The position numbers and the translations under genes were made by a program. 50,890 bases of DNA from a virus: positions 1 to 50,890 of the IMG/VR virus record IMGVR_UViG_3300009509_000071, one strand, 5' to 3'. This document shows, piece after piece, positions 1 to 50,890 of this stretch. The first letter of the stretch is position 1, and the number at the start of each line of letters is the position of its first letter. A model generated the notes under the pieces. It saw only the letters and a list, made by a program, of their open reading frames with translations, had not been told where the DNA came from and did no database searches.

Positions 1-139
1 TCTTGACTCTGGAAACCCACTATCTTATTCTGGTACTGGATTAACTTGGTATGATTTAAGCCCTTATGGGCATGATTTTACACTTGATGCAGTTGGAATA
101 TACTTCAATGCAAATACTGGTGTGTTTGATTTATTTGAT
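1..139. repeat. Terminal direct repeat, copy 1 (circular contig overlap)
   Basis: Bases 1-139 are identical to 50752-50890. The repeat lies inside one open reading frame that continues in frame across the junction. It is therefore best read as the overlap left by assembling a circular or concatemeric genome, not as a biological terminal repeat. The lambda-type terminase, which usually cuts at cos, supports this reading. Confidence 0.93.
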
Positions 140-1213
140 GGTGGAATGAGGCATAGTGGTGGTGTTACTCTAAGCAAAACTTGCACATTGCAGTTCTTTA
201 TGGCAACAGATGATGACCAAGCTCTATTCCTATCAGATGCTTCACAAGAATATCTTGGGGCATATAGGTCTGGTAATAAAGAGTATCATGCTGGTTTTGG
301 TGTACCAATTTTTACACTAGATACAGTTGATGTTCCTAATATCTGGGATTATAACAGATTTAAGACTTGGCATCTGTATGAATTTAAGAATGTTGATATG
401 TCAAATATTGGAACTCTTGATTTTAATAAGTATTCTAATTTCCAATTTACAAATAGTGCATTATGTATGATAGCAATATATGACAGAAATCTAACTCAAG
501 AAGAAAGTGTCTATAACTTCAATTCATTAGTTGGAAGATTTAACAATGTTGGTGAGTCAGTAAATGTAGTTGCCTATGTGAATACTGGCATAACAGAAGC
601 TGGACTTGTTCTTAATTATGATGCCTACTACACAGAGTCTTATCAGAGTGGATCAGCGCTATGGATTGATATATCTGGTAATGGAAATAACGGGATATTG
701 TATGGCGGTGTTGTGTTTGATGCAACATTGAAATATTTATCATTTGATGGAGTTGATGATTATTGTGGAACAACATTAACAAAGTCGCAAGATAGCACTT
801 TTACTGTATGGGCTACACTTGATGTAAGTAATCCAAATGATATGTTATTTAACGCTGGTGCAGATGGTCAAGGTGCAGACTTATTCTTTTCTGGAAATAT
901 GATTTACTGGAATACTTGGGATGGCACTGCAAACCCAATATGCCCAATACCTACAAGTGCCTATGATGGCAATAAGCACAGCTATGTACTTGAAAACAAC
1001 TTTACGGAGAACATAACAAGGCTTTACTATGACAATGTTTTAATAGGAACTGCAAATTACAAGTCTGTAACAAACTCAACAATTTTATATGTAGGTGGAA
1101 CTACATCAAATTATAAATGGCAAGGCGATATACAAGTATTCTATCTGCACAATAAGATACTTACGGAAGCAGAACGGACACAAAACTTTAACTTGATCGC
1201 ATCAAGAATATAA
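1..1213 (+). CDS. LamG-like tail fibre / adhesin (3' part; gene starts at 50681)
   Basis: This is the 3' part of a 427-residue protein whose ATG is at 50681; the frame is open from base 2 through the junction. Two laminin-G/concanavalin-like modules are visible. One begins in the junction segment (GLVLHLDSGNP, then WYDLSPYGHDF). The second begins near 601 (GLVLNYDA, then WIDISGNGNNG and FDGVDDYC), the usual signature of LamG domains in tail fibres. It follows two other fibre-like genes in ATGA-coupled order and precedes a fibre-assembly-like gene and the lysin. The likely role is carbohydrate binding at the host surface, inferred from fold and position. Confidence 0.75.
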   Translation, partial: LDSGNPLSYSGTGLTWYDLSPYGHDFTLDAVGIYFNANTGVFDLFDGGMRHSGGVTLSKTCTLQFFMATDDDQALFLSDASQEYLGAYRSGNKEYHAGFGVPIFTLDTVDVPNIWDYNRFKTWHLYEFKNVDMSNIGTLDFNKYSNFQFTNSALCMIAIYDRNLTQEESVYNFNSLVGRFNNVGESVNVVAYVNTGITEAGLVLNYDAYYTESYQSGSALWIDISGNGNNGILYGGVVFDATLKYLSFDGVDDYCGTTLTKSQDSTFTVWATLDVSNPNDMLFNAGADGQGADLFFSGNMIYWNTWDGTANPICPIPTSAYDGNKHSYVLENNFTENITRLYYDNVLIGTANYKSVTNSTILYVGGTTSNYKWQGDIQVFYLHNKILTEAERTQNFNLIASRI

Positions 1214-1226
1214 AAAGGAAAGCAAT

Positions 1227-1742
1227 ATGTATATAAATAAAAATAACAACACTCTGATTAGGGTAGCACAAGAAGTAACCATAGATGGAGTTACTTACGG
1301 ACACCAAATTTTCAATGACATTAACAAGCTAAATGAATTGAATATCTTTAAGGCAACAATAGGAGAAAAGCCAGATGCTACATTCTTTGGATATAGAGAG
1401 ATAGTGGATTACGAAGCACTAACAATTTCCTATGAGCCAGTTCCAAAAGATGCAAATATTGTACTTGAAACTATACAGAACAAAGCTACATCAATGATAG
1501 ATGCAACAATACAAGGTGAGCTTGACAAGTACAATAAAGCCAATGGAATAGCAATAGCAAGTATCCATAATGCAGAGAGCTATTCAAGACATACTGGGTA
1601 CTCACATCAAGCGTTCTGTTTGGCAATATGGAATTGGAGTGTTGAACTATGGGAGTTTATGAGAGCTTGGCAATCAACTCTTCAAGGCATACCAACACTT
1701 GCAGATGTTCAAGCAAAAATAGATGAAAAACCATTTATATGA
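1227..1742 (+). CDS. Tail-fibre assembly-like protein (paralogue of 47422-47925)
   Basis: A 171-residue protein with an AAGGAAAG ribosome site before ATG. The N-terminal half is beta-rich. The C-terminal half is helical with many aromatic residues (HTGYSHQAF, WNWSVELW) and ends in a short acidic tail. Length, position right after a fibre gene and the C-terminal pattern match the 167-residue protein at 47422, which also follows a fibre. I infer a dedicated fibre chaperone or tip-attachment protein in the style of DUF4376/tail-fibre assembly proteins. No catalytic motif is visible. Confidence 0.5.
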   Translation: MYINKNNNTLIRVAQEVTIDGVTYGHQIFNDINKLNELNIFKATIGEKPDATFFGYREIVDYEALTISYEPVPKDANIVLETIQNKATSMIDATIQGELDKYNKANGIAIASIHNAESYSRHTGYSHQAFCLAIWNWSVELWEFMRAWQSTLQGIPTLADVQAKIDEKPFI

Positions 1743-2290
1743 TAATGGGTACACTAAAAGAAAAAACCATAAACAAGATAATTGAGATCGAGGGCGGATA
1801 TGTTAATGATCCGGATGATAGTGGCGGTGAAACAAAGTTTGGTATAACCAAAGCAACAGCAAGATCTTATGGGTACAGCGGAGACATGAAAGATCTTCCT
1901 AGAAGTCTAGCATTTGCGATATATGAGAATAGGTACTGGGATGCACTGATGCTTGATGAGATTGAGCATTTATCTGTAAAGATCGCTGATGAAGTGGCGG
2001 ACACTGCAGTGAACTTGGGGGTAGGTAGAGCAGCTGAGTTCCTACAGAGATCACTCAATGTGCTAAATGATCGAGAGAGATACTACAATGACTTGGTGGT
2101 TGATGGGGATGTTGGAAGAAAAACCATTGCAGCATTAAAGTCTTATTTGAGAGTAAGGGCAGTGCAAGGCGAAACTGTTTTGTACAGGATGCTAAACTCT
2201 CTTCAAGGATCTTTCTATGTTGGACTTGGTGAGCGCAGAGAAAAAGATGAGAGATTTATGTTTGGATGGTTTTTGAACAGAGTTGCATAG
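1739..2290 (+). CDS. Endolysin, GH108-type N-acetylmuramidase
   Basis: A 183-residue lysozyme. The N-terminus carries the GH108 signature IIEIEGGYVNDPDDSGG followed by TKFGIT, with the catalytic glutamate in EGGY. The C-terminal part (DLVVDGDVGRKTIAAL) matches the peptidoglycan-binding module usual in this family. No signal peptide or SAR segment is obvious, so export should depend on the holin at 48878. The start overlaps the preceding stop (ATGA). The gene is the last of the late operon and is separated from holin and spanins by three fibre genes and a fibre-assembly-like gene. Confidence 0.9.
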   Translation: MIMGTLKEKTINKIIEIEGGYVNDPDDSGGETKFGITKATARSYGYSGDMKDLPRSLAFAIYENRYWDALMLDEIEHLSVKIADEVADTAVNLGVGRAAEFLQRSLNVLNDRERYYNDLVVDGDVGRKTIAALKSYLRVRAVQGETVLYRMLNSLQGSFYVGLGERREKDERFMFGWFLNRVA

Positions 2291-2313
2291 TTTTATATGA
2301 TCCAGTATATAAT
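2283..2313 (+). promoter_or_regulatory. Candidate promoter after the lysin gene
   Basis: TTGCAT at 2283-2288 and a perfect TATAAT at 2308-2313 are 19 bp apart. The predicted transcription start falls on or next to the ATG at 2319. The segment containing -10 and start codon (GTATATAATGCC) also occurs at the cro-like promoter at 11515-11526. The spacing is longer than ideal, so confidence is moderate. Confidence 0.45.
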
Positions 2314-2318
2314 GCCTT

Positions 2319-2450
2319 ATGAAAAAGGCTATTGCAACTGAGCGCATCTATAATATCTTTAGACAACTTATTGCTATCAAATATCACTATGATGATGGTA
2401 GCAGTAGGGTTATAAATCTACATTCAAACAAAGTAACACAAAAAACTTAA
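2319..2450 (+). CDS. Small ORF, 43 aa, possibly leaderless
   Basis: ATG at 2319 lies five bases after a perfect -10 box and has no Shine-Dalgarno site, so the message would be leaderless. The product is small, basic and not recognised. It lies between the lysin and the candidate attachment site, so after integration it would sit at the right end of the prophage, a typical position for lysogenic-conversion genes. It could equally be a chance ORF. Confidence 0.35.
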   Translation: MKKAIATERIYNIFRQLIAIKYHYDDGSSRVINLHSNKVTQKT

Positions 2451-2718
2451 GTGATACAATAAGTGATATATTTTTTCAACAAATATAACATTTGAAGCTA
2501 TACAGTGCCTAGATGGAATAGTGCGAAGTTCTCACTGTCCGCCAGCGATCTATCTCATACAATCTCATAAAGACTCACAAAGCCCTAAAACAAGGCACTT
2601 AAAGCAAATTAACCATCTTATTCAATGTCATATTATTGCATACAATCGCACACTTTAAGTGATACGATAAGTGATATGGTGTAAAATTATCACAAGAATA
2701 TCACTTGAAAGGTATCAC
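2448..2718 (+). repeat. AAGTGATA repeat cluster upstream of integrase
   Basis: TAAGTGATACAATAAGTGAT at 2448 and TAAGTGATACGATAAGTGAT near 2656 are near-identical double units. Inverted copies (TATCACTT, GGTATCAC) follow up to the integrase start. Such clustered direct and inverted repeats flanking an attachment site fit integrase arm-binding sites or Xis sites. Copies overlapping the integrase ribosome site could also mediate autoregulation. Confidence 0.5.
2528..2544 (+). other. Candidate attP core resembling a tRNA-Ser 3' end
   Basis: GTTCTCACTGTCCGCCA looks like the last bases of a tRNA gene: end of T arm, acceptor strand, discriminator G and encoded CCA, as in many tRNA-Ser genes. P4-type integrases usually recombine at tRNA 3' ends, with the tRNA end upstream of int and in the same orientation, as here. 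The T-loop part is not canonical, so this is a hypothesis. Confidence 0.35.
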
Positions 2719-3906
2719 ATGGCAAAAGTAAAACCACTCAATGATCGTCAAATAAAAACAGCTGCAGCGCAAGAAAAAGAGTATAAGCTTGCAGATGGAG
2801 ATGGCCTATATTTACACATAAAGCCAAATGGATCAAAGCTTTGGCGCTTTAGGTATATGCTTAACGGAAAACTTGCAATGATGTCTCTTGGTAAGTACCC
2901 AGATGTTACCATAGCTGATGCAAGAAAAAAGAGATCATCGTTAAGAGAATTGGTTGCAAGTGGAGAAAGCCCAATAGCAAAAAAGAGAGAGAGAAAAGGA
3001 ATGACTTTCTCTGATCTTGCAGATGAGTATTTTAATCATAGAGTAGATCTTAAAGATACATATATCAGAGACAACAAGGCATATCTGAAAAACCATTGGT
3101 ATCCAATCCTTGAGAATATGATACTGGATACTATTGAAGCAATACATATAATAAGATGCATAGAGAGGATAGAGAAGCATGGCGCAGTAACCATAGCAAA
3201 AAAGACTGGATCATTGATAGATAGAATTTTTAGATATGGAGTAACAAAGCAATATATGAAATATAATCCAATGAGAGATATTGACTTGTCTGTAATTGTA
3301 AAGCCTCATACTCCAAAAAATTATGCCCATATTACTGATGAAAACATACTTAAGCATCTACTTAAGGATATGGAAAATTATGTAGGTGATATAGTCACTA
3401 GGACTGCATTGCGGCTTATGCCATATGTATTTGTAAGGCCATCTGAAATAAGGGGCATGCTATGGAGTGAAATAGACTTCAAGAAAAAGATATGGTTTAT
3501 TCCAGCAGAAAGAATGAAAATGAAAAGGGATCACATAGTTCCATTAACTGAAAGTATGATCAATATAATAAATGTCATGAAAGACAATGGAAGTGACTTT
3601 GTATTTCCATCGCCACAGACAACAGTAAGGCAGCTCAGTGAAAACACTCTAAATGTAGGGCTAAAAAGACTTGGATATGAGGGCATTATGACTTCTCATG
3701 GCTTTAGGCATACAGCATCTACTTTTTTGCATGAGAATATGCATGTTCATGGAGTTCATAGCGATGCTATAGAAATTCAAATGGCGCATGTTGAAAAAAA
3801 CAATGTCAAAGGAGTGTATAATAAAGCTATATATATTGAAGAAAGAATTAGGCTTATGAAGTGGTGGAGCGATTACTTAGATGCATTAAAAGCATCCAAG
3901 CAATAA
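2719..3906 (+). CDS. int: P4-type tyrosine integrase
   Basis: About 395 residues from ATG at 2719 (GAAAGG upstream); a further in-frame start exists at 2671 but lacks a ribosome site. The N-terminus is the DUF4102 arm-binding domain (KLADGDGLYLHIKPNGSK, then SLGKYPDVTIADAR). The C-terminus is the catalytic domain with Arg in FVRPSEIRG, Lys in KMKRDH, the HGFRH box, His in MAHVE and tyrosine in VYNKA. The protein integrates and excises the genome, probably at a tRNA. Its stop codon directly abuts the stop of the convergent Xis-like gene. Confidence 0.93.
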   Translation: MAKVKPLNDRQIKTAAAQEKEYKLADGDGLYLHIKPNGSKLWRFRYMLNGKLAMMSLGKYPDVTIADARKKRSSLRELVASGESPIAKKRERKGMTFSDLADEYFNHRVDLKDTYIRDNKAYLKNHWYPILENMILDTIEAIHIIRCIERIEKHGAVTIAKKTGSLIDRIFRYGVTKQYMKYNPMRDIDLSVIVKPHTPKNYAHITDENILKHLLKDMENYVGDIVTRTALRLMPYVFVRPSEIRGMLWSEIDFKKKIWFIPAERMKMKRDHIVPLTESMINIINVMKDNGSDFVFPSPQTTVRQLSENTLNVGLKRLGYEGIMTSHGFRHTASTFLHENMHVHGVHSDAIEIQMAHVEKNNVKGVYNKAIYIEERIRLMKWWSDYLDALKASKQ

Positions 3907-4131
3907 TTATACCATGATGGCATCGATGTCATCCTTGTTCCATCTTGGGCATTTTTCTCCCATCTTGTACGATGGCTCAGGAAGAATACCCTCTTTTACT
4001 TTTCTCCATACAGAACTAACATCTATATCTAATCTTGTTGCTAGAGATTGTGGGCTTAGGAATTGCATAAGCTCCACATTTGTAGCAATCTTTTTCATCT
4101 CTTTTTCTGATAATTTGTTTTTATCACTCAT
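3907..4131 (-). CDS. AlpA/MerR-type DNA-binding protein, probable excisionase
   Basis: A 74-residue protein with a winged-helix AlpA-like domain: LMQFLSPQSLATRLDIDVSS, then VWRKVKEGILPEPSYKMGEK and RWNKDDIDAI. ATG at 4131 follows GGAGG by seven bases; the GTG at 4134 is less likely. Proteins of this size and fold beside a tyrosine integrase usually act as recombination directionality factors or as int regulators. It is the last gene of the left early operon, so it would be made on induction, as expected for Xis. Confidence 0.7.
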   Translation of the reverse strand: MSDKNKLSEKEMKKIATNVELMQFLSPQSLATRLDIDVSSVWRKVKEGILPEPSYKMGEKCPRWNKDDIDAIMV

Positions 4132-4133
4132 CA

Positions 4134-4304
4134 CTATGCCTCCACAAATTTTTCTCTGAAAATTTCCTCATCGATCATCTCACACTTCTTATATGGGATA
4201 TTTAGTTTCACCATTCCTTTATTGTTTACAAAAACTTTCCCTTTTTTTGCTTCAACTCTCACTTCAAATCCATGCTTATGATGTTTGAATGTTTTTACTG
4301 CCAT
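4134..4304 (-). CDS. Small hypothetical protein, 56 aa
   Basis: ATG at 4304 follows AAAGG and the stop codon overlaps the start region of the Xis-like gene. The product is a compact basic beta-type protein (MAVKTFKHHKHGFEVRVEAK), possibly an SH3-like or Arc-like fold. Tight packing on both sides supports a real gene. Function unknown. Confidence 0.65.
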   Translation of the reverse strand: MAVKTFKHHKHGFEVRVEAKKGKVFVNNKGMVKLNIPYKKCEMIDEEIFREKFVEA

Positions 4305-4305
4305 A

Positions 4306-4767
4306 CTATTTACCTTTTAATACATTATTTAGATGGTGAAAAAACTGCTTTGCAATTTCTTCCGATTGGTTAATTATCTCTTTGATCCGACTAGACTCTT
4401 CATCATCTTGGGTATTAAGTGCAAGCCTATCAGCTCCCATTTTACCTCTAAGCTTCAAAATTCTTTTATCACTAATGTTTAAATCTGGACGATCTTTCTT
4501 GTCTATATTCATAATCCATTCACGAAGCAATGATATTGCATATATAGAGAAATCAACATCTATTTTCTTTATCTTTTCTACCGCATCTGTTTTACCTATC
4601 TCTGCAAGCATCTTATTTTCTTCTTTAGTGAATTTATGAAAAACTTTATACCCTCTAATCTTTCCAAGTATAGTTATAAGATTATCTCTTTGGTACACAT
4701 CCTTGTCTTTCAAGGCCTCAATGATGTAGGCCTCGCATGAAAAAATTACAACTTTATTTATCAGCAT
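4306..4767 (-). CDS. Hypothetical helical early protein
   Basis: About 153 residues if ATG at 4767 is used (AAGG six bases upstream); ATG at 4773 is also possible. It overlaps the dUTPase C-terminus. The sequence is mostly alpha-helical and charged, without a recognised motif (AISLLREWIMNIDKKDRPDL in the middle). It lies between dUTPase and a DNA-binding gene in the early operon. No function assigned. Confidence 0.6.
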   Translation of the reverse strand: MLINKVVIFSCEAYIIEALKDKDVYQRDNLITILGKIRGYKVFHKFTKEENKMLAEIGKTDAVEKIKKIDVDFSIYAISLLREWIMNIDKKDRPDLNISDKRILKLRGKMGADRLALNTQDDEESSRIKEIINQSEEIAKQFFHHLNNVLKGK

Positions 4768-5323
4768 GATCATCCTTGTTTGTGCTTCCAAATCCGCCAG
4801 TTCTATTGTTGCTTGTTGCTATTCCAAACAATCTAGTTTTGTGTTCGCATAGCATGATCTGACCAATTCTTTCACCTTTTTTGATAACAACTTTCTTATC
4901 ATATACTGCCATATCAGCTTTGCCATGCGCTGCTCTAAATGTATTCAGCACGCTTTCTACTTGAAGTGGGTTATGGATGATCATTTTAATCTCATCTCTA
5001 TAGTCAATATCGATGATACCAACTCCATTTGGAAGTATAAGCCCCTTTTTACCAAGTGAACTTCTTAGCATTAGCTGTAGATAGTGAGTCCTTTTAAAGC
5101 TTTCAATGTATGCATTAGTCTCTGCCTGTAGCCCAAGAAGCCCATATCTAACTTTCATGTCATTTTCTATTATTGCATCGATATTATCTAAGGCAACTCC
5201 AAGTCCTACAAGCTTTGTCTCACCAGCCTCGATCACAACATCATGACTTGCTTTTAAGTCAATACAAGCACTAAACACACTCCCCAAAACTGGCTCACAT
5301 CCATCTACTAAAACTTTTAACAT
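4754..5323 (-). CDS. dut: dUTPase
   Basis: A 189-residue trimeric-type dUTP pyrophosphatase with all five family motifs: SACIDLKA (I), RSSLGKKG (II), GVGIIDIDYRDEIKM (III, catalytic aspartate), GERIGQIML (IV) and RTGGFGSTN (V, C-terminal P-loop-like arm). It is about 35 residues longer than the minimal enzyme because of an insert between motifs I and II. It prevents uracil incorporation and supplies dUMP for dTTP. GGGAGC precedes the ATG. Confidence 0.93.
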   Translation of the reverse strand: MLKVLVDGCEPVLGSVFSACIDLKASHDVVIEAGETKLVGLGVALDNIDAIIENDMKVRYGLLGLQAETNAYIESFKRTHYLQLMLRSSLGKKGLILPNGVGIIDIDYRDEIKMIIHNPLQVESVLNTFRAAHGKADMAVYDKKVVIKKGERIGQIMLCEHKTRLFGIATSNNRTGGFGSTNKDDHADK

Positions 5324-5463
5324 TACTTGCTCCCTTTTGGTTTTCTAAAATATTTTCTAAGTGCCTCTTGCTCATTATCAGCATTAAAAACAACTCCGCA
5401 TACCTCATATACGCCTTTTCTTTTTCTGATTGGCGTAACTATCATTTTTCTCTCAGAACTCAT
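5323..5463 (-). CDS. Small basic hypothetical protein, 46 aa
   Basis: ATG at 5463 has AAGGG five bases upstream; a longer in-frame start at 5508 has none. The protein is basic (IRKRKGVYEV ... RKYFRKPKGSK), so nucleic-acid binding is possible. The stop overlaps the dUTPase start. Function unknown. Confidence 0.6.
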   Translation of the reverse strand: MSSERKMIVTPIRKRKGVYEVCGVVFNADNEQEALRKYFRKPKGSK

Positions 5464-5471
5464 ATATTCCC

Positions 5472-5870
5472 TTAATAAATTCCAGCGCTTTGCTTTAAGC
5501 GCTCCCATTCGGCCTCATCGTGATCAAACTGGATACCATTTTCATTCAGTATCTTTGTGATCCAATCAATATGCTGGCAAAGCTTTCTATTCTCAATATT
5601 TGTAGTTGATAATTTTTCATCACCACTAATTTCATAATTTGTATTCATGTACTTGAATATCGTTTTTAGAGAAGTATCTTGATCAAATGGAGTTCCTTTT
5701 GCGCTTGCAACACAATCATAGTCTCCATATGGAGCATCGCCTTTGTAAAATACTAGGCATCCTCCAGTGATCTCATCTTTCCATTCTCTAAAACTAATAC
5801 TATGAGCTTTTTCAAAAGCCTCATTCAATAGCGCATGATAAAACCTATTGAATTTGCTGGATATGTTCAT
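5472..5870 (-). CDS. Hypothetical early protein, 132 aa
   Basis: The start overlaps the preceding stop (TAATG), showing translational coupling in the early operon. The sequence is soluble and mixed alpha/beta, with no family I recognise (ITGGCLVFYKGDAPYGDYDC in the first half). Position beside recombination genes suggests DNA metabolism or host takeover, but nothing in the sequence proves it. Confidence 0.65.
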   Translation of the reverse strand: MNISSKFNRFYHALLNEAFEKAHSISFREWKDEITGGCLVFYKGDAPYGDYDCVASAKGTPFDQDTSLKTIFKYMNTNYEISGDEKLSTTNIENRKLCQHIDWITKILNENGIQFDHDEAEWERLKQSAGIY

Positions 5871-6043
5871 TACATACTCTTTGGAACTGGGCTTCTTCTT
5901 GTAGATGCTGCAACATCAGATTTAGTTGCTCTTCTCATTTCCTCTTCCGTATATCCATATGGGCGAGTTACAGGGTTATATCCTATTGGATTAAAAACCT
6001 TTTTCTCTTCCTTTTTTTCAGATTGTAATGTATTCTCTGACAC
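5870..6043 (-). CDS. Small hypothetical protein, 57 aa (GTG start)
   Basis: GTG at 6043 has GGAGGG eight bases upstream, and the gene overlaps the 3' end of the RecE-like nuclease. The product begins MSENTLQSEKKEEKKVFNPI and has a charged, probably disordered N-terminus. Its stop codon overlaps the next ATG. Clean coupling on both sides argues that it is real. Confidence 0.65.
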   Translation of the reverse strand: MSENTLQSEKKEEKKVFNPIGYNPVTRPYGYTEEEMRRATKSDVAASTRRSPVPKSM

Positions 6044-6848
6044 TATCTTTTCCCTCCAAGTAAAAGTCTTTTACATCATTCCATACAGATTGAAACTTCT
6101 GCTCTCCAGAAGCATCCATCTCTGAGCCAGTCCTAAACATTTGCACATCAAATGACTTGTTATCTTTCGAGCATACCAAGAAAGAAAATGATGGCTGAGT
6201 GTAAATGTTTTTCTGCATAAGCAGCTCAGTAACTATCTTTCTGTAAAAATATGTCTGTAGATCATAGTTGTTCTCACTAAGAGACTTTCTAAGCCCGACT
6301 CTATCTCCAGATGATGTAGTGTATTTGCTGAAAAACTTATACCAAACACCTTTTAGATCGATAATATCTACATCTCTTCCATCGATGATAAGGCAGTCAA
6401 TTTTGCACTTTACTGGAACGCCATCGATCTCACCAGTAATCACAACTTCATTCATGTCATTGTGTACTACTTTTGGATACATAAAAAGGATCTTCTTGAA
6501 GCAAGCCTCAATAAATGCAAAGTCATCTTTACTTACACGCTTAAGACCTCTTTTTTCAGCATCCTCATCGATGTAGTCTTTTACATAGTATCTAAGGTAG
6601 AATTGATCATGCTCAAGAACATAACAGTGAAACGCTGATCCAAGATTAAAAATCTCTTGTAGATCATCCGATACATCTTGTTTGTCATAAAGCACATTGA
6701 ACAATCCACGCTTAAACACTTGCCCAAGAAAAGAGTTTGAAACAACCAGCTCACTATGAAGATCTACAGGATCTTTTATCGCATCCGAGAATATGTCTCC
6801 GAGTGCGAAATAGTCATCATCACTAATATCTTTTGCAAGCTGAAACAT
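6018..6848 (-). CDS. RecE-like PD-(D/E)XK exonuclease
   Basis: A 276-residue protein next to RecT. It has the LGSAFHCYVLE segment typical of RecE/exonuclease VIII-type (DUF3799) nucleases. The active-site strand pair is GEIDGVPVKCKIDCLIIDG, then VDIIDLKG (D...D-x-K pattern), and a later Q-x-x-Y motif reads YDLQTYFYRK. It probably resects double-strand ends to give 3' overhangs for RecT annealing. TAATG coupling to recT supports a two-component recombination system. Confidence 0.8.
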   Translation of the reverse strand: MFQLAKDISDDDYFALGDIFSDAIKDPVDLHSELVVSNSFLGQVFKRGLFNVLYDKQDVSDDLQEIFNLGSAFHCYVLEHDQFYLRYYVKDYIDEDAEKRGLKRVSKDDFAFIEACFKKILFMYPKVVHNDMNEVVITGEIDGVPVKCKIDCLIIDGRDVDIIDLKGVWYKFFSKYTTSSGDRVGLRKSLSENNYDLQTYFYRKIVTELLMQKNIYTQPSFSFLVCSKDNKSFDVQMFRTGSEMDASGEQKFQSVWNDVKDFYLEGKDSVREYITI

Positions 6849-7786
6849 TAAAGCTCTTTCAATGCTTCATATAGTTCATTCAACTTATCTTGACTATACT
6901 TTCTCCAGCCATCTTGCTTTTTCATCTCAGCTTCTATCTTTGCGCCCTTGTCAGTGCCTTTATGTTTGGTGAAGTAGGCCATGATAGTTTTCACTGTAAC
7001 ATTCTCTATGTTTACAGTATCACTCTTGTCATTAAGTAGCGTATCTTTTATATCAACATCTCCAGATACAATATCTGCCTCAATGACATTCTCTTCATTC
7101 AGCTTATCTACTTCATCAAGGATTGTGACAGATCTTCCTCTTGGAATAAAGAAGTCATTAAATGCTCTTCTGCATGCTTTATGCTCCCAAGTCTGTATCT
7201 TGTATCGATCATCTTGCATGGTTTTTGTAACACTTTTTACATACTCAGCCCCAACAAAAACTTGTTGTTTTGGTAGTTTCTTTTGGCCATCAATCAGATC
7301 GATGAGTGAAATATCAAACCCAGCAAAATGCTCTTCAACCCACTTGCTATCTGTTGTCTTTATTTCAGTAAGCTGATCTCCATTCATGTCGCTCTGAGAT
7401 ACTATCACGCCATTCAAATTGAATACACGATCTACTTCAAGGTAAAACCCAGCATCATATGCTATCTGCCTGATCCCTTGTTTTGGGATTATTAGAGTAG
7501 GCATCATGCCTTTGTCTTTTACATTGAAAGGAACAATATAAGCCTCTTTATACACTGGATTGATATTGATACCAAGCTTTGAAACATTCAATGCAAAAGT
7601 CAAGATATGCTTTGGATCAACCTTTTCCATAAGGTAGCTATTCTCTGCAAGTTCCAAAAAGTTTTCCTTGAAGTCTTGCTGCTCCTTTTGTGTTGGTAGC
7701 CTATCCACAATGATGCTGCTGTTACTTTCAAGCGCTGCAGTGAGCGCCTTTTTATTGGTTTCTATTTTTACTAAAGCTTGTGACAT
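6848..7786 (-). CDS. recT: RecT-family single-strand annealing protein
   Basis: A 312-residue protein with family features: ILTFALNVSKLGININPVYK, IPKQGIRQIAYDAG, and a C-terminal WEHKACRRAFNDFF segment. RecT proteins coat ssDNA and promote annealing and strand invasion. Here it acts with the RecE-like nuclease directly downstream and probably with the phage SSB. GGAGGAATTGTA precedes ATG. Confidence 0.9.
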   Translation of the reverse strand: MSQALVKIETNKKALTAALESNSSIIVDRLPTQKEQQDFKENFLELAENSYLMEKVDPKHILTFALNVSKLGININPVYKEAYIVPFNVKDKGMMPTLIIPKQGIRQIAYDAGFYLEVDRVFNLNGVIVSQSDMNGDQLTEIKTTDSKWVEEHFAGFDISLIDLIDGQKKLPKQQVFVGAEYVKSVTKTMQDDRYKIQTWEHKACRRAFNDFFIPRGRSVTILDEVDKLNEENVIEADIVSGDVDIKDTLLNDKSDTVNIENVTVKTIMAYFTKHKGTDKGAKIEAEMKKQDGWRKYSQDKLNELYEALKEL

Positions 7787-9060
7787 TACAATTCCTCCAA
7801 GTCATCTGTTTTAAACATCTCTGCAAAGTGAGCAACTATTTTTGCTCTTGCATCAGCCGCATCCATAGCGGAAACATTCATCATCTGCAGCTCAAATGTT
7901 ATTTTCTGTATCCCATCATCACTAACGCCAAAAGTTTTATTTTTAACTTTCTGTAGCGCATCAGTTGCGTTTGATTTTGAGATCAAATCCTTTAAGCTAT
8001 TTGCAATTCTTACAACCTCATTTTTGTTATCTTCGCCAATGAGTTTTCCATGTATTGTCCTGAGCCTATCAACTTTCTTTGTCAAAGTATCTGCATCATC
8101 AAGAAGTACGCCCTCATTGATAGTTCTTACTTCAATCATTATCTCTTTATCATGCGCATCGATCTCATTCTGCTTTGACTGCAGCGCATCTCTTTCTGCC
8201 ATTGCTTCCAATGCTCTGATGTTAGCCTCAGCTTTTTCAATCTTGTTGTTGATCGATCTATGGCAGCTTTCAATTACATCTGGATAGTTTGCTTCAACGC
8301 TTTCTCTCAGCCTAAATAGTGACTTTATTGCAGCATTAATGATCTCTGGATTATCGCTATCTACATCGATGTTGTCTAGGTAACTCTCAAACTGCTTGCT
8401 CTGCAGATCTTTTTTCTCATTGATCGCAAGTGCTTCTCTTATAGGCTTTGCAATTTTTTCAAACTCATCTCTGATGGTTTTCAGTGCTGCAGCAGAAGTC
8501 TTTTTTGTTTTTTCTGTTGGAAGCATCGATGCATTTTGTCTCTTTGACTCTATGAAGCTATCGAACATATCTATCGTTATTCCGATACCCTCACTCTCAT
8601 CGATCATCTCATTAAGAACTGATCTTATGTTTGCCTCAGCAATCTTAAAAGTCTTTTCTTTCATGGCCAGTATTTGATCATCTATTGATTTAATGATCTC
8701 ATCTTTCAGCCTTTTTTCATTTGCTGTAAACTTTGACTTTACTTCATCAAAACTGGATGTGACACTTGTTCTTGTTGCCTTGAGCCATTGATAAATCTCA
8801 TTAAACTCTTTCTTTACAAGTTCAACATTCCCAATATCAAGCTCATTCTTAATTACCTCATTTGCTCTGGCGGCCATGAGATCGATGCCCATGCCAATAA
8901 TTTCAGCATTATGCTCCATGCTTCCATTGTCAGCAACATTGATCACTATAGGAACTAGATCGTATCCGTTCCCTTTTCTTTGTCTCTCCAGCTCCTCAAT
9001 GAAATTACTACTACTTACGCCTATTGTGCTTGAAAATACATCTATGGCAGTTCTACTCAC
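7786..9060 (-). CDS. Coiled-coil protein, DUF1351-like, partner of RecT
   Basis: A 424-residue protein starting at GTG (AAGGAG upstream) and ending at the RecT start. Most of the chain is heptad-rich helix (ELERQRKG; VELVKKEFNEIYQWLKATRT; KFTANEKRLKDEI). This layout resembles DUF1351 and related coiled-coil proteins encoded beside recT in many phages. Function is unknown; a structural partner of the recombinase or a nucleoprotein organiser is plausible. Confidence 0.6.
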   Translation of the reverse strand: MSRTAIDVFSSTIGVSSSNFIEELERQRKGNGYDLVPIVINVADNGSMEHNAEIIGMGIDLMAARANEVIKNELDIGNVELVKKEFNEIYQWLKATRTSVTSSFDEVKSKFTANEKRLKDEIIKSIDDQILAMKEKTFKIAEANIRSVLNEMIDESEGIGITIDMFDSFIESKRQNASMLPTEKTKKTSAAALKTIRDEFEKIAKPIREALAINEKKDLQSKQFESYLDNIDVDSDNPEIINAAIKSLFRLRESVEANYPDVIESCHRSINNKIEKAEANIRALEAMAERDALQSKQNEIDAHDKEIMIEVRTINEGVLLDDADTLTKKVDRLRTIHGKLIGEDNKNEVVRIANSLKDLISKSNATDALQKVKNKTFGVSDDGIQKITFELQMMNVSAMDAADARAKIVAHFAEMFKTDDLEEL

Positions 9061-9098
9061 TACATCTCCTTAAAGTTTTGTTTGATCCAAGATTGTTG

Positions 9099-9578
9099 TT
9101 ATGCATGCAAAACATATCTAAGCCTCCTAGAATTTACAGGCGCTTTCAGTTTTGACTTAGCCATATCCTCAATCTGTCTCACCCTCTCTCTAGTGATACC
9201 AAAAATATTTCCTATCTCTTCAAGCGTATAGCATCCATCAGCATGACTTCCAGTGTATGCACTGATCTCTTCATAAAGTTTCTTCTTGTTTAATGCCCTT
9301 ACATATTCGGCCTCAAGTTCAAGCTGTCTAGCCCATGCTCTTATTGCTGGATCATTATCTTTTTTTAGTTTTGTGATTGTTCTCATTGCAAGTAGGTGAG
9401 CATTTATCCTTGCCAGCTCCTCATTAAACACTTTGTATTTAATTCTGTCATCTTTTGGCTTTCTACTATTGTGAAGTCTAGCTTTTGCGTTTTCGCTTTT
9501 GATTTTATTTCTTTCTTTCATGACTTGTTCATTTATAAATTGAACATACTCAAACTCATTAATATCCAGTATTACCAT
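9099..9578 (-). CDS. Sigma-70 region 4-like DNA-binding protein
   Basis: A 159-residue protein. Its C-terminal ~45 residues are a near-canonical sigma-70 region 4 helix-turn-helix (CYTLEEIGNIFGITRERVRQ, then IEDMAKSKLK), the part of sigma that reads -35 boxes. No region 2 is present; the N-terminal 110 residues are charged helices. It is not a full sigma factor. It could act as a transcription activator, a sigma appropriator or a late-gene regulator. It is the second gene of the left early operon. Confidence 0.75.
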   Translation of the reverse strand: MVILDINEFEYVQFINEQVMKERNKIKSENAKARLHNSRKPKDDRIKYKVFNEELARINAHLLAMRTITKLKKDNDPAIRAWARQLELEAEYVRALNKKKLYEEISAYTGSHADGCYTLEEIGNIFGITRERVRQIEDMAKSKLKAPVNSRRLRYVLHA

Positions 9579-9596
9579 TTACTATCTTTCCCTTTT

Positions 9597-9651
9597 GTCA
9601 TAGGAACTTATCGAAATGAAGTGAGCCTATGACATGACCTCACTTCGATAA
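9597..9651 (-). promoter_or_regulatory. Two interleaved inverted repeats in the sigma-like gene leader
   Basis: GTCATAGG (9597-9604) pairs with CCTATGAC (9626-9633). TTATCGA plus AGTGAG (9608-9614, 9620-9625) pairs with CTCACTTCGATAA (9639-9651). The two hairpins share bases and exclude each other, which is the usual geometry of an attenuator or RNA switch. They lie 20-70 bases upstream of the sigma-like start codon. Confidence 0.45.
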
Positions 9652-9681
9652 ATTGTCTTATTAGCGATTAAATGTTATACT

Positions 9682-9745
9682 TATAATCGCACCAATGTGT
9701 AATTGTGTGAATGAGCTGCACAGGGTAGGATTTGTGCAGCTTTTT
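9682..9745 (+). ncRNA. Candidate short antisense-direction transcript with terminator
   Basis: A perfect TATAAT (9682-9687) is followed about 28 bases later by a strong terminator: GCTGCACA (9715-9722) and TGTGCAGC (9733-9740) with five T residues. The resulting plus-strand RNA would be about 50 nt and runs against the left early operon. No clear -35 box is visible. It may be a small regulatory RNA, or the terminator may simply stop rightward transcription. Confidence 0.35.
9715..9745 (+). terminator. Rho-independent terminator
   Basis: A perfect 8-bp stem GCTGCACA/TGTGCAGC with a 10-base loop is followed by TTTTT at 9741-9745. The T-run is on the plus-strand 3' side, so termination is rightward. 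Confidence 0.75.
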
Positions 9746-9748
9746 ATT

Positions 9749-9778
9749 CTTAACTCAAATTTTAAATTTTGAGTTAAG
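9749..9778. repeat. 30-bp palindrome over a stop codon
   Basis: CTTAACTCAAA and TTTGAGTTAAG form a perfect 11-bp inverted repeat around an AT-rich centre. It covers the stop codon of the gene at 9774-9992. No T-run follows on the minus strand, so it is a weak terminator at best or a protein-binding site. Confidence 0.5.
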
Positions 9779-9992
9779 ATATAATTGCTCTGATCTTGTG
9801 AACTGCATTAACAGCCCTTGATCTCGATGCTAGAACATCTTTCTCTCTACTTTCAAGTTCTTGCTTTTCAGCCTTGATTGACTCACATTCTTCATCGCAT
9901 AACGCAATACCTTTTTCAAGTTCAACAGCAGCTTTTTCAAAACCACTTAATGCAGATGTGATAATATCTGCTCCGCTATTTTTCTTAAACAT
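9774..9992 (-). CDS. Small coiled-coil early protein, 72 aa
   Basis: ATG follows AAAAGGAG. The chain has an N-terminal helix (DIITSALSGFEKAAVELEKG) and a long charged coiled coil (ESIKAEKQELESREKDVL). It is the first gene after the long left-operon leader, the position of lambda N, but it has no arginine-rich RNA-binding motif. Function unknown. Confidence 0.65.
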   Translation of the reverse strand: MFKKNSGADIITSALSGFEKAAVELEKGIALCDEECESIKAEKQELESREKDVLASRSRAVNAVHKIRAIIS

Positions 9993-10151
9993 TTAACTCC
10001 TTTTGTATTTAAGGGAAATCCCTCAGTGCGCACAACATATTCAAATTGCTGCAGTATGCATGTTTTGTACTGGATCATCATTAATTCAAGGAGTCATTTA
10101 GAATGAAATACGATTGAGAATATATTGTGCGGACTGAAAGATTTAAACACA

Positions 10152-10167
10152 GGGCGAATGAACGCCC
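10152..10167. repeat. GGGCG/CGCCC hairpin in the left-operon leader
   Basis: GGGCG and CGCCC are separated by AATGAA. It is one of the few GC-rich spots in the leader. On the minus strand it is followed by TGTGTTTAAAT, a weak terminator-like tail. Confidence 0.4.
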
Positions 10168-10270
10168 ATGCGAAAGGATAAAATTACGAAACCAAACTAG
10201 CCAAGTTACAGACCGCTTCCTGTATGGCATAGTTTATTGTAAATACTAAAAACCAATAAACTTCCAAATA

Positions 10271-10349
10271 ATGCCCACAGGGGAGTACACCACTCAGCGT
10301 GTGATCATATAGTGGCATACATGATCACGATGTACTCCAGCATAGGCAT
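10271..10349 (-). ncRNA. Structured leader element with nested stems and possible pseudoknot
   Basis: Three nested perfect stems are visible: ATGCC (10271) with GGCAT (10345), GGAGTACA (10282) with TGTACTCC (10331), and GTGATCAT (10301) with ATGATCAC (10321). In addition CCACT (10290-10294) can pair with AGTGG (10311-10315) in the apical loop, giving a pseudoknot. It lies about 75 bases downstream of the left promoter, in the untranslated leader. It could be a cis-acting antitermination RNA in the style of HK022 put sites, or a DNA site. Identity unknown. Confidence 0.55.
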
Positions 10350-10391
10350 GTAACAAGAAATCTAAACAATAATAAGTTAAAGAAACATAAG

Positions 10392-10419
10392 GCAAATGTA
10401 ACATCTATGTCACATTTGC
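10392..10419. repeat. 28-bp imperfect palindrome near left promoter start site
   Basis: GCAAATGTAACAT and ATGTCACATTTGC pair at 12 of 13 positions around CT. It begins just downstream of the predicted left-operon transcription start. It could be the first leader hairpin or an operator for a second regulator such as the Cro-like protein. Confidence 0.5.
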
Positions 10420-10433
10420 GCTTTGGTACGAGA

Positions 10434-10462
10434 ATAATACACAAAATGTGTTTTTATGTCAA
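10434..10462 (-). promoter_or_regulatory. Left early promoter with repressor operator in spacer
   Basis: On the minus strand TTGACA (10462-10457), a 17-bp spacer and TATTAT (10439-10434) form a strong sigma-70 promoter. The palindrome ACACAAAATGTGT (10439-10451) lies inside the spacer, so bound repressor would exclude polymerase. An AT-rich region with a 9-bp inverted repeat (10476-10497) lies upstream and may act as an UP element. Confidence 0.8.
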
Positions 10463-10776
10463 GTAAAAATGCAATAAATATAAATTATTTTATATTTTTT
10501 TGCATCAATATGCATTTTTATGTTTTTTAACTTATTACAAAAGGTAGTTTTTATAAAAGTAGTTTATTGATAGTTTTTTAACCATGTGCTTAAAAAATAG
10601 ACAAAGTGTTATTTTTTGTAAGCATGGCATTATACCAGAAGTATGATCTATTTGTGTAAAAATTTACTAAAAATGATGATAAAAATGAAGATTTTTCACA
10701 TCAAGGCCAAGAAAGGCCAAGATCGCTAAGATTGGAAGATAAATATAGGGAGCAAATTGCCACGCTCCAAAGCACT
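10463..10776. other. AT-rich intergenic region between left promoter and repressor gene
   Basis: No convincing gene is seen. It holds the AT-rich inverted repeat AAATATAAA/TTTATATTT (10476-10497), flanked by TGCAA/TTGCA. A repeated GGCCAAGA lies near 10708, and a hairpin GGAGC/GCTCC (10749-10768) follows the repressor stop on the minus strand and may terminate its message. Confidence 0.6.
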
Positions 10777-11376
10777 TTAAAACTGTATTTCTGCAGCGAC
10801 AACTCTACTCATCTCAAGTTTCTTGTCCGTATCCCAAGAGATGAATAGTGGATCAGTGTCTGGGTTATCACCTATAAGTACAATAGTTCTTTTATCAGCA
10901 GATAATCTGTATCTTCTGATCCCATTCTGATCGCCATAGCTATAATGCACAATATCTCCCTCTGCAATTTTAGCATGAGGGTTACATATACAAGTAGCAC
11001 ATGGCTGTATCGTAGGTGTCATCGCATTTCCGCACAGTATAATTCCGTACACATCATCCCCTAAAAATGGCCTCTCAATATGAGGTAAGCCATCTGTTAG
11101 TAATGGCATCGACGGTACAGCAGACTCATCACTTCTACCAATAATGTAGATAGCTTGCATCTTTTGTGCATCCTCTGCTTCTCCTATTAGAAATTTTGGG
11201 TTTACATCCAGCACATCAGAGATAGGGTATAGATACTTTGTAGGTACTTTCTCTCTATCAAACCACGCCTGTAATGTAGTTGTGTTCACTCCCAATGCTC
11301 TGGCCAGATCTACTTTCTTTAAACCTGACTCATCGAAACACGAATTGAAAATATCAAATTTTATCTCTGCTGCCAC
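10777..11376 (-). CDS. CI-like repressor with degenerate S24 domain
   Basis: A 199-residue protein from GTG (AAAGGGGATTAA upstream). The N-terminus is an HTH (KKVDLARALGVNTTTLQAWF). The C-terminus has the LexA/CI S24 fold (DDVYGIILCGNAMTPTI, later EGDIVHYSYGD and IRRYRLSADKRTIVLIGDNP). The catalytic serine expected in GxSMxPTI is alanine here (GNAM), and the lysine expected before the RL strand is arginine (IRRYRL). Self-cleavage should therefore be lost. The domain probably serves only for dimerisation. Divergent from the Cro-like gene. Confidence 0.88.
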   Translation of the reverse strand: MAAEIKFDIFNSCFDESGLKKVDLARALGVNTTTLQAWFDREKVPTKYLYPISDVLDVNPKFLIGEAEDAQKMQAIYIIGRSDESAVPSMPLLTDGLPHIERPFLGDDVYGIILCGNAMTPTIQPCATCICNPHAKIAEGDIVHYSYGDQNGIRRYRLSADKRTIVLIGDNPDTDPLFISWDTDKKLEMSRVVAAEIQF

Positions 11377-11432
11377 TTAATCCCCTTTCTTTTTTTAAGT
11401 AATTCATTCCTTTTAATCCCTAATAATTCAAA

Positions 11433-11461
11433 TAGTAACATAATGTGAATATGCATGTCAA
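11433..11461 (-). promoter_or_regulatory. Repressor gene promoter with operator
   Basis: On the minus strand TTGACA (11461-11456), 17 bp, then TTACTA (11438-11433). The operator-like AACATAATGTGAA (11437-11449) lies in the spacer, so the repressor would regulate itself. The weak -10 fits a low, controlled level of expression. Confidence 0.7.
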
Positions 11462-11493
11462 TAGTTTTTCATAAAAAATAATTATAAATGTAC

Positions 11494-11522
11494 TTGACAT
11501 TAACTTACAAAATGTATATAAT
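11494..11522 (+). promoter_or_regulatory. Rightward promoter for Cro-like gene with operator
   Basis: TTGACA (11494-11499), 17 bp, TATAAT (11517-11522): a consensus promoter. TTACAAAATGTA (11505-11516) fills the spacer. The start codon at 11529 lies six bases past the -10, so the transcript should begin at or next to ATG. Confidence 0.85.
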
Positions 11523-11528
11523 GCCATC

Positions 11529-11759
11529 ATGCATTATTCACAAAAAGTAGTTTTATTAGCAAAAAGACACGATTTAACGCCTTACGCTATGGCTAAACAA
11601 ATAAATTTAAATCCAAATGCAGCAACCAACTGGTTTAAAAGAAGCAAAGTTCCTGAGAAGTATGCGATTGATATTGCAGACCTATTTGAAGTTGATCTTA
11701 GAAAGCTTCTTGATCCAAAGGTTAGCTTTGAGGATTTAATAGCTTCCACAAAGAACTGA
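11529..11759 (+). CDS. Cro-like HTH regulator, probably leaderless
   Basis: A 76-residue protein with an HTH domain (KRHDLTPYAMAKQINLNPNA ... NWFKRSKVPEKYAIDIADLF) similar in layout to the repressor N-terminus. It is divergent from the repressor and under a consensus promoter. There is no Shine-Dalgarno site, and ATG lies at the expected transcription start. It is the likely lytic-cycle regulator. The stop codon lies inside an 8-bp hairpin (AAGAACTG/CAGTTCTT). Confidence 0.85.
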   Translation: MHYSQKVVLLAKRHDLTPYAMAKQINLNPNAATNWFKRSKVPEKYAIDIADLFEVDLRKLLDPKVSFEDLIASTKN

Positions 11760-11931
11760 CATTTTCAGTTCTTGATGGAGGCTATGGGATGTCCGCCAAG
11801 ACTTTTTCCCTTAGCCGAAAACATGCGTTGCACTACAGCGTACAACACTCGTATTGTACCTAAGTGTTTCTTGAGCCTTTATAAAACCATCCTTGCTCTT
11901 ACTCCCATAGTTGAGGGATGGTGGTTTTATA
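11752..11931 (+). ncRNA. Structured leader of the right operon
   Basis: Four consecutive hairpins fill the 198-base gap after the Cro-like gene. They are AAGAACTG/CAGTTCTT (11752-11773), GGCTATGGGA/TCCCTTAGCC with one mismatch (11780-11816), GTACAA/TTGTAC (11840-11859), and TATAAAACCATCC paired with GGATGG and TTTTATA (11880-11931). CTATGGGA at 11782 can alternatively pair with TCCCATAG at 11903. Such density suggests a functional RNA, perhaps an antitermination or attenuation leader. No known riboswitch is recognised. Confidence 0.5.
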
Positions 11932-11957
11932 AGGCGTAATTCTATGGGGGAATTAAT

Positions 11958-12227
11958 ATGAGTCACATACATTCACTGCTTGCTTATCACACGCTTGCTG
12001 CTGATGGAACATTGAGCCGACAACAAAGAGAGATCCTTGATCTCTTGGCTGATGGAAAACCAAGAACTTCACGACAAATAGCAAAAGAATTGGATATGGA
12101 GCGCACTAGCGTTACTGGGAGAATTACTGCACTAAAAAACTCTTCAACTCCAGTTCTTGAAATATTTAGAGATGTCTGCCCAGATACAAATAAGGCAGTA
12201 GAATTTTATAGGGCGGCAAGAATATGA
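11958..12227 (+). CDS. Winged-helix DNA-binding protein
   Basis: An 89-residue protein containing one winged HTH (RQQREILDLLADGKPRTSRQ, then IAKELDMERTSVTGRITALK), of MarR/LexA-N type. A GGGGGAATTAAT site precedes ATG. It is ATGA-coupled to the replication initiator and may be its accessory factor or a regulator of the right operon. Confidence 0.75.
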   Translation: MSHIHSLLAYHTLAADGTLSRQQREILDLLADGKPRTSRQIAKELDMERTSVTGRITALKNSSTPVLEIFRDVCPDTNKAVEFYRAARI

Positions 12228-12964
12228 ATAGCGAACACAGCTTCAATATTATTGCGGCTCAAGAACTAGGAATAGAGAAGTCTATTCTTCTTGGGTATAT
12301 CTCATATTGGTGCAGAAAGAATGAGGTAAACGGAAAGAATATTTTTGACGGAAAAGCATACACATATAACACATATGATGCCTTTGAAGAACTATTCCCA
12401 TACATGAAAAGTAGGACTATCAGAAAGCATATAAAAGAGCTTGAAGATGACGGATATATCGAGTCAAGAAACGATATAAACGACAATAAATGGGATAAGA
12501 CAAAATGGTATCATCGAACTGACAAACAAGTTGGCATCGAACTGACACAAAATGTCACATCGGAAAGTCAAAATATGTCTGATCATAATAATGAACAGTT
12601 CATACACAATTCAAACGCAGTTCATACACAAGATGCAGAAGATGCCATTTTCAATGCTTGGAATAATCTTGCTTCTAATACTGAACTAAGCAAAATTCAA
12701 TCACTTACAAAATCAAGAAAATCAAAATTAAAAACTAGATTTAAAGACTTTGCTGACTTTGATACTAAGTTCATTGATGCATGCGAAAAGATCATGCAGT
12801 CAAGCTTCCTTATGGGGAAAAATAGCAATGGATGGAAAATAACTTTTGACTGGATCATAGACAATGACTCGAATATCATAAAAGTTCTTGAGGGTAACTA
12901 TGACAGCAAAAAAGGAACTTTTGACATTAGCGGTAAAAACTACAATGAAAGAGAGGATTTTTAG
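12224..12964 (+). CDS. Replication initiator / DnaD-like replisome organiser
   Basis: A 246-residue protein with a winged-helix N-terminus typical of phage replisome organisers (LGIEKSILLGYISYWCRKNE; RTIRKHIKELEDDGYIESRN) and a helical C-terminal segment (AIFNAWNNLAS ... NGWKITFDWIIDND) like the DnaB2/initiator tail. It lies immediately before a DnaC-type loader, as lambda O lies before P. It should bind the phage origin and recruit loader and helicase. No clear iteron array was found inside the gene. Confidence 0.7.
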   Translation: MNSEHSFNIIAAQELGIEKSILLGYISYWCRKNEVNGKNIFDGKAYTYNTYDAFEELFPYMKSRTIRKHIKELEDDGYIESRNDINDNKWDKTKWYHRTDKQVGIELTQNVTSESQNMSDHNNEQFIHNSNAVHTQDAEDAIFNAWNNLASNTELSKIQSLTKSRKSKLKTRFKDFADFDTKFIDACEKIMQSSFLMGKNSNGWKITFDWIIDNDSNIIKVLEGNYDSKKGTFDISGKNYNEREDF

Positions 12965-13603
12965 ATGAGTAAGAACGATTTTAAAACTCCTATGGATATT
13001 GTAGTTCCAATCGGAACAGAGAAAAAAGCTGCTGATGTTGTAGTCACATCTCTAACAAGTAATGTTGAGCATATAAAGCAATTTTCAAACATACCTAAGA
13101 GATACAAAGATGCAAAGTTTGATCCAAAGACAAAAGACCAAGAAAGACTTGTAAACGAAATAAGAGATAACTTTTCTGGAAAAAGAATTGATGATGTGAG
13201 TGATATGCTTGTTGTGGGCGGTGTAGGTACTGGAAAGACTCATATTGCCATAGGCGCATTGAACTCACTCATCGAAAAAGAGATCTACTGCAGATATGTA
13301 ACTGAGTATGAACTTCTTGATACATATTTCAGAAAAGAGTACACAAAGTTTGATGGCTTCAAGGGTGTAAGTGTTTTAGTCATAGATGAAGTAGGAAAGA
13401 GGGAGCTTGTAGATTGGCAAATGATACAGCTTGAGGAGCTTATCAGCTACAGATACAATGAGATGCTTCCTACAATTTTTATCACCAATAGAACAGTTGA
13501 TGAGTTTAAAGCATTTGTTGGAGACAGAGTTACAGACAGGCTAAGAGATAACAAGATCAAAAGAGTAATTCTTGATGGAGAAAGCATGAGAGGTAAAAAT
13601 TGA
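12965..13603 (+). CDS. DnaC-like AAA+ helicase loader
   Basis: A 212-residue AAA+ ATPase with Walker A GGVGTGKT (near residue 80), Walker B VLVIDEVGKRE, sensor 1 ITNRT and an arginine-finger region DRVTDRLRDN. This matches DnaC/DnaI loaders. It would place the host DnaB helicase at the phage origin with the initiator encoded just upstream. Confidence 0.9.
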   Translation: MSKNDFKTPMDIVVPIGTEKKAADVVVTSLTSNVEHIKQFSNIPKRYKDAKFDPKTKDQERLVNEIRDNFSGKRIDDVSDMLVVGGVGTGKTHIAIGALNSLIEKEIYCRYVTEYELLDTYFRKEYTKFDGFKGVSVLVIDEVGKRELVDWQMIQLEELISYRYNEMLPTIFITNRTVDEFKAFVGDRVTDRLRDNKIKRVILDGESMRGKN

Positions 13604-13654
13604 CAGCTCCATTAGGAACAATGTAAATAAACAATTTAACAAAGGAATAGATAA

Positions 13655-14158
13655 GTGTACAACAAAGTTATTTTAGCTGGAAACCTTACGAGAGACATTG
13701 AAATTAATTTTTCTCAAGGCGGTACAGCATTTGGAAAAACAGCGATTGCAACAAGTAGAAAATTCAAATCTTCAACAGGTGAGCAAAAAGAAGAGGTGCT
13801 ATTTATAGACTTAGAGCTTATAGGTAGAACAGCTGAGATTGCAAATCAATACTTACGAAAAGGCAGCAAGGTACTTGTAGAGGGAAGATTGAAACTTGAT
13901 CAATGGACTGCTCAAGATGGAAGCAAAAGAAGCGCACATAAAGTTGTTGTTGAGCAGCTTAAAATGCTTGGAAGCCCAAATGAAAATGGCAATAGCGGAA
14001 ATGCTGCACAATCTCATGGTGGAGGATATGGTGGGGCTGGAACTGACCAGTACAATCCTAGTCGTTCTGTAAATGGTGGGGCTGGAACTGATCAGTATTC
14101 TGCTCCAGCAAGCAATATTCCAGAAATTGACATCAACGAAGATGAGATACCTTTCTAA
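13655..14158 (+). CDS. ssb: Single-stranded DNA-binding protein
   Basis: A 167-residue protein with the OB fold (YNKVILAGNLTRDIEINFSQ; VLVEGRLKLDQWTAQDGSKR), a Gly/Asn/Gln-rich linker containing the repeat GGAGTDQY twice, and an acidic tip EDEIPF that recruits partner proteins. It starts at GTG after AAAGGAATAGATAA. It serves phage replication and RecT recombination. Confidence 0.93.
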   Translation: MYNKVILAGNLTRDIEINFSQGGTAFGKTAIATSRKFKSSTGEQKEEVLFIDLELIGRTAEIANQYLRKGSKVLVEGRLKLDQWTAQDGSKRSAHKVVVEQLKMLGSPNENGNSGNAAQSHGGGYGGAGTDQYNPSRSVNGGAGTDQYSAPASNIPEIDINEDEIPF

Positions 14159-14161
14159 TCG

Positions 14162-14416
14162 ATGGAGGTATTCATAGTAGTGATCACTCAAATATTGTTT
14201 CAATTCTTTAGGGCTTTGGGCGTAAGGGTTGAAGCTGGAGGCCATGCATATAGGGCAATGGTTTTCACATTTGTGATCCAGTCTCTTTGGCTGCTTTCTA
14301 CAACTATTGGAGTAAAAGCAATGCTTGAGGGAAATTGGATTGCAGTAGCAGCTTTTTTGGTTGCTGGCTCACTTGGAACAGGGATGAGCTTTTTAATAAA
14401 AATACAAGGAAAATAA
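14162..14416 (+). CDS. Small membrane protein, 84 aa
   Basis: Three hydrophobic segments are visible (FIVVITQILFQFF; MVFTFVIQSLWLLS; WIAVAAFLVAGSLGTGM). It is not a holin by context, since it lies in the replication operon. It could be an exclusion or membrane-anchoring protein. ATG is three bases after the ssb stop. Confidence 0.6.
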   Translation: MEVFIVVITQILFQFFRALGVRVEAGGHAYRAMVFTFVIQSLWLLSTTIGVKAMLEGNWIAVAAFLVAGSLGTGMSFLIKIQGK

Positions 14417-14608
14417 ATGACACAATTAATAGATAAAAATGGAAATGAGATCGCTGTAGGAGAGCAAGTAATTGACAATAGAGGTATCACTGGAACGCAT
14501 GTTATTGTGTCTGGAGTTCACTCTGTAAAGTTTGAAGATAAGGGTAAAACTTACTACACAGTAATCAGCAAAATACTTCCATCTCAGATAGAAAGAGTAG
14601 CTGCATAA
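14417..14608 (+). CDS. Small beta-type hypothetical protein, 63 aa
   Basis: ATG directly follows the previous stop. The sequence (NEIAVGEQVIDNRGITGTHV) resembles small SH3/KOW-like barrel proteins of phage operons. No specific function can be given. Confidence 0.6.
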   Translation: MTQLIDKNGNEIAVGEQVIDNRGITGTHVIVSGVHSVKFEDKGKTYYTVISKILPSQIERVAA

Positions 14609-14883
14609 TGAGTGTACTCCCATCATCGCTTGACGAAAATAAGAAGCCAAAATATGTACGCAAGCCAATAGAGTTCAAAAAATGCGATGTAAAGCTTCCA
14701 AACTTGGAGGCGGTAAAAAGGCCGCTTTCAAAATCTTTGGATGCAGTAGTTGATATGGAGGCTGACTGCAATGAGATATTAAAGGTGGTAAATGATCTCA
14801 AGAGAGGGATTATGCTTGAGACTCTATCTAAAGAGAGACAGATTGAATATTGTAACAAAATAATGGAGATAGTAAATAGATGA
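14608..14883 (+). CDS. Hypothetical protein, 91 aa
   Basis: Basic N-terminus (KKPKYVRKPIEFKK) followed by a helical C-terminus (MEADCNEILKVVNDLKRG). Start and stop both overlap the neighbours by one to four bases. Unknown function in the replication operon. Confidence 0.6.
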   Translation: MSVLPSSLDENKKPKYVRKPIEFKKCDVKLPNLEAVKRPLSKSLDAVVDMEADCNEILKVVNDLKRGIMLETLSKERQIEYCNKIMEIVNR

Positions 14884-15533
14884 GGCCATCAACAAAAGAT
14901 TTATGTGGGTTAGACACTACAAAGTTAAAGGGAATAGAGTATGAGCTTGCGGTAAGGATTAAGCTTGATCATCTAATCAGAAAGAAAAATGAGCTTACGA
15001 AAGATCTCATGGATAGGTATAGCGATCAAGAAAACAAGGATTATGAAAAGACATCATACATAAACGGAAGAATTGTGTATCTTGACAAGGCAATAGCTGC
15101 AGCAGAAAGTGATCTTTCAGAGATGGAAGTTGAGAGAATATACTTTATGGGCAGCAGCATACTTGCATACTCTATGTATGAAATTGATCCAGAAAAAATG
15201 AAAGATTTTGAGGTTTGCGATGCATCCGATATTGAGGCAAAATGCGCATCAAAAAGTGATGGCGGTGGTGGCGCTAACTACTATGATCTTCCTCCAGATG
15301 CAAAGCAGCTTCTTGATCTTATTGAGTATAGAAATATGAATGGGAATATCAAAGATATTTTCAAGGCATGTTACAGGCTTGGCCAGAAAGACGGAACAAG
15401 CGTTGAGTATGACATGAAAAAAATGGTTTTGTATAGCATTAGAGAGCTTGGAAGAGTGCTTGGCAGAAAAGACTATATTAATCTTGCTATTGAAGTTGCT
15501 GGCCATCATGACACTACTAGGAAAGCATCATGA
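14880..15533 (+). CDS. DUF3310-like protein with coiled-coil N-terminus
   Basis: A 217-residue protein. The C-terminal segment from about residue 135 (YYDLPPDAKQLLDLIEYRNM, NIKDIFKACYRLGQKDG, VEYDMKKMVLYSIREL) follows the pattern of DUF3310, a small phage domain thought to be nucleotide-kinase related. The N-terminal 100 residues are helical and charged and not recognised. Confidence 0.45.
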   Translation: MRPSTKDLCGLDTTKLKGIEYELAVRIKLDHLIRKKNELTKDLMDRYSDQENKDYEKTSYINGRIVYLDKAIAAAESDLSEMEVERIYFMGSSILAYSMYEIDPEKMKDFEVCDASDIEAKCASKSDGGGGANYYDLPPDAKQLLDLIEYRNMNGNIKDIFKACYRLGQKDGTSVEYDMKKMVLYSIRELGRVLGRKDYINLAIEVAGHHDTTRKAS

Positions 15534-15673
15534 GCCATAAGAGAATTAAGAGAAGTGAAAACAAGTGCCTTTGGTTTGTGATAGAAGATGACAGGGATGG
15601 ATACACGATACTAAGAGTATGCATCAGTGAAGCTGCTGCAGAAAATGCACTTTCAAGAATGAGTCTTAGGTAG
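15530..15673 (+). CDS. Small hypothetical protein, 47 aa
   Basis: The ATG overlaps the previous stop (ATGA). The product begins MSHKRIKRSENKCLWFVIED: basic then beta-like. It is short but tightly coupled. Confidence 0.5.
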   Translation: MSHKRIKRSENKCLWFVIEDDRDGYTILRVCISEAAAENALSRMSLR

Positions 15674-15677
15674 CACT

Positions 15678-15950
15678 ATGGAATACTATAAAGCGATCAT
15701 GACATCCAGAAGAAAAAAGATCTGGAAAAAGCAAGATGGAATAGCCTTGCAATATGAGTGCGTAATGATAGAGAATGTTCTAAAAGATGGAGTTCCATTT
15801 AGGGATCATGTTTGGATAAAAGATGCAAAAAGGCTAAATGATATTTGCAGTGGGGATGTTTTCACCTTTACTGCAAGAATACAAGAATATGCAAATGGGA
15901 AAAAGAGTGGGCTTAGGCACATAAGGAATGTATCAAAGGCTGCTGCATGA
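15678..15950 (+). CDS. OB-fold-like protein, paralogue of 20447-20740
   Basis: A 90-residue protein containing FRDHVWIKDAKRL, GDVFTFTARI and GLRHIRNVSK. The same pattern (FRDHSWIKMTKRL, GDKISATATL, GLKSFRNVQI) occurs in the gene at 20447 on the opposite strand. The strand order and spacing suggest a small OB-type barrel and nucleic-acid binding. Function is inferred only. Confidence 0.55.
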   Translation: MEYYKAIMTSRRKKIWKKQDGIALQYECVMIENVLKDGVPFRDHVWIKDAKRLNDICSGDVFTFTARIQEYANGKKSGLRHIRNVSKAAA

Positions 15951-16270
15951 TGTATCCAAAAGATAAGCAGCTTGGAAAGAAGAAGTCAAATCCAAAAAAG
16001 ATGCCGAAAGGTGAGTATATAGAGTATGTTGATTTTGTGAACTGGAGAGCAAAAGGCAAGTGCCAGAATAGTCAATGCAGCAATAATGCTCAAGATATTC
16101 ACCATGCATACTTTGGGGCTGGAGGCAGAGATGATCGATACATTACTGCCATCTGTAGAGACTGCCATCATTGCATACATCATGGAACTGATACGGACAG
16201 GGCAAGCGTATTGAAGTTTGTGTTTAAGACTATAGGCAAAGAGAATTGGAGAGAGTATGGTAAACAGTAG
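15947..16270 (+). CDS. HNH-type zinc-binding protein (Rap/NinG-like)
   Basis: A 107-residue protein. Metal- and active-site residues follow the HNH pattern: CQNSQCSNNAQDIHHAYFG, then ICRDCHHCIHHG, with two CxxC-like pairs and an IHH motif. It resembles small phage recombination nucleases of the Rap/NinG/Ref type. Its position directly before a Holliday-junction-type PDDEXK enzyme supports a role in recombination or branched-DNA processing. Confidence 0.65.
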   Translation: MMYPKDKQLGKKKSNPKKMPKGEYIEYVDFVNWRAKGKCQNSQCSNNAQDIHHAYFGAGGRDDRYITAICRDCHHCIHHGTDTDRASVLKFVFKTIGKENWREYGKQ

Positions 16271-16625
16271 AACAAAAGGGAAAACTGGAGAGCGAGAAGT
16301 TGTAAATATGCTCAAGGATGCTGGGTTTGATGCCGCAAGAAACTTGGATCAGGTAAGGGATGGCGGCCATGACATAGTTGGGATTAGTAATGTTGCAATA
16401 GAAGTAAAAAGATCTAAAGTTCTTCTATTGAGTAAATGGTGGACTCAGACTGTAAAACAGGCTGGAGATGATAAGTTCCCAGTGCTTGCATATAGGCTTG
16501 ACAGGCAAAAATGGAAAGTAGTGGTAACTTCTGATTTCCTATCCAAAGATTTACCCAGATCGATCACATTAACTCTGGAATGGGATGATTTCATATATTA
16601 TTTAAGAGAGGTTATAGATGGCTGA
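16257..16625 (+). CDS. PDDEXK Holliday-junction-resolvase-like nuclease
   Basis: A 122-residue protein with the Hjc-like active site: GKTGEREVVNMLKDAGF (glutamate), RDGGHDIVGIS (aspartate), AIEVKRSKV (E-x-K). The later segment FPVLAYRLDRQKWKVVV is the typical closing beta-hairpin. It should cleave branched recombination intermediates. It overlaps the HNH gene upstream and the phosphoesterase gene downstream. Confidence 0.8.
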   Translation: MVNSRTKGKTGEREVVNMLKDAGFDAARNLDQVRDGGHDIVGISNVAIEVKRSKVLLLSKWWTQTVKQAGDDKFPVLAYRLDRQKWKVVVTSDFLSKDLPRSITLTLEWDDFIYYLREVIDG

Positions 16626-18171
16626 CAAGTATTGCCCTAAGTGCAGCAGCACTTCAATGACAAAACTAAAAGATACTGCTCAAAGTGGAAAGTATCGATG
16701 GAGATGCAGAGACTGCAAGCATAGAACTACAAATCCGCATACTAAGCATCCATCTCATCAATCTGGCCTCAATATAAAAGACATACAATCCAAAACACTT
16801 GTAGTAACTAGCGCAATGGCAAATACAGACACGCATCAGGAAACACTTGGAGTTATTCTTAATTACTGTAGCCACAATGATGCGCAACTACTTGTAATCC
16901 CAGTAAAGTACAGAAATAGAGACAATATAAACATCCAGAATGATGAGCCTTTGACATATGATGATGCACTTGAGCCATATCTTTTGCGTAAAAATTATAA
17001 GGTAAACAAAAATCTTACTATCTTTGCAGAAAGATCGATCAACGCAACAAGAAAGAGGCCTTTGACATCTAAAGAAAATCTAGCAAAAGAGAGCAGTGGG
17101 ATCTTCGCACATGCCAATATGTGCATGCAAGTAATCGCTACAGTGAAAGATAAAATTCCAAAGATACTCCATACTACAGGAAGCATATCTGTACCAAACT
17201 ATTCAGACAGTGATCTTGGAGATGATGCAAGACTTAATCATACACTTGGAGCAGTAGTTGTTGAAGTATATGGAGATCTTTTTTTCATGAGACAACTAAT
17301 GGTTAAAAATGGCGTACTTTACGATCTTACTACAAAATATACTGGAAACTCTGTAGAGTCTGCAAGGCCAGAACATATATCATATGGAGACACGCATCAT
17401 AAGCTGATCACAAAAGAAGAGTATGATGCCATCTGGGGCAAAAATGGAATTTACAACATACTAAAACCTAAGCAGCAAATATTTAATGACATCCTAGATT
17501 TTTATGCAGACAATCACCATCATAATTCTGATCCACTGCTGCAGTACATGAAAACCATAAACGGAGATGAGTGCATCGAGACTGAGCTGCAAGAAGTTGT
17601 TAAGTTCCTAGATGATGTAGGCGGTGGAGTTATAGTTCCAAGTAACCATAATGATCATTTGACTCAGTGGGTAAACAAGGCCTTAAAGAATGGAATATCA
17701 AACACTGTATCACATAAGAATATGCCGATCATGGCAGAACTTGTATCGATGGCAACTTCTCACATCTCAGAACATGGCGAGTACCCAAATATACTAAACT
17801 TGTATCTCAAAAAGCACTGCAAAAGTAAACTGATATTCCCTAGTAGAAACCAAGAGTACAGGCCAGTATATTGTGACTTGAGCCAGCATGGAGACAAGGG
17901 AGCAAATGGAGCAAAAGGATCGCCATATGCATTTTTGAAGAGTGGAGTTCCTACTACTCATGGCCATTGCCATTCACCATACATTATAAATGGATTTGAT
18001 GGAGTCTGGGCTACTGGAGTTACTACAAAGAATATGAATTATGCAAGTGGATTAAGTGGATGGCTTTATGCTCACATAACAGAGTATGAGAATGGCCAGA
18101 GACAAATGATCATCATGATCAAGAATAGGTTTAGGCCTCCAAGCAAAATGCCTAAAAAAAGGCAATCTTGA
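16618..18171 (+). CDS. Calcineurin-like metallophosphoesterase with zinc ribbon (T5 A1-like)
   Basis: A 517-residue protein. The N-terminus is a zinc ribbon (CPKCSS ... WRCRDCKHRTT). The body carries the ordered metal ligands of the calcineurin/Mre11 fold: SYGDTHH, FYADNHHH, PSNHNDHLTQW, DLSQHGDKG and TTHGHCHSPYI. Phage T5 A1, which degrades host DNA during infection, is a protein of this general type, and I infer relationship from motif order and length. It ends the right operon, a position suited to host-DNA degradation or recombination. Confidence 0.7.
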   Translation: MADKYCPKCSSTSMTKLKDTAQSGKYRWRCRDCKHRTTNPHTKHPSHQSGLNIKDIQSKTLVVTSAMANTDTHQETLGVILNYCSHNDAQLLVIPVKYRNRDNINIQNDEPLTYDDALEPYLLRKNYKVNKNLTIFAERSINATRKRPLTSKENLAKESSGIFAHANMCMQVIATVKDKIPKILHTTGSISVPNYSDSDLGDDARLNHTLGAVVVEVYGDLFFMRQLMVKNGVLYDLTTKYTGNSVESARPEHISYGDTHHKLITKEEYDAIWGKNGIYNILKPKQQIFNDILDFYADNHHHNSDPLLQYMKTINGDECIETELQEVVKFLDDVGGGVIVPSNHNDHLTQWVNKALKNGISNTVSHKNMPIMAELVSMATSHISEHGEYPNILNLYLKKHCKSKLIFPSRNQEYRPVYCDLSQHGDKGANGAKGSPYAFLKSGVPTTHGHCHSPYIINGFDGVWATGVTTKNMNYASGLSGWLYAHITEYENGQRQMIIMIKNRFRPPSKMPKKRQS

Positions 18172-18187
18172 GGCCACTATTGAATTT

Positions 18188-18430
18188 TTACAGACACTCA
18201 AATATGTATAGCGGATGGTATCTCTTTGTTACATAGCTATATTCTTGAGTAGATGTGATAATATGAAGCTTTTTGTCTCCATCTAGCTTACATTGTTGTG
18301 ATGCATTGCTAATATCCATTGCCTCATATATTCCACTTCCTTTTCTGTACACATAATTTGCAAGTGTAGGATCACTATTTACACATCCTGTAAAAAACAA
18401 TACTGCAGCAGCTACTATCAACTTTTTCAT
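18188..18430 (-). CDS. Small lipoprotein
   Basis: An 80-residue protein with a lipoprotein signal (MKKLIVAAAVLFFTGC) and the acylated cysteine at about position 16. The mature part is soluble. Phage lipoproteins of this size often block superinfection by binding outer-membrane receptors; that role is only suggested. It is the last gene of the leftward accessory block, which meets the right operon with 16 bases between stops. Confidence 0.7.
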   Translation of the reverse strand: MKKLIVAAAVLFFTGCVNSDPTLANYVYRKGSGIYEAMDISNASQQCKLDGDKKLHIITSTQEYSYVTKRYHPLYIFECL

Positions 18431-18441
18431 ATTTTCCCCTT

Positions 18442-18690
18442 TTAAATTTTAATATTAAGATCTTTGAAATACTTTATCATATGCAAGCAAGCATCGCATG
18501 TCACTCCATTCTTTTTTACTTGCTTGAAATGATATGTTACACTGTTCTCACCCTCTCCATAAACTTCTCCAGTACATAGCGCCCTTGAGCATCCATCAAA
18601 ATCTACAGATAGATGCCATACTGGATCATCAACTTTATCTCCATATAAATCAGTTTCTATCTTTACTACACCATGAAAGCCATCTAGCAT
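18442..18690 (-). CDS. Hypothetical protein, 82 aa
   Basis: I choose ATG at 18690 because AAAGGATG lies seven bases upstream and it follows the neighbour's stop. A start at 18801 would overlap that gene by 110 bases. The sequence contains DPVWHLSVDFDGCSRALCTG and a C-terminal CDAC pair. Unknown. Confidence 0.6.
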   Translation of the reverse strand: MLDGFHGVVKIETDLYGDKVDDPVWHLSVDFDGCSRALCTGEVYGEGENSVTYHFKQVKKNGVTCDACLHMIKYFKDLNIKI

Positions 18691-18691
18691 T

Positions 18692-18931
18692 TTACATCCT
18701 TTCAAATTTATTATTGCATCCAATATGAGAAATCCAAACTTTTTGACTTGCTGTAATTGGGATGCTGTGTATTTTTCTTTGATGTGGAACACAATATCCA
18801 TTCCTTAGATGTTTGCAGTTCTCACAAGTACGACTTTCAAGATCGTCAAATATCTTATCAACGCCATCACCGCATCCTACTAATCCATACTCATCAATTA
18901 GAAAGTCTTTTGCTTCTTCTCTATCCATCAT
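18692..18931 (-). CDS. Cysteine-containing small protein, probable zinc binder
   Basis: A 79-residue protein with TCENCKHLRNGYCVPHQRK and a further IGCNNKF, which fits a small C-x2-C zinc site. GGAG precedes ATG. Unknown function. Confidence 0.6.
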   Translation of the reverse strand: MMDREEAKDFLIDEYGLVGCGDGVDKIFDDLESRTCENCKHLRNGYCVPHQRKIHSIPITASQKVWISHIGCNNKFERM

Positions 18932-18933
18932 TA

Positions 18934-19329
18934 TTATTCACTCCAGTAACTCATACATTCTTTAGCATCACTCTCTGGATCAGATAGATCAAGATCAGTT
19001 CCAATGCTATCAATGTATGCTTCATATTCAGATGTAGCAACTCCCAAGTCACCACAAGCAATAAGTATAGTCGATATAAATATTGCCTTATAAACTTCTA
19101 TGCCAATATCAGATTTTGGTTTTTTAACTATAATAAAATCACAATCCATTGTTAGAAAATCCATAAAAGAAATAACTTCACCACTTGATTTTCTTGTTTT
19201 AAATATTATGCGATCATCATTGAAGTGCTTTATTGCATCCTCACTTGCCTTAGTATAGTAATGGAAGTATTCATTATCTTGAACAGTAGCACCATTCTCT
19301 ATAAGCTCAATAGCCTTGCTTGCTTTCAT
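18934..19329 (-). CDS. Hypothetical protein, 131 aa
   Basis: Starts ATGA-coupled to the gene before it. The first 65 residues (AIELIENGATVQD ... FIIVKKP) resemble the short domain found in many phage proteins that begins with KA.ELI..GA.V. The C-terminal half is acidic. No function is known to me. Confidence 0.6.
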   Translation of the reverse strand: MKASKAIELIENGATVQDNEYFHYYTKASEDAIKHFNDDRIIFKTRKSSGEVISFMDFLTMDCDFIIVKKPKSDIGIEVYKAIFISTILIACGDLGVATSEYEAYIDSIGTDLDLSDPESDAKECMSYWSE

Positions 19330-19907
19330 GCTATCTCCATTTCAAGCGCCTCAGCAGCCTTAATTAATCCATATGCCCAAAGATAAGGCCTAAGCTTCAA
19401 GCTCATACCAAAATCAAAAGCATACTCCCAGTAATCAGCATCTTGGAAGAACTCTGAGCCATAATTTCTAACAAACTCAATCCAGTCATGATGATCGTAA
19501 GTTCTATCTCTCCAGTCATCAAACTCTTCATCATCTATTATTTTTTCATGATCCTCAAAATATTCAATAACGCTTGCAATACATGCATCTTGGTCAAACT
19601 CTTTTAGGCTTTCACTCTCATAGCTAATACACTTCTCAAGGAAGTATCCTAAGCTATTTGAAAATCTGGCCATATCAAAGAAAGTGTTGCTGCTATTATG
19701 CCAAGTAAATGATGCATTTCCATAGTCTCCATTTATATGCAAGTATCCAGACACATATGTGAATATCATATATCCATTTCTTGTATCTGGCCTCCTAAAT
19801 GTAACTATGCAGTCATTCTCTCCAGTATCAAGATCAACTTTTGATACTACATGCTTATCAAAAGTATCACCTCTTTTTTCTATAAAGTCACTCATTCCAT
19901 TAAACAT
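19326..19907 (-). CDS. Acidic hypothetical protein, 193 aa
   Basis: AGGAG precedes ATG. The middle is very acidic (DHEKIIDDEEFDDWRDRTYD) and rich in aromatics (DADYWEYAFDFGMSLKLR). No family recognised. The composition would fit a DNA-mimic or inhibitor protein, but this is conjecture. Confidence 0.6.
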   Translation of the reverse strand: MFNGMSDFIEKRGDTFDKHVVSKVDLDTGENDCIVTFRRPDTRNGYMIFTYVSGYLHINGDYGNASFTWHNSSNTFFDMARFSNSLGYFLEKCISYESESLKEFDQDACIASVIEYFEDHEKIIDDEEFDDWRDRTYDHHDWIEFVRNYGSEFFQDADYWEYAFDFGMSLKLRPYLWAYGLIKAAEALEMEIA

Positions 19908-19915
19908 AGATACTC

Positions 19916-20149
19916 CTAGTCAAAGCCATTTATTTTTTTGAATTTTCTGCAGCAATTCAAACATCTCTTACTGCTTCCACAGTCACTTAGTCCATGTGCT
20001 TTTTGCACTATAACTTCATACACTGCACCCTCCAAAACAGTATCTGGATGATCTGGATTATTACCACAATATCCTCTCTCTTCTCCAGCCCTTACCCTAA
20101 GTCCACATAGCGCATTTCCGTTTCCGTCATCTATATGTATTTTTTTCAT
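19916..20149 (-). CDS. Cysteine-rich small protein, 77 aa
   Basis: ATG at 20149 has AGGTAG upstream; the longer frame to 20197 lacks a ribosome site and overlaps the neighbour. Seven cysteines (CGLRVRAGEERGYC, then CGSSKRCLNCCRK) suggest zinc binding. Unknown function. Confidence 0.6.
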   Translation of the reverse strand: MKKIHIDDGNGNALCGLRVRAGEERGYCGNNPDHPDTVLEGAVYEVIVQKAHGLSDCGSSKRCLNCCRKFKKINGFD

Positions 20150-20153
20150 AATG

Positions 20154-20444
20154 CTACCTAAGCCCAGAAAATATGTGTTGATTTGATTTATCCTCAATGG
20201 TATTTAAGTCAAATACATCTGATCTCATATTGCTTGAAAACTGATCTATTGCAGCATCCAAAGTGTCAAAAGTATCTGTTATATTTTTTCTTGAAATTTC
20301 ACCATCATCTCCAAAGTACCTTACCTTATATGATATGCTATTTATACTAATCGTTATACTCTCTATGATCCCACTCATTATTGGAGTTTCACATCCGCTA
20401 TCAATGAAAAATACAATTTCACCTACATCTCTTCTTTTTTTCAT
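20154..20444 (-). CDS. Hypothetical protein, 96 aa
   Basis: ATG at 20444 has AAAGG seven bases upstream. Beta-rich sequence (GEIVFFIDSGCETPIMSGII) of SH3-like type followed by a helical tail. Unknown. Confidence 0.55.
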   Translation of the reverse strand: MKKRRDVGEIVFFIDSGCETPIMSGIIESITISINSISYKVRYFGDDGEISRKNITDTFDTLDAAIDQFSSNMRSDVFDLNTIEDKSNQHIFSGLR

Positions 20445-20446
20445 AA

Positions 20447-20740
20447 TCAATCCTTTGTTATTTGTACATTCCTAAAACTCTTTAGGCCATATTTGCTGTT
20501 TTTAATGCTACTGCTATCAATATAGTTGATCAGTGTTGCTGTAGCGCTTATTTTGTCGCCTATGCTCACTTTTGACAATCTCTTTGTCATCTTAATCCAT
20601 GAGTGATCTCTAAAATACTCTCCATTCACATGAACATTTGCAAGTACGATCATCTCATTATTTGTATTTTTATTTAGTGTTATATTCTCGATCACTGCAG
20701 AAACTTCTACAGATGATCCAAGCAATTTTTCAAAATCCAT
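20447..20740 (-). CDS. OB-fold-like protein, paralogue of 15678-15950
   Basis: A 97-residue protein sharing FRDHSWIKMTKRL, GDKISATATL and GLKSFRNVQI with the right-operon protein at 15678, in the same order. Probably a nucleic-acid-binding barrel. Two divergent copies on opposite transcription units would be active at different times. Confidence 0.55.
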   Translation of the reverse strand: MDFEKLLGSSVEVSAVIENITLNKNTNNEMIVLANVHVNGEYFRDHSWIKMTKRLSKVSIGDKISATATLINYIDSSSIKNSKYGLKSFRNVQITKD

Positions 20741-20748
20741 TCCGTCAC

Positions 20749-20958
20749 CTATGCTACATAAAGCTTTTTTCTAAGATCATATGGGATGCCATCTAATCCA
20801 TACTCAAAAGTATATCCAAGCGCTTCAACATCAATAAGCATTGCAGCGCATTGATCATAGCTTAAACTATCGCATGTATCATACTTCTCAAGTGCAGCCA
20901 TGAGATCATCTGGGATATTTTCATAATCCTCAAATAAGTCAATTTCTACATTTTCCAT
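20749..20958 (-). CDS. Acidic small protein, 69 aa
   Basis: Strongly acidic (MENVEIDLFEDYENIPDDLM) with a short helical domain. TAAGATG junction with the gene before it. Unknown. Confidence 0.55.
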   Translation of the reverse strand: MENVEIDLFEDYENIPDDLMAALEKYDTCDSLSYDQCAAMLIDVEALGYTFEYGLDGIPYDLRKKLYVA

Positions 20959-20959
20959 C

Positions 20960-21058
20960 TTACAATCCTATTCCAAACATTACTACAAAAATTATCACTG
21001 CAAGCGCTGGCTTAAATGCCAGCAGCAGCGCTGGTATTACATATAGGTATTTCAACAT
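20960..21058 (-). CDS. Single-span membrane peptide, 32 aa
   Basis: ATG at 21058 follows GGTGAG. Almost the whole chain is hydrophobic (YLYVIPALLLAF ... AVIIFVVMFGIG), giving one or two membrane segments. It exactly fills the gap between two genes, which supports it as real. Possible membrane effector. Confidence 0.5.
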   Translation of the reverse strand: MLKYLYVIPALLLAFKPALAVIIFVVMFGIGL

Positions 21059-21059
21059 G

Positions 21060-21257
21060 CTACTCACCAAGCCTTTCTTTAAGATAATCTATTTTTTCCT
21101 GTAACTCATCTGTATCATTATCAAGTATATTCTCAAGCAGTCTCAGCATACTTTTTTCATCATCTCTGGCAATATTATCACTCCAAGCAGCTCCAAGTAA
21201 GTCTCTTAGCTGCTCCATTTTTTCTACAGTTCTGTAATCTAAATCTATATATGACAT
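21060..21257 (-). CDS. Small helical protein, 65 aa
   Basis: ATG at 21257 is chosen because AAAGG is seven bases upstream. The product is helical and charged (DYRTVEKMEQLRDLLGAAWS). It lies just after the clamp gene, in the same transcript. Unknown. Confidence 0.55.
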   Translation of the reverse strand: MSYIDLDYRTVEKMEQLRDLLGAAWSDNIARDDEKSMLRLLENILDNDTDELQEKIDYLKERLGE

Positions 21258-21267
21258 CCTGTATCCT

Positions 21268-22557
21268 TTATGCAATTTTCTTTGATTTACTGATCATCTT
21301 GCTAAGTGTATCTTTTTTCACTGCAGCATTTGCAATATGGAATTTTTCAAGTTCAGCCTTAAGCGCATCGATCTCTGCTTTCAACTCTGCTATCTCTGCA
21401 TCTTTTGATTTAATAATAGCATCCTTATTTACTCTTTTTGCCTTTGGCTTTGCCTCACTATATTCAAACGATGATCTATTTTCATTCATACTGAAACTGA
21501 TCTCATCGTATCTATGATGATCATCACCACTATGGTTAAGAATTATAGGCATAATAATCGTCTTAGCTCCATTTGATTTATTGATAAGCATTATAGGTAC
21601 ATTATTTCCATTAAAATGCATCTCAATCTTATTTTCAATGATCGCATCTGAGATATATTTTGCATTAATAGCGAATTTGAAAGGAACTTTTGCGCTATAG
21701 CTACACTCAATCGATGTTTTAGCTCCATTTTCAAGCGACTTTATCTCCATAAGCCCATCATGCATAGTGATCTCGATCTCTTCATATCCCTTTAGCGTAT
21801 CTTGCAGCTTAAGCCCATTTGCCATAACTGTAAATTTATTGCCTAAAGGAACGATCCTGTTTACATCTGGGTATCTACCATAAATAAGCCTCGATCTCTT
21901 CTGTATTCCATCTAATTTAAAATGAGCTATATGATCCTTATCAGATATTTTAAGATCAGTAAGTACGCTACCTTTTTTCAATGCATCCTTTGGAATAATA
22001 ATATCTCCAATATCAGCAGCATCGATCTTGCTTATTGCTAATCGTCTCGTATCTGTAGATGCGATCTGGCCATCTTTAAAGCTAACATAAAGCCCATTTA
22101 ATTCAAATTTAGGATTATTCTTATCTATAGTATCATATATAGCAGTATCCACTAATATCTCACCATCATAGCTAACAATATCATCACTATCAAAATCCAA
22201 GTTTACACGCTCTATATCGCTATCTTTGGCTATATAGTAATCCATAACGATACTACCATTTTCAGAAACTATCTTTACCTTTCCAGCAACATCGATATTT
22301 AGTATAAATTCAACATGATCACCTTTGGCCGCATCTATGAATTTTTTAAACTCTTTAAAGTTTACATCAAAAGAGATCGATGCAGTAGCATCAAATTCAA
22401 CCTCAGTATAAGTCTCTCCATTGCATGTGATAAGCTTAACGCCACTATCAGTTTTTTCAAAAAATAGGTATGCTGCCATCTGGCTTTGATCCTTTTTTTC
22501 AACACTTGCAGCTAATTCTTTTAACGCCTTTTTTAATTCCATTGTACCTAGTATCAT
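21268..22557 (-). CDS. DnaN-like DNA polymerase sliding clamp with C-terminal coiled coil
   Basis: A 429-residue protein. Residues 1-350 follow the three-domain beta clamp. The middle-domain signature reads FELNGLYVSFKDGQIASTDT then RRLAISK, then GRYPDVNRIVP, and the third domain has FAINAKYISDAI and a final TIIMPI. After the clamp an extra ~75 residues form a lysine/glutamate coiled coil (DAEIAELKAEIDALKAELEK). It may redirect host polymerase III or other clamp-binding proteins to phage DNA. It is under its own repressor-controlled promoter. Confidence 0.82.
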   Translation of the reverse strand: MILGTMELKKALKELAASVEKKDQSQMAAYLFFEKTDSGVKLITCNGETYTEVEFDATASISFDVNFKEFKKFIDAAKGDHVEFILNIDVAGKVKIVSENGSIVMDYYIAKDSDIERVNLDFDSDDIVSYDGEILVDTAIYDTIDKNNPKFELNGLYVSFKDGQIASTDTRRLAISKIDAADIGDIIIPKDALKKGSVLTDLKISDKDHIAHFKLDGIQKRSRLIYGRYPDVNRIVPLGNKFTVMANGLKLQDTLKGYEEIEITMHDGLMEIKSLENGAKTSIECSYSAKVPFKFAINAKYISDAIIENKIEMHFNGNNVPIMLINKSNGAKTIIMPIILNHSGDDHHRYDEISFSMNENRSSFEYSEAKPKAKRVNKDAIIKSKDAEIAELKAEIDALKAELEKFHIANAAVKKDTLSKMISKSKKIA

Positions 22558-22562
22558 TTTTT

Positions 22563-22631
22563 ATCCTTTAAATTTTATTTTTAAGTGTGATAAGCACTTA
22601 ATAAGAGACTCCATAAAGTCTCCTATAATTG
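22563..22631 (-). repeat. Cassette-boundary module 1 (two hairpins)
   Basis: Read on the minus strand: hairpin GAGACT/AGTCTC followed by CTTATT, then hairpin TTAAGTG/CACTTAA, an A/T-rich stretch and AAAGG before the clamp-gene ATG. Confidence 0.75.
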
Positions 22632-22644
22632 CTCATGTATGCAC

Positions 22645-22674
22645 ATTGTACACAAAATGTGAATTAAATGTCAA
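22645..22674 (-). promoter_or_regulatory. Promoter of the DnaN-like gene with repressor operator
   Basis: Minus-strand TTGACA (22674-22669), 18 bp, TACAAT (22650-22645). ACACAAAATGTGA (22650-22662) lies in the spacer and is nearly identical to the left-promoter operator. It should be silent in the lysogen. Confidence 0.75.
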
Positions 22675-22700
22675 TACCTTTTATGCAATTTGTGATCTTT

Positions 22701-22883
22701 TTAATAAATTTGCTCCATATCCTCAGTCTCATGATCCATTTTTTCATACATTTTACTCTCATCATCACTGCAAAAATCATCACGCCAATTATCCTTATCT
22801 AGTACATCAACGGATACATTTTCATCGTTACTATATACCGCCTGTACTAATCCGCCATCTATAACTATTATAATTTTGCTCAT
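22701..22883 (-). CDS. Acidic small protein, 60 aa
   Basis: ATG at 22883 has AAGG seven bases upstream. The N-terminus IIIVIDGGLVQAVYSND is a pattern I have seen in small plasmid and phage proteins of unknown function. The C-terminus is very acidic (SDDESKMYEKMDHETEDMEQ). Confidence 0.6.
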   Translation of the reverse strand: MSKIIIVIDGGLVQAVYSNDENVSVDVLDKDNWRDDFCSDDESKMYEKMDHETEDMEQIY

Positions 22884-22895
22884 CACTTATCCTTT

Positions 22896-23042
22896 TTATC
22901 TTAAGCAATTATGCTCATTTACTAGCTGCACTATGCTCCTAGCAGCGCCTATGATCTTATCTGTATTAACTAATCTCAATTCCCACTTATCTGTATCGTT
23001 ATTGAATTTTAGATATACATCATCCCTATATACTGTATCCAT
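22896..23042 (-). CDS. Small hypothetical protein, 48 aa
   Basis: ATG at 23042 (or 23045) follows AAAGG. The product (YRDDVYLKFNNDTDKWELRL ... ARSIVQLVNEHN) is a short beta-beta-alpha type sequence. It sits directly after boundary module 2. Confidence 0.55.
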   Translation of the reverse strand: MDTVYRDDVYLKFNNDTDKWELRLVNTDKIIGAARSIVQLVNEHNCLR

Positions 23043-23047
23043 CATTT

Positions 23048-23118
23048 ATCCTTTATTGTAAATTTAAGTGAAAAATCACTTAATAAAGCCCACTATGTAA
23101 AAATAGGCTTTATAAATG
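23048..23118 (-). repeat. Cassette-boundary module 2
   Basis: Minus strand: AAAGCC/GGCTTT hairpin, TTATT, then TTAAGTGA/TCACTTAA hairpin and AAAGG before the next ATG. Confidence 0.75.
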
Positions 23119-23119
23119 A

Positions 23120-23620
23120 TTACATGCTCTCCAGTGAATAATCTCCCAGCTGGCCATCTGTACCTATTTCATAGTGAATATAGTTATAGTCTCCCAGTAA
23201 GCTTTTTTTGTCATCATCTTTGATTACATGCACGCCTACATATGCATAGCATGATGGCCTAAAATCGATCCTTATCTCAGCTACTACAGTGATATTTAAG
23301 AGATCACCTATTAAGCCCATATCAGCCCCATTACAGATAAATGATCCAGTATATATGCCGCCATCCTCATGTGGATTATAAATATAATCTGTACTGAGAT
23401 CACATTTTAATTCACTCTCTATACTCTCTTTTATGTTATTTACATAATCCTCTAATACTTTAAAATCATCTAAATATAATTTTTCAGCTATCTCATCAAT
23501 CATGAGATTATAAAAAGTCTCTATATCCATCTCACTATCATTATTTACGATCTTTACAAAATTATCATAACTAATGATCCCAGCCTCTACATTTTCTTTT
23601 AATTTTTCATAATTAATCAT
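23120..23620 (-). CDS. Acidic hypothetical protein, 166 aa
   Basis: Begins after boundary module 3. Acidic throughout (YLDDFKVLEDYVNNIKESIE), with a beta-rich C-terminal half (GLIGDLLNITVVAEIRIDFR). No family recognised. Confidence 0.6.
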   Translation of the reverse strand: MINYEKLKENVEAGIISYDNFVKIVNNDSEMDIETFYNLMIDEIAEKLYLDDFKVLEDYVNNIKESIESELKCDLSTDYIYNPHEDGGIYTGSFICNGADMGLIGDLLNITVVAEIRIDFRPSCYAYVGVHVIKDDDKKSLLGDYNYIHYEIGTDGQLGDYSLESM

Positions 23621-23626
23621 CTTTGA

Positions 23627-23702
23627 TCCTTTAATTTTTAATTTTAAGTATTTGATAAATACTCAATAATGGCCTCACTAAAGGCCACTATGAATATTTT
23701 TA
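23627..23702 (-). repeat. Cassette-boundary module 3
   Basis: Minus strand: TGGCCT/AGGCCA hairpin, TTATT, then AGTATTT/AAATACT hairpin and AAAGGATC before ATG. Confidence 0.75.
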
Positions 23703-23948
23703 ATCCTGATTATCCCAGCAGCTAAAACATCTCTTTGAGATAATTGATCCATCCTCATCCTCATAATTTTCCTTATAATCCTCATACCACTCATCTATAT
23801 CTCTAAACTCCCAGCTATTAACAAAATCTAATATATCCTCTTTAGTAAGATCACCTCTATTTTTACTAATAAAATCAGATACATCCTCATTAAAGCACCA
23901 CTTAAGATCAGTCTTATAATCCTCTTTAATCTCATTTGTATAATCCAT
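23700..23948 (-). CDS. Very acidic small protein, 82 aa
   Basis: About 25 Asp/Glu against about 10 Lys/Arg in 82 residues (IDEWYEDYKENYEDEDGS). It contains a CFSCW pair at the C-terminus. Composition resembles DNA-mimic or nuclease-inhibitor proteins; this is inference. Confidence 0.6.
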   Translation of the reverse strand: MDYTNEIKEDYKTDLKWCFNEDVSDFISKNRGDLTKEDILDFVNSWEFRDIDEWYEDYKENYEDEDGSIISKRCFSCWDNQD

Positions 23949-23949
23949 C

Positions 23950-24147
23950 TTAATTTCCTTTATTCACTAAATTGTTATATATCTCTAATCCATTTTCACT
24001 AAGCGTATCTACATCTAAAAAAGGGCTGGGCTTAAAATATTTTAATATCCCAGATAATCTCATATATTCTATACTACTTTGGCCACTATGATAATCTCTA
24101 AAATAAAGATAATATGCCTCTACAATATCCCATCTATCAAAATACAT
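23950..24147 (-). CDS. Small hypothetical protein, 65 aa
   Basis: Tyrosine-rich helical sequence (WDIVEAYYLYFRDYHSGQSS). Starts next to the stop of the gene before it, so it belongs to a three-gene cassette with its neighbours. Confidence 0.55.
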   Translation of the reverse strand: MYFDRWDIVEAYYLYFRDYHSGQSSIEYMRLSGILKYFKPSPFLDVDTLSENGLEIYNNLVNKGN

Positions 24148-24148
24148 C

Positions 24149-24535
24149 TTATACCGCCTCTATGATCTTATTTTCTGGTAAAGTACGCCCATTACGCTTA
24201 TGATTAATCAAGCGCCCTATATGAATAATATCCGCTGCATAATCTGTATTGATCCCATAATGATCAGAAAATTTTTCTACAGTAAGAAAATTATTAAAAT
24301 AATCCAGATAATAATCCTCAGTATTACAGGCTATTATGTTATTTAGTACGCTTAATACCTTTATATCATCAAAATGATCCAGTATAGTCTCTATGGCCTC
24401 TACTATCGAATATTTTTTGTTATACTCAAGCACATAAGATAAGCTACTGATCAGATATTGATCATCAAATGATACATGATCCCCAGTGTAGCTATATTCT
24501 ATCCCACTATATTTTTTTGTTATATATTGCAGCAT
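24149..24535 (-). CDS. Hypothetical protein, 128 aa
   Basis: First gene after boundary module 4 (AAAGGGG upstream). The C-terminus FLTVEKFSDHYGINTDYAAD may be an HTH, followed by GRLINHKRNGRTLPEN. A DNA-binding role is possible but weakly supported. Confidence 0.55.
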   Translation of the reverse strand: MLQYITKKYSGIEYSYTGDHVSFDDQYLISSLSYVLEYNKKYSIVEAIETILDHFDDIKVLSVLNNIIACNTEDYYLDYFNNFLTVEKFSDHYGINTDYAADIIHIGRLINHKRNGRTLPENKIIEAV

Positions 24536-24540
24536 TTAAG

Positions 24541-24616
24541 CCCCTTTAATTTTTAAATTTGAATATTTGAAAAATACTCAAAAATGGGATCATAAAATCC
24601 CACTATGAATATTTTT
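24541..24616 (-). repeat. Cassette-boundary module 4
   Basis: Minus strand: TGGGAT/ATCCCA hairpin followed by TTTTT, then TGAGTATTT/AAATATTCA hairpin (one G-T pair) and AAAGGGG before ATG. The T-run makes this the most terminator-like copy. Confidence 0.75.
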
Positions 24617-24884
24617 AGATCATTTTTACGATAATTTTTCTATACTCATCCCCAGTCATACTCTTATTTATGATCCCTTTAATACTCTCTATTTGATCCC
24701 TTATTTGATCCAGTAACTTATACATATTATTTATATCTTTAGAAACGATATATCTAATCCCACTATGACTTTTTTCATGATCTTTTTTTTCACTCTCTAT
24801 AGCTGCATTAATAATTTTTCTTTTATGCATCTCTTCATCCACTAAATAACAATATGATCCTACTAATGATAATTTATCCATCAT
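24615..24884 (-). CDS. Helical small protein, 89 aa
   Basis: ATG overlaps the previous stop (ATGA) with AGGGGC upstream. Helical and charged (NMYKLLDQIRDQIESIKGII). Unknown. Confidence 0.55.
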   Translation of the reverse strand: MMDKLSLVGSYCYLVDEEMHKRKIINAAIESEKKDHEKSHSGIRYIVSKDINNMYKLLDQIRDQIESIKGIINKSMTGDEYRKIIVKMI

Positions 24885-25051
24885 AAGCCCCTAAACTGCA
24901 AATTTGCATATTTATTTGTAAAGTATGCTATAGAGTGACTATGCCAAGCTATAGCCTTATTTTTATCATTTGTAACCACTGGATCATGTAAAGATGCATT
25001 ACTGCAAAAAACATATTGCCAAGCCCCATTTATAAACACTTGCATTTTCAT
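24881..25051 (-). CDS. Small hypothetical protein, 56 aa
   Basis: ATG at 25051 overlaps the end of the gene before it; GGGGC lies upstream. Contains MQVFINGAWQYVFCSNASLH and AIAWHSHSIAYF. Overlaps at both ends support a true gene. Confidence 0.55.
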   Translation of the reverse strand: MKMQVFINGAWQYVFCSNASLHDPVVTNDKNKAIAWHSHSIAYFTNKYANLQFRGL

Positions 25052-25569
25052 AATAAGCCCCTTATTTGATCCACAAATAACCTACTATCTTTAAATGCAT
25101 TTACTCCTATATAATTTTCACTAACACTATCTATAAAGCTATACCAAAATTTATTTTCTACTATCGATACACTACAGATAACATCCTCTTTATTTATAGC
25201 CGCTGGGATCATTTTGTCTATTATTAGATAAATATTGCCTCTATATTTTAAGGCCTCTATAGATAGATCGTTACCATTAAAATTAAGATCACATTTGATC
25301 ATCTCTTTTTTACTCATGTTTTTAATTTTTTCAGTAGCTACAATATCTTTTAAAACTACAATAAAGCTATAAAAAACATTATCATCTTTATCTATCTCAT
25401 AGTCACTATTAAAGGCCTCTTTATTATCTTTATATTGACTATAAAGCCCCTCTATATAATCAATATAATTAATCTCATTTTTAAACAAATGAGTCTCTAT
25501 ATAATAACCATCCTCTATGATCTTATAAGCCCTTTTTTTACGATCCACTAATAAGCTATAATCTATCAT
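25048..25569 (-). CDS. Hypothetical protein, 173 aa
   Basis: First gene after boundary module 5. Acidic, mixed alpha/beta (YIDYIEGLYSQYKDNKEAFN). No recognisable motif. Confidence 0.55.
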   Translation of the reverse strand: MIDYSLLVDRKKRAYKIIEDGYYIETHLFKNEINYIDYIEGLYSQYKDNKEAFNSDYEIDKDDNVFYSFIVVLKDIVATEKIKNMSKKEMIKCDLNFNGNDLSIEALKYRGNIYLIIDKMIPAAINKEDVICSVSIVENKFWYSFIDSVSENYIGVNAFKDSRLFVDQIRGLL

Positions 25570-25574
25570 TTTTA

Positions 25575-25655
25575 ATACCTTTATGTTTAAATTTAAGCAT
25601 TTAATAAATACTTAATAATGGGCTTAATAAAGCCCACTATAAATATTTATAGATA
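25575..25655 (-). repeat. Cassette-boundary module 5
   Basis: Minus strand: perfect palindrome CTATAAATATTTATAG, then TGGGCTT/AAGCCCA hairpin with ATTATT, then TTAAGTATTT/AAATGCTTAA hairpin (one T-G pair) and AAAGG before ATG. Confidence 0.78.
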
Positions 25656-25955
25656 AATAATCTCATTTTGAAAAAAAGAGATAAATTCTATTTTTTCTTT
25701 ACGATCTGATCCATCCATATTGCAATAAAGATCAAGTGTAATTAATGCATTATTTTTATATACTTGCCAAGCATAAGCCCCTGTAATATAATTTTTTAGA
25801 TGATTAGATAAATATTTTTTAAGATCATAAATTGACTTTTTTATCTTATATTCATCTGAGATATTATTATTTAAAAATTCATAGATAATTACATCTTTAA
25901 ACATAAGCTTATTATCTTTAATTTTTAAGCCTTTATATATAGTCTGATCACTCAT
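25647..25955 (-). CDS. Hypothetical protein, 102 aa
   Basis: First gene after boundary module 6. Lysine- and asparagine-rich alpha/beta sequence (YKGLKIKDNKLMFKDVIIYE). Unknown. Confidence 0.55.
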   Translation of the reverse strand: MSDQTIYKGLKIKDNKLMFKDVIIYEFLNNNISDEYKIKKSIYDLKKYLSNHLKNYITGAYAWQVYKNNALITLDLYCNMDGSDRKEKIEFISFFQNEIIYL

Positions 25956-25960
25956 TATGC

Positions 25961-26035
25961 AGCCTTTATTTTTAAATTTAAGTAACTAAAATTACTTAAT
26001 AAAGTGATCCTGATCGATCACTCTATAAATAATTA
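25961..26035 (-). repeat. Cassette-boundary module 6
   Basis: Minus strand: AGTGATC/GATCACT hairpin, TTATT, then TTAAGTAA/TTACTTAA hairpin and AAAGG before ATG. Confidence 0.78.
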
Positions 26036-26212
26036 ATTTAATATGCTATGCTTTACAATATGATTATTATTAATAATCTCTATTTTAAGATCGTTTCTAT
26101 CTTTATTAATCATTTTTATATAGCCCTTTTTTAAATAGTCATTTAATAAGGCCGCCTTTACATGATCTAATATAACCTTATTTTTAAGGCCTTTAATACT
26201 TAATAAAGTCAT
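26033..26212 (-). CDS. Small basic protein, 59 aa, related to the 28-aa ORF beside it
   Basis: ATG at 26212 follows AAGGGGATCAAA. The segment NDYLKKGYIKMINKDRNDLK resembles LNYYIKKGCITCKDINDLK in the adjacent short ORF. Both begin MTL and share the same ribosome-site sequence. This looks like a tandem duplication with deletion. Confidence 0.5.
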   Translation of the reverse strand: MTLLSIKGLKNKVILDHVKAALLNDYLKKGYIKMINKDRNDLKIEIINNNHIVKHSILN

Positions 26213-26295
26213 TTTGATCCCCTTTTAAGATCGTTTATATCCTTGCAAGTAATGCAGCCCTTTTTTATGTAGTAATTTAATTGTATTAAAGTCAT
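26209..26295 (-). CDS. Very small ORF, 28 aa, truncated duplicate
   Basis: ATG at 26295 follows AAAGGGATCAAA, and the stop overlaps the next ATG. Sequence related to the neighbouring 59-residue protein. It may be a remnant or a real micropeptide. Confidence 0.4.
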   Translation of the reverse strand: MTLIQLNYYIKKGCITCKDINDLKRGSK

Positions 26296-26298
26296 TTT

Positions 26299-26375
26299 GA
26301 TCCCTTTAAATTTTTAATTTAAGTATTTATTTAATACTTAATAAGAGGCTGCAGCCCAGCCCCATATAAATATTA
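26299..26375 (-). repeat. Cassette-boundary module 7
   Basis: Minus strand: GGCTG/CAGCC hairpin with CTTATT, then TTAAGTATT/AATACTTAA hairpin and AAAGGG before ATG. Confidence 0.75.
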
Positions 26376-26567
26376 ATATTCACTAATCAAATTAAGATCA
26401 GTGATCCCCTCTTCATCATAATAATCCCAGCCTATAGAATATACATTTCCAGTAATGCTATATAATTTTTCACCATCTGGAGATATTGCATAATCATGTT
26501 TAGTCACTGCATAAACGATCCCATACGCTGCAGCATCTTTTTTGATCTGATCTTTTATTGCATCCAT
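26373..26567 (-). CDS. Small acidic protein, 64 aa
   Basis: GGGG seven bases before ATG. Sequence YSIGWDYYDEEGITDLNLIS at the C-terminus is acidic and aromatic. Unknown. Confidence 0.55.
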   Translation of the reverse strand: MDAIKDQIKKDAAAYGIVYAVTKHDYAISPDGEKLYSITGNVYSIGWDYYDEEGITDLNLISEY

Positions 26568-26569
26568 AC

Positions 26570-26686
26570 TTAAGCCCCTGTATTAATAAGAGTAATTATA
26601 AATGCAGCCGCTGCAGCTATAGAGATAATAAGCCCCATATTAAGAGGCGCTTTATTTTCTTTAGATAGATTAGAATAAGTGATCAT
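26570..26686 (-). CDS. Single-span membrane peptide, 38 aa
   Basis: ATG at 26686 follows AAAGGGGATCA. One hydrophobic segment (MGLIISIAAAAAFIITLI) after a polar N-terminus. It precedes the acidic 64-residue protein in one cassette. Possible membrane effector. Confidence 0.5.
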   Translation of the reverse strand: MITYSNLSKENKAPLNMGLIISIAAAAAFIITLINTGA

Positions 26687-26688
26687 TT

Positions 26689-26769
26689 GATCCCCTTTAA
26701 TTTTAAATTTAAGTCACTGTAAATAAGCGCTTAATAAAGGGCTACAATATAGCCCTCTATAAATGCTTA
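26689..26769 (-). repeat. Cassette-boundary module 8
   Basis: Minus strand: AGGGCTA/TAGCCCT hairpin, TTATT, then a shorter TTAAG/CTTAA hairpin and AAAGGGG before ATG. It is the promoter-proximal copy. Confidence 0.72.
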
Positions 26770-27066
26770 AAATGCCTGTATAATAAAGGCCTCTTTATTT
26801 ACTGGTATTAAGATCGTATTATTTTCTATATCCTCTAAAGTCTCATACTCTTCACCATACTCAGACTGAAACGCCTCTAAATTATCATACTCAGTAAAGT
26901 CACAACATAGCGCTATAACATCTAACTCCATTTGTGTATCTGATCCCTCTTCATACTCTTCGATCCAAGCAAATAAAGCCTTTAATCCCTCATAAGAAAA
27001 TTGATCCCCACGCCCCATATTATTAAATGCCTGTATAAAGTCATACTCATTAACTGTATTTATCAT
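26767..27066 (-). CDS. Highly acidic protein of a widespread phage/plasmid family
   Basis: A 99-residue protein with about 23 Asp/Glu and only 3 Lys/Arg. The pattern NEYDFIQAFNNMGRGDQFSY, EGLKALFAWIEEYEE and LDVIALCCDFTEY is one I recognise from many phages and plasmids, without a proven function. It is the first gene after the repressor-controlled promoter. Charge and position fit an immediate-early anti-defence or DNA-mimic protein, as inference. Confidence 0.65.
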   Translation of the reverse strand: MINTVNEYDFIQAFNNMGRGDQFSYEGLKALFAWIEEYEEGSDTQMELDVIALCCDFTEYDNLEAFQSEYGEEYETLEDIENNTILIPVNKEAFIIQAF

Positions 27067-27124
27067 TTGTTACCCTTTAAATGTTTAATTTGATCAAGTG
27101 ATCATCATCTCTTAATCTATATAT

Positions 27125-27175
27125 ATTATAGTACAATTTGTGTATAAAGTCAATAGTTTATATACAATTTGTGTA
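27125..27175 (-). promoter_or_regulatory. Cassette-block promoter with two operators
   Basis: Minus strand TTGACT (27153-27148), 17 bp, TATAAT (27130-27125). The 17-base sequence TACAATTTGTGTATAAA occurs twice (27132-27148 and 27163-27179), with the operator core TACACAAATTGTA in each. One copy lies in the spacer and one upstream, 31 bp apart, suggesting cooperative repression. Confidence 0.8.
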
Positions 27176-27179
27176 TAAA

Positions 27180-27591
27180 ATATGATCTTTTTTTTACAAT
27201 ATGCAAGTATAAAAAATATCTCATGATCATCTGATCCCATCCCATCCCATCCCAGCCGCTGCAGCATCATCCCAGCATCTGAGAGGATCACGCCCAGCCC
27301 ATCCAAGCCGCTGCAGCATCCAAGCATATGCAGCCCACTGGATTAAAAAGGTACTGTCCAGCGTTTTTCAAGGCCACAGGGATCAGCGTAGCCCCGATTT
27401 CTTTGTCTCGTTCATGTTTTTTTGCGGTTATCCACACCGATATAGAAATTCGCCCATATATATACTATATATGCGATCCATAATTATCTTGATATTTGGC
27501 ATATTTATCATGAACTTTAGTACACCATGTTATAACTAGTTGTAAAATACAAAAAATAAGGAACTATAGTTCACTTTTTCATAAAATATGC
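27180..27591. other. Intergenic cos/terminase-binding candidate region
   Basis: No convincing gene. The stretch 27233-27320 is GC-rich in an AT-rich genome. It contains four tandem ATCCC units and a 15-bp direct repeat AGCCGCTGCAGCATC (27254-27268 and 27306-27320). Downstream lie a TTATCCACA DnaA-type box (27428-27436) and the inverted repeat CATATATA/TATATATG (27455-27473). Position just before the small terminase gene matches lambda cos. Confidence 0.45.
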
Positions 27592-27597
27592 TATAAT
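27570..27597 (+). promoter_or_regulatory. Candidate late promoter
   Basis: TATAAT at 27592-27597 with a weak TTCACT at 27570-27575 (16 bp). The ATG at 27604 lies six bases past the -10, so the first gene would be leaderless as in the cro-like unit. Confidence 0.5.
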
Positions 27598-27603
27598 CAC
27601 CGC

Positions 27604-27819
27604 ATGAAATCCACAAAAAGTCTTACAACTACAAAGATTATTGCAAAAAGCTTTGGTAGTACACCCAGAAACATTCATAAGACATACAAGGCAAAAAAGC
27701 CAAACTCATTTCGTGTTCTGGAAGTGGGATCTTACATGATGGAACATAATGTCACAAATGAAGAGATCGAGGCGGCAGTAGATTTTATACTCAAGATGAG
27801 GGAGATATATGGCAAGTAA
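27604..27819 (+). CDS. Small HTH protein before terminase, 71 aa
   Basis: Basic N-terminus with an HTH-like stretch (TTTKIIAKSFGSTPRNIHKT) and a helical C-terminus. No Shine-Dalgarno site; ATG is at the predicted transcription start. It could be a terminase accessory or regulatory protein. The stop overlaps the small terminase start. Confidence 0.6.
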   Translation: MKSTKSLTTTKIIAKSFGSTPRNIHKTYKAKKPNSFRVLEVGSYMMEHNVTNEEIEAAVDFILKMREIYGK

Positions 27820-28528
27820 GATACACCAACTGGAAAGCGCACATCCGGACAAAAAGATCGTGGCTCATGAACTTTATGAGATCGATGGTGAGATTTTAGG
27901 CGGAAAGAAGTTTGTCTCAAGTGATATGAGCGTATCAGAGAGGCATATTACTGAGTGGGAAAAGAAAGGCTTTAAGGCATCACCACTATCATTGCCGAGA
28001 CTAAAGCTATACAACATAAAAGATCTCAGGAAGTGGCATAAAGATAATGTTGATCAGAAACAATCCAAGAGAAGAAACAGTGACATAATCGATGGCACAG
28101 AAGAGAAAGATGAGCATAACAAGTATGCGCACTTGCCTATCGATGAAGTTCCTCAAGTTGAAGCAATGCGAAGAAAGGAAATTGCTGCACTTAAAAAGCT
28201 ACTACTGCAGAATGATGAACTTGAGGGTAGATTAGTTCCGGCAGACGATCTGGATAGAGCAATGGCAGAACAAGCAGCTATGCACATATCAGACAAAATG
28301 AACGATGAGAAAACTCTTCCAACACTACTTGAGAACAAATCAGCAGAAGAGATCAGTGAACTTCTATATGAGCATAATCAGGAAAAAGTGAACATGCTCA
28401 AGAGGATAGTTCAGAAAGAGTTTGTGTGCGACAATACTCTCTATGACATCATATTTGAGATCTTGCTGAAACTGGAAGAGGATGTAAACCCAGATAAGAT
28501 CGTGGAGGCAATTCGTGGTCTTTCGTAA
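27809..28528 (+). CDS. Terminase small subunit (Nu1-like)
   Basis: A 239-residue protein. Residues 35-75 look like a Nu1-type winged HTH (SVSERHITEWEKKGFKASPL, then LKLYNIKDLRKWHKD). The C-terminal half (EAMRRKEIAALKKLLLQNDE, LEGRLVPADDLDRAMAEQAA) is the helical pattern typical of lambda-type small terminases. It precedes and overlaps the large subunit. It should recognise cos and recruit the motor. Confidence 0.75.
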   Translation: MASKIHQLESAHPDKKIVAHELYEIDGEILGGKKFVSSDMSVSERHITEWEKKGFKASPLSLPRLKLYNIKDLRKWHKDNVDQKQSKRRNSDIIDGTEEKDEHNKYAHLPIDEVPQVEAMRRKEIAALKKLLLQNDELEGRLVPADDLDRAMAEQAAMHISDKMNDEKTLPTLLENKSAEEISELLYEHNQEKVNMLKRIVQKEFVCDNTLYDIIFEILLKLEEDVNPDKIVEAIRGLS

Positions 28529-30527
28529 GGTAGGATACAGAACAATAAAGGCTTACCATCGTGAGCCAAGAATATCATCTCAAGAATGGGCAGAGAAGAA
28601 TATCGTTTTTAAGGGTACTGACATATCCCCAATAACAGGCCAGTTCAACTTGAAGTATTCGCCTCACCTTAGAAAGCTGCTTGACTTGTCTGATGTTCCA
28701 AGTGTTGCAAGGATGTTTGGAAAGTGGGCATCCCAGAGTGGTAAATCATTGTTTGAGATGATCGTAGCAGCAAAAAGACTCGATACTGATCCAACAAATG
28801 TTTTGATGATGTTCCCGATCAAAGATGACTTGCCTAAGTACCTAAGAATTAAGATCAATCCGGTCTTAAAGTGTATTCCTAAGCTATGGCAAAAGTTTGA
28901 GGACTTCAAAACTGATGAGGGCATCAGGATGAAAGATACAATCAAGCAGATTGCCGGAGGAAGTCTTATTGTATCCGGTGCTGGAGTCAAGGATAGAAAA
29001 TCACTTACTGTACCAATGCTTGTAGGTGATGAGATTGCAGAGTTTGACAAAGGTGCTTTCATGGAGGCAGAAGAGCGTTTAAAGTCATTCTCAAAGTTCT
29101 TCCCAAAAGCAATAGGTGTATCAACTATCGTGCATCCGGAAGATGAGATATGTACAAATCATGATAGCTGTAACTGTTTGATGGAATGGCAGTATCGATG
29201 CCCAAGCTGTAGTGATACATTTTTGGCCGGATCAAAGCATCTTAAGTGGATTAGCCTCAAGGATTATGCTGCAGAGCTTGGTGTAAAAGAGGAAAGCATA
29301 CCGAGACACAAGTATATTGAGAGAGCAATGGAGTCTGGTCATGTCGAGTGTCCGCATTGTGCATACAAGATCGATACGCATGAAAAAGATGATATGGTGA
29401 TCAATGGCGGCATGGAATGGGTAGTGGTTGAGGGCGAAGAGCCATCGACTTCATATGGATTTAGTATGAACTCACTTGGAAGCTACTTTGTTACATATGG
29501 CCAGATCATCGATGCGATCATTAAGGCAGATGGTGATGAGATTAAGCTTGACAAGATCTATCGTGGATGGTTTAATGAGTTTTATGAAGAGAAGCAAGAG
29601 AACAAAACTACTCCAAGTGATCTACTGCAGCTTGGAAATGGATTAAAAGAGTTTGTAGTTCCAAATGATACTGTGGCGATGTATATGGGAGTGGATACCC
29701 AAAAGGATCACTTCTGGGCAAAGATAGTTGCTTTTGAATATGGAATGAAGCGGCATACTATATGGGCTGGAAGATTAGAGGACTTCAAATCGATTGTAGA
29801 TCTTATGGAGCGCACTTGGTATAGAGAAAATGGAAGCGTGTACAGACAGGGTATCAGGCGTATGGGTATCGACTATCAGGGATATGTCAAAAAAGAGACT
29901 GTATTTAACGATGAGACAAACAAAGAAGAGGCTATAGAGATCGTGAACAGGCCTCAAGAAGTAAAAGATTTCGTGTTTGAGTTTTCTGAGTATTGGGGTA
30001 GGGATGGTGAGCATGAGAGGATTTATGCTACAAGAGGTCATGAGTTCTTACCAAACGATGAGCCATTCGCTTTTACATCTACAAACCTTACAGCAAATAA
30101 CTACAAAGATACAAGAAAAGTGAAAGTTATGAAGCTTGGAACTGTATCGTTGAAGCTCACACTAATGCAAGCATTGTACCGGACTATTGAGAAGATCAAT
30201 GCAAGCGAAACTGATACTGCATATGATTATGATGTTAGGCTTATGTACATAAACCAAGATATTGTAGATAGGTTATCAAACGCAGATACTTTAACATCTG
30301 AGGCGTACATTAACCAAATGACATCGGAAGTATATACATACCCTTTGGATGCAAGAGGGAACAAAAAAGACAGAAAGAGTTTTGTTCAAGTTAAGAAAGA
30401 TAACCACTTACTTGACTGTGGAGCGATTTGCGAGGCACTTGCTCAATTAGACAATATTGCATCTCTGAAAAAGCCAGTAGATGAGTCTCCAGAGAAGAGG
30501 TTTAGTGTATCAAGAAGTCTTATGTAA
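28515..30527 (+). CDS. Terminase large subunit (lambda GpA family)
   Basis: A 670-residue protein from GTG. The ATPase has an adenine/Walker A region KWASQSGKSLFEM and Walker B MLVGDEIAEFD. A zinc-binding insert shows CPSC and CPHC pairs. The nuclease domain begins at YMGVDTQKDHFWAKI. These features and length (lambda gpA 641) fit the GpA family. It cuts concatemers, probably at cos, and drives packaging into the procapsid. Confidence 0.93.
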   Translation: MVFRKVGYRTIKAYHREPRISSQEWAEKNIVFKGTDISPITGQFNLKYSPHLRKLLDLSDVPSVARMFGKWASQSGKSLFEMIVAAKRLDTDPTNVLMMFPIKDDLPKYLRIKINPVLKCIPKLWQKFEDFKTDEGIRMKDTIKQIAGGSLIVSGAGVKDRKSLTVPMLVGDEIAEFDKGAFMEAEERLKSFSKFFPKAIGVSTIVHPEDEICTNHDSCNCLMEWQYRCPSCSDTFLAGSKHLKWISLKDYAAELGVKEESIPRHKYIERAMESGHVECPHCAYKIDTHEKDDMVINGGMEWVVVEGEEPSTSYGFSMNSLGSYFVTYGQIIDAIIKADGDEIKLDKIYRGWFNEFYEEKQENKTTPSDLLQLGNGLKEFVVPNDTVAMYMGVDTQKDHFWAKIVAFEYGMKRHTIWAGRLEDFKSIVDLMERTWYRENGSVYRQGIRRMGIDYQGYVKKETVFNDETNKEEAIEIVNRPQEVKDFVFEFSEYWGRDGEHERIYATRGHEFLPNDEPFAFTSTNLTANNYKDTRKVKVMKLGTVSLKLTLMQALYRTIEKINASETDTAYDYDVRLMYINQDIVDRLSNADTLTSEAYINQMTSEVYTYPLDARGNKKDRKSFVQVKKDNHLLDCGAICEALAQLDNIASLKKPVDESPEKRFSVSRSLM

Positions 30528-30546
30528 AATATCACTTGTAGGGCTT

Positions 30547-30571
30547 GCTTTGGCATATTAAGCATCAAAGC
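30547..30571. terminator. Hairpin between terminase and reversed moron
   Basis: GCTTTG (30547-30552) pairs with CAAAGC (30566-30571), extended by GGG/CCC. It lacks a T-run, so it may slow polymerase in either direction or protect ends of the convergent messages. Confidence 0.4.
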
Positions 30572-30606
30572 CCCACACAATAATCATCTTTCAATTCAAT
30601 TTAAAC

Positions 30607-30900
30607 TCATTGAACGATCATCTTTGATGCATTTTGATCCATATAATCATTCATAGTTCTATTTTCGCATAAATACTTAGCTACAAAGTATGTAGGAAAC
30701 ATTATCGCACTACTCTTTGAGTCACCACTTTTTATGTATCTTGGGCATGACTTTTGCTTTATCATGCTATTGATCTGAGTAGTTCCGCATCCTATTACAC
30801 TGCAAAGTTGAAGCTTTGATAGCGACCATCCATATTCCTTGAATAGCTCACCAAAAATAAACCTAACATCATCATTCTTTTCTGTGTCTGTAATAGCCAT
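30607..30900 (-). CDS. Reversed moron encoding small DNA-binding-like protein
   Basis: A 97-residue protein; ATG at 30900 has AGGGGC upstream. An HTH-like stretch reads KLQLCSVIGCGTTQINSMIK. It is the only minus-strand gene inside the late head operon, between terminase and gpW, and a repressor-operator sequence lies upstream. This is the layout of a moron with its own promoter. It could be a regulator or a superinfection/defence factor. Function unknown. Confidence 0.6.
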   Translation of the reverse strand: MAITDTEKNDDVRFIFGELFKEYGWSLSKLQLCSVIGCGTTQINSMIKQKSCPRYIKSGDSKSSAIMFPTYFVAKYLCENRTMNDYMDQNASKMIVQ

Positions 30901-30956
30901 ACAGCCCCTTTTTGTGTTTAATATACACATTATATTTATAAAATCTTAATAGTAAT

Positions 30957-30970
30957 TTACATTTTGTGTA
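30957..30970 (-). promoter_or_regulatory. Repressor-operator-like site upstream of the moron
   Basis: TTACATTTTGTGTA (minus TACACAAAATGTAA) matches the operators of the early promoters. A TATAAT-like -10 lies about 40 bases closer to the gene, next to a half site (TATACACATTATA). The relation to the promoter differs from the other sites, so activation or partial control is possible. Confidence 0.5.
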
Positions 30971-31064
30971 CTTTTGTATTAATTTGTTCTTTTTTGTACG
31001 GATTGGTTTAAAAAAATAAAAACTGACAGAATTGTGAAAAATTTTAACTTCAAAGGGGCGCATC

Positions 31065-31280
31065 TTGGCTAGACGGACAATCGATCAAGAAATTGCAGCC
31101 CTTGAAGCCAGAAGAGATGATCTTGAGTCAAAGATCTCTGAGCATGAGAGTTATAAAGCACTCATTGCTCAAGGAAATCATGGGGCTGAGACACACTTTA
31201 CCGATATTAAGGTGCTTTATTCTGAGAGAGATAAAGTCAAAAAAGAACTCGAAACACTTTATAGACACAAAGGCCTTTAG
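31065..31280 (+). CDS. Head-tail joining protein gpW-like
   Basis: A 71-residue protein (lambda gpW 68) with a TTG start after AAAGGGG. Short helical sequence (IDQEIAALEARRDDLESKIS, then VLYSERDKVKKELETLYRH), in the lambda position between terminase and portal. gpW seals the portal after packaging. Confidence 0.7.
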   Translation: MARRTIDQEIAALEARRDDLESKISEHESYKALIAQGNHGAETHFTDIKVLYSERDKVKKELETLYRHKGL

Positions 31281-32755
31281 TGGATAGCTTCTTACTGCAA
31301 GCACTTTACGGATCATCTATAATTTCTGGCGCTCCAGAAAGTACATATGGGAAACCTATGTTTGATGGGGCAGTAGAAAATTACTCTCATCTCGCATCTC
31401 AATCCAGAAAACAACTTAACTATCATGGCGTAAATGGAACTGATATTCCATCCATACTTCATGCTGTAGTATCCGGAGTTGTGGGTAGCGGTATCAATAT
31501 TCAGTCAAGACTTGCAGACAAGAAGATGAATGATGGTTTTGAGGCACTTCTTAAATCTCATGGCAAAAAGAAAAACTTTGAAATTTCTGGAAGATTTCAT
31601 AGAAATGAAGCACTTAGACAGATCGTAAACTTTCAGCACTTAAATGGCGGTGTAATTGTAAGGCATCACTACAGTAATTCATGGGATATTCCATATAGAC
31701 TTGAGCTTGTAAGCGTTGATATGATCGACACTTCAAAAAGCAAAGGCCAATACCTAAAGAATGGCTTACAGAAAGACAAATATGGCCGCATAACGCACAT
31801 CTACCTATTCGTTGATCCAGATAAGAGAATTTCAAAGCCTTTCAGCATGAAAAACATGACTTATCACATGACAACATGGATGAATTTATCTCAATACACT
31901 GCAGTAAGTAGGCTTGTAACTATCTTGCCTACGCTTGACAGCGTTCTTCAATATGCAGATGCAGAGGTAAAGGCAGCGCTTGAGAGAGCAAAGGCCGGAG
32001 TCTATTGGAGTACAGAGCTTTATGGAACTATCCTACAGGCATTAAATGATGAATTTAATCAATCTGGTATTACTCCGGCAGAGAAGATAGCTGAGGCGAA
32101 AGATCTACTTGAGAGACTTTCAAAAAGAGGTGTATCTGCTACAGGCGCAACTCCAATTCCTCAAGAGGACAAAATTCACCAAGTTGAGAGCAAAACTGAT
32201 AGTGTTTATGAGACTATCAATCAACAGGCTCAAAAGAAAGCTTCTAGTGCAGTAGGTGGAAGTGTTGTATCTATCTACAAGGATATTGCACAAGGAAATT
32301 ACTCATCGATAAAAGCAGCGATCTCTTTCGATGAAGAGTATTACAAAATTGAGTTTGACAGACTCCAAGAGTCAATCATCGATGAGTACCTAGAGAGGCT
32401 ATTTGCCATCGGTGTTCAAACCGGATGGATACCACTTTCTACATCAAAATACTTCAAGAATAGAGATCTTTATCACTCATGGGATGTTCTTAGACAATCT
32501 AAGCGTGTTATTGATGAAGTTAAGGCTGCAAATGCGGTCAAGACTGAGCTTGAGGCCAATACAACAACTCATGCAAGAGTGTTTGGCGAAAAAGGGCTTG
32601 ATTATGTTACTGAGATGACTAAGCAGATCGATCTTGATATTGAAGTTGAAAAGATTAGGCAAGAAAGATACAAGGCTGCCGGACTTCCATATCCTAGCCA
32701 AGTTCAATCATCTGAGCCAAGCACAGACAATAATAAACCGGAGGAAGAAAAATGA
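31280..32755 (+). CDS. Portal protein (lambda gpB family)
   Basis: A 491-residue protein starting at GTG overlapping the previous stop. Features of the lambda portal family: YSHLASQSRKQLNYHG, GSGINIQSRL, FQHLNGGVIVRHHYSN, LELVSVDMIDT and VGGSVVSIYKDIAQGNYSSI. It forms the dodecameric gate at one capsid vertex. Confidence 0.88.
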   Translation: MDSFLLQALYGSSIISGAPESTYGKPMFDGAVENYSHLASQSRKQLNYHGVNGTDIPSILHAVVSGVVGSGINIQSRLADKKMNDGFEALLKSHGKKKNFEISGRFHRNEALRQIVNFQHLNGGVIVRHHYSNSWDIPYRLELVSVDMIDTSKSKGQYLKNGLQKDKYGRITHIYLFVDPDKRISKPFSMKNMTYHMTTWMNLSQYTAVSRLVTILPTLDSVLQYADAEVKAALERAKAGVYWSTELYGTILQALNDEFNQSGITPAEKIAEAKDLLERLSKRGVSATGATPIPQEDKIHQVESKTDSVYETINQQAQKKASSAVGGSVVSIYKDIAQGNYSSIKAAISFDEEYYKIEFDRLQESIIDEYLERLFAIGVQTGWIPLSTSKYFKNRDLYHSWDVLRQSKRVIDEVKAANAVKTELEANTTTHARVFGEKGLDYVTEMTKQIDLDIEVEKIRQERYKAAGLPYPSQVQSSEPSTDNNKPEEEK

Positions 32756-33876
32756 CAAACATTTATCTTGAGGGAGTTGTAGGGATAGATATTACAGCTG
32801 CAGAAGTAAAAGAGCTTATGGCTGCAGCATCCGGTGACATCTATTTTGATTTAAACAGTGGTGGCGGATATGTCACTGAGGGCGTTGCGATCCTAAATAC
32901 TATCAGGGCTTACAACAAGGGAAAAACTGTAGCAAAAATACATTATGCGGCATCTATGATGACTCAAATTGCACTTGCATGTGATGAAGTTCATGCGTAT
33001 GACAACTCGATCTTCATGATCCACAATGTTCAAGGCATGGCATATGGTGATCACAATGCAATGTTTGAGCAAGGTGAGAAGCAAAAGAGAATGTCAAAAA
33101 TGCTTGCAAGTCTCTATGTGAAAAAGACTGGAATGAGTGAAGATGAAATCAAAACAATGATGGATAACGACACTTATTTGTTTGGGGAAGAGATCGTTGA
33201 AAAAGGCTTTGCTGACATGCTGATTGAGACTAATCATGAGAAGAACTTTGAGCAGCAAAAAGAAGTTGCATTGGTTAATTTCAAGAAGTCTATGGAAGCG
33301 ATGAACTCAGAGAAGATCACAGCAGAGCAATTAGACAGTTTCATGGCCAAGTGCAATGATAACTGTTCGGTGGAAGCACATCCGACTGCAGCAAGCGACA
33401 ACAGCAAAAATTTTGATAAAGGAGAGAGCATGGAGTTACCTTTCAATGAGGACAATTTCAAAGCGCTAAACGCTGCATATAACAGCGAAAAAGGCAGAGC
33501 AGCAGAAGCTCAGACAGCATTAGAAACTGCTAAAGAAGAGCTTGCTGCAAAAGATGGCGAAATTGCACAGCTAAATGAAGCACATGCTACTGCACTTGTA
33601 GCTGCTAAAGAAGAAGCTGCAAAAGAAGCTACTGAGGCTGCACAAAAAGCAATTTTTGATCGTGTAGAGGCAAGAGTTTCTGAGGCGGTAGCAAGCAATG
33701 TGACTAAGGCTGATGTGATCATCGCAATGGTTAAGGCAGAGGATGATGCTGAGGCATCTAAAATCGCAATCGAAGCAAATGCATCAGATGGATCAATTTC
33801 TCACGCTGATGGTGAAGTTGGGAAAGAGTCTGGGCTTATGGCTTTTGCACAAAAACATAAAGGAATGGTGAAATAA
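32752..33876 (+). CDS. Head maturation protease with C-terminal scaffold (gpC/Nu3-like)
   Basis: A 374-residue protein. Residues 1-160 form a ClpP/S14-type protease: IYFDLNSGGGYVTEG, catalytic serine in HYAASMMTQIALACD, and histidine in FMIHNVQG. Residues from about 227 form an alanine/glutamate coiled coil that serves as scaffold. The order and the internal scaffold start match lambda C and Nu3. Confidence 0.88.
   Translation: MTNIYLEGVVGIDITAAEVKELMAAASGDIYFDLNSGGGYVTEGVAILNTIRAYNKGKTVAKIHYAASMMTQIALACDEVHAYDNSIFMIHNVQGMAYGDHNAMFEQGEKQKRMSKMLASLYVKKTGMSEDEIKTMMDNDTYLFGEEIVEKGFADMLIETNHEKNFEQQKEVALVNFKKSMEAMNSEKITAEQLDSFMAKCNDNCSVEAHPTAASDNSKNFDKGESMELPFNEDNFKALNAAYNSEKGRAAEAQTALETAKEELAAKDGEIAQLNEAHATALVAAKEEAAKEATEAAQKAIFDRVEARVSEAVASNVTKADVIIAMVKAEDDAEASKIAIEANASDGSISHADGEVGKESGLMAFAQKHKGMVK
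33430..33876 (+). CDS. Nested scaffold protein (Nu3-like), internal start
   Basis: An in-frame ATG at 33430 (MELPFNEDNFKALNAAYNSE) has AAAGGAG five bases upstream, inside the protease gene. The 148-residue product is a predicted coiled coil (AQTALETAKEELAAKDGEI). It would guide capsid assembly and be removed by the protease, as Nu3 is. Confidence 0.75.
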   Translation: MELPFNEDNFKALNAAYNSEKGRAAEAQTALETAKEELAAKDGEIAQLNEAHATALVAAKEEAAKEATEAAQKAIFDRVEARVSEAVASNVTKADVIIAMVKAEDDAEASKIAIEANASDGSISHADGEVGKESGLMAFAQKHKGMVK

Positions 33877-33878
33877 TC

Positions 33879-34217
33879 ATGGCGCAATTAACTAAAACTG
33901 TATTTACAGCTGACAATTTGGTAACTGCAACTCAAAAACTGATTACAAGAAGAGATCTTCAACTTGAGTCTGGTCAAAGTGTAGTTAGAGGTGAGGTACT
34001 TAAGAGAGGAACTACTGGGCTTGTAGCATTAACTGCAACAACAGACACTCCATTTACAGTAGCACTTGAAACAGTTGATGCATCTGCAGCAGCAAAAGAT
34101 ATTACATATGTGTATGAGGGATCAGTTCTTGAGTCTGAGCTTACATATGGAGCTGGAGCAATCGCAAACTTTAGAGATAAATTTATCTCAGAAACACAAA
34201 TCTTGGTAGAGGAGTAA
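33879..34217 (+). CDS. Head decoration protein gpD-like
   Basis: A 112-residue protein (lambda gpD 110). Pattern of the family: LITRRDLQLESGQSVVRGEV, LKRGTTGLVALTA and a C-terminal VYEGSVLESELTYG. It binds capsid trimers and stabilises the expanded shell. Confidence 0.82.
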   Translation: MAQLTKTVFTADNLVTATQKLITRRDLQLESGQSVVRGEVLKRGTTGLVALTATTDTPFTVALETVDASAAAKDITYVYEGSVLESELTYGAGAIANFRDKFISETQILVEE

Positions 34218-34221
34218 GAAT

Positions 34222-35249
34222 ATGGCAATCATTAATGATAAAAAAGAGTTCGTAAAAGCAGTAGGTGTTATCGTTGAGGCTGATCTTGGCGTTGAAAACT
34301 TATTGTTCCCGACAATGAGACTTCAAACAAAAGAGCTTATCGAGTACGATGTAGCAACAGTAGAGGCAGAAAGCCCAGCATACAACTCATTCAGAAACAC
34401 TGCAAATGTTGTATCTAAAGATGGGAAAGACAGAGTAGTTGTTGCTCCTTCAATGAGTCTATCTCTAAAGAGACTATCGATGCTGATGCTGAAATGTTCG
34501 GACAAAATGAGTACGGAGATGGTGAGATCGATGCAACTATGCAATCTGCACTTACTGGTGTTGGAAAGCTTAGACTAAGATCACTTGTTGGTAAGAAAGC
34601 GCTTATTTATGAGGTATTGACTACTCACAAAATCGCTGGTGGTTATCAAGGTAAAGATGGTGTAGAGGACATCGTGTTCAATGTTCCAGCTGCTAACACT
34701 GAGGTATTCGATGGTACAACTAACCTATACTGGAGTAACGCAAGCGCAACGCCACTTGATGACATGAAGCGTGCATATGATGCAATGAAAATCAAGCCTA
34801 CTGCAGTTGTTATGAATGACAATACTTATTCAAACTTCTATGGAAACGCTCAGGTACTCACTGTAGATAACACTTCTGCTGGTAAGAAGAGAAACTATGA
34901 GATCAATGAGAATGTAGCAGCTGGTGCAAAATTCTTTAGAGCTGGTAAGGTTATGTACAAAGGAATGATCCTTGATGTATATGTTGAAAATGAGAAGAAA
35001 CTTGTTTCTGGATCATACACTCCATTTATGCCAGACGGATATGTTTGTTATGCATCACCAATCGGTGAGATGAACTATGGTGGTATTCCGGTTGCAGAAG
35101 CTGGTGGTGTAAGAAGAATTGCTGCAGAGTACGATGTAGAAGAGATCATCACTTCTAACCCTCCACAGCACAATCTTGTGTACAGAACTGCTCCGCTTCC
35201 AACATTGAAAAATGGTGAAGCTTACTTTACGCAAAAAGTAGAAGCGTAA
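34222..35249 (+). CDS. Major capsid protein gpE-like, interrupted by one frameshift
   Basis: The first frame runs from ATG 34222 to about 34449 and the second from there to 35249; joined they give about 342 residues, the size of lambda gpE (341). At 34447 the first frame reads CCT TCA, while the second frame reads TTC AAT GAG TCT. Adding one T (CCT TTC AAT) restores ...VVVAPFNESISKETIDA. No classical slippery heptamer is present, so this is a sequencing/assembly error or an inactivating mutation and not programmed shifting. Confidence 0.82.
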
Positions 35250-35259
35250 GGGGTAAGTG

Positions 35260-35637
35260 ATGGGTAAGACAACTACACCAAAAGAAAACACAGTGTCCGC
35301 AGAAGAGAAAGCGGCACTGGAAGCTAAAGCTGCAGAAGAAAAAGCTGCTACTGAGGCACAGGCTGCAAAAGAGGCAGAAGAAAAAGCTGCTCAAGAAGCT
35401 GCTGCACAGCTTAAAGCGGAAGAAGATGCGAAAGCTGCTGCTGAGGCGGAAGCCAAAGCTAAAGAAGAAGCAGAAAAGAAAGCTGCTGAGGAAGCTGCAA
35501 AAGCAAGTAAAGGCACTAAGGTTTCAGTAAAACTCAAAGTGAGATACGCTGGAAAATTGCCAAATGAGACAGTTGAAGTTGAGCCTAAAGAAGCAAAGCG
35601 CCTCATCGATGGCGGATACGCAGAAAAGGCTAAGTAA
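35260..35637 (+). CDS. Ala/Glu-rich head protein (FI-like position)
   Basis: About 125 residues from ATG 35260 (AAGGGG upstream). The N-terminal 85 residues are almost pure alanine, glutamate and lysine coiled coil. The last 40 residues (VSVKLKVRYAGKLPNETVEV) form a small beta domain. It sits in the lambda FI position, where proteins assist packaging at the capsid-terminase stage. Confidence 0.6.
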   Translation: MGKTTTPKENTVSAEEKAALEAKAAEEKAATEAQAAKEAEEKAAQEAAAQLKAEEDAKAAAEAEAKAKEEAEKKAAEEAAKASKGTKVSVKLKVRYAGKLPNETVEVEPKEAKRLIDGGYAEKAK

Positions 35638-35984
35638 TGGGCGTACACGCTTTACTACAAAAAACTCAAAAAGCTCATGTAAACAGTGAGCGATTAGGTA
35701 GTAGTGAGGCGATTGTATATGTTCACGCAAAGACTGGCGTTCAAGAGAATGTCAGAGCTTTTGTTGAAGTAGTATCTATTCGTGGTGATCAGAAGAAACG
35801 CAGAGTTGATGAGACAGTATTCAGCAATATTCTTTTGGCTGAGAAGCCAGTCAAAAATAGAGACTACATCATCTATCAAGGTGAAGAGCTAATTGTAGAT
35901 AGCTGGCTTACCAATGGTGAGCTTTATCAAGTGACAACATTGTCGCATGAGGCTAGAGAGAATAGGAGAATATCACATGACTAG
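35637..35984 (+). CDS. Head-tail connector gpFII-like
   Basis: A 115-residue protein (lambda gpFII 117) in the same position. A beta-barrel-like sequence with NRDYIIYQGEELIVDSWLTN, typical of FII/adaptor proteins. It would join gpW to the tail. The start overlaps the previous stop. Confidence 0.65.
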   Translation: MGVHALLQKTQKAHVNSERLGSSEAIVYVHAKTGVQENVRAFVEVVSIRGDQKKRRVDETVFSNILLAEKPVKNRDYIIYQGEELIVDSWLTNGELYQVTTLSHEARENRRISHD

Positions 35985-36465
35985 TAAAGAGATCTCATTA
36001 GGCATTATCGCTGCATGTAAAGCGTATGCGCCATTAAATGACTTCATTACTCTTACATATGGTAAATCACTTACTTATGCAAGAGGCCTAAATCTTGATG
36101 TTGATTATTTCAGTGAAAATGAATATGCCGATGTGCCTATTGTGATCATTGATCCAGAGAAGAACACAACTGAGACAGATGGAGATGTTAGTTTTGGAAT
36201 GGTAATCCATGTGAAGATTGTTCATAAGGATGAGTTCAAGAACGGATTTGCAAAAGTTGATGATGTGATCACATTGTCTGGTATCGATGAAGTTGAGATT
36301 ATCAGTGGTCACATAAGCGATGCAATACAAGGACATTTTGCAACATCGCTTGATATTGAGGGAATAGACACATACCTTGATCCTCTTTATCATGTATCAA
36401 ATTACACTGAATATAACGGACATATTGTGTTTACTTTCACAGAAGAAACATGCATAGGAGCATAG
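35977..36465 (+). CDS. Tail terminator/completion protein (gpU-like position)
   Basis: A 162-residue protein; ATG at 35977 is chosen over a GTG 30 bases earlier because AGGAG lies eight bases upstream. Mixed alpha/beta (VPIVIIDPEKNTTE; FGMVIHVKIVHKDEF). Position between the connector and the tail tube suggests the tail terminator. Confidence 0.5.
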   Translation: MTSKEISLGIIAACKAYAPLNDFITLTYGKSLTYARGLNLDVDYFSENEYADVPIVIIDPEKNTTETDGDVSFGMVIHVKIVHKDEFKNGFAKVDDVITLSGIDEVEIISGHISDAIQGHFATSLDIEGIDTYLDPLYHVSNYTEYNGHIVFTFTEETCIGA

Positions 36466-36466
36466 T

Positions 36467-36643
36467 TTGAAAAAGATTAAATTATTGATTGATAGATCTT
36501 TTCGTGAGGATGGCGAGCTGGTACACAAAAAGGCCGGAACTGTAGTTGAGATGGACGATAAGCGTGCAAATCAGTACATTCTATCTGGTGCTGGAGCTGT
36601 AGTCATAGAGAAGAAGTCTGTTAAAAAAGTAGAAGAAGAGTAG
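36467..36643 (+). CDS. Small head-tail region protein, 58 aa (TTG start)
   Basis: TTG at 36467 follows AGGAG by six bases. The product (KKIKLLIDRSFREDGELVHK ... MDDKRANQYILSGAGAVV) is a small beta domain like the C-terminus of the Ala/Glu-rich protein at 35260 and ends in a lysine/glutamate tail. Confidence 0.6.
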   Translation: MKKIKLLIDRSFREDGELVHKKAGTVVEMDDKRANQYILSGAGAVVIEKKSVKKVEEE

Positions 36644-36649
36644 CGATTA

Positions 36650-37276
36650 ATGCAGCAGTATGAAATCAAAGACAATATCTCGCCTTACTTAAGAAAGTTA
36701 TTTGCCATTAGTGAGGGGCTTGGGCTTCAAGCACTTAGCAAATCTGGGCATGAGATAAGAAAAATGATGGCTGTAAAGTCAAGGTCTTTGGGATCACACA
36801 AATATGGGCAGAAAATCGTAAATGGTAGAAGAGTTCTTGTTGATACAAGAGGCGGACAGTCAAAGCCATTCTACTCAAGGGTATCTCACACAGAAGATAA
36901 AAAAGAAGCAGACATGGGTGAACTCATCAGATACAAACTGTATGAACATTCACTCACAATGCTTGTAGGTTGGATCAATGTTAAATCATATAACACTACA
37001 TTTTATAAAGGCGGTGTGGCGCACAAAGGAAACAGAGTGCAAGGTACTAAAACCAAAGAGATAGCAAGAATGATGGCTGAGGGCGGCAGAGTGCAGCTTA
37101 CAGACAATCAGAAAAAGCTATTTAAGCGCAGTGGATGGGGAAAGGCAGCAAGTAGAGGGTATGTGAACAGAAAAGCACATCCTTTTATGAACTTCTCTCA
37201 CTATATAGGCACAGCACATGAGGTAGCTCGAAGAGAGTTTAAAAACGCAGTTCATCAATTTGAACAATCTGCATAA
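36650..37276 (+). CDS. Minor tail protein gpZ-like
   Basis: A 208-residue basic protein (lambda gpZ 192). Helical N-terminus, then FYKGGVAHKGNRVQ and KAHPFMNFSHYIG, resembling the Z/gp10 tail-completion families. It should help finish the tail tube before head joining. Confidence 0.6.
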   Translation: MQQYEIKDNISPYLRKLFAISEGLGLQALSKSGHEIRKMMAVKSRSLGSHKYGQKIVNGRRVLVDTRGGQSKPFYSRVSHTEDKKEADMGELIRYKLYEHSLTMLVGWINVKSYNTTFYKGGVAHKGNRVQGTKTKEIARMMAEGGRVQLTDNQKKLFKRSGWGKAASRGYVNRKAHPFMNFSHYIGTAHEVARREFKNAVHQFEQSA

Positions 37277-37287
37277 GGAGAAAAAAT

Positions 37288-38241
37288 ATGGCAGTTTTAC
37301 CTAAAAAAGTTCTATTGGGTTGGGAGACAGTATTTGGCCAAACGCCAGCATCGCCAACGCCTTACCAATTATGTGTAAAGACTCAAGGGCTTGTACACAC
37401 AAGAGAAACAGAGATACAGGATTGTATCGGTGGAGACATCGATAGCGGTGGTGACAAACTAGTTACTGGATCATCAAACAATGGTAGTATCGATGCATCT
37501 GCATACTGGGAGCAATTAGGTGTTTACCTAAAGGCAATTCTTGGAGCGCCTACAACAGTTGATAACCTTGATGGTACTTTCACTCACACATTTGACACAA
37601 CAAAAGATGTAATCCCATCGATGTATATCGAAACTACATCTGGAGCAAATGATCTCGTAGAGGTATTCAATGGAGTAATGGCATCGACATTCAACACTTC
37701 ATTTAAGGGTAAAGGTATTCCGGCAATCAATTTGGGGCTTGTGGGAAGCACTCACAAGGACAACTTGAAAGATGCGTACACTCCAATAGTTGATACTGGA
37801 AAGATCGTTCTTGGAAGTACAGCGCTTAACATGATGTACACATACGCAAAGATCGATAACAGTGACTTTATGAAGCTTTCAGAGTTCGATGTGACTTTTG
37901 ATCGTGGAATTGAGGTTGATGATCTTATCTATGACACTAAAGATGTTGGTATCACAAAATCTGAGGTAACTGGAAGTCTTAAATCTGTTTTTGATAGCGG
38001 ACTATATACAAAACTTGCTGCAAACAATGTAGTAAAAGTTGAAATCGGTTACATGCAAACAATCGGTGCTGATGCACATGCATTGTCATTCCTATTTGAT
38101 GAGACTCAGTTTGACTTTAAGACTGAGCCAAAAGAAGTTGGGAACAAAGTATCTGTAAACGCTGACTGGTCTGCAAAGAGATCTGCTACCGGAACTCAAA
38201 GAGGTAAGGTAACACTTACAAACACTGTAGCATCGTACTAA
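37288..38241 (+). CDS. Major tail tube protein
   Basis: A 317-residue protein with AAGGAG before ATG. Typical start KKVLLGWETVFGQTPASPTP, a beta-rich body and EFDVTFDRGIEVDDLIYDTK in the second half. It directly precedes the G/GT chaperone pair. Tube hexamers polymerise along the tape measure. Confidence 0.82.
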   Translation: MAVLPKKVLLGWETVFGQTPASPTPYQLCVKTQGLVHTRETEIQDCIGGDIDSGGDKLVTGSSNNGSIDASAYWEQLGVYLKAILGAPTTVDNLDGTFTHTFDTTKDVIPSMYIETTSGANDLVEVFNGVMASTFNTSFKGKGIPAINLGLVGSTHKDNLKDAYTPIVDTGKIVLGSTALNMMYTYAKIDNSDFMKLSEFDVTFDRGIEVDDLIYDTKDVGITKSEVTGSLKSVFDSGLYTKLAANNVVKVEIGYMQTIGADAHALSFLFDETQFDFKTEPKEVGNKVSVNADWSAKRSATGTQRGKVTLTNTVASY

Positions 38242-38323
38242 CAGTGGTGGCGGCTTTGTGTAGTTGTGCCGCCATCTAAATAAATGACACTACACAAAAA
38301 CACAACACACAAAGGTACAAAAA

Positions 38324-38725
38324 ATGGCAAGACAACCAAAAAAAATTGAAACAGAAAAAACAGAAGAAGCTAAAAAGCCTTTTTCTAAGGAAGAGCTTGA
38401 AGCAATCCTAGAAGTTCAACAAAAGATCAATGAAGAGAGACAAGCGAGAATTGACAAGCTTACAGGACACTCTTTTGATGCTGGGCTTAAATCATCTGCA
38501 ACCGGTATTACAAGAGGTGAAAGAAAAGAGTTTAAAGCATCAAATGATCTTGACATTAGAGACTTCCATTCATTCGATGAAGATATGAAAGAGACTCTGC
38601 TTGATTTTCTACTTGAAAAAAGAGGAATTGAAAACGCAGATGACATCAATGAGGGTGAGCTTTTCATGTGGATGGAGTTGATCGTAGGAAGAACGATTGA
38701 TCCAATAGCATTTGAGGGAAAGTAG
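38324..38725 (+). CDS. Tail assembly chaperone gpG-like
   Basis: A 133-residue protein (lambda gpG 140): charged N-terminus and helical body ending IAFEGK. It lies between tail tube and tape measure, and its end carries the slippery heptamer used to make the longer G-T protein. The chaperone keeps the tape measure soluble during tail assembly. Confidence 0.85.
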   Translation: MARQPKKIETEKTEEAKKPFSKEELEAILEVQQKINEERQARIDKLTGHSFDAGLKSSATGITRGERKEFKASNDLDIRDFHSFDEDMKETLLDFLLEKRGIENADDINEGELFMWMELIVGRTIDPIAFEGK

Positions 38726-39057
38726 CACTTGCCTACATTGAGTGGGCATATGATGATGGAGTACAGGACTTCATAGAGAGTCTTAGAGATATGGGAGAGC
38801 CAATTCCAGAGGAATTGAAATCTCCGCACATCGATGGGATGGCTTTGGATGCCATTAGGCTAATTAGTGCAATGGATACACAATGGCACTACATCCAGAC
38901 TGGATTTGGCTCAATTAGAAAAGGGCTTGACTATAACGCTTTAGAAGTTGTAGCAAGATTTAAAAAGATAAAGCTTGGCAGTGATCTCTTTGAGATTATT
39001 GCAATGCTAGAGAAAAAGATAATAAAGATCACAGGAGATAGACATGGCAGCAGCTGA
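38324..39057 (+). CDS. Frameshift fusion gpGT-like tail chaperone
   Basis: A -1 shift on GGGAAAG joins the G frame to a downstream frame open from 38722 to 39057, giving about 244 residues (...FEGK-VALAYIEWAYDDG...). The T part alone has no suitable start at the junction. In lambda the GT product binds tail tube subunits and is made at a few percent of G. Confidence 0.85.
38716..38722 (+). other. Programmed -1 frameshift site GGGAAAG
   Basis: In the G reading frame the bases are read G GGA AAG, matching X XXY YYZ. The next codon is the TAG stop of G. The heptamer is identical to the lambda G/GT slippery sequence. Confidence 0.9.
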
Positions 39058-42000
39058 TTTGATTTTAAAGATGAGTTTAGAAAACCAACTGTCTCCTGAG
39101 ATCAAAAAAGCACTTGATGACTTTAGAAAGCTTACTGAAAAAGCAAGCGGTTTCAAGGATGTTTTGCAGACTTTTAAAGACAATAAGCAAGGTATTCTAA
39201 AAGGAACTATAGAGTCTGATGTTGCTGAAATAAGAAAGCTTCAAGTGGAGCTTGATAAGATCAAAAAGGCCTATATCGATGCAGACAATGCAGCAGATAG
39301 AAGAGCGTTAAAAAACCAAGAGAAATCATTAAACGCTGATCTTGTAAGTGCTTACAATAGAGAGTTTACAAGGCTGGCAAGAGTACAAAAGGATGCAGCT
39401 GATGATGTAAGAAGAGCAACATCATCACTATCTAAACAACATGCAGAAATGCTAAGATCAAGATCTGCAGCACAAAGACTTGAGAACGCCACAAGAAAAG
39501 TTGCAGAGTCACAAAAAGAGCTTGGTAAATCATCCGCAAATCTAAGAAACGATGTTGTAAGACACATTAGACAAATAGAGTCACTTGTTGTAGGTCTATA
39601 CTTCCTAAGACAAGGGTATGACGCAACACTTGGAAGAGGGCATGAGTTTAACAAGCTTATAGAGTCTGAGACAATAGGGCTTAAGCTGCTTATCTCTCAG
39701 AACTTGCAACATGTTGATGTTCTTGGAAAGGCTGTAACAGCTCAAGAGAGATACAACTTCTCTCAAAAAGAAGCGAATAAGGCTATGGAGATCGCCAGAA
39801 AGATCAACATTAAAACGCCTCATAGCTTTGCAGAAACACTACAGATCTTTAAGCTTCTTACTCCACAAGTATTAAAGTATGGCGGCACACTGGAAGAAGT
39901 AGGTCACATCACTCAGAGAATGTCAGTCATTGCAGCATCGATGGGTATAGAGTTTCAACAGTTCCTAAAAACAGTGGACTCAGCGCTTAGTGGTGACATG
40001 AAAGAGTCTGGACTAAAAAGAGCGCTTGAGCAGTTTGGTGTAACAAATGAGGGCATTAAAGAGCTTAAGAAGCGTAATGGTGATGTTGTCAAGTATGTTC
40101 TTGATGGGCTAGAGCAAGCCAAGTCTGCCGGAGATGACATATTCAATGGATGGCAAGGGATTATGGGGCAACTCAATAATGAACTTGATGATCTATTCGG
40201 GAAGATGCAACAGCCATTATTTAATGCAATGAAAGAGCAGATTATAGAGATCACTGCAGCGCTTGGAGAAAACCAATCTACTATCCTAAAAACAGTGGAT
40301 GGAATGGCTGATCTTGGAAAACACTTGGCAATTCTTGCTGGAGCGTATGGAACTGCTAGAGTGGCTACAGCGCTTTTTGCAAAATCATCAGCAATAGTAA
40401 ATGCATCACTTGTTGCTCATGCAGCAAATGTGAGAAGAGCATCTATACTTCATGAGTCATTTGGAAAGAATGTATCCGCCTCTGCAATCGCATTGAGAAG
40501 AATGGGAATAGCACTTAAATCATTCACTGTTTCAAACTTGCCTATGCTTGCTGTAGTTGCAGCATTTGAGGCGTATAACTATTCACTTGAGGAGACAGAA
40601 GAGAGACTTGAGAAGATCGCTCAAGTAACAAACAAAACTAGAAATGAGCTGGCATTACTTGGCGAGCAGACTCTATCCAATAGCAAAAATGCGCTCAATA
40701 AAGAACTTGAAGAGACAGAGAAAAAGATCAGAGAGATAGAGAAGTCTATTAAAAGTGTCGGAAAGTCAATGATAGAAAGAGGAACTGCTGGATCAGGTCT
40801 ATCTTCCTTGTTTGATGATGCTCAATATGTTGGATATATAGATGCCATCTTTGGAAGTGAAAAAGAGATCACTGCAGAACTAAAAGAGCAGCTAGAGCTT
40901 CATATAAAGCAAAAGGCAGAGCTTGAGAAAAAGCTTAAGGCAGTAGGCGATATTACTCCGGAGATGCAAGGTCTGGCTCAGGGTGCAAAGTCTCTTCATG
41001 ACATCATACTTGAGACAAATCAAGAGATAACAAAGCAAGCAAATATCATCAATGCTGCTACAGACAAAGAGGATGCTGCTGTAGTTGCAGCAAAAGAGAA
41101 GAAAGCAGAACTTGAGCAGCAACTTGTGGCACAAAAAGAGGCACTACAGGAAGCAAATAGACTATTGACTGCAGCCGGAATGACTGCAATAGAGTATGCA
41201 AAAGCTACTGGCCAAGTAGAAGATATGTCAAAGGCGATCAACGCTGCTGCAAATGAGGCATACAAGCTTAGAGCAGCAATGATAGAAAACTCTGAGATAA
41301 AGGGAGAGATCTCAAAGATAGCAGCTATAAAGAAAGCTCATATTGCAAAAGTGGAAGAGATCGATGCGATGGAAAAAACAGCATCAGAGAAAAAGCTTCT
41401 TTTACTTGAAGAGGAAAACAGATACAGAACTAAGTCTGCCGCAGCTCACAAAGAGATGGCCGACAAAAGAAAAGATGCTGAACAATCTCTAAACAATACA
41501 ATATTGGCAAACCTAAAAGCGCATGGTAAAGATGCTGAGGCACTAAAACTAAAGATCGACATGATCCAGAAGTCAGAATTACCAAATAAAGAAAAACTGC
41601 TCCAGATCGATACCCTCAGACAAGAATACCAAAACAGTCTATTAAAGACTAGCGGAAAAGCAACAAAAGATCTTGAAAAAGAAGCTAAAGAGCTTGATGA
41701 CATCTATAGAACATACCTAGAGCTTACCGGACAGGATTTGAAGCTATTTGAGCTTGACACAGACAAGCTTATGAAAGATCTTATGCAGCTCAAAGATAAA
41801 GGCCTTATAGATTTTGAAGATATTAGCAAGGCTTACGATGGAAGCTGGAATGAGTTTGTCAAAAAAGGCGAAAAGGCAAATAAGAAAGTTGCTATGGACT
41901 TTACCAATCAGTTTAAAGGCCTACTAGATGGAATTTTTAGCGGTGATTTTGGTGGTGCGCTAAAAGGCTTCTTTGACGGATTGAGTACAGAGCTATTATC

Positions 42001-43720
42001 TAAGCCTATCGATGATCTATCTACATCAATGAGTGAGTATCTTACTGGCAAGGATGGAACTGGCGGCATATTGTCTAGTCTTGGAAGCTTTGGTGGAATA
42101 TTTGGCGGCTTAGTAACAAGTGGTATAGGTATGCTTGTTGGATCATTGTTTGGAGACAGTGAAGAGCCAGCCCCAGAATTAGGGGAAATAAGAGACACAT
42201 CAGAGTCTATGAAAAATGCGCTTGAATACATAAAAGATGCACAATTCCCAATGCTTAGATTAACAAGGGAGATGACAGGATACCTACAGACTATTTCTAA
42301 GGCGTTTGGCGGTGTTGAGAACTCTCTATTGCGTTCTGGGATTGATATTGGTGGTAGCCTATTTCAAGATACATACAAAAAGGGTACTTTGTTTGGTGGA
42401 AAATCAACAAGCCTGTATGGTACATCGATTGATGTAGAAGCTGCTTCTATGGCAGATCTTATAAATGGTGAAATCACCGCACTACTCGATACAGTGACCA
42501 AGACAGTAAAAACAAAATGGTATGGGGCTAAAAAGACTTCATATAGCCATTCATACACTGATATTTCTGGAGACATTAGTGAGTATGTGTCAAATGCAAC
42601 AAAAGCTGTATTTGATAGCCTTACTCTAGCCGGAGAAACACTAGGCATCGATCTTACAGTTGAAGAAGAAGTTACAAGATGGGTGGCAGACTCTTCAAGC
42701 GACATCCAGAATGGAATTTGGGGAGGCTTCAATACTGGTTTTGGAAGCTTCTTCTCAAAGTTTAGAGGCGGTTTTCTAGGAAGAATATTTAGCGGATTTG
42801 GTAAGAGATTTTCGGAAGAGACTGGCCAATGGGTAACTGAAACAGTAACATCCAGCCTAATGGATGAGATCATTGACATAGGCAAGTTTGACACTACCGG
42901 AATGAGTGCAGATGAAGTTGCTGCAGAGATACAAGGTAGATTTGCTGCACAAATGGACATGATTACTGAAAAGTATTTTGGGGTAGTTAAAGAGTTTCAA
43001 AAGGCTGGAGAGGGGCTTGGAGAAACACTATTCAGAGTCATGACAAACTTTGATCAGGTAGGACACTCACTTGAACTTATTGGAAAGTCATTTGACTGGA
43101 GAACAGCAAATATAATCGCTGATGTAGCCGGAGGACTTGACAACTTTAATGCCAGCATGAGTAGTTATCAATCTAATTTCTTTACTGATGCAGAGCAGTA
43201 TGAAATGAAGCTGTACACTCTAACAAAAAGCTTTGAGTCACTTGGACTTGCAGTGCCTAATGGTAAAGCCGGATTTAGAGATCTTGTTGAGAGTATAGAC
43301 ACTACCACTGATGCCGGAGCAACATTATTTGCAGAAGTTCTTTCACTTGCAGATAGCTTTGCAGATATGGAAAGCAGCGCAAAAAGCTTAGGTGAGGCAA
43401 TTTCTGGGATAGCTGATGCTTGGCTCGGAAATCTTAGCTATTTAACTATTGCTCAAAAAGCAGCATATGCAAGTGGATACTTTGAGATAGCCAGAGAGTC
43501 AAATGGGCAACTTGATGTAGTAGATAGCGCAAAAGCTATGGCTGAAACAGCACTAAGAGCAAGTTCGACAAAAGAGGAATATATACCATATTTTGACAAG
43601 TACATCAAAGTTCTTGAAGAGCAAGCGCCTCAAGCAACAACAGATGATGTTGTGGCCGAATTAAGAGCATTAAGAGCAGAAGTTCAAATATTAGAAGAGA
43701 CAACAAGGAGATTAGCGTGA
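39044..43720 (+). CDS. Tail tape measure protein
   Basis: A 1558-residue protein, the longest in the genome, overlapping the end of GT. Long coiled coils fill the N-terminal and central parts. A glycine-rich hydrophobic segment near residues 1005-1030 (GGILSSLGSFGGIFGGLVTS) is typical of tape measures and may enter the membrane during DNA injection. At about 0.15 nm per residue the tail would be about 230 nm. Confidence 0.92.
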   Translation: MAAADLILKMSLENQLSPEIKKALDDFRKLTEKASGFKDVLQTFKDNKQGILKGTIESDVAEIRKLQVELDKIKKAYIDADNAADRRALKNQEKSLNADLVSAYNREFTRLARVQKDAADDVRRATSSLSKQHAEMLRSRSAAQRLENATRKVAESQKELGKSSANLRNDVVRHIRQIESLVVGLYFLRQGYDATLGRGHEFNKLIESETIGLKLLISQNLQHVDVLGKAVTAQERYNFSQKEANKAMEIARKINIKTPHSFAETLQIFKLLTPQVLKYGGTLEEVGHITQRMSVIAASMGIEFQQFLKTVDSALSGDMKESGLKRALEQFGVTNEGIKELKKRNGDVVKYVLDGLEQAKSAGDDIFNGWQGIMGQLNNELDDLFGKMQQPLFNAMKEQIIEITAALGENQSTILKTVDGMADLGKHLAILAGAYGTARVATALFAKSSAIVNASLVAHAANVRRASILHESFGKNVSASAIALRRMGIALKSFTVSNLPMLAVVAAFEAYNYSLEETEERLEKIAQVTNKTRNELALLGEQTLSNSKNALNKELEETEKKIREIEKSIKSVGKSMIERGTAGSGLSSLFDDAQYVGYIDAIFGSEKEITAELKEQLELHIKQKAELEKKLKAVGDITPEMQGLAQGAKSLHDIILETNQEITKQANIINAATDKEDAAVVAAKEKKAELEQQLVAQKEALQEANRLLTAAGMTAIEYAKATGQVEDMSKAINAAANEAYKLRAAMIENSEIKGEISKIAAIKKAHIAKVEEIDAMEKTASEKKLLLLEEENRYRTKSAAAHKEMADKRKDAEQSLNNTILANLKAHGKDAEALKLKIDMIQKSELPNKEKLLQIDTLRQEYQNSLLKTSGKATKDLEKEAKELDDIYRTYLELTGQDLKLFELDTDKLMKDLMQLKDKGLIDFEDISKAYDGSWNEFVKKGEKANKKVAMDFTNQFKGLLDGIFSGDFGGALKGFFDGLSTELLSKPIDDLSTSMSEYLTGKDGTGGILSSLGSFGGIFGGLVTSGIGMLVGSLFGDSEEPAPELGEIRDTSESMKNALEYIKDAQFPMLRLTREMTGYLQTISKAFGGVENSLLRSGIDIGGSLFQDTYKKGTLFGGKSTSLYGTSIDVEAASMADLINGEITALLDTVTKTVKTKWYGAKKTSYSHSYTDISGDISEYVSNATKAVFDSLTLAGETLGIDLTVEEEVTRWVADSSSDIQNGIWGGFNTGFGSFFSKFRGGFLGRIFSGFGKRFSEETGQWVTETVTSSLMDEIIDIGKFDTTGMSADEVAAEIQGRFAAQMDMITEKYFGVVKEFQKAGEGLGETLFRVMTNFDQVGHSLELIGKSFDWRTANIIADVAGGLDNFNASMSSYQSNFFTDAEQYEMKLYTLTKSFESLGLAVPNGKAGFRDLVESIDTTTDAGATLFAEVLSLADSFADMESSAKSLGEAISGIADAWLGNLSYLTIAQKAAYASGYFEIARESNGQLDVVDSAKAMAETALRASSTKEEYIPYFDKYIKVLEEQAPQATTDDVVAELRALRAEVQILEETTRRLA

Positions 43721-45192
43721 TTATTAGCGTACCTACCTCACTGGTTTTAGTATCAACAAGCGTAATTGATGCTACAAGTACATTTAACCCAACCATAAAC
43801 ATGAACTACCCAACTGGTACAAGAATACAAAAAGACGGGTGGATTTATGAGAATACTGGTGATAACATTATCCCAACCGTATGGGTAGAAGCAGATGCAC
43901 CAAACTACCCAGATGGAACAGTTGTATATAAAGACGGGAAATTGCAGTATTGGTACTCTTCACCAACGCAAAGATTAAAACAGCCAGAAGAGTACACTAC
44001 CATAGATAATGGTGAGTATGCACAAGGAAACCTATTTAAAGCAGATACATGGACTCATAAGTATGTTCTTCTTGGAACTGTGCCTATAGGCCAAACTCTA
44101 TATGATCCAGACTTTGTAGGACTACAGGCAGATGCATCATCATACCTTTATTCTACATGGATTGACAATAATGGTGTGCAGCAAATTCAAGCCTATGTAA
44201 CTCCAGAGTCAGCTTTAGGCCAAAGCCCATACTCCATACTTGCTCCAAATATAAATACAGAGCTTACGGAAAGCACAGTAGAGGTAAAGGCATCTTTGTA
44301 TGTTCATGACAATAAGCTTGTAGGTACGATAGGAAGTATCTTTGTTCGTGGCGGAAATATGTATATGAGAACATCATATGATGCTGCCAATGAATATGTT
44401 GCGGTTACAGGCGGATATGGTATCGATATTGTATCCATCGATAAGCTTGTAGGCTTCACAAAAAAAGAGCGTGCAAAATCATCTTATCCTTTTGACAACA
44501 AGAACTACACTACTGCACAGGGTACATCCATTATGACATATGTAGTAAAGGGTACTGAAAAGTTCGACACTATTGCGCTTGGTAGGGTAAAGGCTGCAAA
44601 TGTTGTTATTGACTTTAAAGATCCTCAAGGGAATGTCATCACTCATATAGACACTGCGATCGATGGCAAGAGAGACAAATCTGGAAACTTATCGTCTTGG
44701 CACACAACACTGATCAAATACTCTATGGATGCAAATAACTTGCCTGTAGTTATGGATATAGACTCAACAGTTGAGATCACTCTTACTGGAGACAATATAG
44801 AACTTGGAACTCTCATGCTTGGAATGTCTGCAGATGCTGGATTTACAGATATGCAGATAAATAATAGGTATCGTGACTTCTCTGTTTTTGAATACGATGT
44901 ATGGGGGAACGCTGATTATGTTGAAAGAGCAAAAGTTTCTACATATAGCGGTACTGCAAAATTATTTATAACAGACTATGACATGATAGATAGGCTTATG
45001 ACATCACTTGGTAAAAACCTAGTCATAGTGAATGGATCAGATGCGAAAAACAAAGACACAAATAGCCAGTCTGTTTTTTCTTCAACGCAAAAAATAGGTA
45101 GGTTTACATCATTTGATCAAAAGACATCTGTAAAAGATGGAGTCATAGGTGTACATGCTGAATATACATTTACGCTGGAGGGAATTGTATGA
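43717..45192 (+). CDS. Tail tip / distal tail protein, 491 aa
   Basis: Starts at GTG overlapping the tape measure stop. The N-terminal part is proline- and tyrosine-rich with two similar motifs (IQKDGWIYENTGDNIIPTVW and VYKDGKLQYWYSS). The rest is beta-rich. Position fits a distal tail or hub protein. It does not resemble lambda M, L, K, I or J, so the tail tip module comes from another lineage. Confidence 0.55.
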   Translation: MIISVPTSLVLVSTSVIDATSTFNPTINMNYPTGTRIQKDGWIYENTGDNIIPTVWVEADAPNYPDGTVVYKDGKLQYWYSSPTQRLKQPEEYTTIDNGEYAQGNLFKADTWTHKYVLLGTVPIGQTLYDPDFVGLQADASSYLYSTWIDNNGVQQIQAYVTPESALGQSPYSILAPNINTELTESTVEVKASLYVHDNKLVGTIGSIFVRGGNMYMRTSYDAANEYVAVTGGYGIDIVSIDKLVGFTKKERAKSSYPFDNKNYTTAQGTSIMTYVVKGTEKFDTIALGRVKAANVVIDFKDPQGNVITHIDTAIDGKRDKSGNLSSWHTTLIKYSMDANNLPVVMDIDSTVEITLTGDNIELGTLMLGMSADAGFTDMQINNRYRDFSVFEYDVWGNADYVERAKVSTYSGTAKLFITDYDMIDRLMTSLGKNLVIVNGSDAKNKDTNSQSVFSSTQKIGRFTSFDQKTSVKDGVIGVHAEYTFTLEGIV

Positions 45193-45213
45193 CGATACCA
45201 ATTTACGGAAACA

Positions 45214-45666
45214 TTGCCTTGTATCATATTGCCATTTGTAGTTAGACAAGAAGAGAGCATGAGGTTTTTGGGAGGTAGGGCTATTACCGGAGCTACATTT
45301 ATAGAGTTGAACTTGAGAGCAAAATCAGATGCTCAAGAAAATGCCTTGTATAGCTTTTGGAAAAATGATTGCAATTATGGGCTTGAGCCATTCTTGATCG
45401 CACTCCCTATTCATGGGGCAGCTGTAGATGAAGCTCATCCGGATGTTCTTGTTCAGTGGGTAGATGATTTCACAGACACAAAAGAAAGAGGTAAGTGGAC
45501 TACAAAAAGAAGAATAAGAGTTATAGGAACTATTGATTATACGATAGATGTTGATGGAAACTTCATTGTAACTGCAAATGGTGAATACACAGTATCAGAG
45601 AGTGGAGATTATGTTCCTACTGGAAGCATAGCAACAATTTTTAGAGAGGTATTATATGGGAACTAA
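45214..45666 (+). CDS. Tail protein, 150 aa, start uncertain
   Basis: The frame opens at TTG 45214 with GGAA four bases upstream. However, ATG at 45189 overlaps the previous stop in the coupling style used across this operon, but leads to a stop after 18 codons. A one-base change between 45189 and 45214 would join MTIPIYGNI to PCIILPFVVRQEESMRF. The product resembles small tail-tip proteins placed before fibres (SFWKNDCNYGLEPFLIALPI). Confidence 0.5.
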   Translation: MPCIILPFVVRQEESMRFLGGRAITGATFIELNLRAKSDAQENALYSFWKNDCNYGLEPFLIALPIHGAAVDEAHPDVLVQWVDDFTDTKERGKWTTKRRIRVIGTIDYTIDVDGNFIVTANGEYTVSESGDYVPTGSIATIFREVLYGN

Positions 45667-47425
45667 GTTATTTTCACTTGAACTTCCAGAGCATAAGGCA
45701 ACAATAGATACTTGGATTGCAACACTTATACAAGGTAAACTTGGAGTAAATGAATGGATAGCACCATTGGGTGCAGATGGCATCATTCCATCACAGTTTT
45801 TGCCATCAATTTCATTGTCATGGGGAAATATTACTGGTATTCTTTCAGACCAAACAGACTTGAATACAGCACTTGGCTCAAAGGCTTCTACTGACAGCCC
45901 AGCTTTTAGTGGAGTTCCTACTGCACCAAACGCTGTATTGGGTACAGACTCTTTGCAGATAGCTACTACTGCTTTTGTTCAAGCATCACTTGGAACTATA
46001 CCTTTGGCTTCCATTGCAAGTACACCAACTATCATAACAGCAGACACAGTTTTAACAGTAGATGATATTAAAGATGCTTACTTCATAATAAATGCTTCAT
46101 CAACTATTCAGCTTACTTTGCCATCTGCTATTGGTTTGGCAACAAAGGCTTTCAATTTTGTCGTGTATAACATTGGTCAAGGTACTGCTATATTTAGAGA
46201 TAGTTCTGGCTCATTGCTTGAAGCTGTGCTTACTAATAAAATATACTTCTATTCAGTAGCAGATAATACCGTTCAAAATGGGTACAGCTCAATCGTGAAG
46301 AGTGAGTATATTAAATCATCAGGGTTTGTATCTCCACCAATAGAGATTTACAAGACAAACGCATTTAAACAACTAGCTGCAAACCCACTCTACTATCAGG
46401 GAAGAATTATAGAGCTAACATCAACAAAATGGGCTTTAATGTATTCTCTTGAAAGTTTGAGTTTAGATACATACTTACAGATAATGGAGTGGAACGGAAC
46501 ATCATTTGATTATGGTGTAGCAGTAGAGATTACTGACACATACAATACAGCTTATATATGGAAGCAAACAGCAGATGGCTCACTTCTTGGTTGTGGTTTA
46601 GAAACTGGTGAGGGTGCTAACTACATAAGGTCTTTGTCAATATCAGGGCTAACTATAACAAAAAACCCAGTAGTTGCAGTTCAATCATCTACTGGTGCTT
46701 ATCAATCAGATACTACGCATGGTATAAGATTGAATGATACACAGGCATTGTTATGGTATGTTCACAGTTCGGCTGGTGATCCATCTGTTAGGGTTGCTAC
46801 TGTAAATGGTACTTCATGGACTTTTGGAACTGAATACTCAATCAATGCTTCTGGCTCTATTCAGAACTGCCACATGATAAGTGCGACAGAGTTCTTGGTT
46901 TTCTATTACTCATCAGCACCAAAAGTAAGAAAAGGAACAATCTCCGGCTCAACTATAACATTAAATGCAGAGGACATTATAGATATTAATGGTGCATCTG
47001 GTACTGGACTTTGTAGTGATATACCTACATCACTAATCAGTAGAGATGATGGAACATTCATGTTATCTCACGCAGGTTATCTGGCAAATTTCTCCATAAA
47101 CAATGGTGTATATGCAGAGATAGGTACGCTAACAATATCTGGTGGTGTAAGCACATACCCAGAGTGGATGCACAAGCTAACAAATGGAAGAGTGTTGGTC
47201 TTTTGTGGAACTTACAACATTACAATATATATAGTTGATTATACGACAACAGTTCCTACAATTATTGATTTTATTGACTTATCAAATATAGGTGATATAA
47301 ATATTTCACAAATATCTAAACTTGAATATACAGTAGGAAAAACAAGCTTTAGCGTAGAGTATTTTGATGAAATAAAAACAGAGATTGGTAGAACAGAAAT
47401 TAGTGTAGGGAGTATCGTATTATGA
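45656..47425 (+). CDS. Tail fibre protein, 589 aa
   Basis: Residues 60-115 contain the common fibre repeat: TDSPAFSGVPTAPNAVLGTD followed by SLQIATTAFVQ. The N-terminus attaches to the tail. The rest is a long beta-rich chain of small repeats, perhaps a propeller or solenoid, without a recognised enzyme site. It probably determines host range together with the LamG fibre. Confidence 0.8.
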   Translation: MGTKLFSLELPEHKATIDTWIATLIQGKLGVNEWIAPLGADGIIPSQFLPSISLSWGNITGILSDQTDLNTALGSKASTDSPAFSGVPTAPNAVLGTDSLQIATTAFVQASLGTIPLASIASTPTIITADTVLTVDDIKDAYFIINASSTIQLTLPSAIGLATKAFNFVVYNIGQGTAIFRDSSGSLLEAVLTNKIYFYSVADNTVQNGYSSIVKSEYIKSSGFVSPPIEIYKTNAFKQLAANPLYYQGRIIELTSTKWALMYSLESLSLDTYLQIMEWNGTSFDYGVAVEITDTYNTAYIWKQTADGSLLGCGLETGEGANYIRSLSISGLTITKNPVVAVQSSTGAYQSDTTHGIRLNDTQALLWYVHSSAGDPSVRVATVNGTSWTFGTEYSINASGSIQNCHMISATEFLVFYYSSAPKVRKGTISGSTITLNAEDIIDINGASGTGLCSDIPTSLISRDDGTFMLSHAGYLANFSINNGVYAEIGTLTISGGVSTYPEWMHKLTNGRVLVFCGTYNITIYIVDYTTTVPTIIDFIDLSNIGDINISQISKLEYTVGKTSFSVEYFDEIKTEIGRTEISVGSIVL

Positions 47426-47925
47426 TAATAGTTGATAATAACACAAGCATTGTAGTTGCAAGTAGCGACAACATAGAAATACTTGACACACATTCTATTG
47501 TGGATGGTAAAAAAGTCAATGAGTTTCAACAAAATACACACACATTGCTAGACATGAGTATTCCGTATGGAAAGCCTACATATTGGAAGTATGCTGATGG
47601 TGAACTTGTGCTAACTGCTTCTGGTACTGCATACTTGGAAGCACTTGCAATGGTTGAAATGCAAAAAAAAGCACAAGAGCTTACAGATGCAGTACAAAAG
47701 CATCTTGACGATAGAGCAAAATATTACAGATATGACGATATGAAGTCTGCAAGAAGCTATGCAGGGTTTGTAAATGCGTTTCAAGCAGAAGCAACAAAGC
47801 TAGGGCAATGGGCTTCTGAATGTTGGGTATATGCTGGTCAAGTTGAGCAAGATGTTGTTAATGGAGTAAGGGCAATGCCTACCCCAGAAGAACTGGTTGC
47901 AGAATTGCCACCACTTGTAATGTGA
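47422..47925 (+). CDS. Fibre assembly-like protein (paralogue of 1227-1742)
   Basis: A 167-residue protein coupled to the fibre gene. Helical C-terminus with aromatic residues (SYAGFVNAFQAEATKLGQWA) ending in ELVAELPPLVM. The same size and layout occur in the protein after the LamG fibre, suggesting duplication with each fibre. Confidence 0.5.
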   Translation: MIIVDNNTSIVVASSDNIEILDTHSIVDGKKVNEFQQNTHTLLDMSIPYGKPTYWKYADGELVLTASGTAYLEALAMVEMQKKAQELTDAVQKHLDDRAKYYRYDDMKSARSYAGFVNAFQAEATKLGQWASECWVYAGQVEQDVVNGVRAMPTPEELVAELPPLVM

Positions 47926-47935
47926 TGGAGTGCAG

Positions 47936-48442
47936 ATGAGAAAAGTATATGAGAATGGAAAACTAAGAAAAGTTGAGCTTGAAGTAAATGATGATGGCTT
48001 CATTTCTGCAAAGAGTAAGATGGAAGCGTTTATCGGCAAAAGAATTTCAACACAGACAATCAGTTTTGATGAAGTGAAGAGAGAGTTCACATCATACTCA
48101 AAGACAGCAGATGAAGTAAAAAGATTAGGTTTTGAGATAGGTGATTGTAGTGACTGTATTCTGATTGGAATTAAGTACAGCATTGTTACTGGAATGACAC
48201 GATTTAAGAAGTATTACTTGGGGAACTATCTCAATGTTGAAACGGATGATATTGTATTCCATACTGGCATCTGCTCAATGACTGGGGAATATACACTTTA
48301 TATCTTTGAAAATCAAGAAGCAGATGATGTTAAATATGGTTTTCACAGACAGTCATTTCAAGACTACTATGGACTTACATACTCAAAAGATGGGAAATTT
48401 ATAAGGAAGAGTGAATATAAGCATGAAACTAGCATTTTATGA
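47936..48442 (+). CDS. Hypothetical late protein, 168 aa
   Basis: ATG at 47936 has GGAG five bases upstream. Beta-rich, with two cysteine pairs (GDCSDC). It lies between fibre and peptidase genes. It may belong to the tail or modify the host; function unknown. Confidence 0.55.
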   Translation: MRKVYENGKLRKVELEVNDDGFISAKSKMEAFIGKRISTQTISFDEVKREFTSYSKTADEVKRLGFEIGDCSDCILIGIKYSIVTGMTRFKKYYLGNYLNVETDDIVFHTGICSMTGEYTLYIFENQEADDVKYGFHRQSFQDYYGLTYSKDGKFIRKSEYKHETSIL

Positions 48443-48866
48443 AGCGTTCCAGCCGGATGCAACTGCACTTGACAAATTGATCGCTGTAGCAAGTGGTGGA
48501 TCGAAGAGTCATGTAGAGGGAATTTTTAGCGATGGCGTATGGTTTTCCATCTCTCCAAGAGATAAGGATGGGGCAAGGTTTAAAATCATTGATCCAAAAG
48601 ATAGCAACTGGACTTTTGTTGATATTCCTATTGACATAGAGGCAGAGCAAAGGCTTAGAAATAGATGCTTAGAGAAGATAGGAACTAAGTACGCCTATGT
48701 TGGAGCTGTATTGTCTGTGACTCCGGTGTGCTTTGTTTGTGATGGCAGGGATTTCTGCTCAAGGCTTTGGGCAAATCTTTTGTTTAGTGAGGGGCTTCCG
48801 CTTGATAGTGGATGCAAATACAGCCCAGAAGAGTTGTATCAAGCGGTAATAAAATTAAAAAGGTAG
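48423..48866 (+). CDS. NlpC/P60-like (YiiX-type) cysteine hydrolase
   Basis: About 147 residues from ATG 48423 (a GTG at 48411 is an alternative). The permuted NlpC/P60 pattern is visible: KLAFYEAF at the start, histidine in SKSHVEGIF, and cysteine in CDGRDFCSRLWANLL. Such proteins cleave peptide or amide bonds. Position before the holin suggests cell-wall penetration at the tail tip or a role in lysis. Confidence 0.6.
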   Translation: MKLAFYEAFQPDATALDKLIAVASGGSKSHVEGIFSDGVWFSISPRDKDGARFKIIDPKDSNWTFVDIPIDIEAEQRLRNRCLEKIGTKYAYVGAVLSVTPVCFVCDGRDFCSRLWANLLFSEGLPLDSGCKYSPEELYQAVIKLKR

Positions 48867-48877
48867 GGAAGATAAAA

Positions 48878-49336
48878 ATGGTTACTGAGGGAATGGTTGG
48901 AGTAAAGCTTGTATTGAATGGGGCAATGATAGGCTTTGCTGGGTTATTGACATATTTGGGATTAGACAAGGAGGTATTTGCAGCATTAGGATGGCTGCTT
49001 TTTATAGATTACTTTACTGGAGTCTGGAAAGCCAAAACTTTAGGACACTGCATAACATCAAATAAGATGAAATATGGAGTAGTATCAAAGTTTTCATTAA
49101 TGCTAATACCTTTTGTATTTGCAATAGCAGCAAAGGCCATCGATGCAGATGCTGGGAATGTATTGTTTGTAGGTATGAATATCCTAGTCTTATCTGAGGT
49201 GTACAGTATTATTGGCAACATCTATTCAATCAGAACAAAGCTTGAGCTTCCAGAGTGGGATGCAGTAGCAGCACTTGGCCATAAGATTAGAAAAACACTT
49301 ATCAAGCTCGGAGGAGAAGATATAGATGCTAAATAA
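48878..49336 (+). CDS. Holin (phage_holin_4 type)
   Basis: About 152 residues from ATG 48878; the longer frame overlaps the previous gene without a ribosome site. Membrane segments plus the family signature WLLFIDYFTGVWKAKTLG, ITSNKMKYGVVSKFS and NILVLSEVYSIIGNIYSIRT. It forms membrane lesions that release the GH108 lysin. Confidence 0.82.
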   Translation: MVTEGMVGVKLVLNGAMIGFAGLLTYLGLDKEVFAALGWLLFIDYFTGVWKAKTLGHCITSNKMKYGVVSKFSLMLIPFVFAIAAKAIDADAGNVLFVGMNILVLSEVYSIIGNIYSIRTKLELPEWDAVAALGHKIRKTLIKLGGEDIDAK

Positions 49337-49595
49337 AATTCTTATTTATGTGATCATATTCTTGTCTGGAACTACAGCATTTTTCTTTGGCGTATCAAAG
49401 TATAGAGAGTACAAGCTTGATGCCTCAGAGGTAGAGGTTAAGAGGCTTGAGACTAAAGCTAAAACCATAGAGATCGAGCATGATGTAAAGGGTATAGAGA
49501 ATAACCAAAGCATCACTTTTAAGATAAAAAAGGAGGTAAAGATCGATGAGATACCGAGCAGCATTGGCACTCATACCATTAATTTTCGTGATTAA
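49326..49595 (+). CDS. Inner-membrane spanin (Rz-like)
   Basis: An 89-residue protein with one N-terminal membrane anchor (ILIYVIIFLSGTTAFFFGV) and a short periplasmic helix rich in lysine and glutamate. An outer-membrane lipoprotein gene starts inside its 3' end in another frame, the classic Rz/Rz1 arrangement. It fuses inner and outer membranes at the end of lysis. Confidence 0.72.
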   Translation: MLNKILIYVIIFLSGTTAFFFGVSKYREYKLDASEVEVKRLETKAKTIEIEHDVKGIENNQSITFKIKKEVKIDEIPSSIGTHTINFRD

Positions 49596-49719
49596 TGGAT
49601 GTTGTGAGCCAGAGGTGAGATACATAGAGACTCCATGCGCAAATATGCAAACTTGGGAAGTTGCGCCACTGGATGAAAACATTACTTATGAGGTGTACGA
49701 TGAAAATGGTAAAAGTTAA
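49546..49719 (+). CDS. Outer-membrane spanin lipoprotein (Rz1-like)
   Basis: A 57-residue lipoprotein: signal RYRAALALIPLIFVINGC with the lipobox cysteine near residue 19. AGGAGG lies nine bases before ATG. It overlaps the inner spanin by 50 bases in a different frame. It shows that the host has an outer membrane. Confidence 0.75.
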   Translation: MRYRAALALIPLIFVINGCCEPEVRYIETPCANMQTWEVAPLDENITYEVYDENGKS

Positions 49720-49837
49720 GTTTGATGTATGGGTTAAGTTGATCAAAAAGCTCAAAGAGTGCATGAGAGCAAACAGGGCATTAAATGATCAGAATAAAGC
49801 AGTCAATGAATACAACAAAAGAAAGGGCAGCAAATGA
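49706..49837 (+). CDS. Small basic protein, 43 aa
   Basis: ATG at 49706 overlaps the spanin stop region, and its own stop overlaps the next ATG. Helical and lysine-rich (VWVKLIKKLKECMRANRALN). Unknown. Confidence 0.5.
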   Translation: MVKVKFDVWVKLIKKLKECMRANRALNDQNKAVNEYNKRKGSK

Positions 49838-50157
49838 ATAAGTTTTCAAAAACAAACTTTCCGATTAAGGCAAGAGTGAATAGTGATCTAAATATGCAGA
49901 TCGATGTAGGCTTTTCAATTACTGGCCATACTCCAAAGTTCACAGTGAAAAAAGATGATGGATCAACAGTTGATTTGTCATCGTATTGCTCAGTAACTAC
50001 AGACACAGTAATTACAGTTTCTGTAAATGCAGACATAATTAAAACTCAGCTTGGAGCTATCAAAGCAGACTATGATGTGATCATCGATAAGGGGGCTGGG
50101 AGCAAAGAGTTTCTATTTTCTGGGATCATTAATGTGGAAGATGGTATATCGGCATGA
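49834..50157 (+). CDS. Tail fibre-associated protein, 107 aa
   Basis: A beta-rich immunoglobulin-like sequence (VGFSITGHTPKFTVKKDDGS) similar to the N-terminal domains of baseplate or fibre proteins. Coupled to the following fibre gene. It probably links the LamG fibre to the tail. Confidence 0.55.
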   Translation: MNKFSKTNFPIKARVNSDLNMQIDVGFSITGHTPKFTVKKDDGSTVDLSSYCSVTTDTVITVSVNADIIKTQLGAIKADYDVIIDKGAGSKEFLFSGIINVEDGISA

Positions 50158-50684
50158 TCACTGTTTCATATCCAAATGAGAATGTATCGATCAGCGTTAC
50201 TCTTAGTGGAGAGACATTTGTTATATCTCAAGAAGAGAGCCAGATCACAATTATCAACGATGATACGCTGGCTGCACAACATTCTATTGCAGCCAAGCAA
50301 CAAGCAGACATAGCAACACAAAAAGCACTTGAAATACAGAACGATACAACAATAGCCAGAAAAAACCAATCAAATGTATTCACTAAAATGCAGATAGTGA
50401 GTCCTACTGAAAAAGCATCATTGGATATTGATTTAACCAATGATACAAACTTGATAGTATGTACTCCAATAGCAGATGGAACGCTTAACTTCTTGAATAT
50501 TCAAGACAATACAAGTGGAAGAATTATACTAATCAATCCAAATGCACACATCATATCTCTTGGTGCTATGGTTAAAGCTGTATCTGGAACTGCATCATCA
50601 CTAAGTTCCTCTGGAACATACTTGCTTTCATTTGATTGTTATGGCGGAAATGTTTATATATCAAAAAGTGGGTTAATGGAATGA
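50154..50684 (+). CDS. Tail fibre protein, 176 aa
   Basis: N-terminal beta segment (YPNENVSISVTLSGETFVIS), a central alanine/glutamine coiled coil (AAQHSIAAKQQADIATQKAL) and a beta-rich C-terminus. This is the usual plan of a short trimeric fibre shaft. Its stop overlaps the LamG fibre start. Confidence 0.6.
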   Translation: MITVSYPNENVSISVTLSGETFVISQEESQITIINDDTLAAQHSIAAKQQADIATQKALEIQNDTTIARKNQSNVFTKMQIVSPTEKASLDIDLTNDTNLIVCTPIADGTLNFLNIQDNTSGRIILINPNAHIISLGAMVKAVSGTASSLSSSGTYLLSFDCYGGNVYISKSGLME

Positions 50685-50890
50685 TATTTGGAAATCATGT
50701 TTTTGATGATGATAAAATAAAGCCAATAGTGCAAGATGGTCTTGTTTTGCATCTTGACTCTGGAAACCCACTATCTTATTCTGGTACTGGATTAACTTGG
50801 TATGATTTAAGCCCTTATGGGCATGATTTTACACTTGATGCAGTTGGAATATACTTCAATGCAAATACTGGTGTGTTTGATTTATTTGAT
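50681..50890 (+). CDS. LamG-like tail fibre, 5' part (continues at base 1)
   Basis: ATG at 50681 overlaps the previous stop (ATGA). The first 25 codons lead in frame to position 50753, which equals base 2 of the window, and the gene ends at 1213. The start of the first LamG module is here (IVQDGLVLHLDSGNPLS). Confidence 0.8.
   Translation, partial: MIFGNHVFDDDKIKPIVQDGLVLHLDSGNPLSYSGTGLTWYDLSPYGHDFTLDAVGIYFNANTGVFDLFD
50752..50890. repeat. Terminal direct repeat, copy 2
   Basis: Identical to bases 1-139; marks closure of the circular map at about 50,751 bp. Confidence 0.93.

Follow-up and report, generated by a model that had tools for sequence, protein, structure and literature searches.

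Does a clamp-like gene in a temperate phage encode a sliding clamp, or a protein that has kept a clamp's partner-binding surface and given up the ring? The window that raises this question is the entire IMG/VR virus record IMGVR_UViG_3300009509_000071, 50,890 nucleotides long. It carries genes for a tyrosine integrase, a CI-like repressor, SSB, exonuclease VIII, a RecT-like protein, dUTPase, terminase and portal. An O-like initiator (12224-12964) and a DnaC-like helicase loader (12965-13603) were both confirmed, in agreement with the initial annotation, which had described a temperate phage with a DnaC-type loader. The integrase has only distant matches, mostly proteobacterial, and the terminase matches those of Thiohalocapsa and Nitratiruptor phages at 27-32%. 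Neither a phage DNA polymerase nor a clamp loader was recognized among the genes scanned. We considered a defense system and rejected it, there being no PADLOC match.

The clamp-like gene lies on the minus strand at 21268..22557 and encodes 429 amino acids (P0001); the plus strand holds no long reading frame in this interval. Its product had been read as a DnaN-like sliding clamp, and the resemblance to DnaN was borne out by family profiles, AlphaFold2 and Foldseek. The profile phrog_947, 'DNA polymerase processivity factor', matches residues 2-340 with an E-value of 8.4e-26. Among Pfam families, DNA_pol3_beta_2 scores 28.8 bits, above its cut-off of 27, and DNA_pol3_beta_3 scores 19.1 bits, below its cut-off of 27. 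Given an alignment of 20 phage clamps, AlphaFold2 predicted three tandem clamp domains in one chain with a mean pLDDT of 79: domain I at residues 1-119 (22201..22557), domain II at 124-238 (21844..22188) and domain III at 240-340 (21538..21840), all on the minus strand. Foldseek placed the beta clamps of Rickettsia, E. coli and H. pylori at the top of its list (E approximately 1e-22), with TM scores against bacterial beta clamps of 0.70-0.77 by target length at 13-20% identity, and it also matched many phage 'beta clamp' models. By predicted fold and profile, P0001 is a strongly diverged, phage-encoded homologue of DnaN. Two other PHROG profiles hit the same domains. Domain II of P0001, of its relatives P0002 and P0003 (described below) and of the Sinorhizobium phage NV1.1.1 clamp is matched by phrog_3007, labeled a RusA-like resolvase, and domain III of P0001, P0002 and the NV1.1.1 clamp (P0003 being unmatched) by phrog_6615, labeled a DNA polymerase; these labels may be wrong.

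We compared P0001 with E. coli beta at the residues that a published review (PMC11139829) assigns to the partner-binding pocket and to the dimer interface. Overall identity between the two proteins is 15%, which limits the residue mapping. At the pocket, 10 of 18 residues are identical (L155, T172, R176, L177, P242, R246, N320, Y323, M362 and P363) and 14 of 18 are identical or similar, while outside it only 40 of 311 positions (13%) are identical, an enrichment with p = 5e-5. The pocket motifs KFELNG (150-155), STDTRRL and RYPDVNR stand in domain II, and KTIIMPI at the end of domain III supplies the C-terminal portion of the pocket. Absence of the peptide-pocket residues had been named as evidence against the clamp assignment; they are present. 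The pocket is the most conserved part of ordinary clamps as well, so its retention by itself is no argument against a ring.

The dimer interface gives a different result: none of its 13 residues is identical between P0001 and E. coli beta, and I272, L273 and E298 fall in gaps. In domain I, the E. coli interface residues I78, R103, R105 and F106 have no identical counterpart, with hydrophobic character partly kept (I78 to F, F106 to I), and the residues that form ion pairs across the E. coli interface are replaced. In domain III, MAFFT and hhalign agree on an eight-residue deletion between Y258 and E259 (21781..21786, minus strand). As placed by hhalign, it removes E. coli beta residues 271-278, that is, the helix end bearing Ile272 and Leu273 and most of the loader-contact loop at 275-279, the part that touches the delta subunit in E. 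coli beta. The segment is 19 residues long in P0001 and P0002, and 23 in a more distant relative on the viral contig L142; in all other full-length clamps examined it measures 25-30 residues (27 in the chromosomal ones). Interface identity is generally low in phage clamps, 0-5 of 13 in most, and the clamp of Paracoccus phage Pthi1 also has 0 of 13, without a large deletion; a diverged interface can therefore exist. Failure to close a ring had been the other ground named for doubting a clamp. In the alignment with E. coli beta the canonical closing residues are absent or deleted, which makes the ring doubtful. As far as model and alignment go, P0001 keeps the clamp fold and the pocket without the canonical ring-closing interface.

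In ring clamps the C-terminus stops at the pocket (MPMRL type), but P0001 runs on for approximately 84 residues after its pocket motif MPIIL. A low-confidence, disordered linker (residues 343-375, 21433..21531, pLDDT below 50) leads to a predicted helix with a heptad pattern (378-405, 21343..21426) and then to a second, basic helix (411-428, 21274..21327), all encoded on the minus strand. The first helix comprises 28 residues in four strict heptads, an a/d pattern equaled in none of 2,000 shuffled sequences. Thus, the extra C-terminal coiled coil of approximately 75 residues described earlier is a real extension, but the coil proper accounts for only about 28 of its residues, the rest being linker and basic helix.

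How far does this set P0001 apart from known clamps? The phrog_947 clamps of Rhizobium phage 16-3 (p081), Sinorhizobium phage NV1.1.1, Paracoccus phage Pthi1 and Arthrobacter phages share its fold and family and are likewise full-length, with one domain set per chain. Their identity to P0001 is approximately 15-20%, their domain III retains the helix segment at 25-30 residues, and those examined have no comparable coiled-coil tail; the rhizobial phage clamps retain 16-17 of the 18 pocket residues, compared with 10 in P0001. The bacterial beta clamps of E. coli, H. pylori and Rickettsia have the same three domains (TM approximately 0.75 by target length), whereas P0001 shows no interface identities, the deletion at 271-278, shorter domain II channel helices and the 84-residue extension. 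Clamps of the T4 gp45/PCNA type have two domains per chain, while P0001 has three and finds its best structural matches among bacterial beta clamps. We therefore assign P0001, on profile and predicted structure, to the DnaN/phrog_947 family, and on account of its interface residues and C-terminus we do not file it as a functional sliding clamp.

The mere presence of a clamp gene is not what makes this locus unusual. The initial annotation had found a clamp surprising in a lambda-like temperate phage, and we had considered such clamps an exception, a view that the numbers do not bear out: a tblastn search with the NV1.1.1 clamp matched 126 phage records. A few of these are chromosomal contamination; the Acinetobacter MD-2021a match, for example, is a chromosomal dnaN beside recF and gyrB, and the matches in Campylobacter and Salmonella records probably have the same origin. 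Paracoccus phage Pthi1 and Agrobacterium phage Rivra have repressor and integrase genes beside the clamp, and other carriers include Rhizobium phage 16-3 and many Arthrobacter phages. Like the gene for P0001, those of the phrog_947 clamps often lie apart from an annotated phage DNA polymerase, and phage clamp genes are often found among recombination, helicase or methylase genes instead. The order Sak4...clamp...Cas4 exonuclease occurs in phage 16-3, in NV1.1.1, where an SSB-like protein is a further neighbor, and, by reading of the ORFs, in the viral contig L120; RecT adjoins the clamp in Thermus phage Lalka8; and in Salinibacter phage M1EM-1 the clamp is followed by a primase. Helicase or methylase genes stand beside the clamp in Pthi1, Persistence, XX1924, the contig L001 and, again by reading of the ORFs, L142. 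Tight linkage of clamp and RecT or exonuclease genes was rejected as a general rule, holding in several lineages and failing in this phage and in the contig L186. A phage clamp is thus ordinary, and only the reshaped version, with pocket kept, interface lost and coil gained, is of interest. Literature searches turned up no publication describing a ring-less phage clamp or a clamp decoy.

Relatives of P0001 are few. Initial scans of viral contigs returned only two, P0002 (on L001) and P0003 (on L002), which form one clade with P0001 (support 100/98, long branches). A motif search added the 355-residue protein on L142 and two fragments of approximately 200 residues on L139 and L186. Scanning the viral contigs with the Thermus clamp yielded no relatives, and a pattern search of bacterial genomes found none close to P0001; two matches among 299 genomes of one phylum were rejected as chromosomal dnaN beside dnaA. 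The nearest full-length relative, P0002 (L001 9209-11545, IMG/VR 3300026484_000003), is a polyvalent clamp-pyrophosphatase protein of 778 residues. It shares with P0001 the motifs DKNNPKFELN, NTRRL, RFPDYQR and KTVIMPI and the same domain III deletion, but is fused to an inorganic-pyrophosphatase-like InPase domain (PF18823), and the charged stretch that joins clamp and InPase lacks strict heptads. Its gene adjoins one for a 1,819-residue DarB-like methylase/helicase.

The other relatives are shorter. P0003 has 204 residues (L002 9920-10534) and is encoded directly after exonuclease VIII and RecT genes; it consists of domain II and half of domain III, domain I being absent, in a low-confidence model (pLDDT 62). 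The fragments on L139 (reverse strand, ORF start 2537) and L186 (4120-4735) have the same composition. All three carry most of the pocket motifs of P0001, with 9 (P0003), 8 (L139) and 8 (L186) of 18 pocket residues identical to E. coli beta, the L186 fragment also lacking P242 and R246. What sets them apart from P0001 is the missing domain I and the halved domain III, and they may serve another function. Only P0001 combines the complete fold with the coil. Approximately 2.8 kb downstream of the L186 fragment (~6926-7904) we noted by eye a reverse-transcriptase-like ORF. Tentatively, the series could be read as a lineage of phage clamp derivatives that shed ring formation stepwise, with four residues deleted in the domain III segment of the L142 protein, eight in P0001 and P0002, and domain I and half of domain III gone in the fragments, while the pocket was kept; its members would then imitate the surface of the host clamp in soluble form and capture DNA enzymes of the host, in this phage on a coiled-coil scaffold.

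The setting of the gene bears on when P0001 would be made. It sits in a leftward cluster of small genes, mostly of no known family. The exonuclease-RecT genes are approximately 12 kb away and the replication genes occupy the opposite strand, so that the earlier statement that it is encoded apart from replication genes stands. A 71-residue ORF of no known family (21060..21275, minus strand) overlaps its stop codon by eight bases and is probably co-transcribed with it, and a run of further small co-directional ORFs follows at 18188..20958 (minus strand). Upstream, at 22645..22674 on the minus strand, a predicted sigma70-type promoter (TTGACA-18-TACAAT) matches the consensus at 11 of 12 positions. 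Over its -10 region, which overlaps TTTGTGTACAA, lies the operator-like site ATTTTGTGTACAATGT (22643..22658, minus strand), and two more operator-like copies (TTTGTGTATAA; 27132..27179, plus strand) lie at a second leftward promoter, that of the small-gene cluster, at approximately 27.15 kb. Exactly three copies of the word TTTGTGTAYAA are present in the window, compared with 0.07 expected, and a copy with one mismatch lies upstream of the repressor gene (11534-11544). Because these words mark two leftward promoters and a near-copy precedes the repressor gene, common repression of the clamp gene with lytic genes is plausible. The gene had been credited with its own repressor-controlled promoter; the near-consensus promoter is there as a prediction, and the operator-like word makes repression plausible. 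Nearby, GC-rich direct repeats (CATCCCAGCCGCTGCAG and variants) occupy 27241-27333 in an AT-rich intergenic stretch between the leftward and rightward clusters. Two small proteins from different operons (15678-15950, plus strand, and 20447-20740, minus strand) share the motif FRDHxWIK...RL...GD...RNV and look like paralogues.

What would such a protein do? Its partner-binding parts survive while the parts needed for closing the ring and for opening by a loader are lost, a pattern that favors a pocket-centered adaptor or decoy. We put at roughly 0.45 the probability that P0001, as an early protein of the phage, attaches in this way to the clamp-binding motifs of the host and is not a conventional ring clamp. 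P0001 would probably be made early after induction; its promoter is of the same type as the phage's other leftward promoter. A phage-encoded partner was considered and rejected, since QLxLF-type motifs number 0 in the 65 phage ORFs scanned (0.4 expected), and the partners would accordingly be host proteins. Lacking the interface residues and the segment with Ile272, Leu273 and the loader loop, P0001 would not close into a ring; its pocket would most likely bind QLxLF-type motifs of host enzymes off or beside DNA, candidate targets being Pol III alpha, the delta loader subunit, ligase, MutS/MutL, Hda and others. These enzymes would thereby either be lured off the host clamp or be delivered to intermediates of the phage DNA, and the flexibly linked coiled coil would let P0001 self-associate or dock to another component. 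Hijacking or blocking of host clamp partners would fit the pattern of pocket kept and interface lost. The fragments argue for an adaptor or decoy, retaining 8-9 of 18 pocket identities without domain I; against it stands the domain I of P0001 itself, which a pure decoy would not need.

That complete three-domain fold, together with the retained pocket, is what one would expect of a working ring with a rebuilt interface, and we regard as possible, if somewhat doubtful, that P0001 serves the phage as a processivity or tool-belt clamp of its own when its DNA is replicated or recombined, either loaded by the host loader or held together by the coil. Other phage clamps do lie in recombination or replication modules (16-3, NV1.1.1, L120, Lalka8 and M1EM-1), and an exonuclease, a RecT-like protein and an SSB are encoded by this phage itself. 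Against this reading, the exonuclease-RecT genes are far from the clamp gene, the replication genes lie on the opposite strand, no clamp loader was recognized among the genes scanned, and such a ring would have to close with Ile272, Leu273 and the loader-contact loop deleted and the ion-pair residues replaced. The same losses weigh on a direct inhibitor of the host clamp, whose protomers would pair with those of host beta in mixed dimers or else obstruct the loader: its clamp fold and the partly kept hydrophobic positions of domain I are compatible with it, but with the domain III half of the interface deleted and the charges mismatched we consider it quite improbable. A ring would also be required for DNA tracking, as in a clamp coupled to phage transcription that activates late promoters, for which T4 gp45 with gp55/gp33 is the precedent (PMC9690074). 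The phage does encode a lone sigma-region-4-like protein, and in 16-3 and NV1.1.1 sigma-factor genes lie just downstream of the clamp. Here, however, the sigma-like gene is in another operon and no clamp-binding motif was found in its product, and we think this role very unlikely.

Either outcome for the ring would be informative. If the pocket works without a ring, phages would have made the docking site of the host replication hub into a capture device that stands alone; this would be a new way of taking over the host and an obvious starting point for inhibitors of the clamp pocket. If P0001 forms a ring after all, its rebuilt interface would show how a clamp closes without Ile272 and Leu273. 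Because the relatives form a graded series, a few proteins would suffice to test the question.

Three further features of the phage deserve mention. The sigma-region-4-like gene (9099-9578, minus strand; phrog_351, E = 3.5e-7) leads the run of exonuclease and RecT genes. The replication gene run ends with a 517-residue ORF (16618-18171, plus strand) that matches phrog_1745, 'DNA transfer protein', at E = 8e-105 and has a zinc-ribbon-like stretch at its N-terminus. At the likely position of the major capsid gene, two overlapping ORFs (34222-34578 and 34494-35249) look like one gene split by a frameshift, whether a sequencing error or real.
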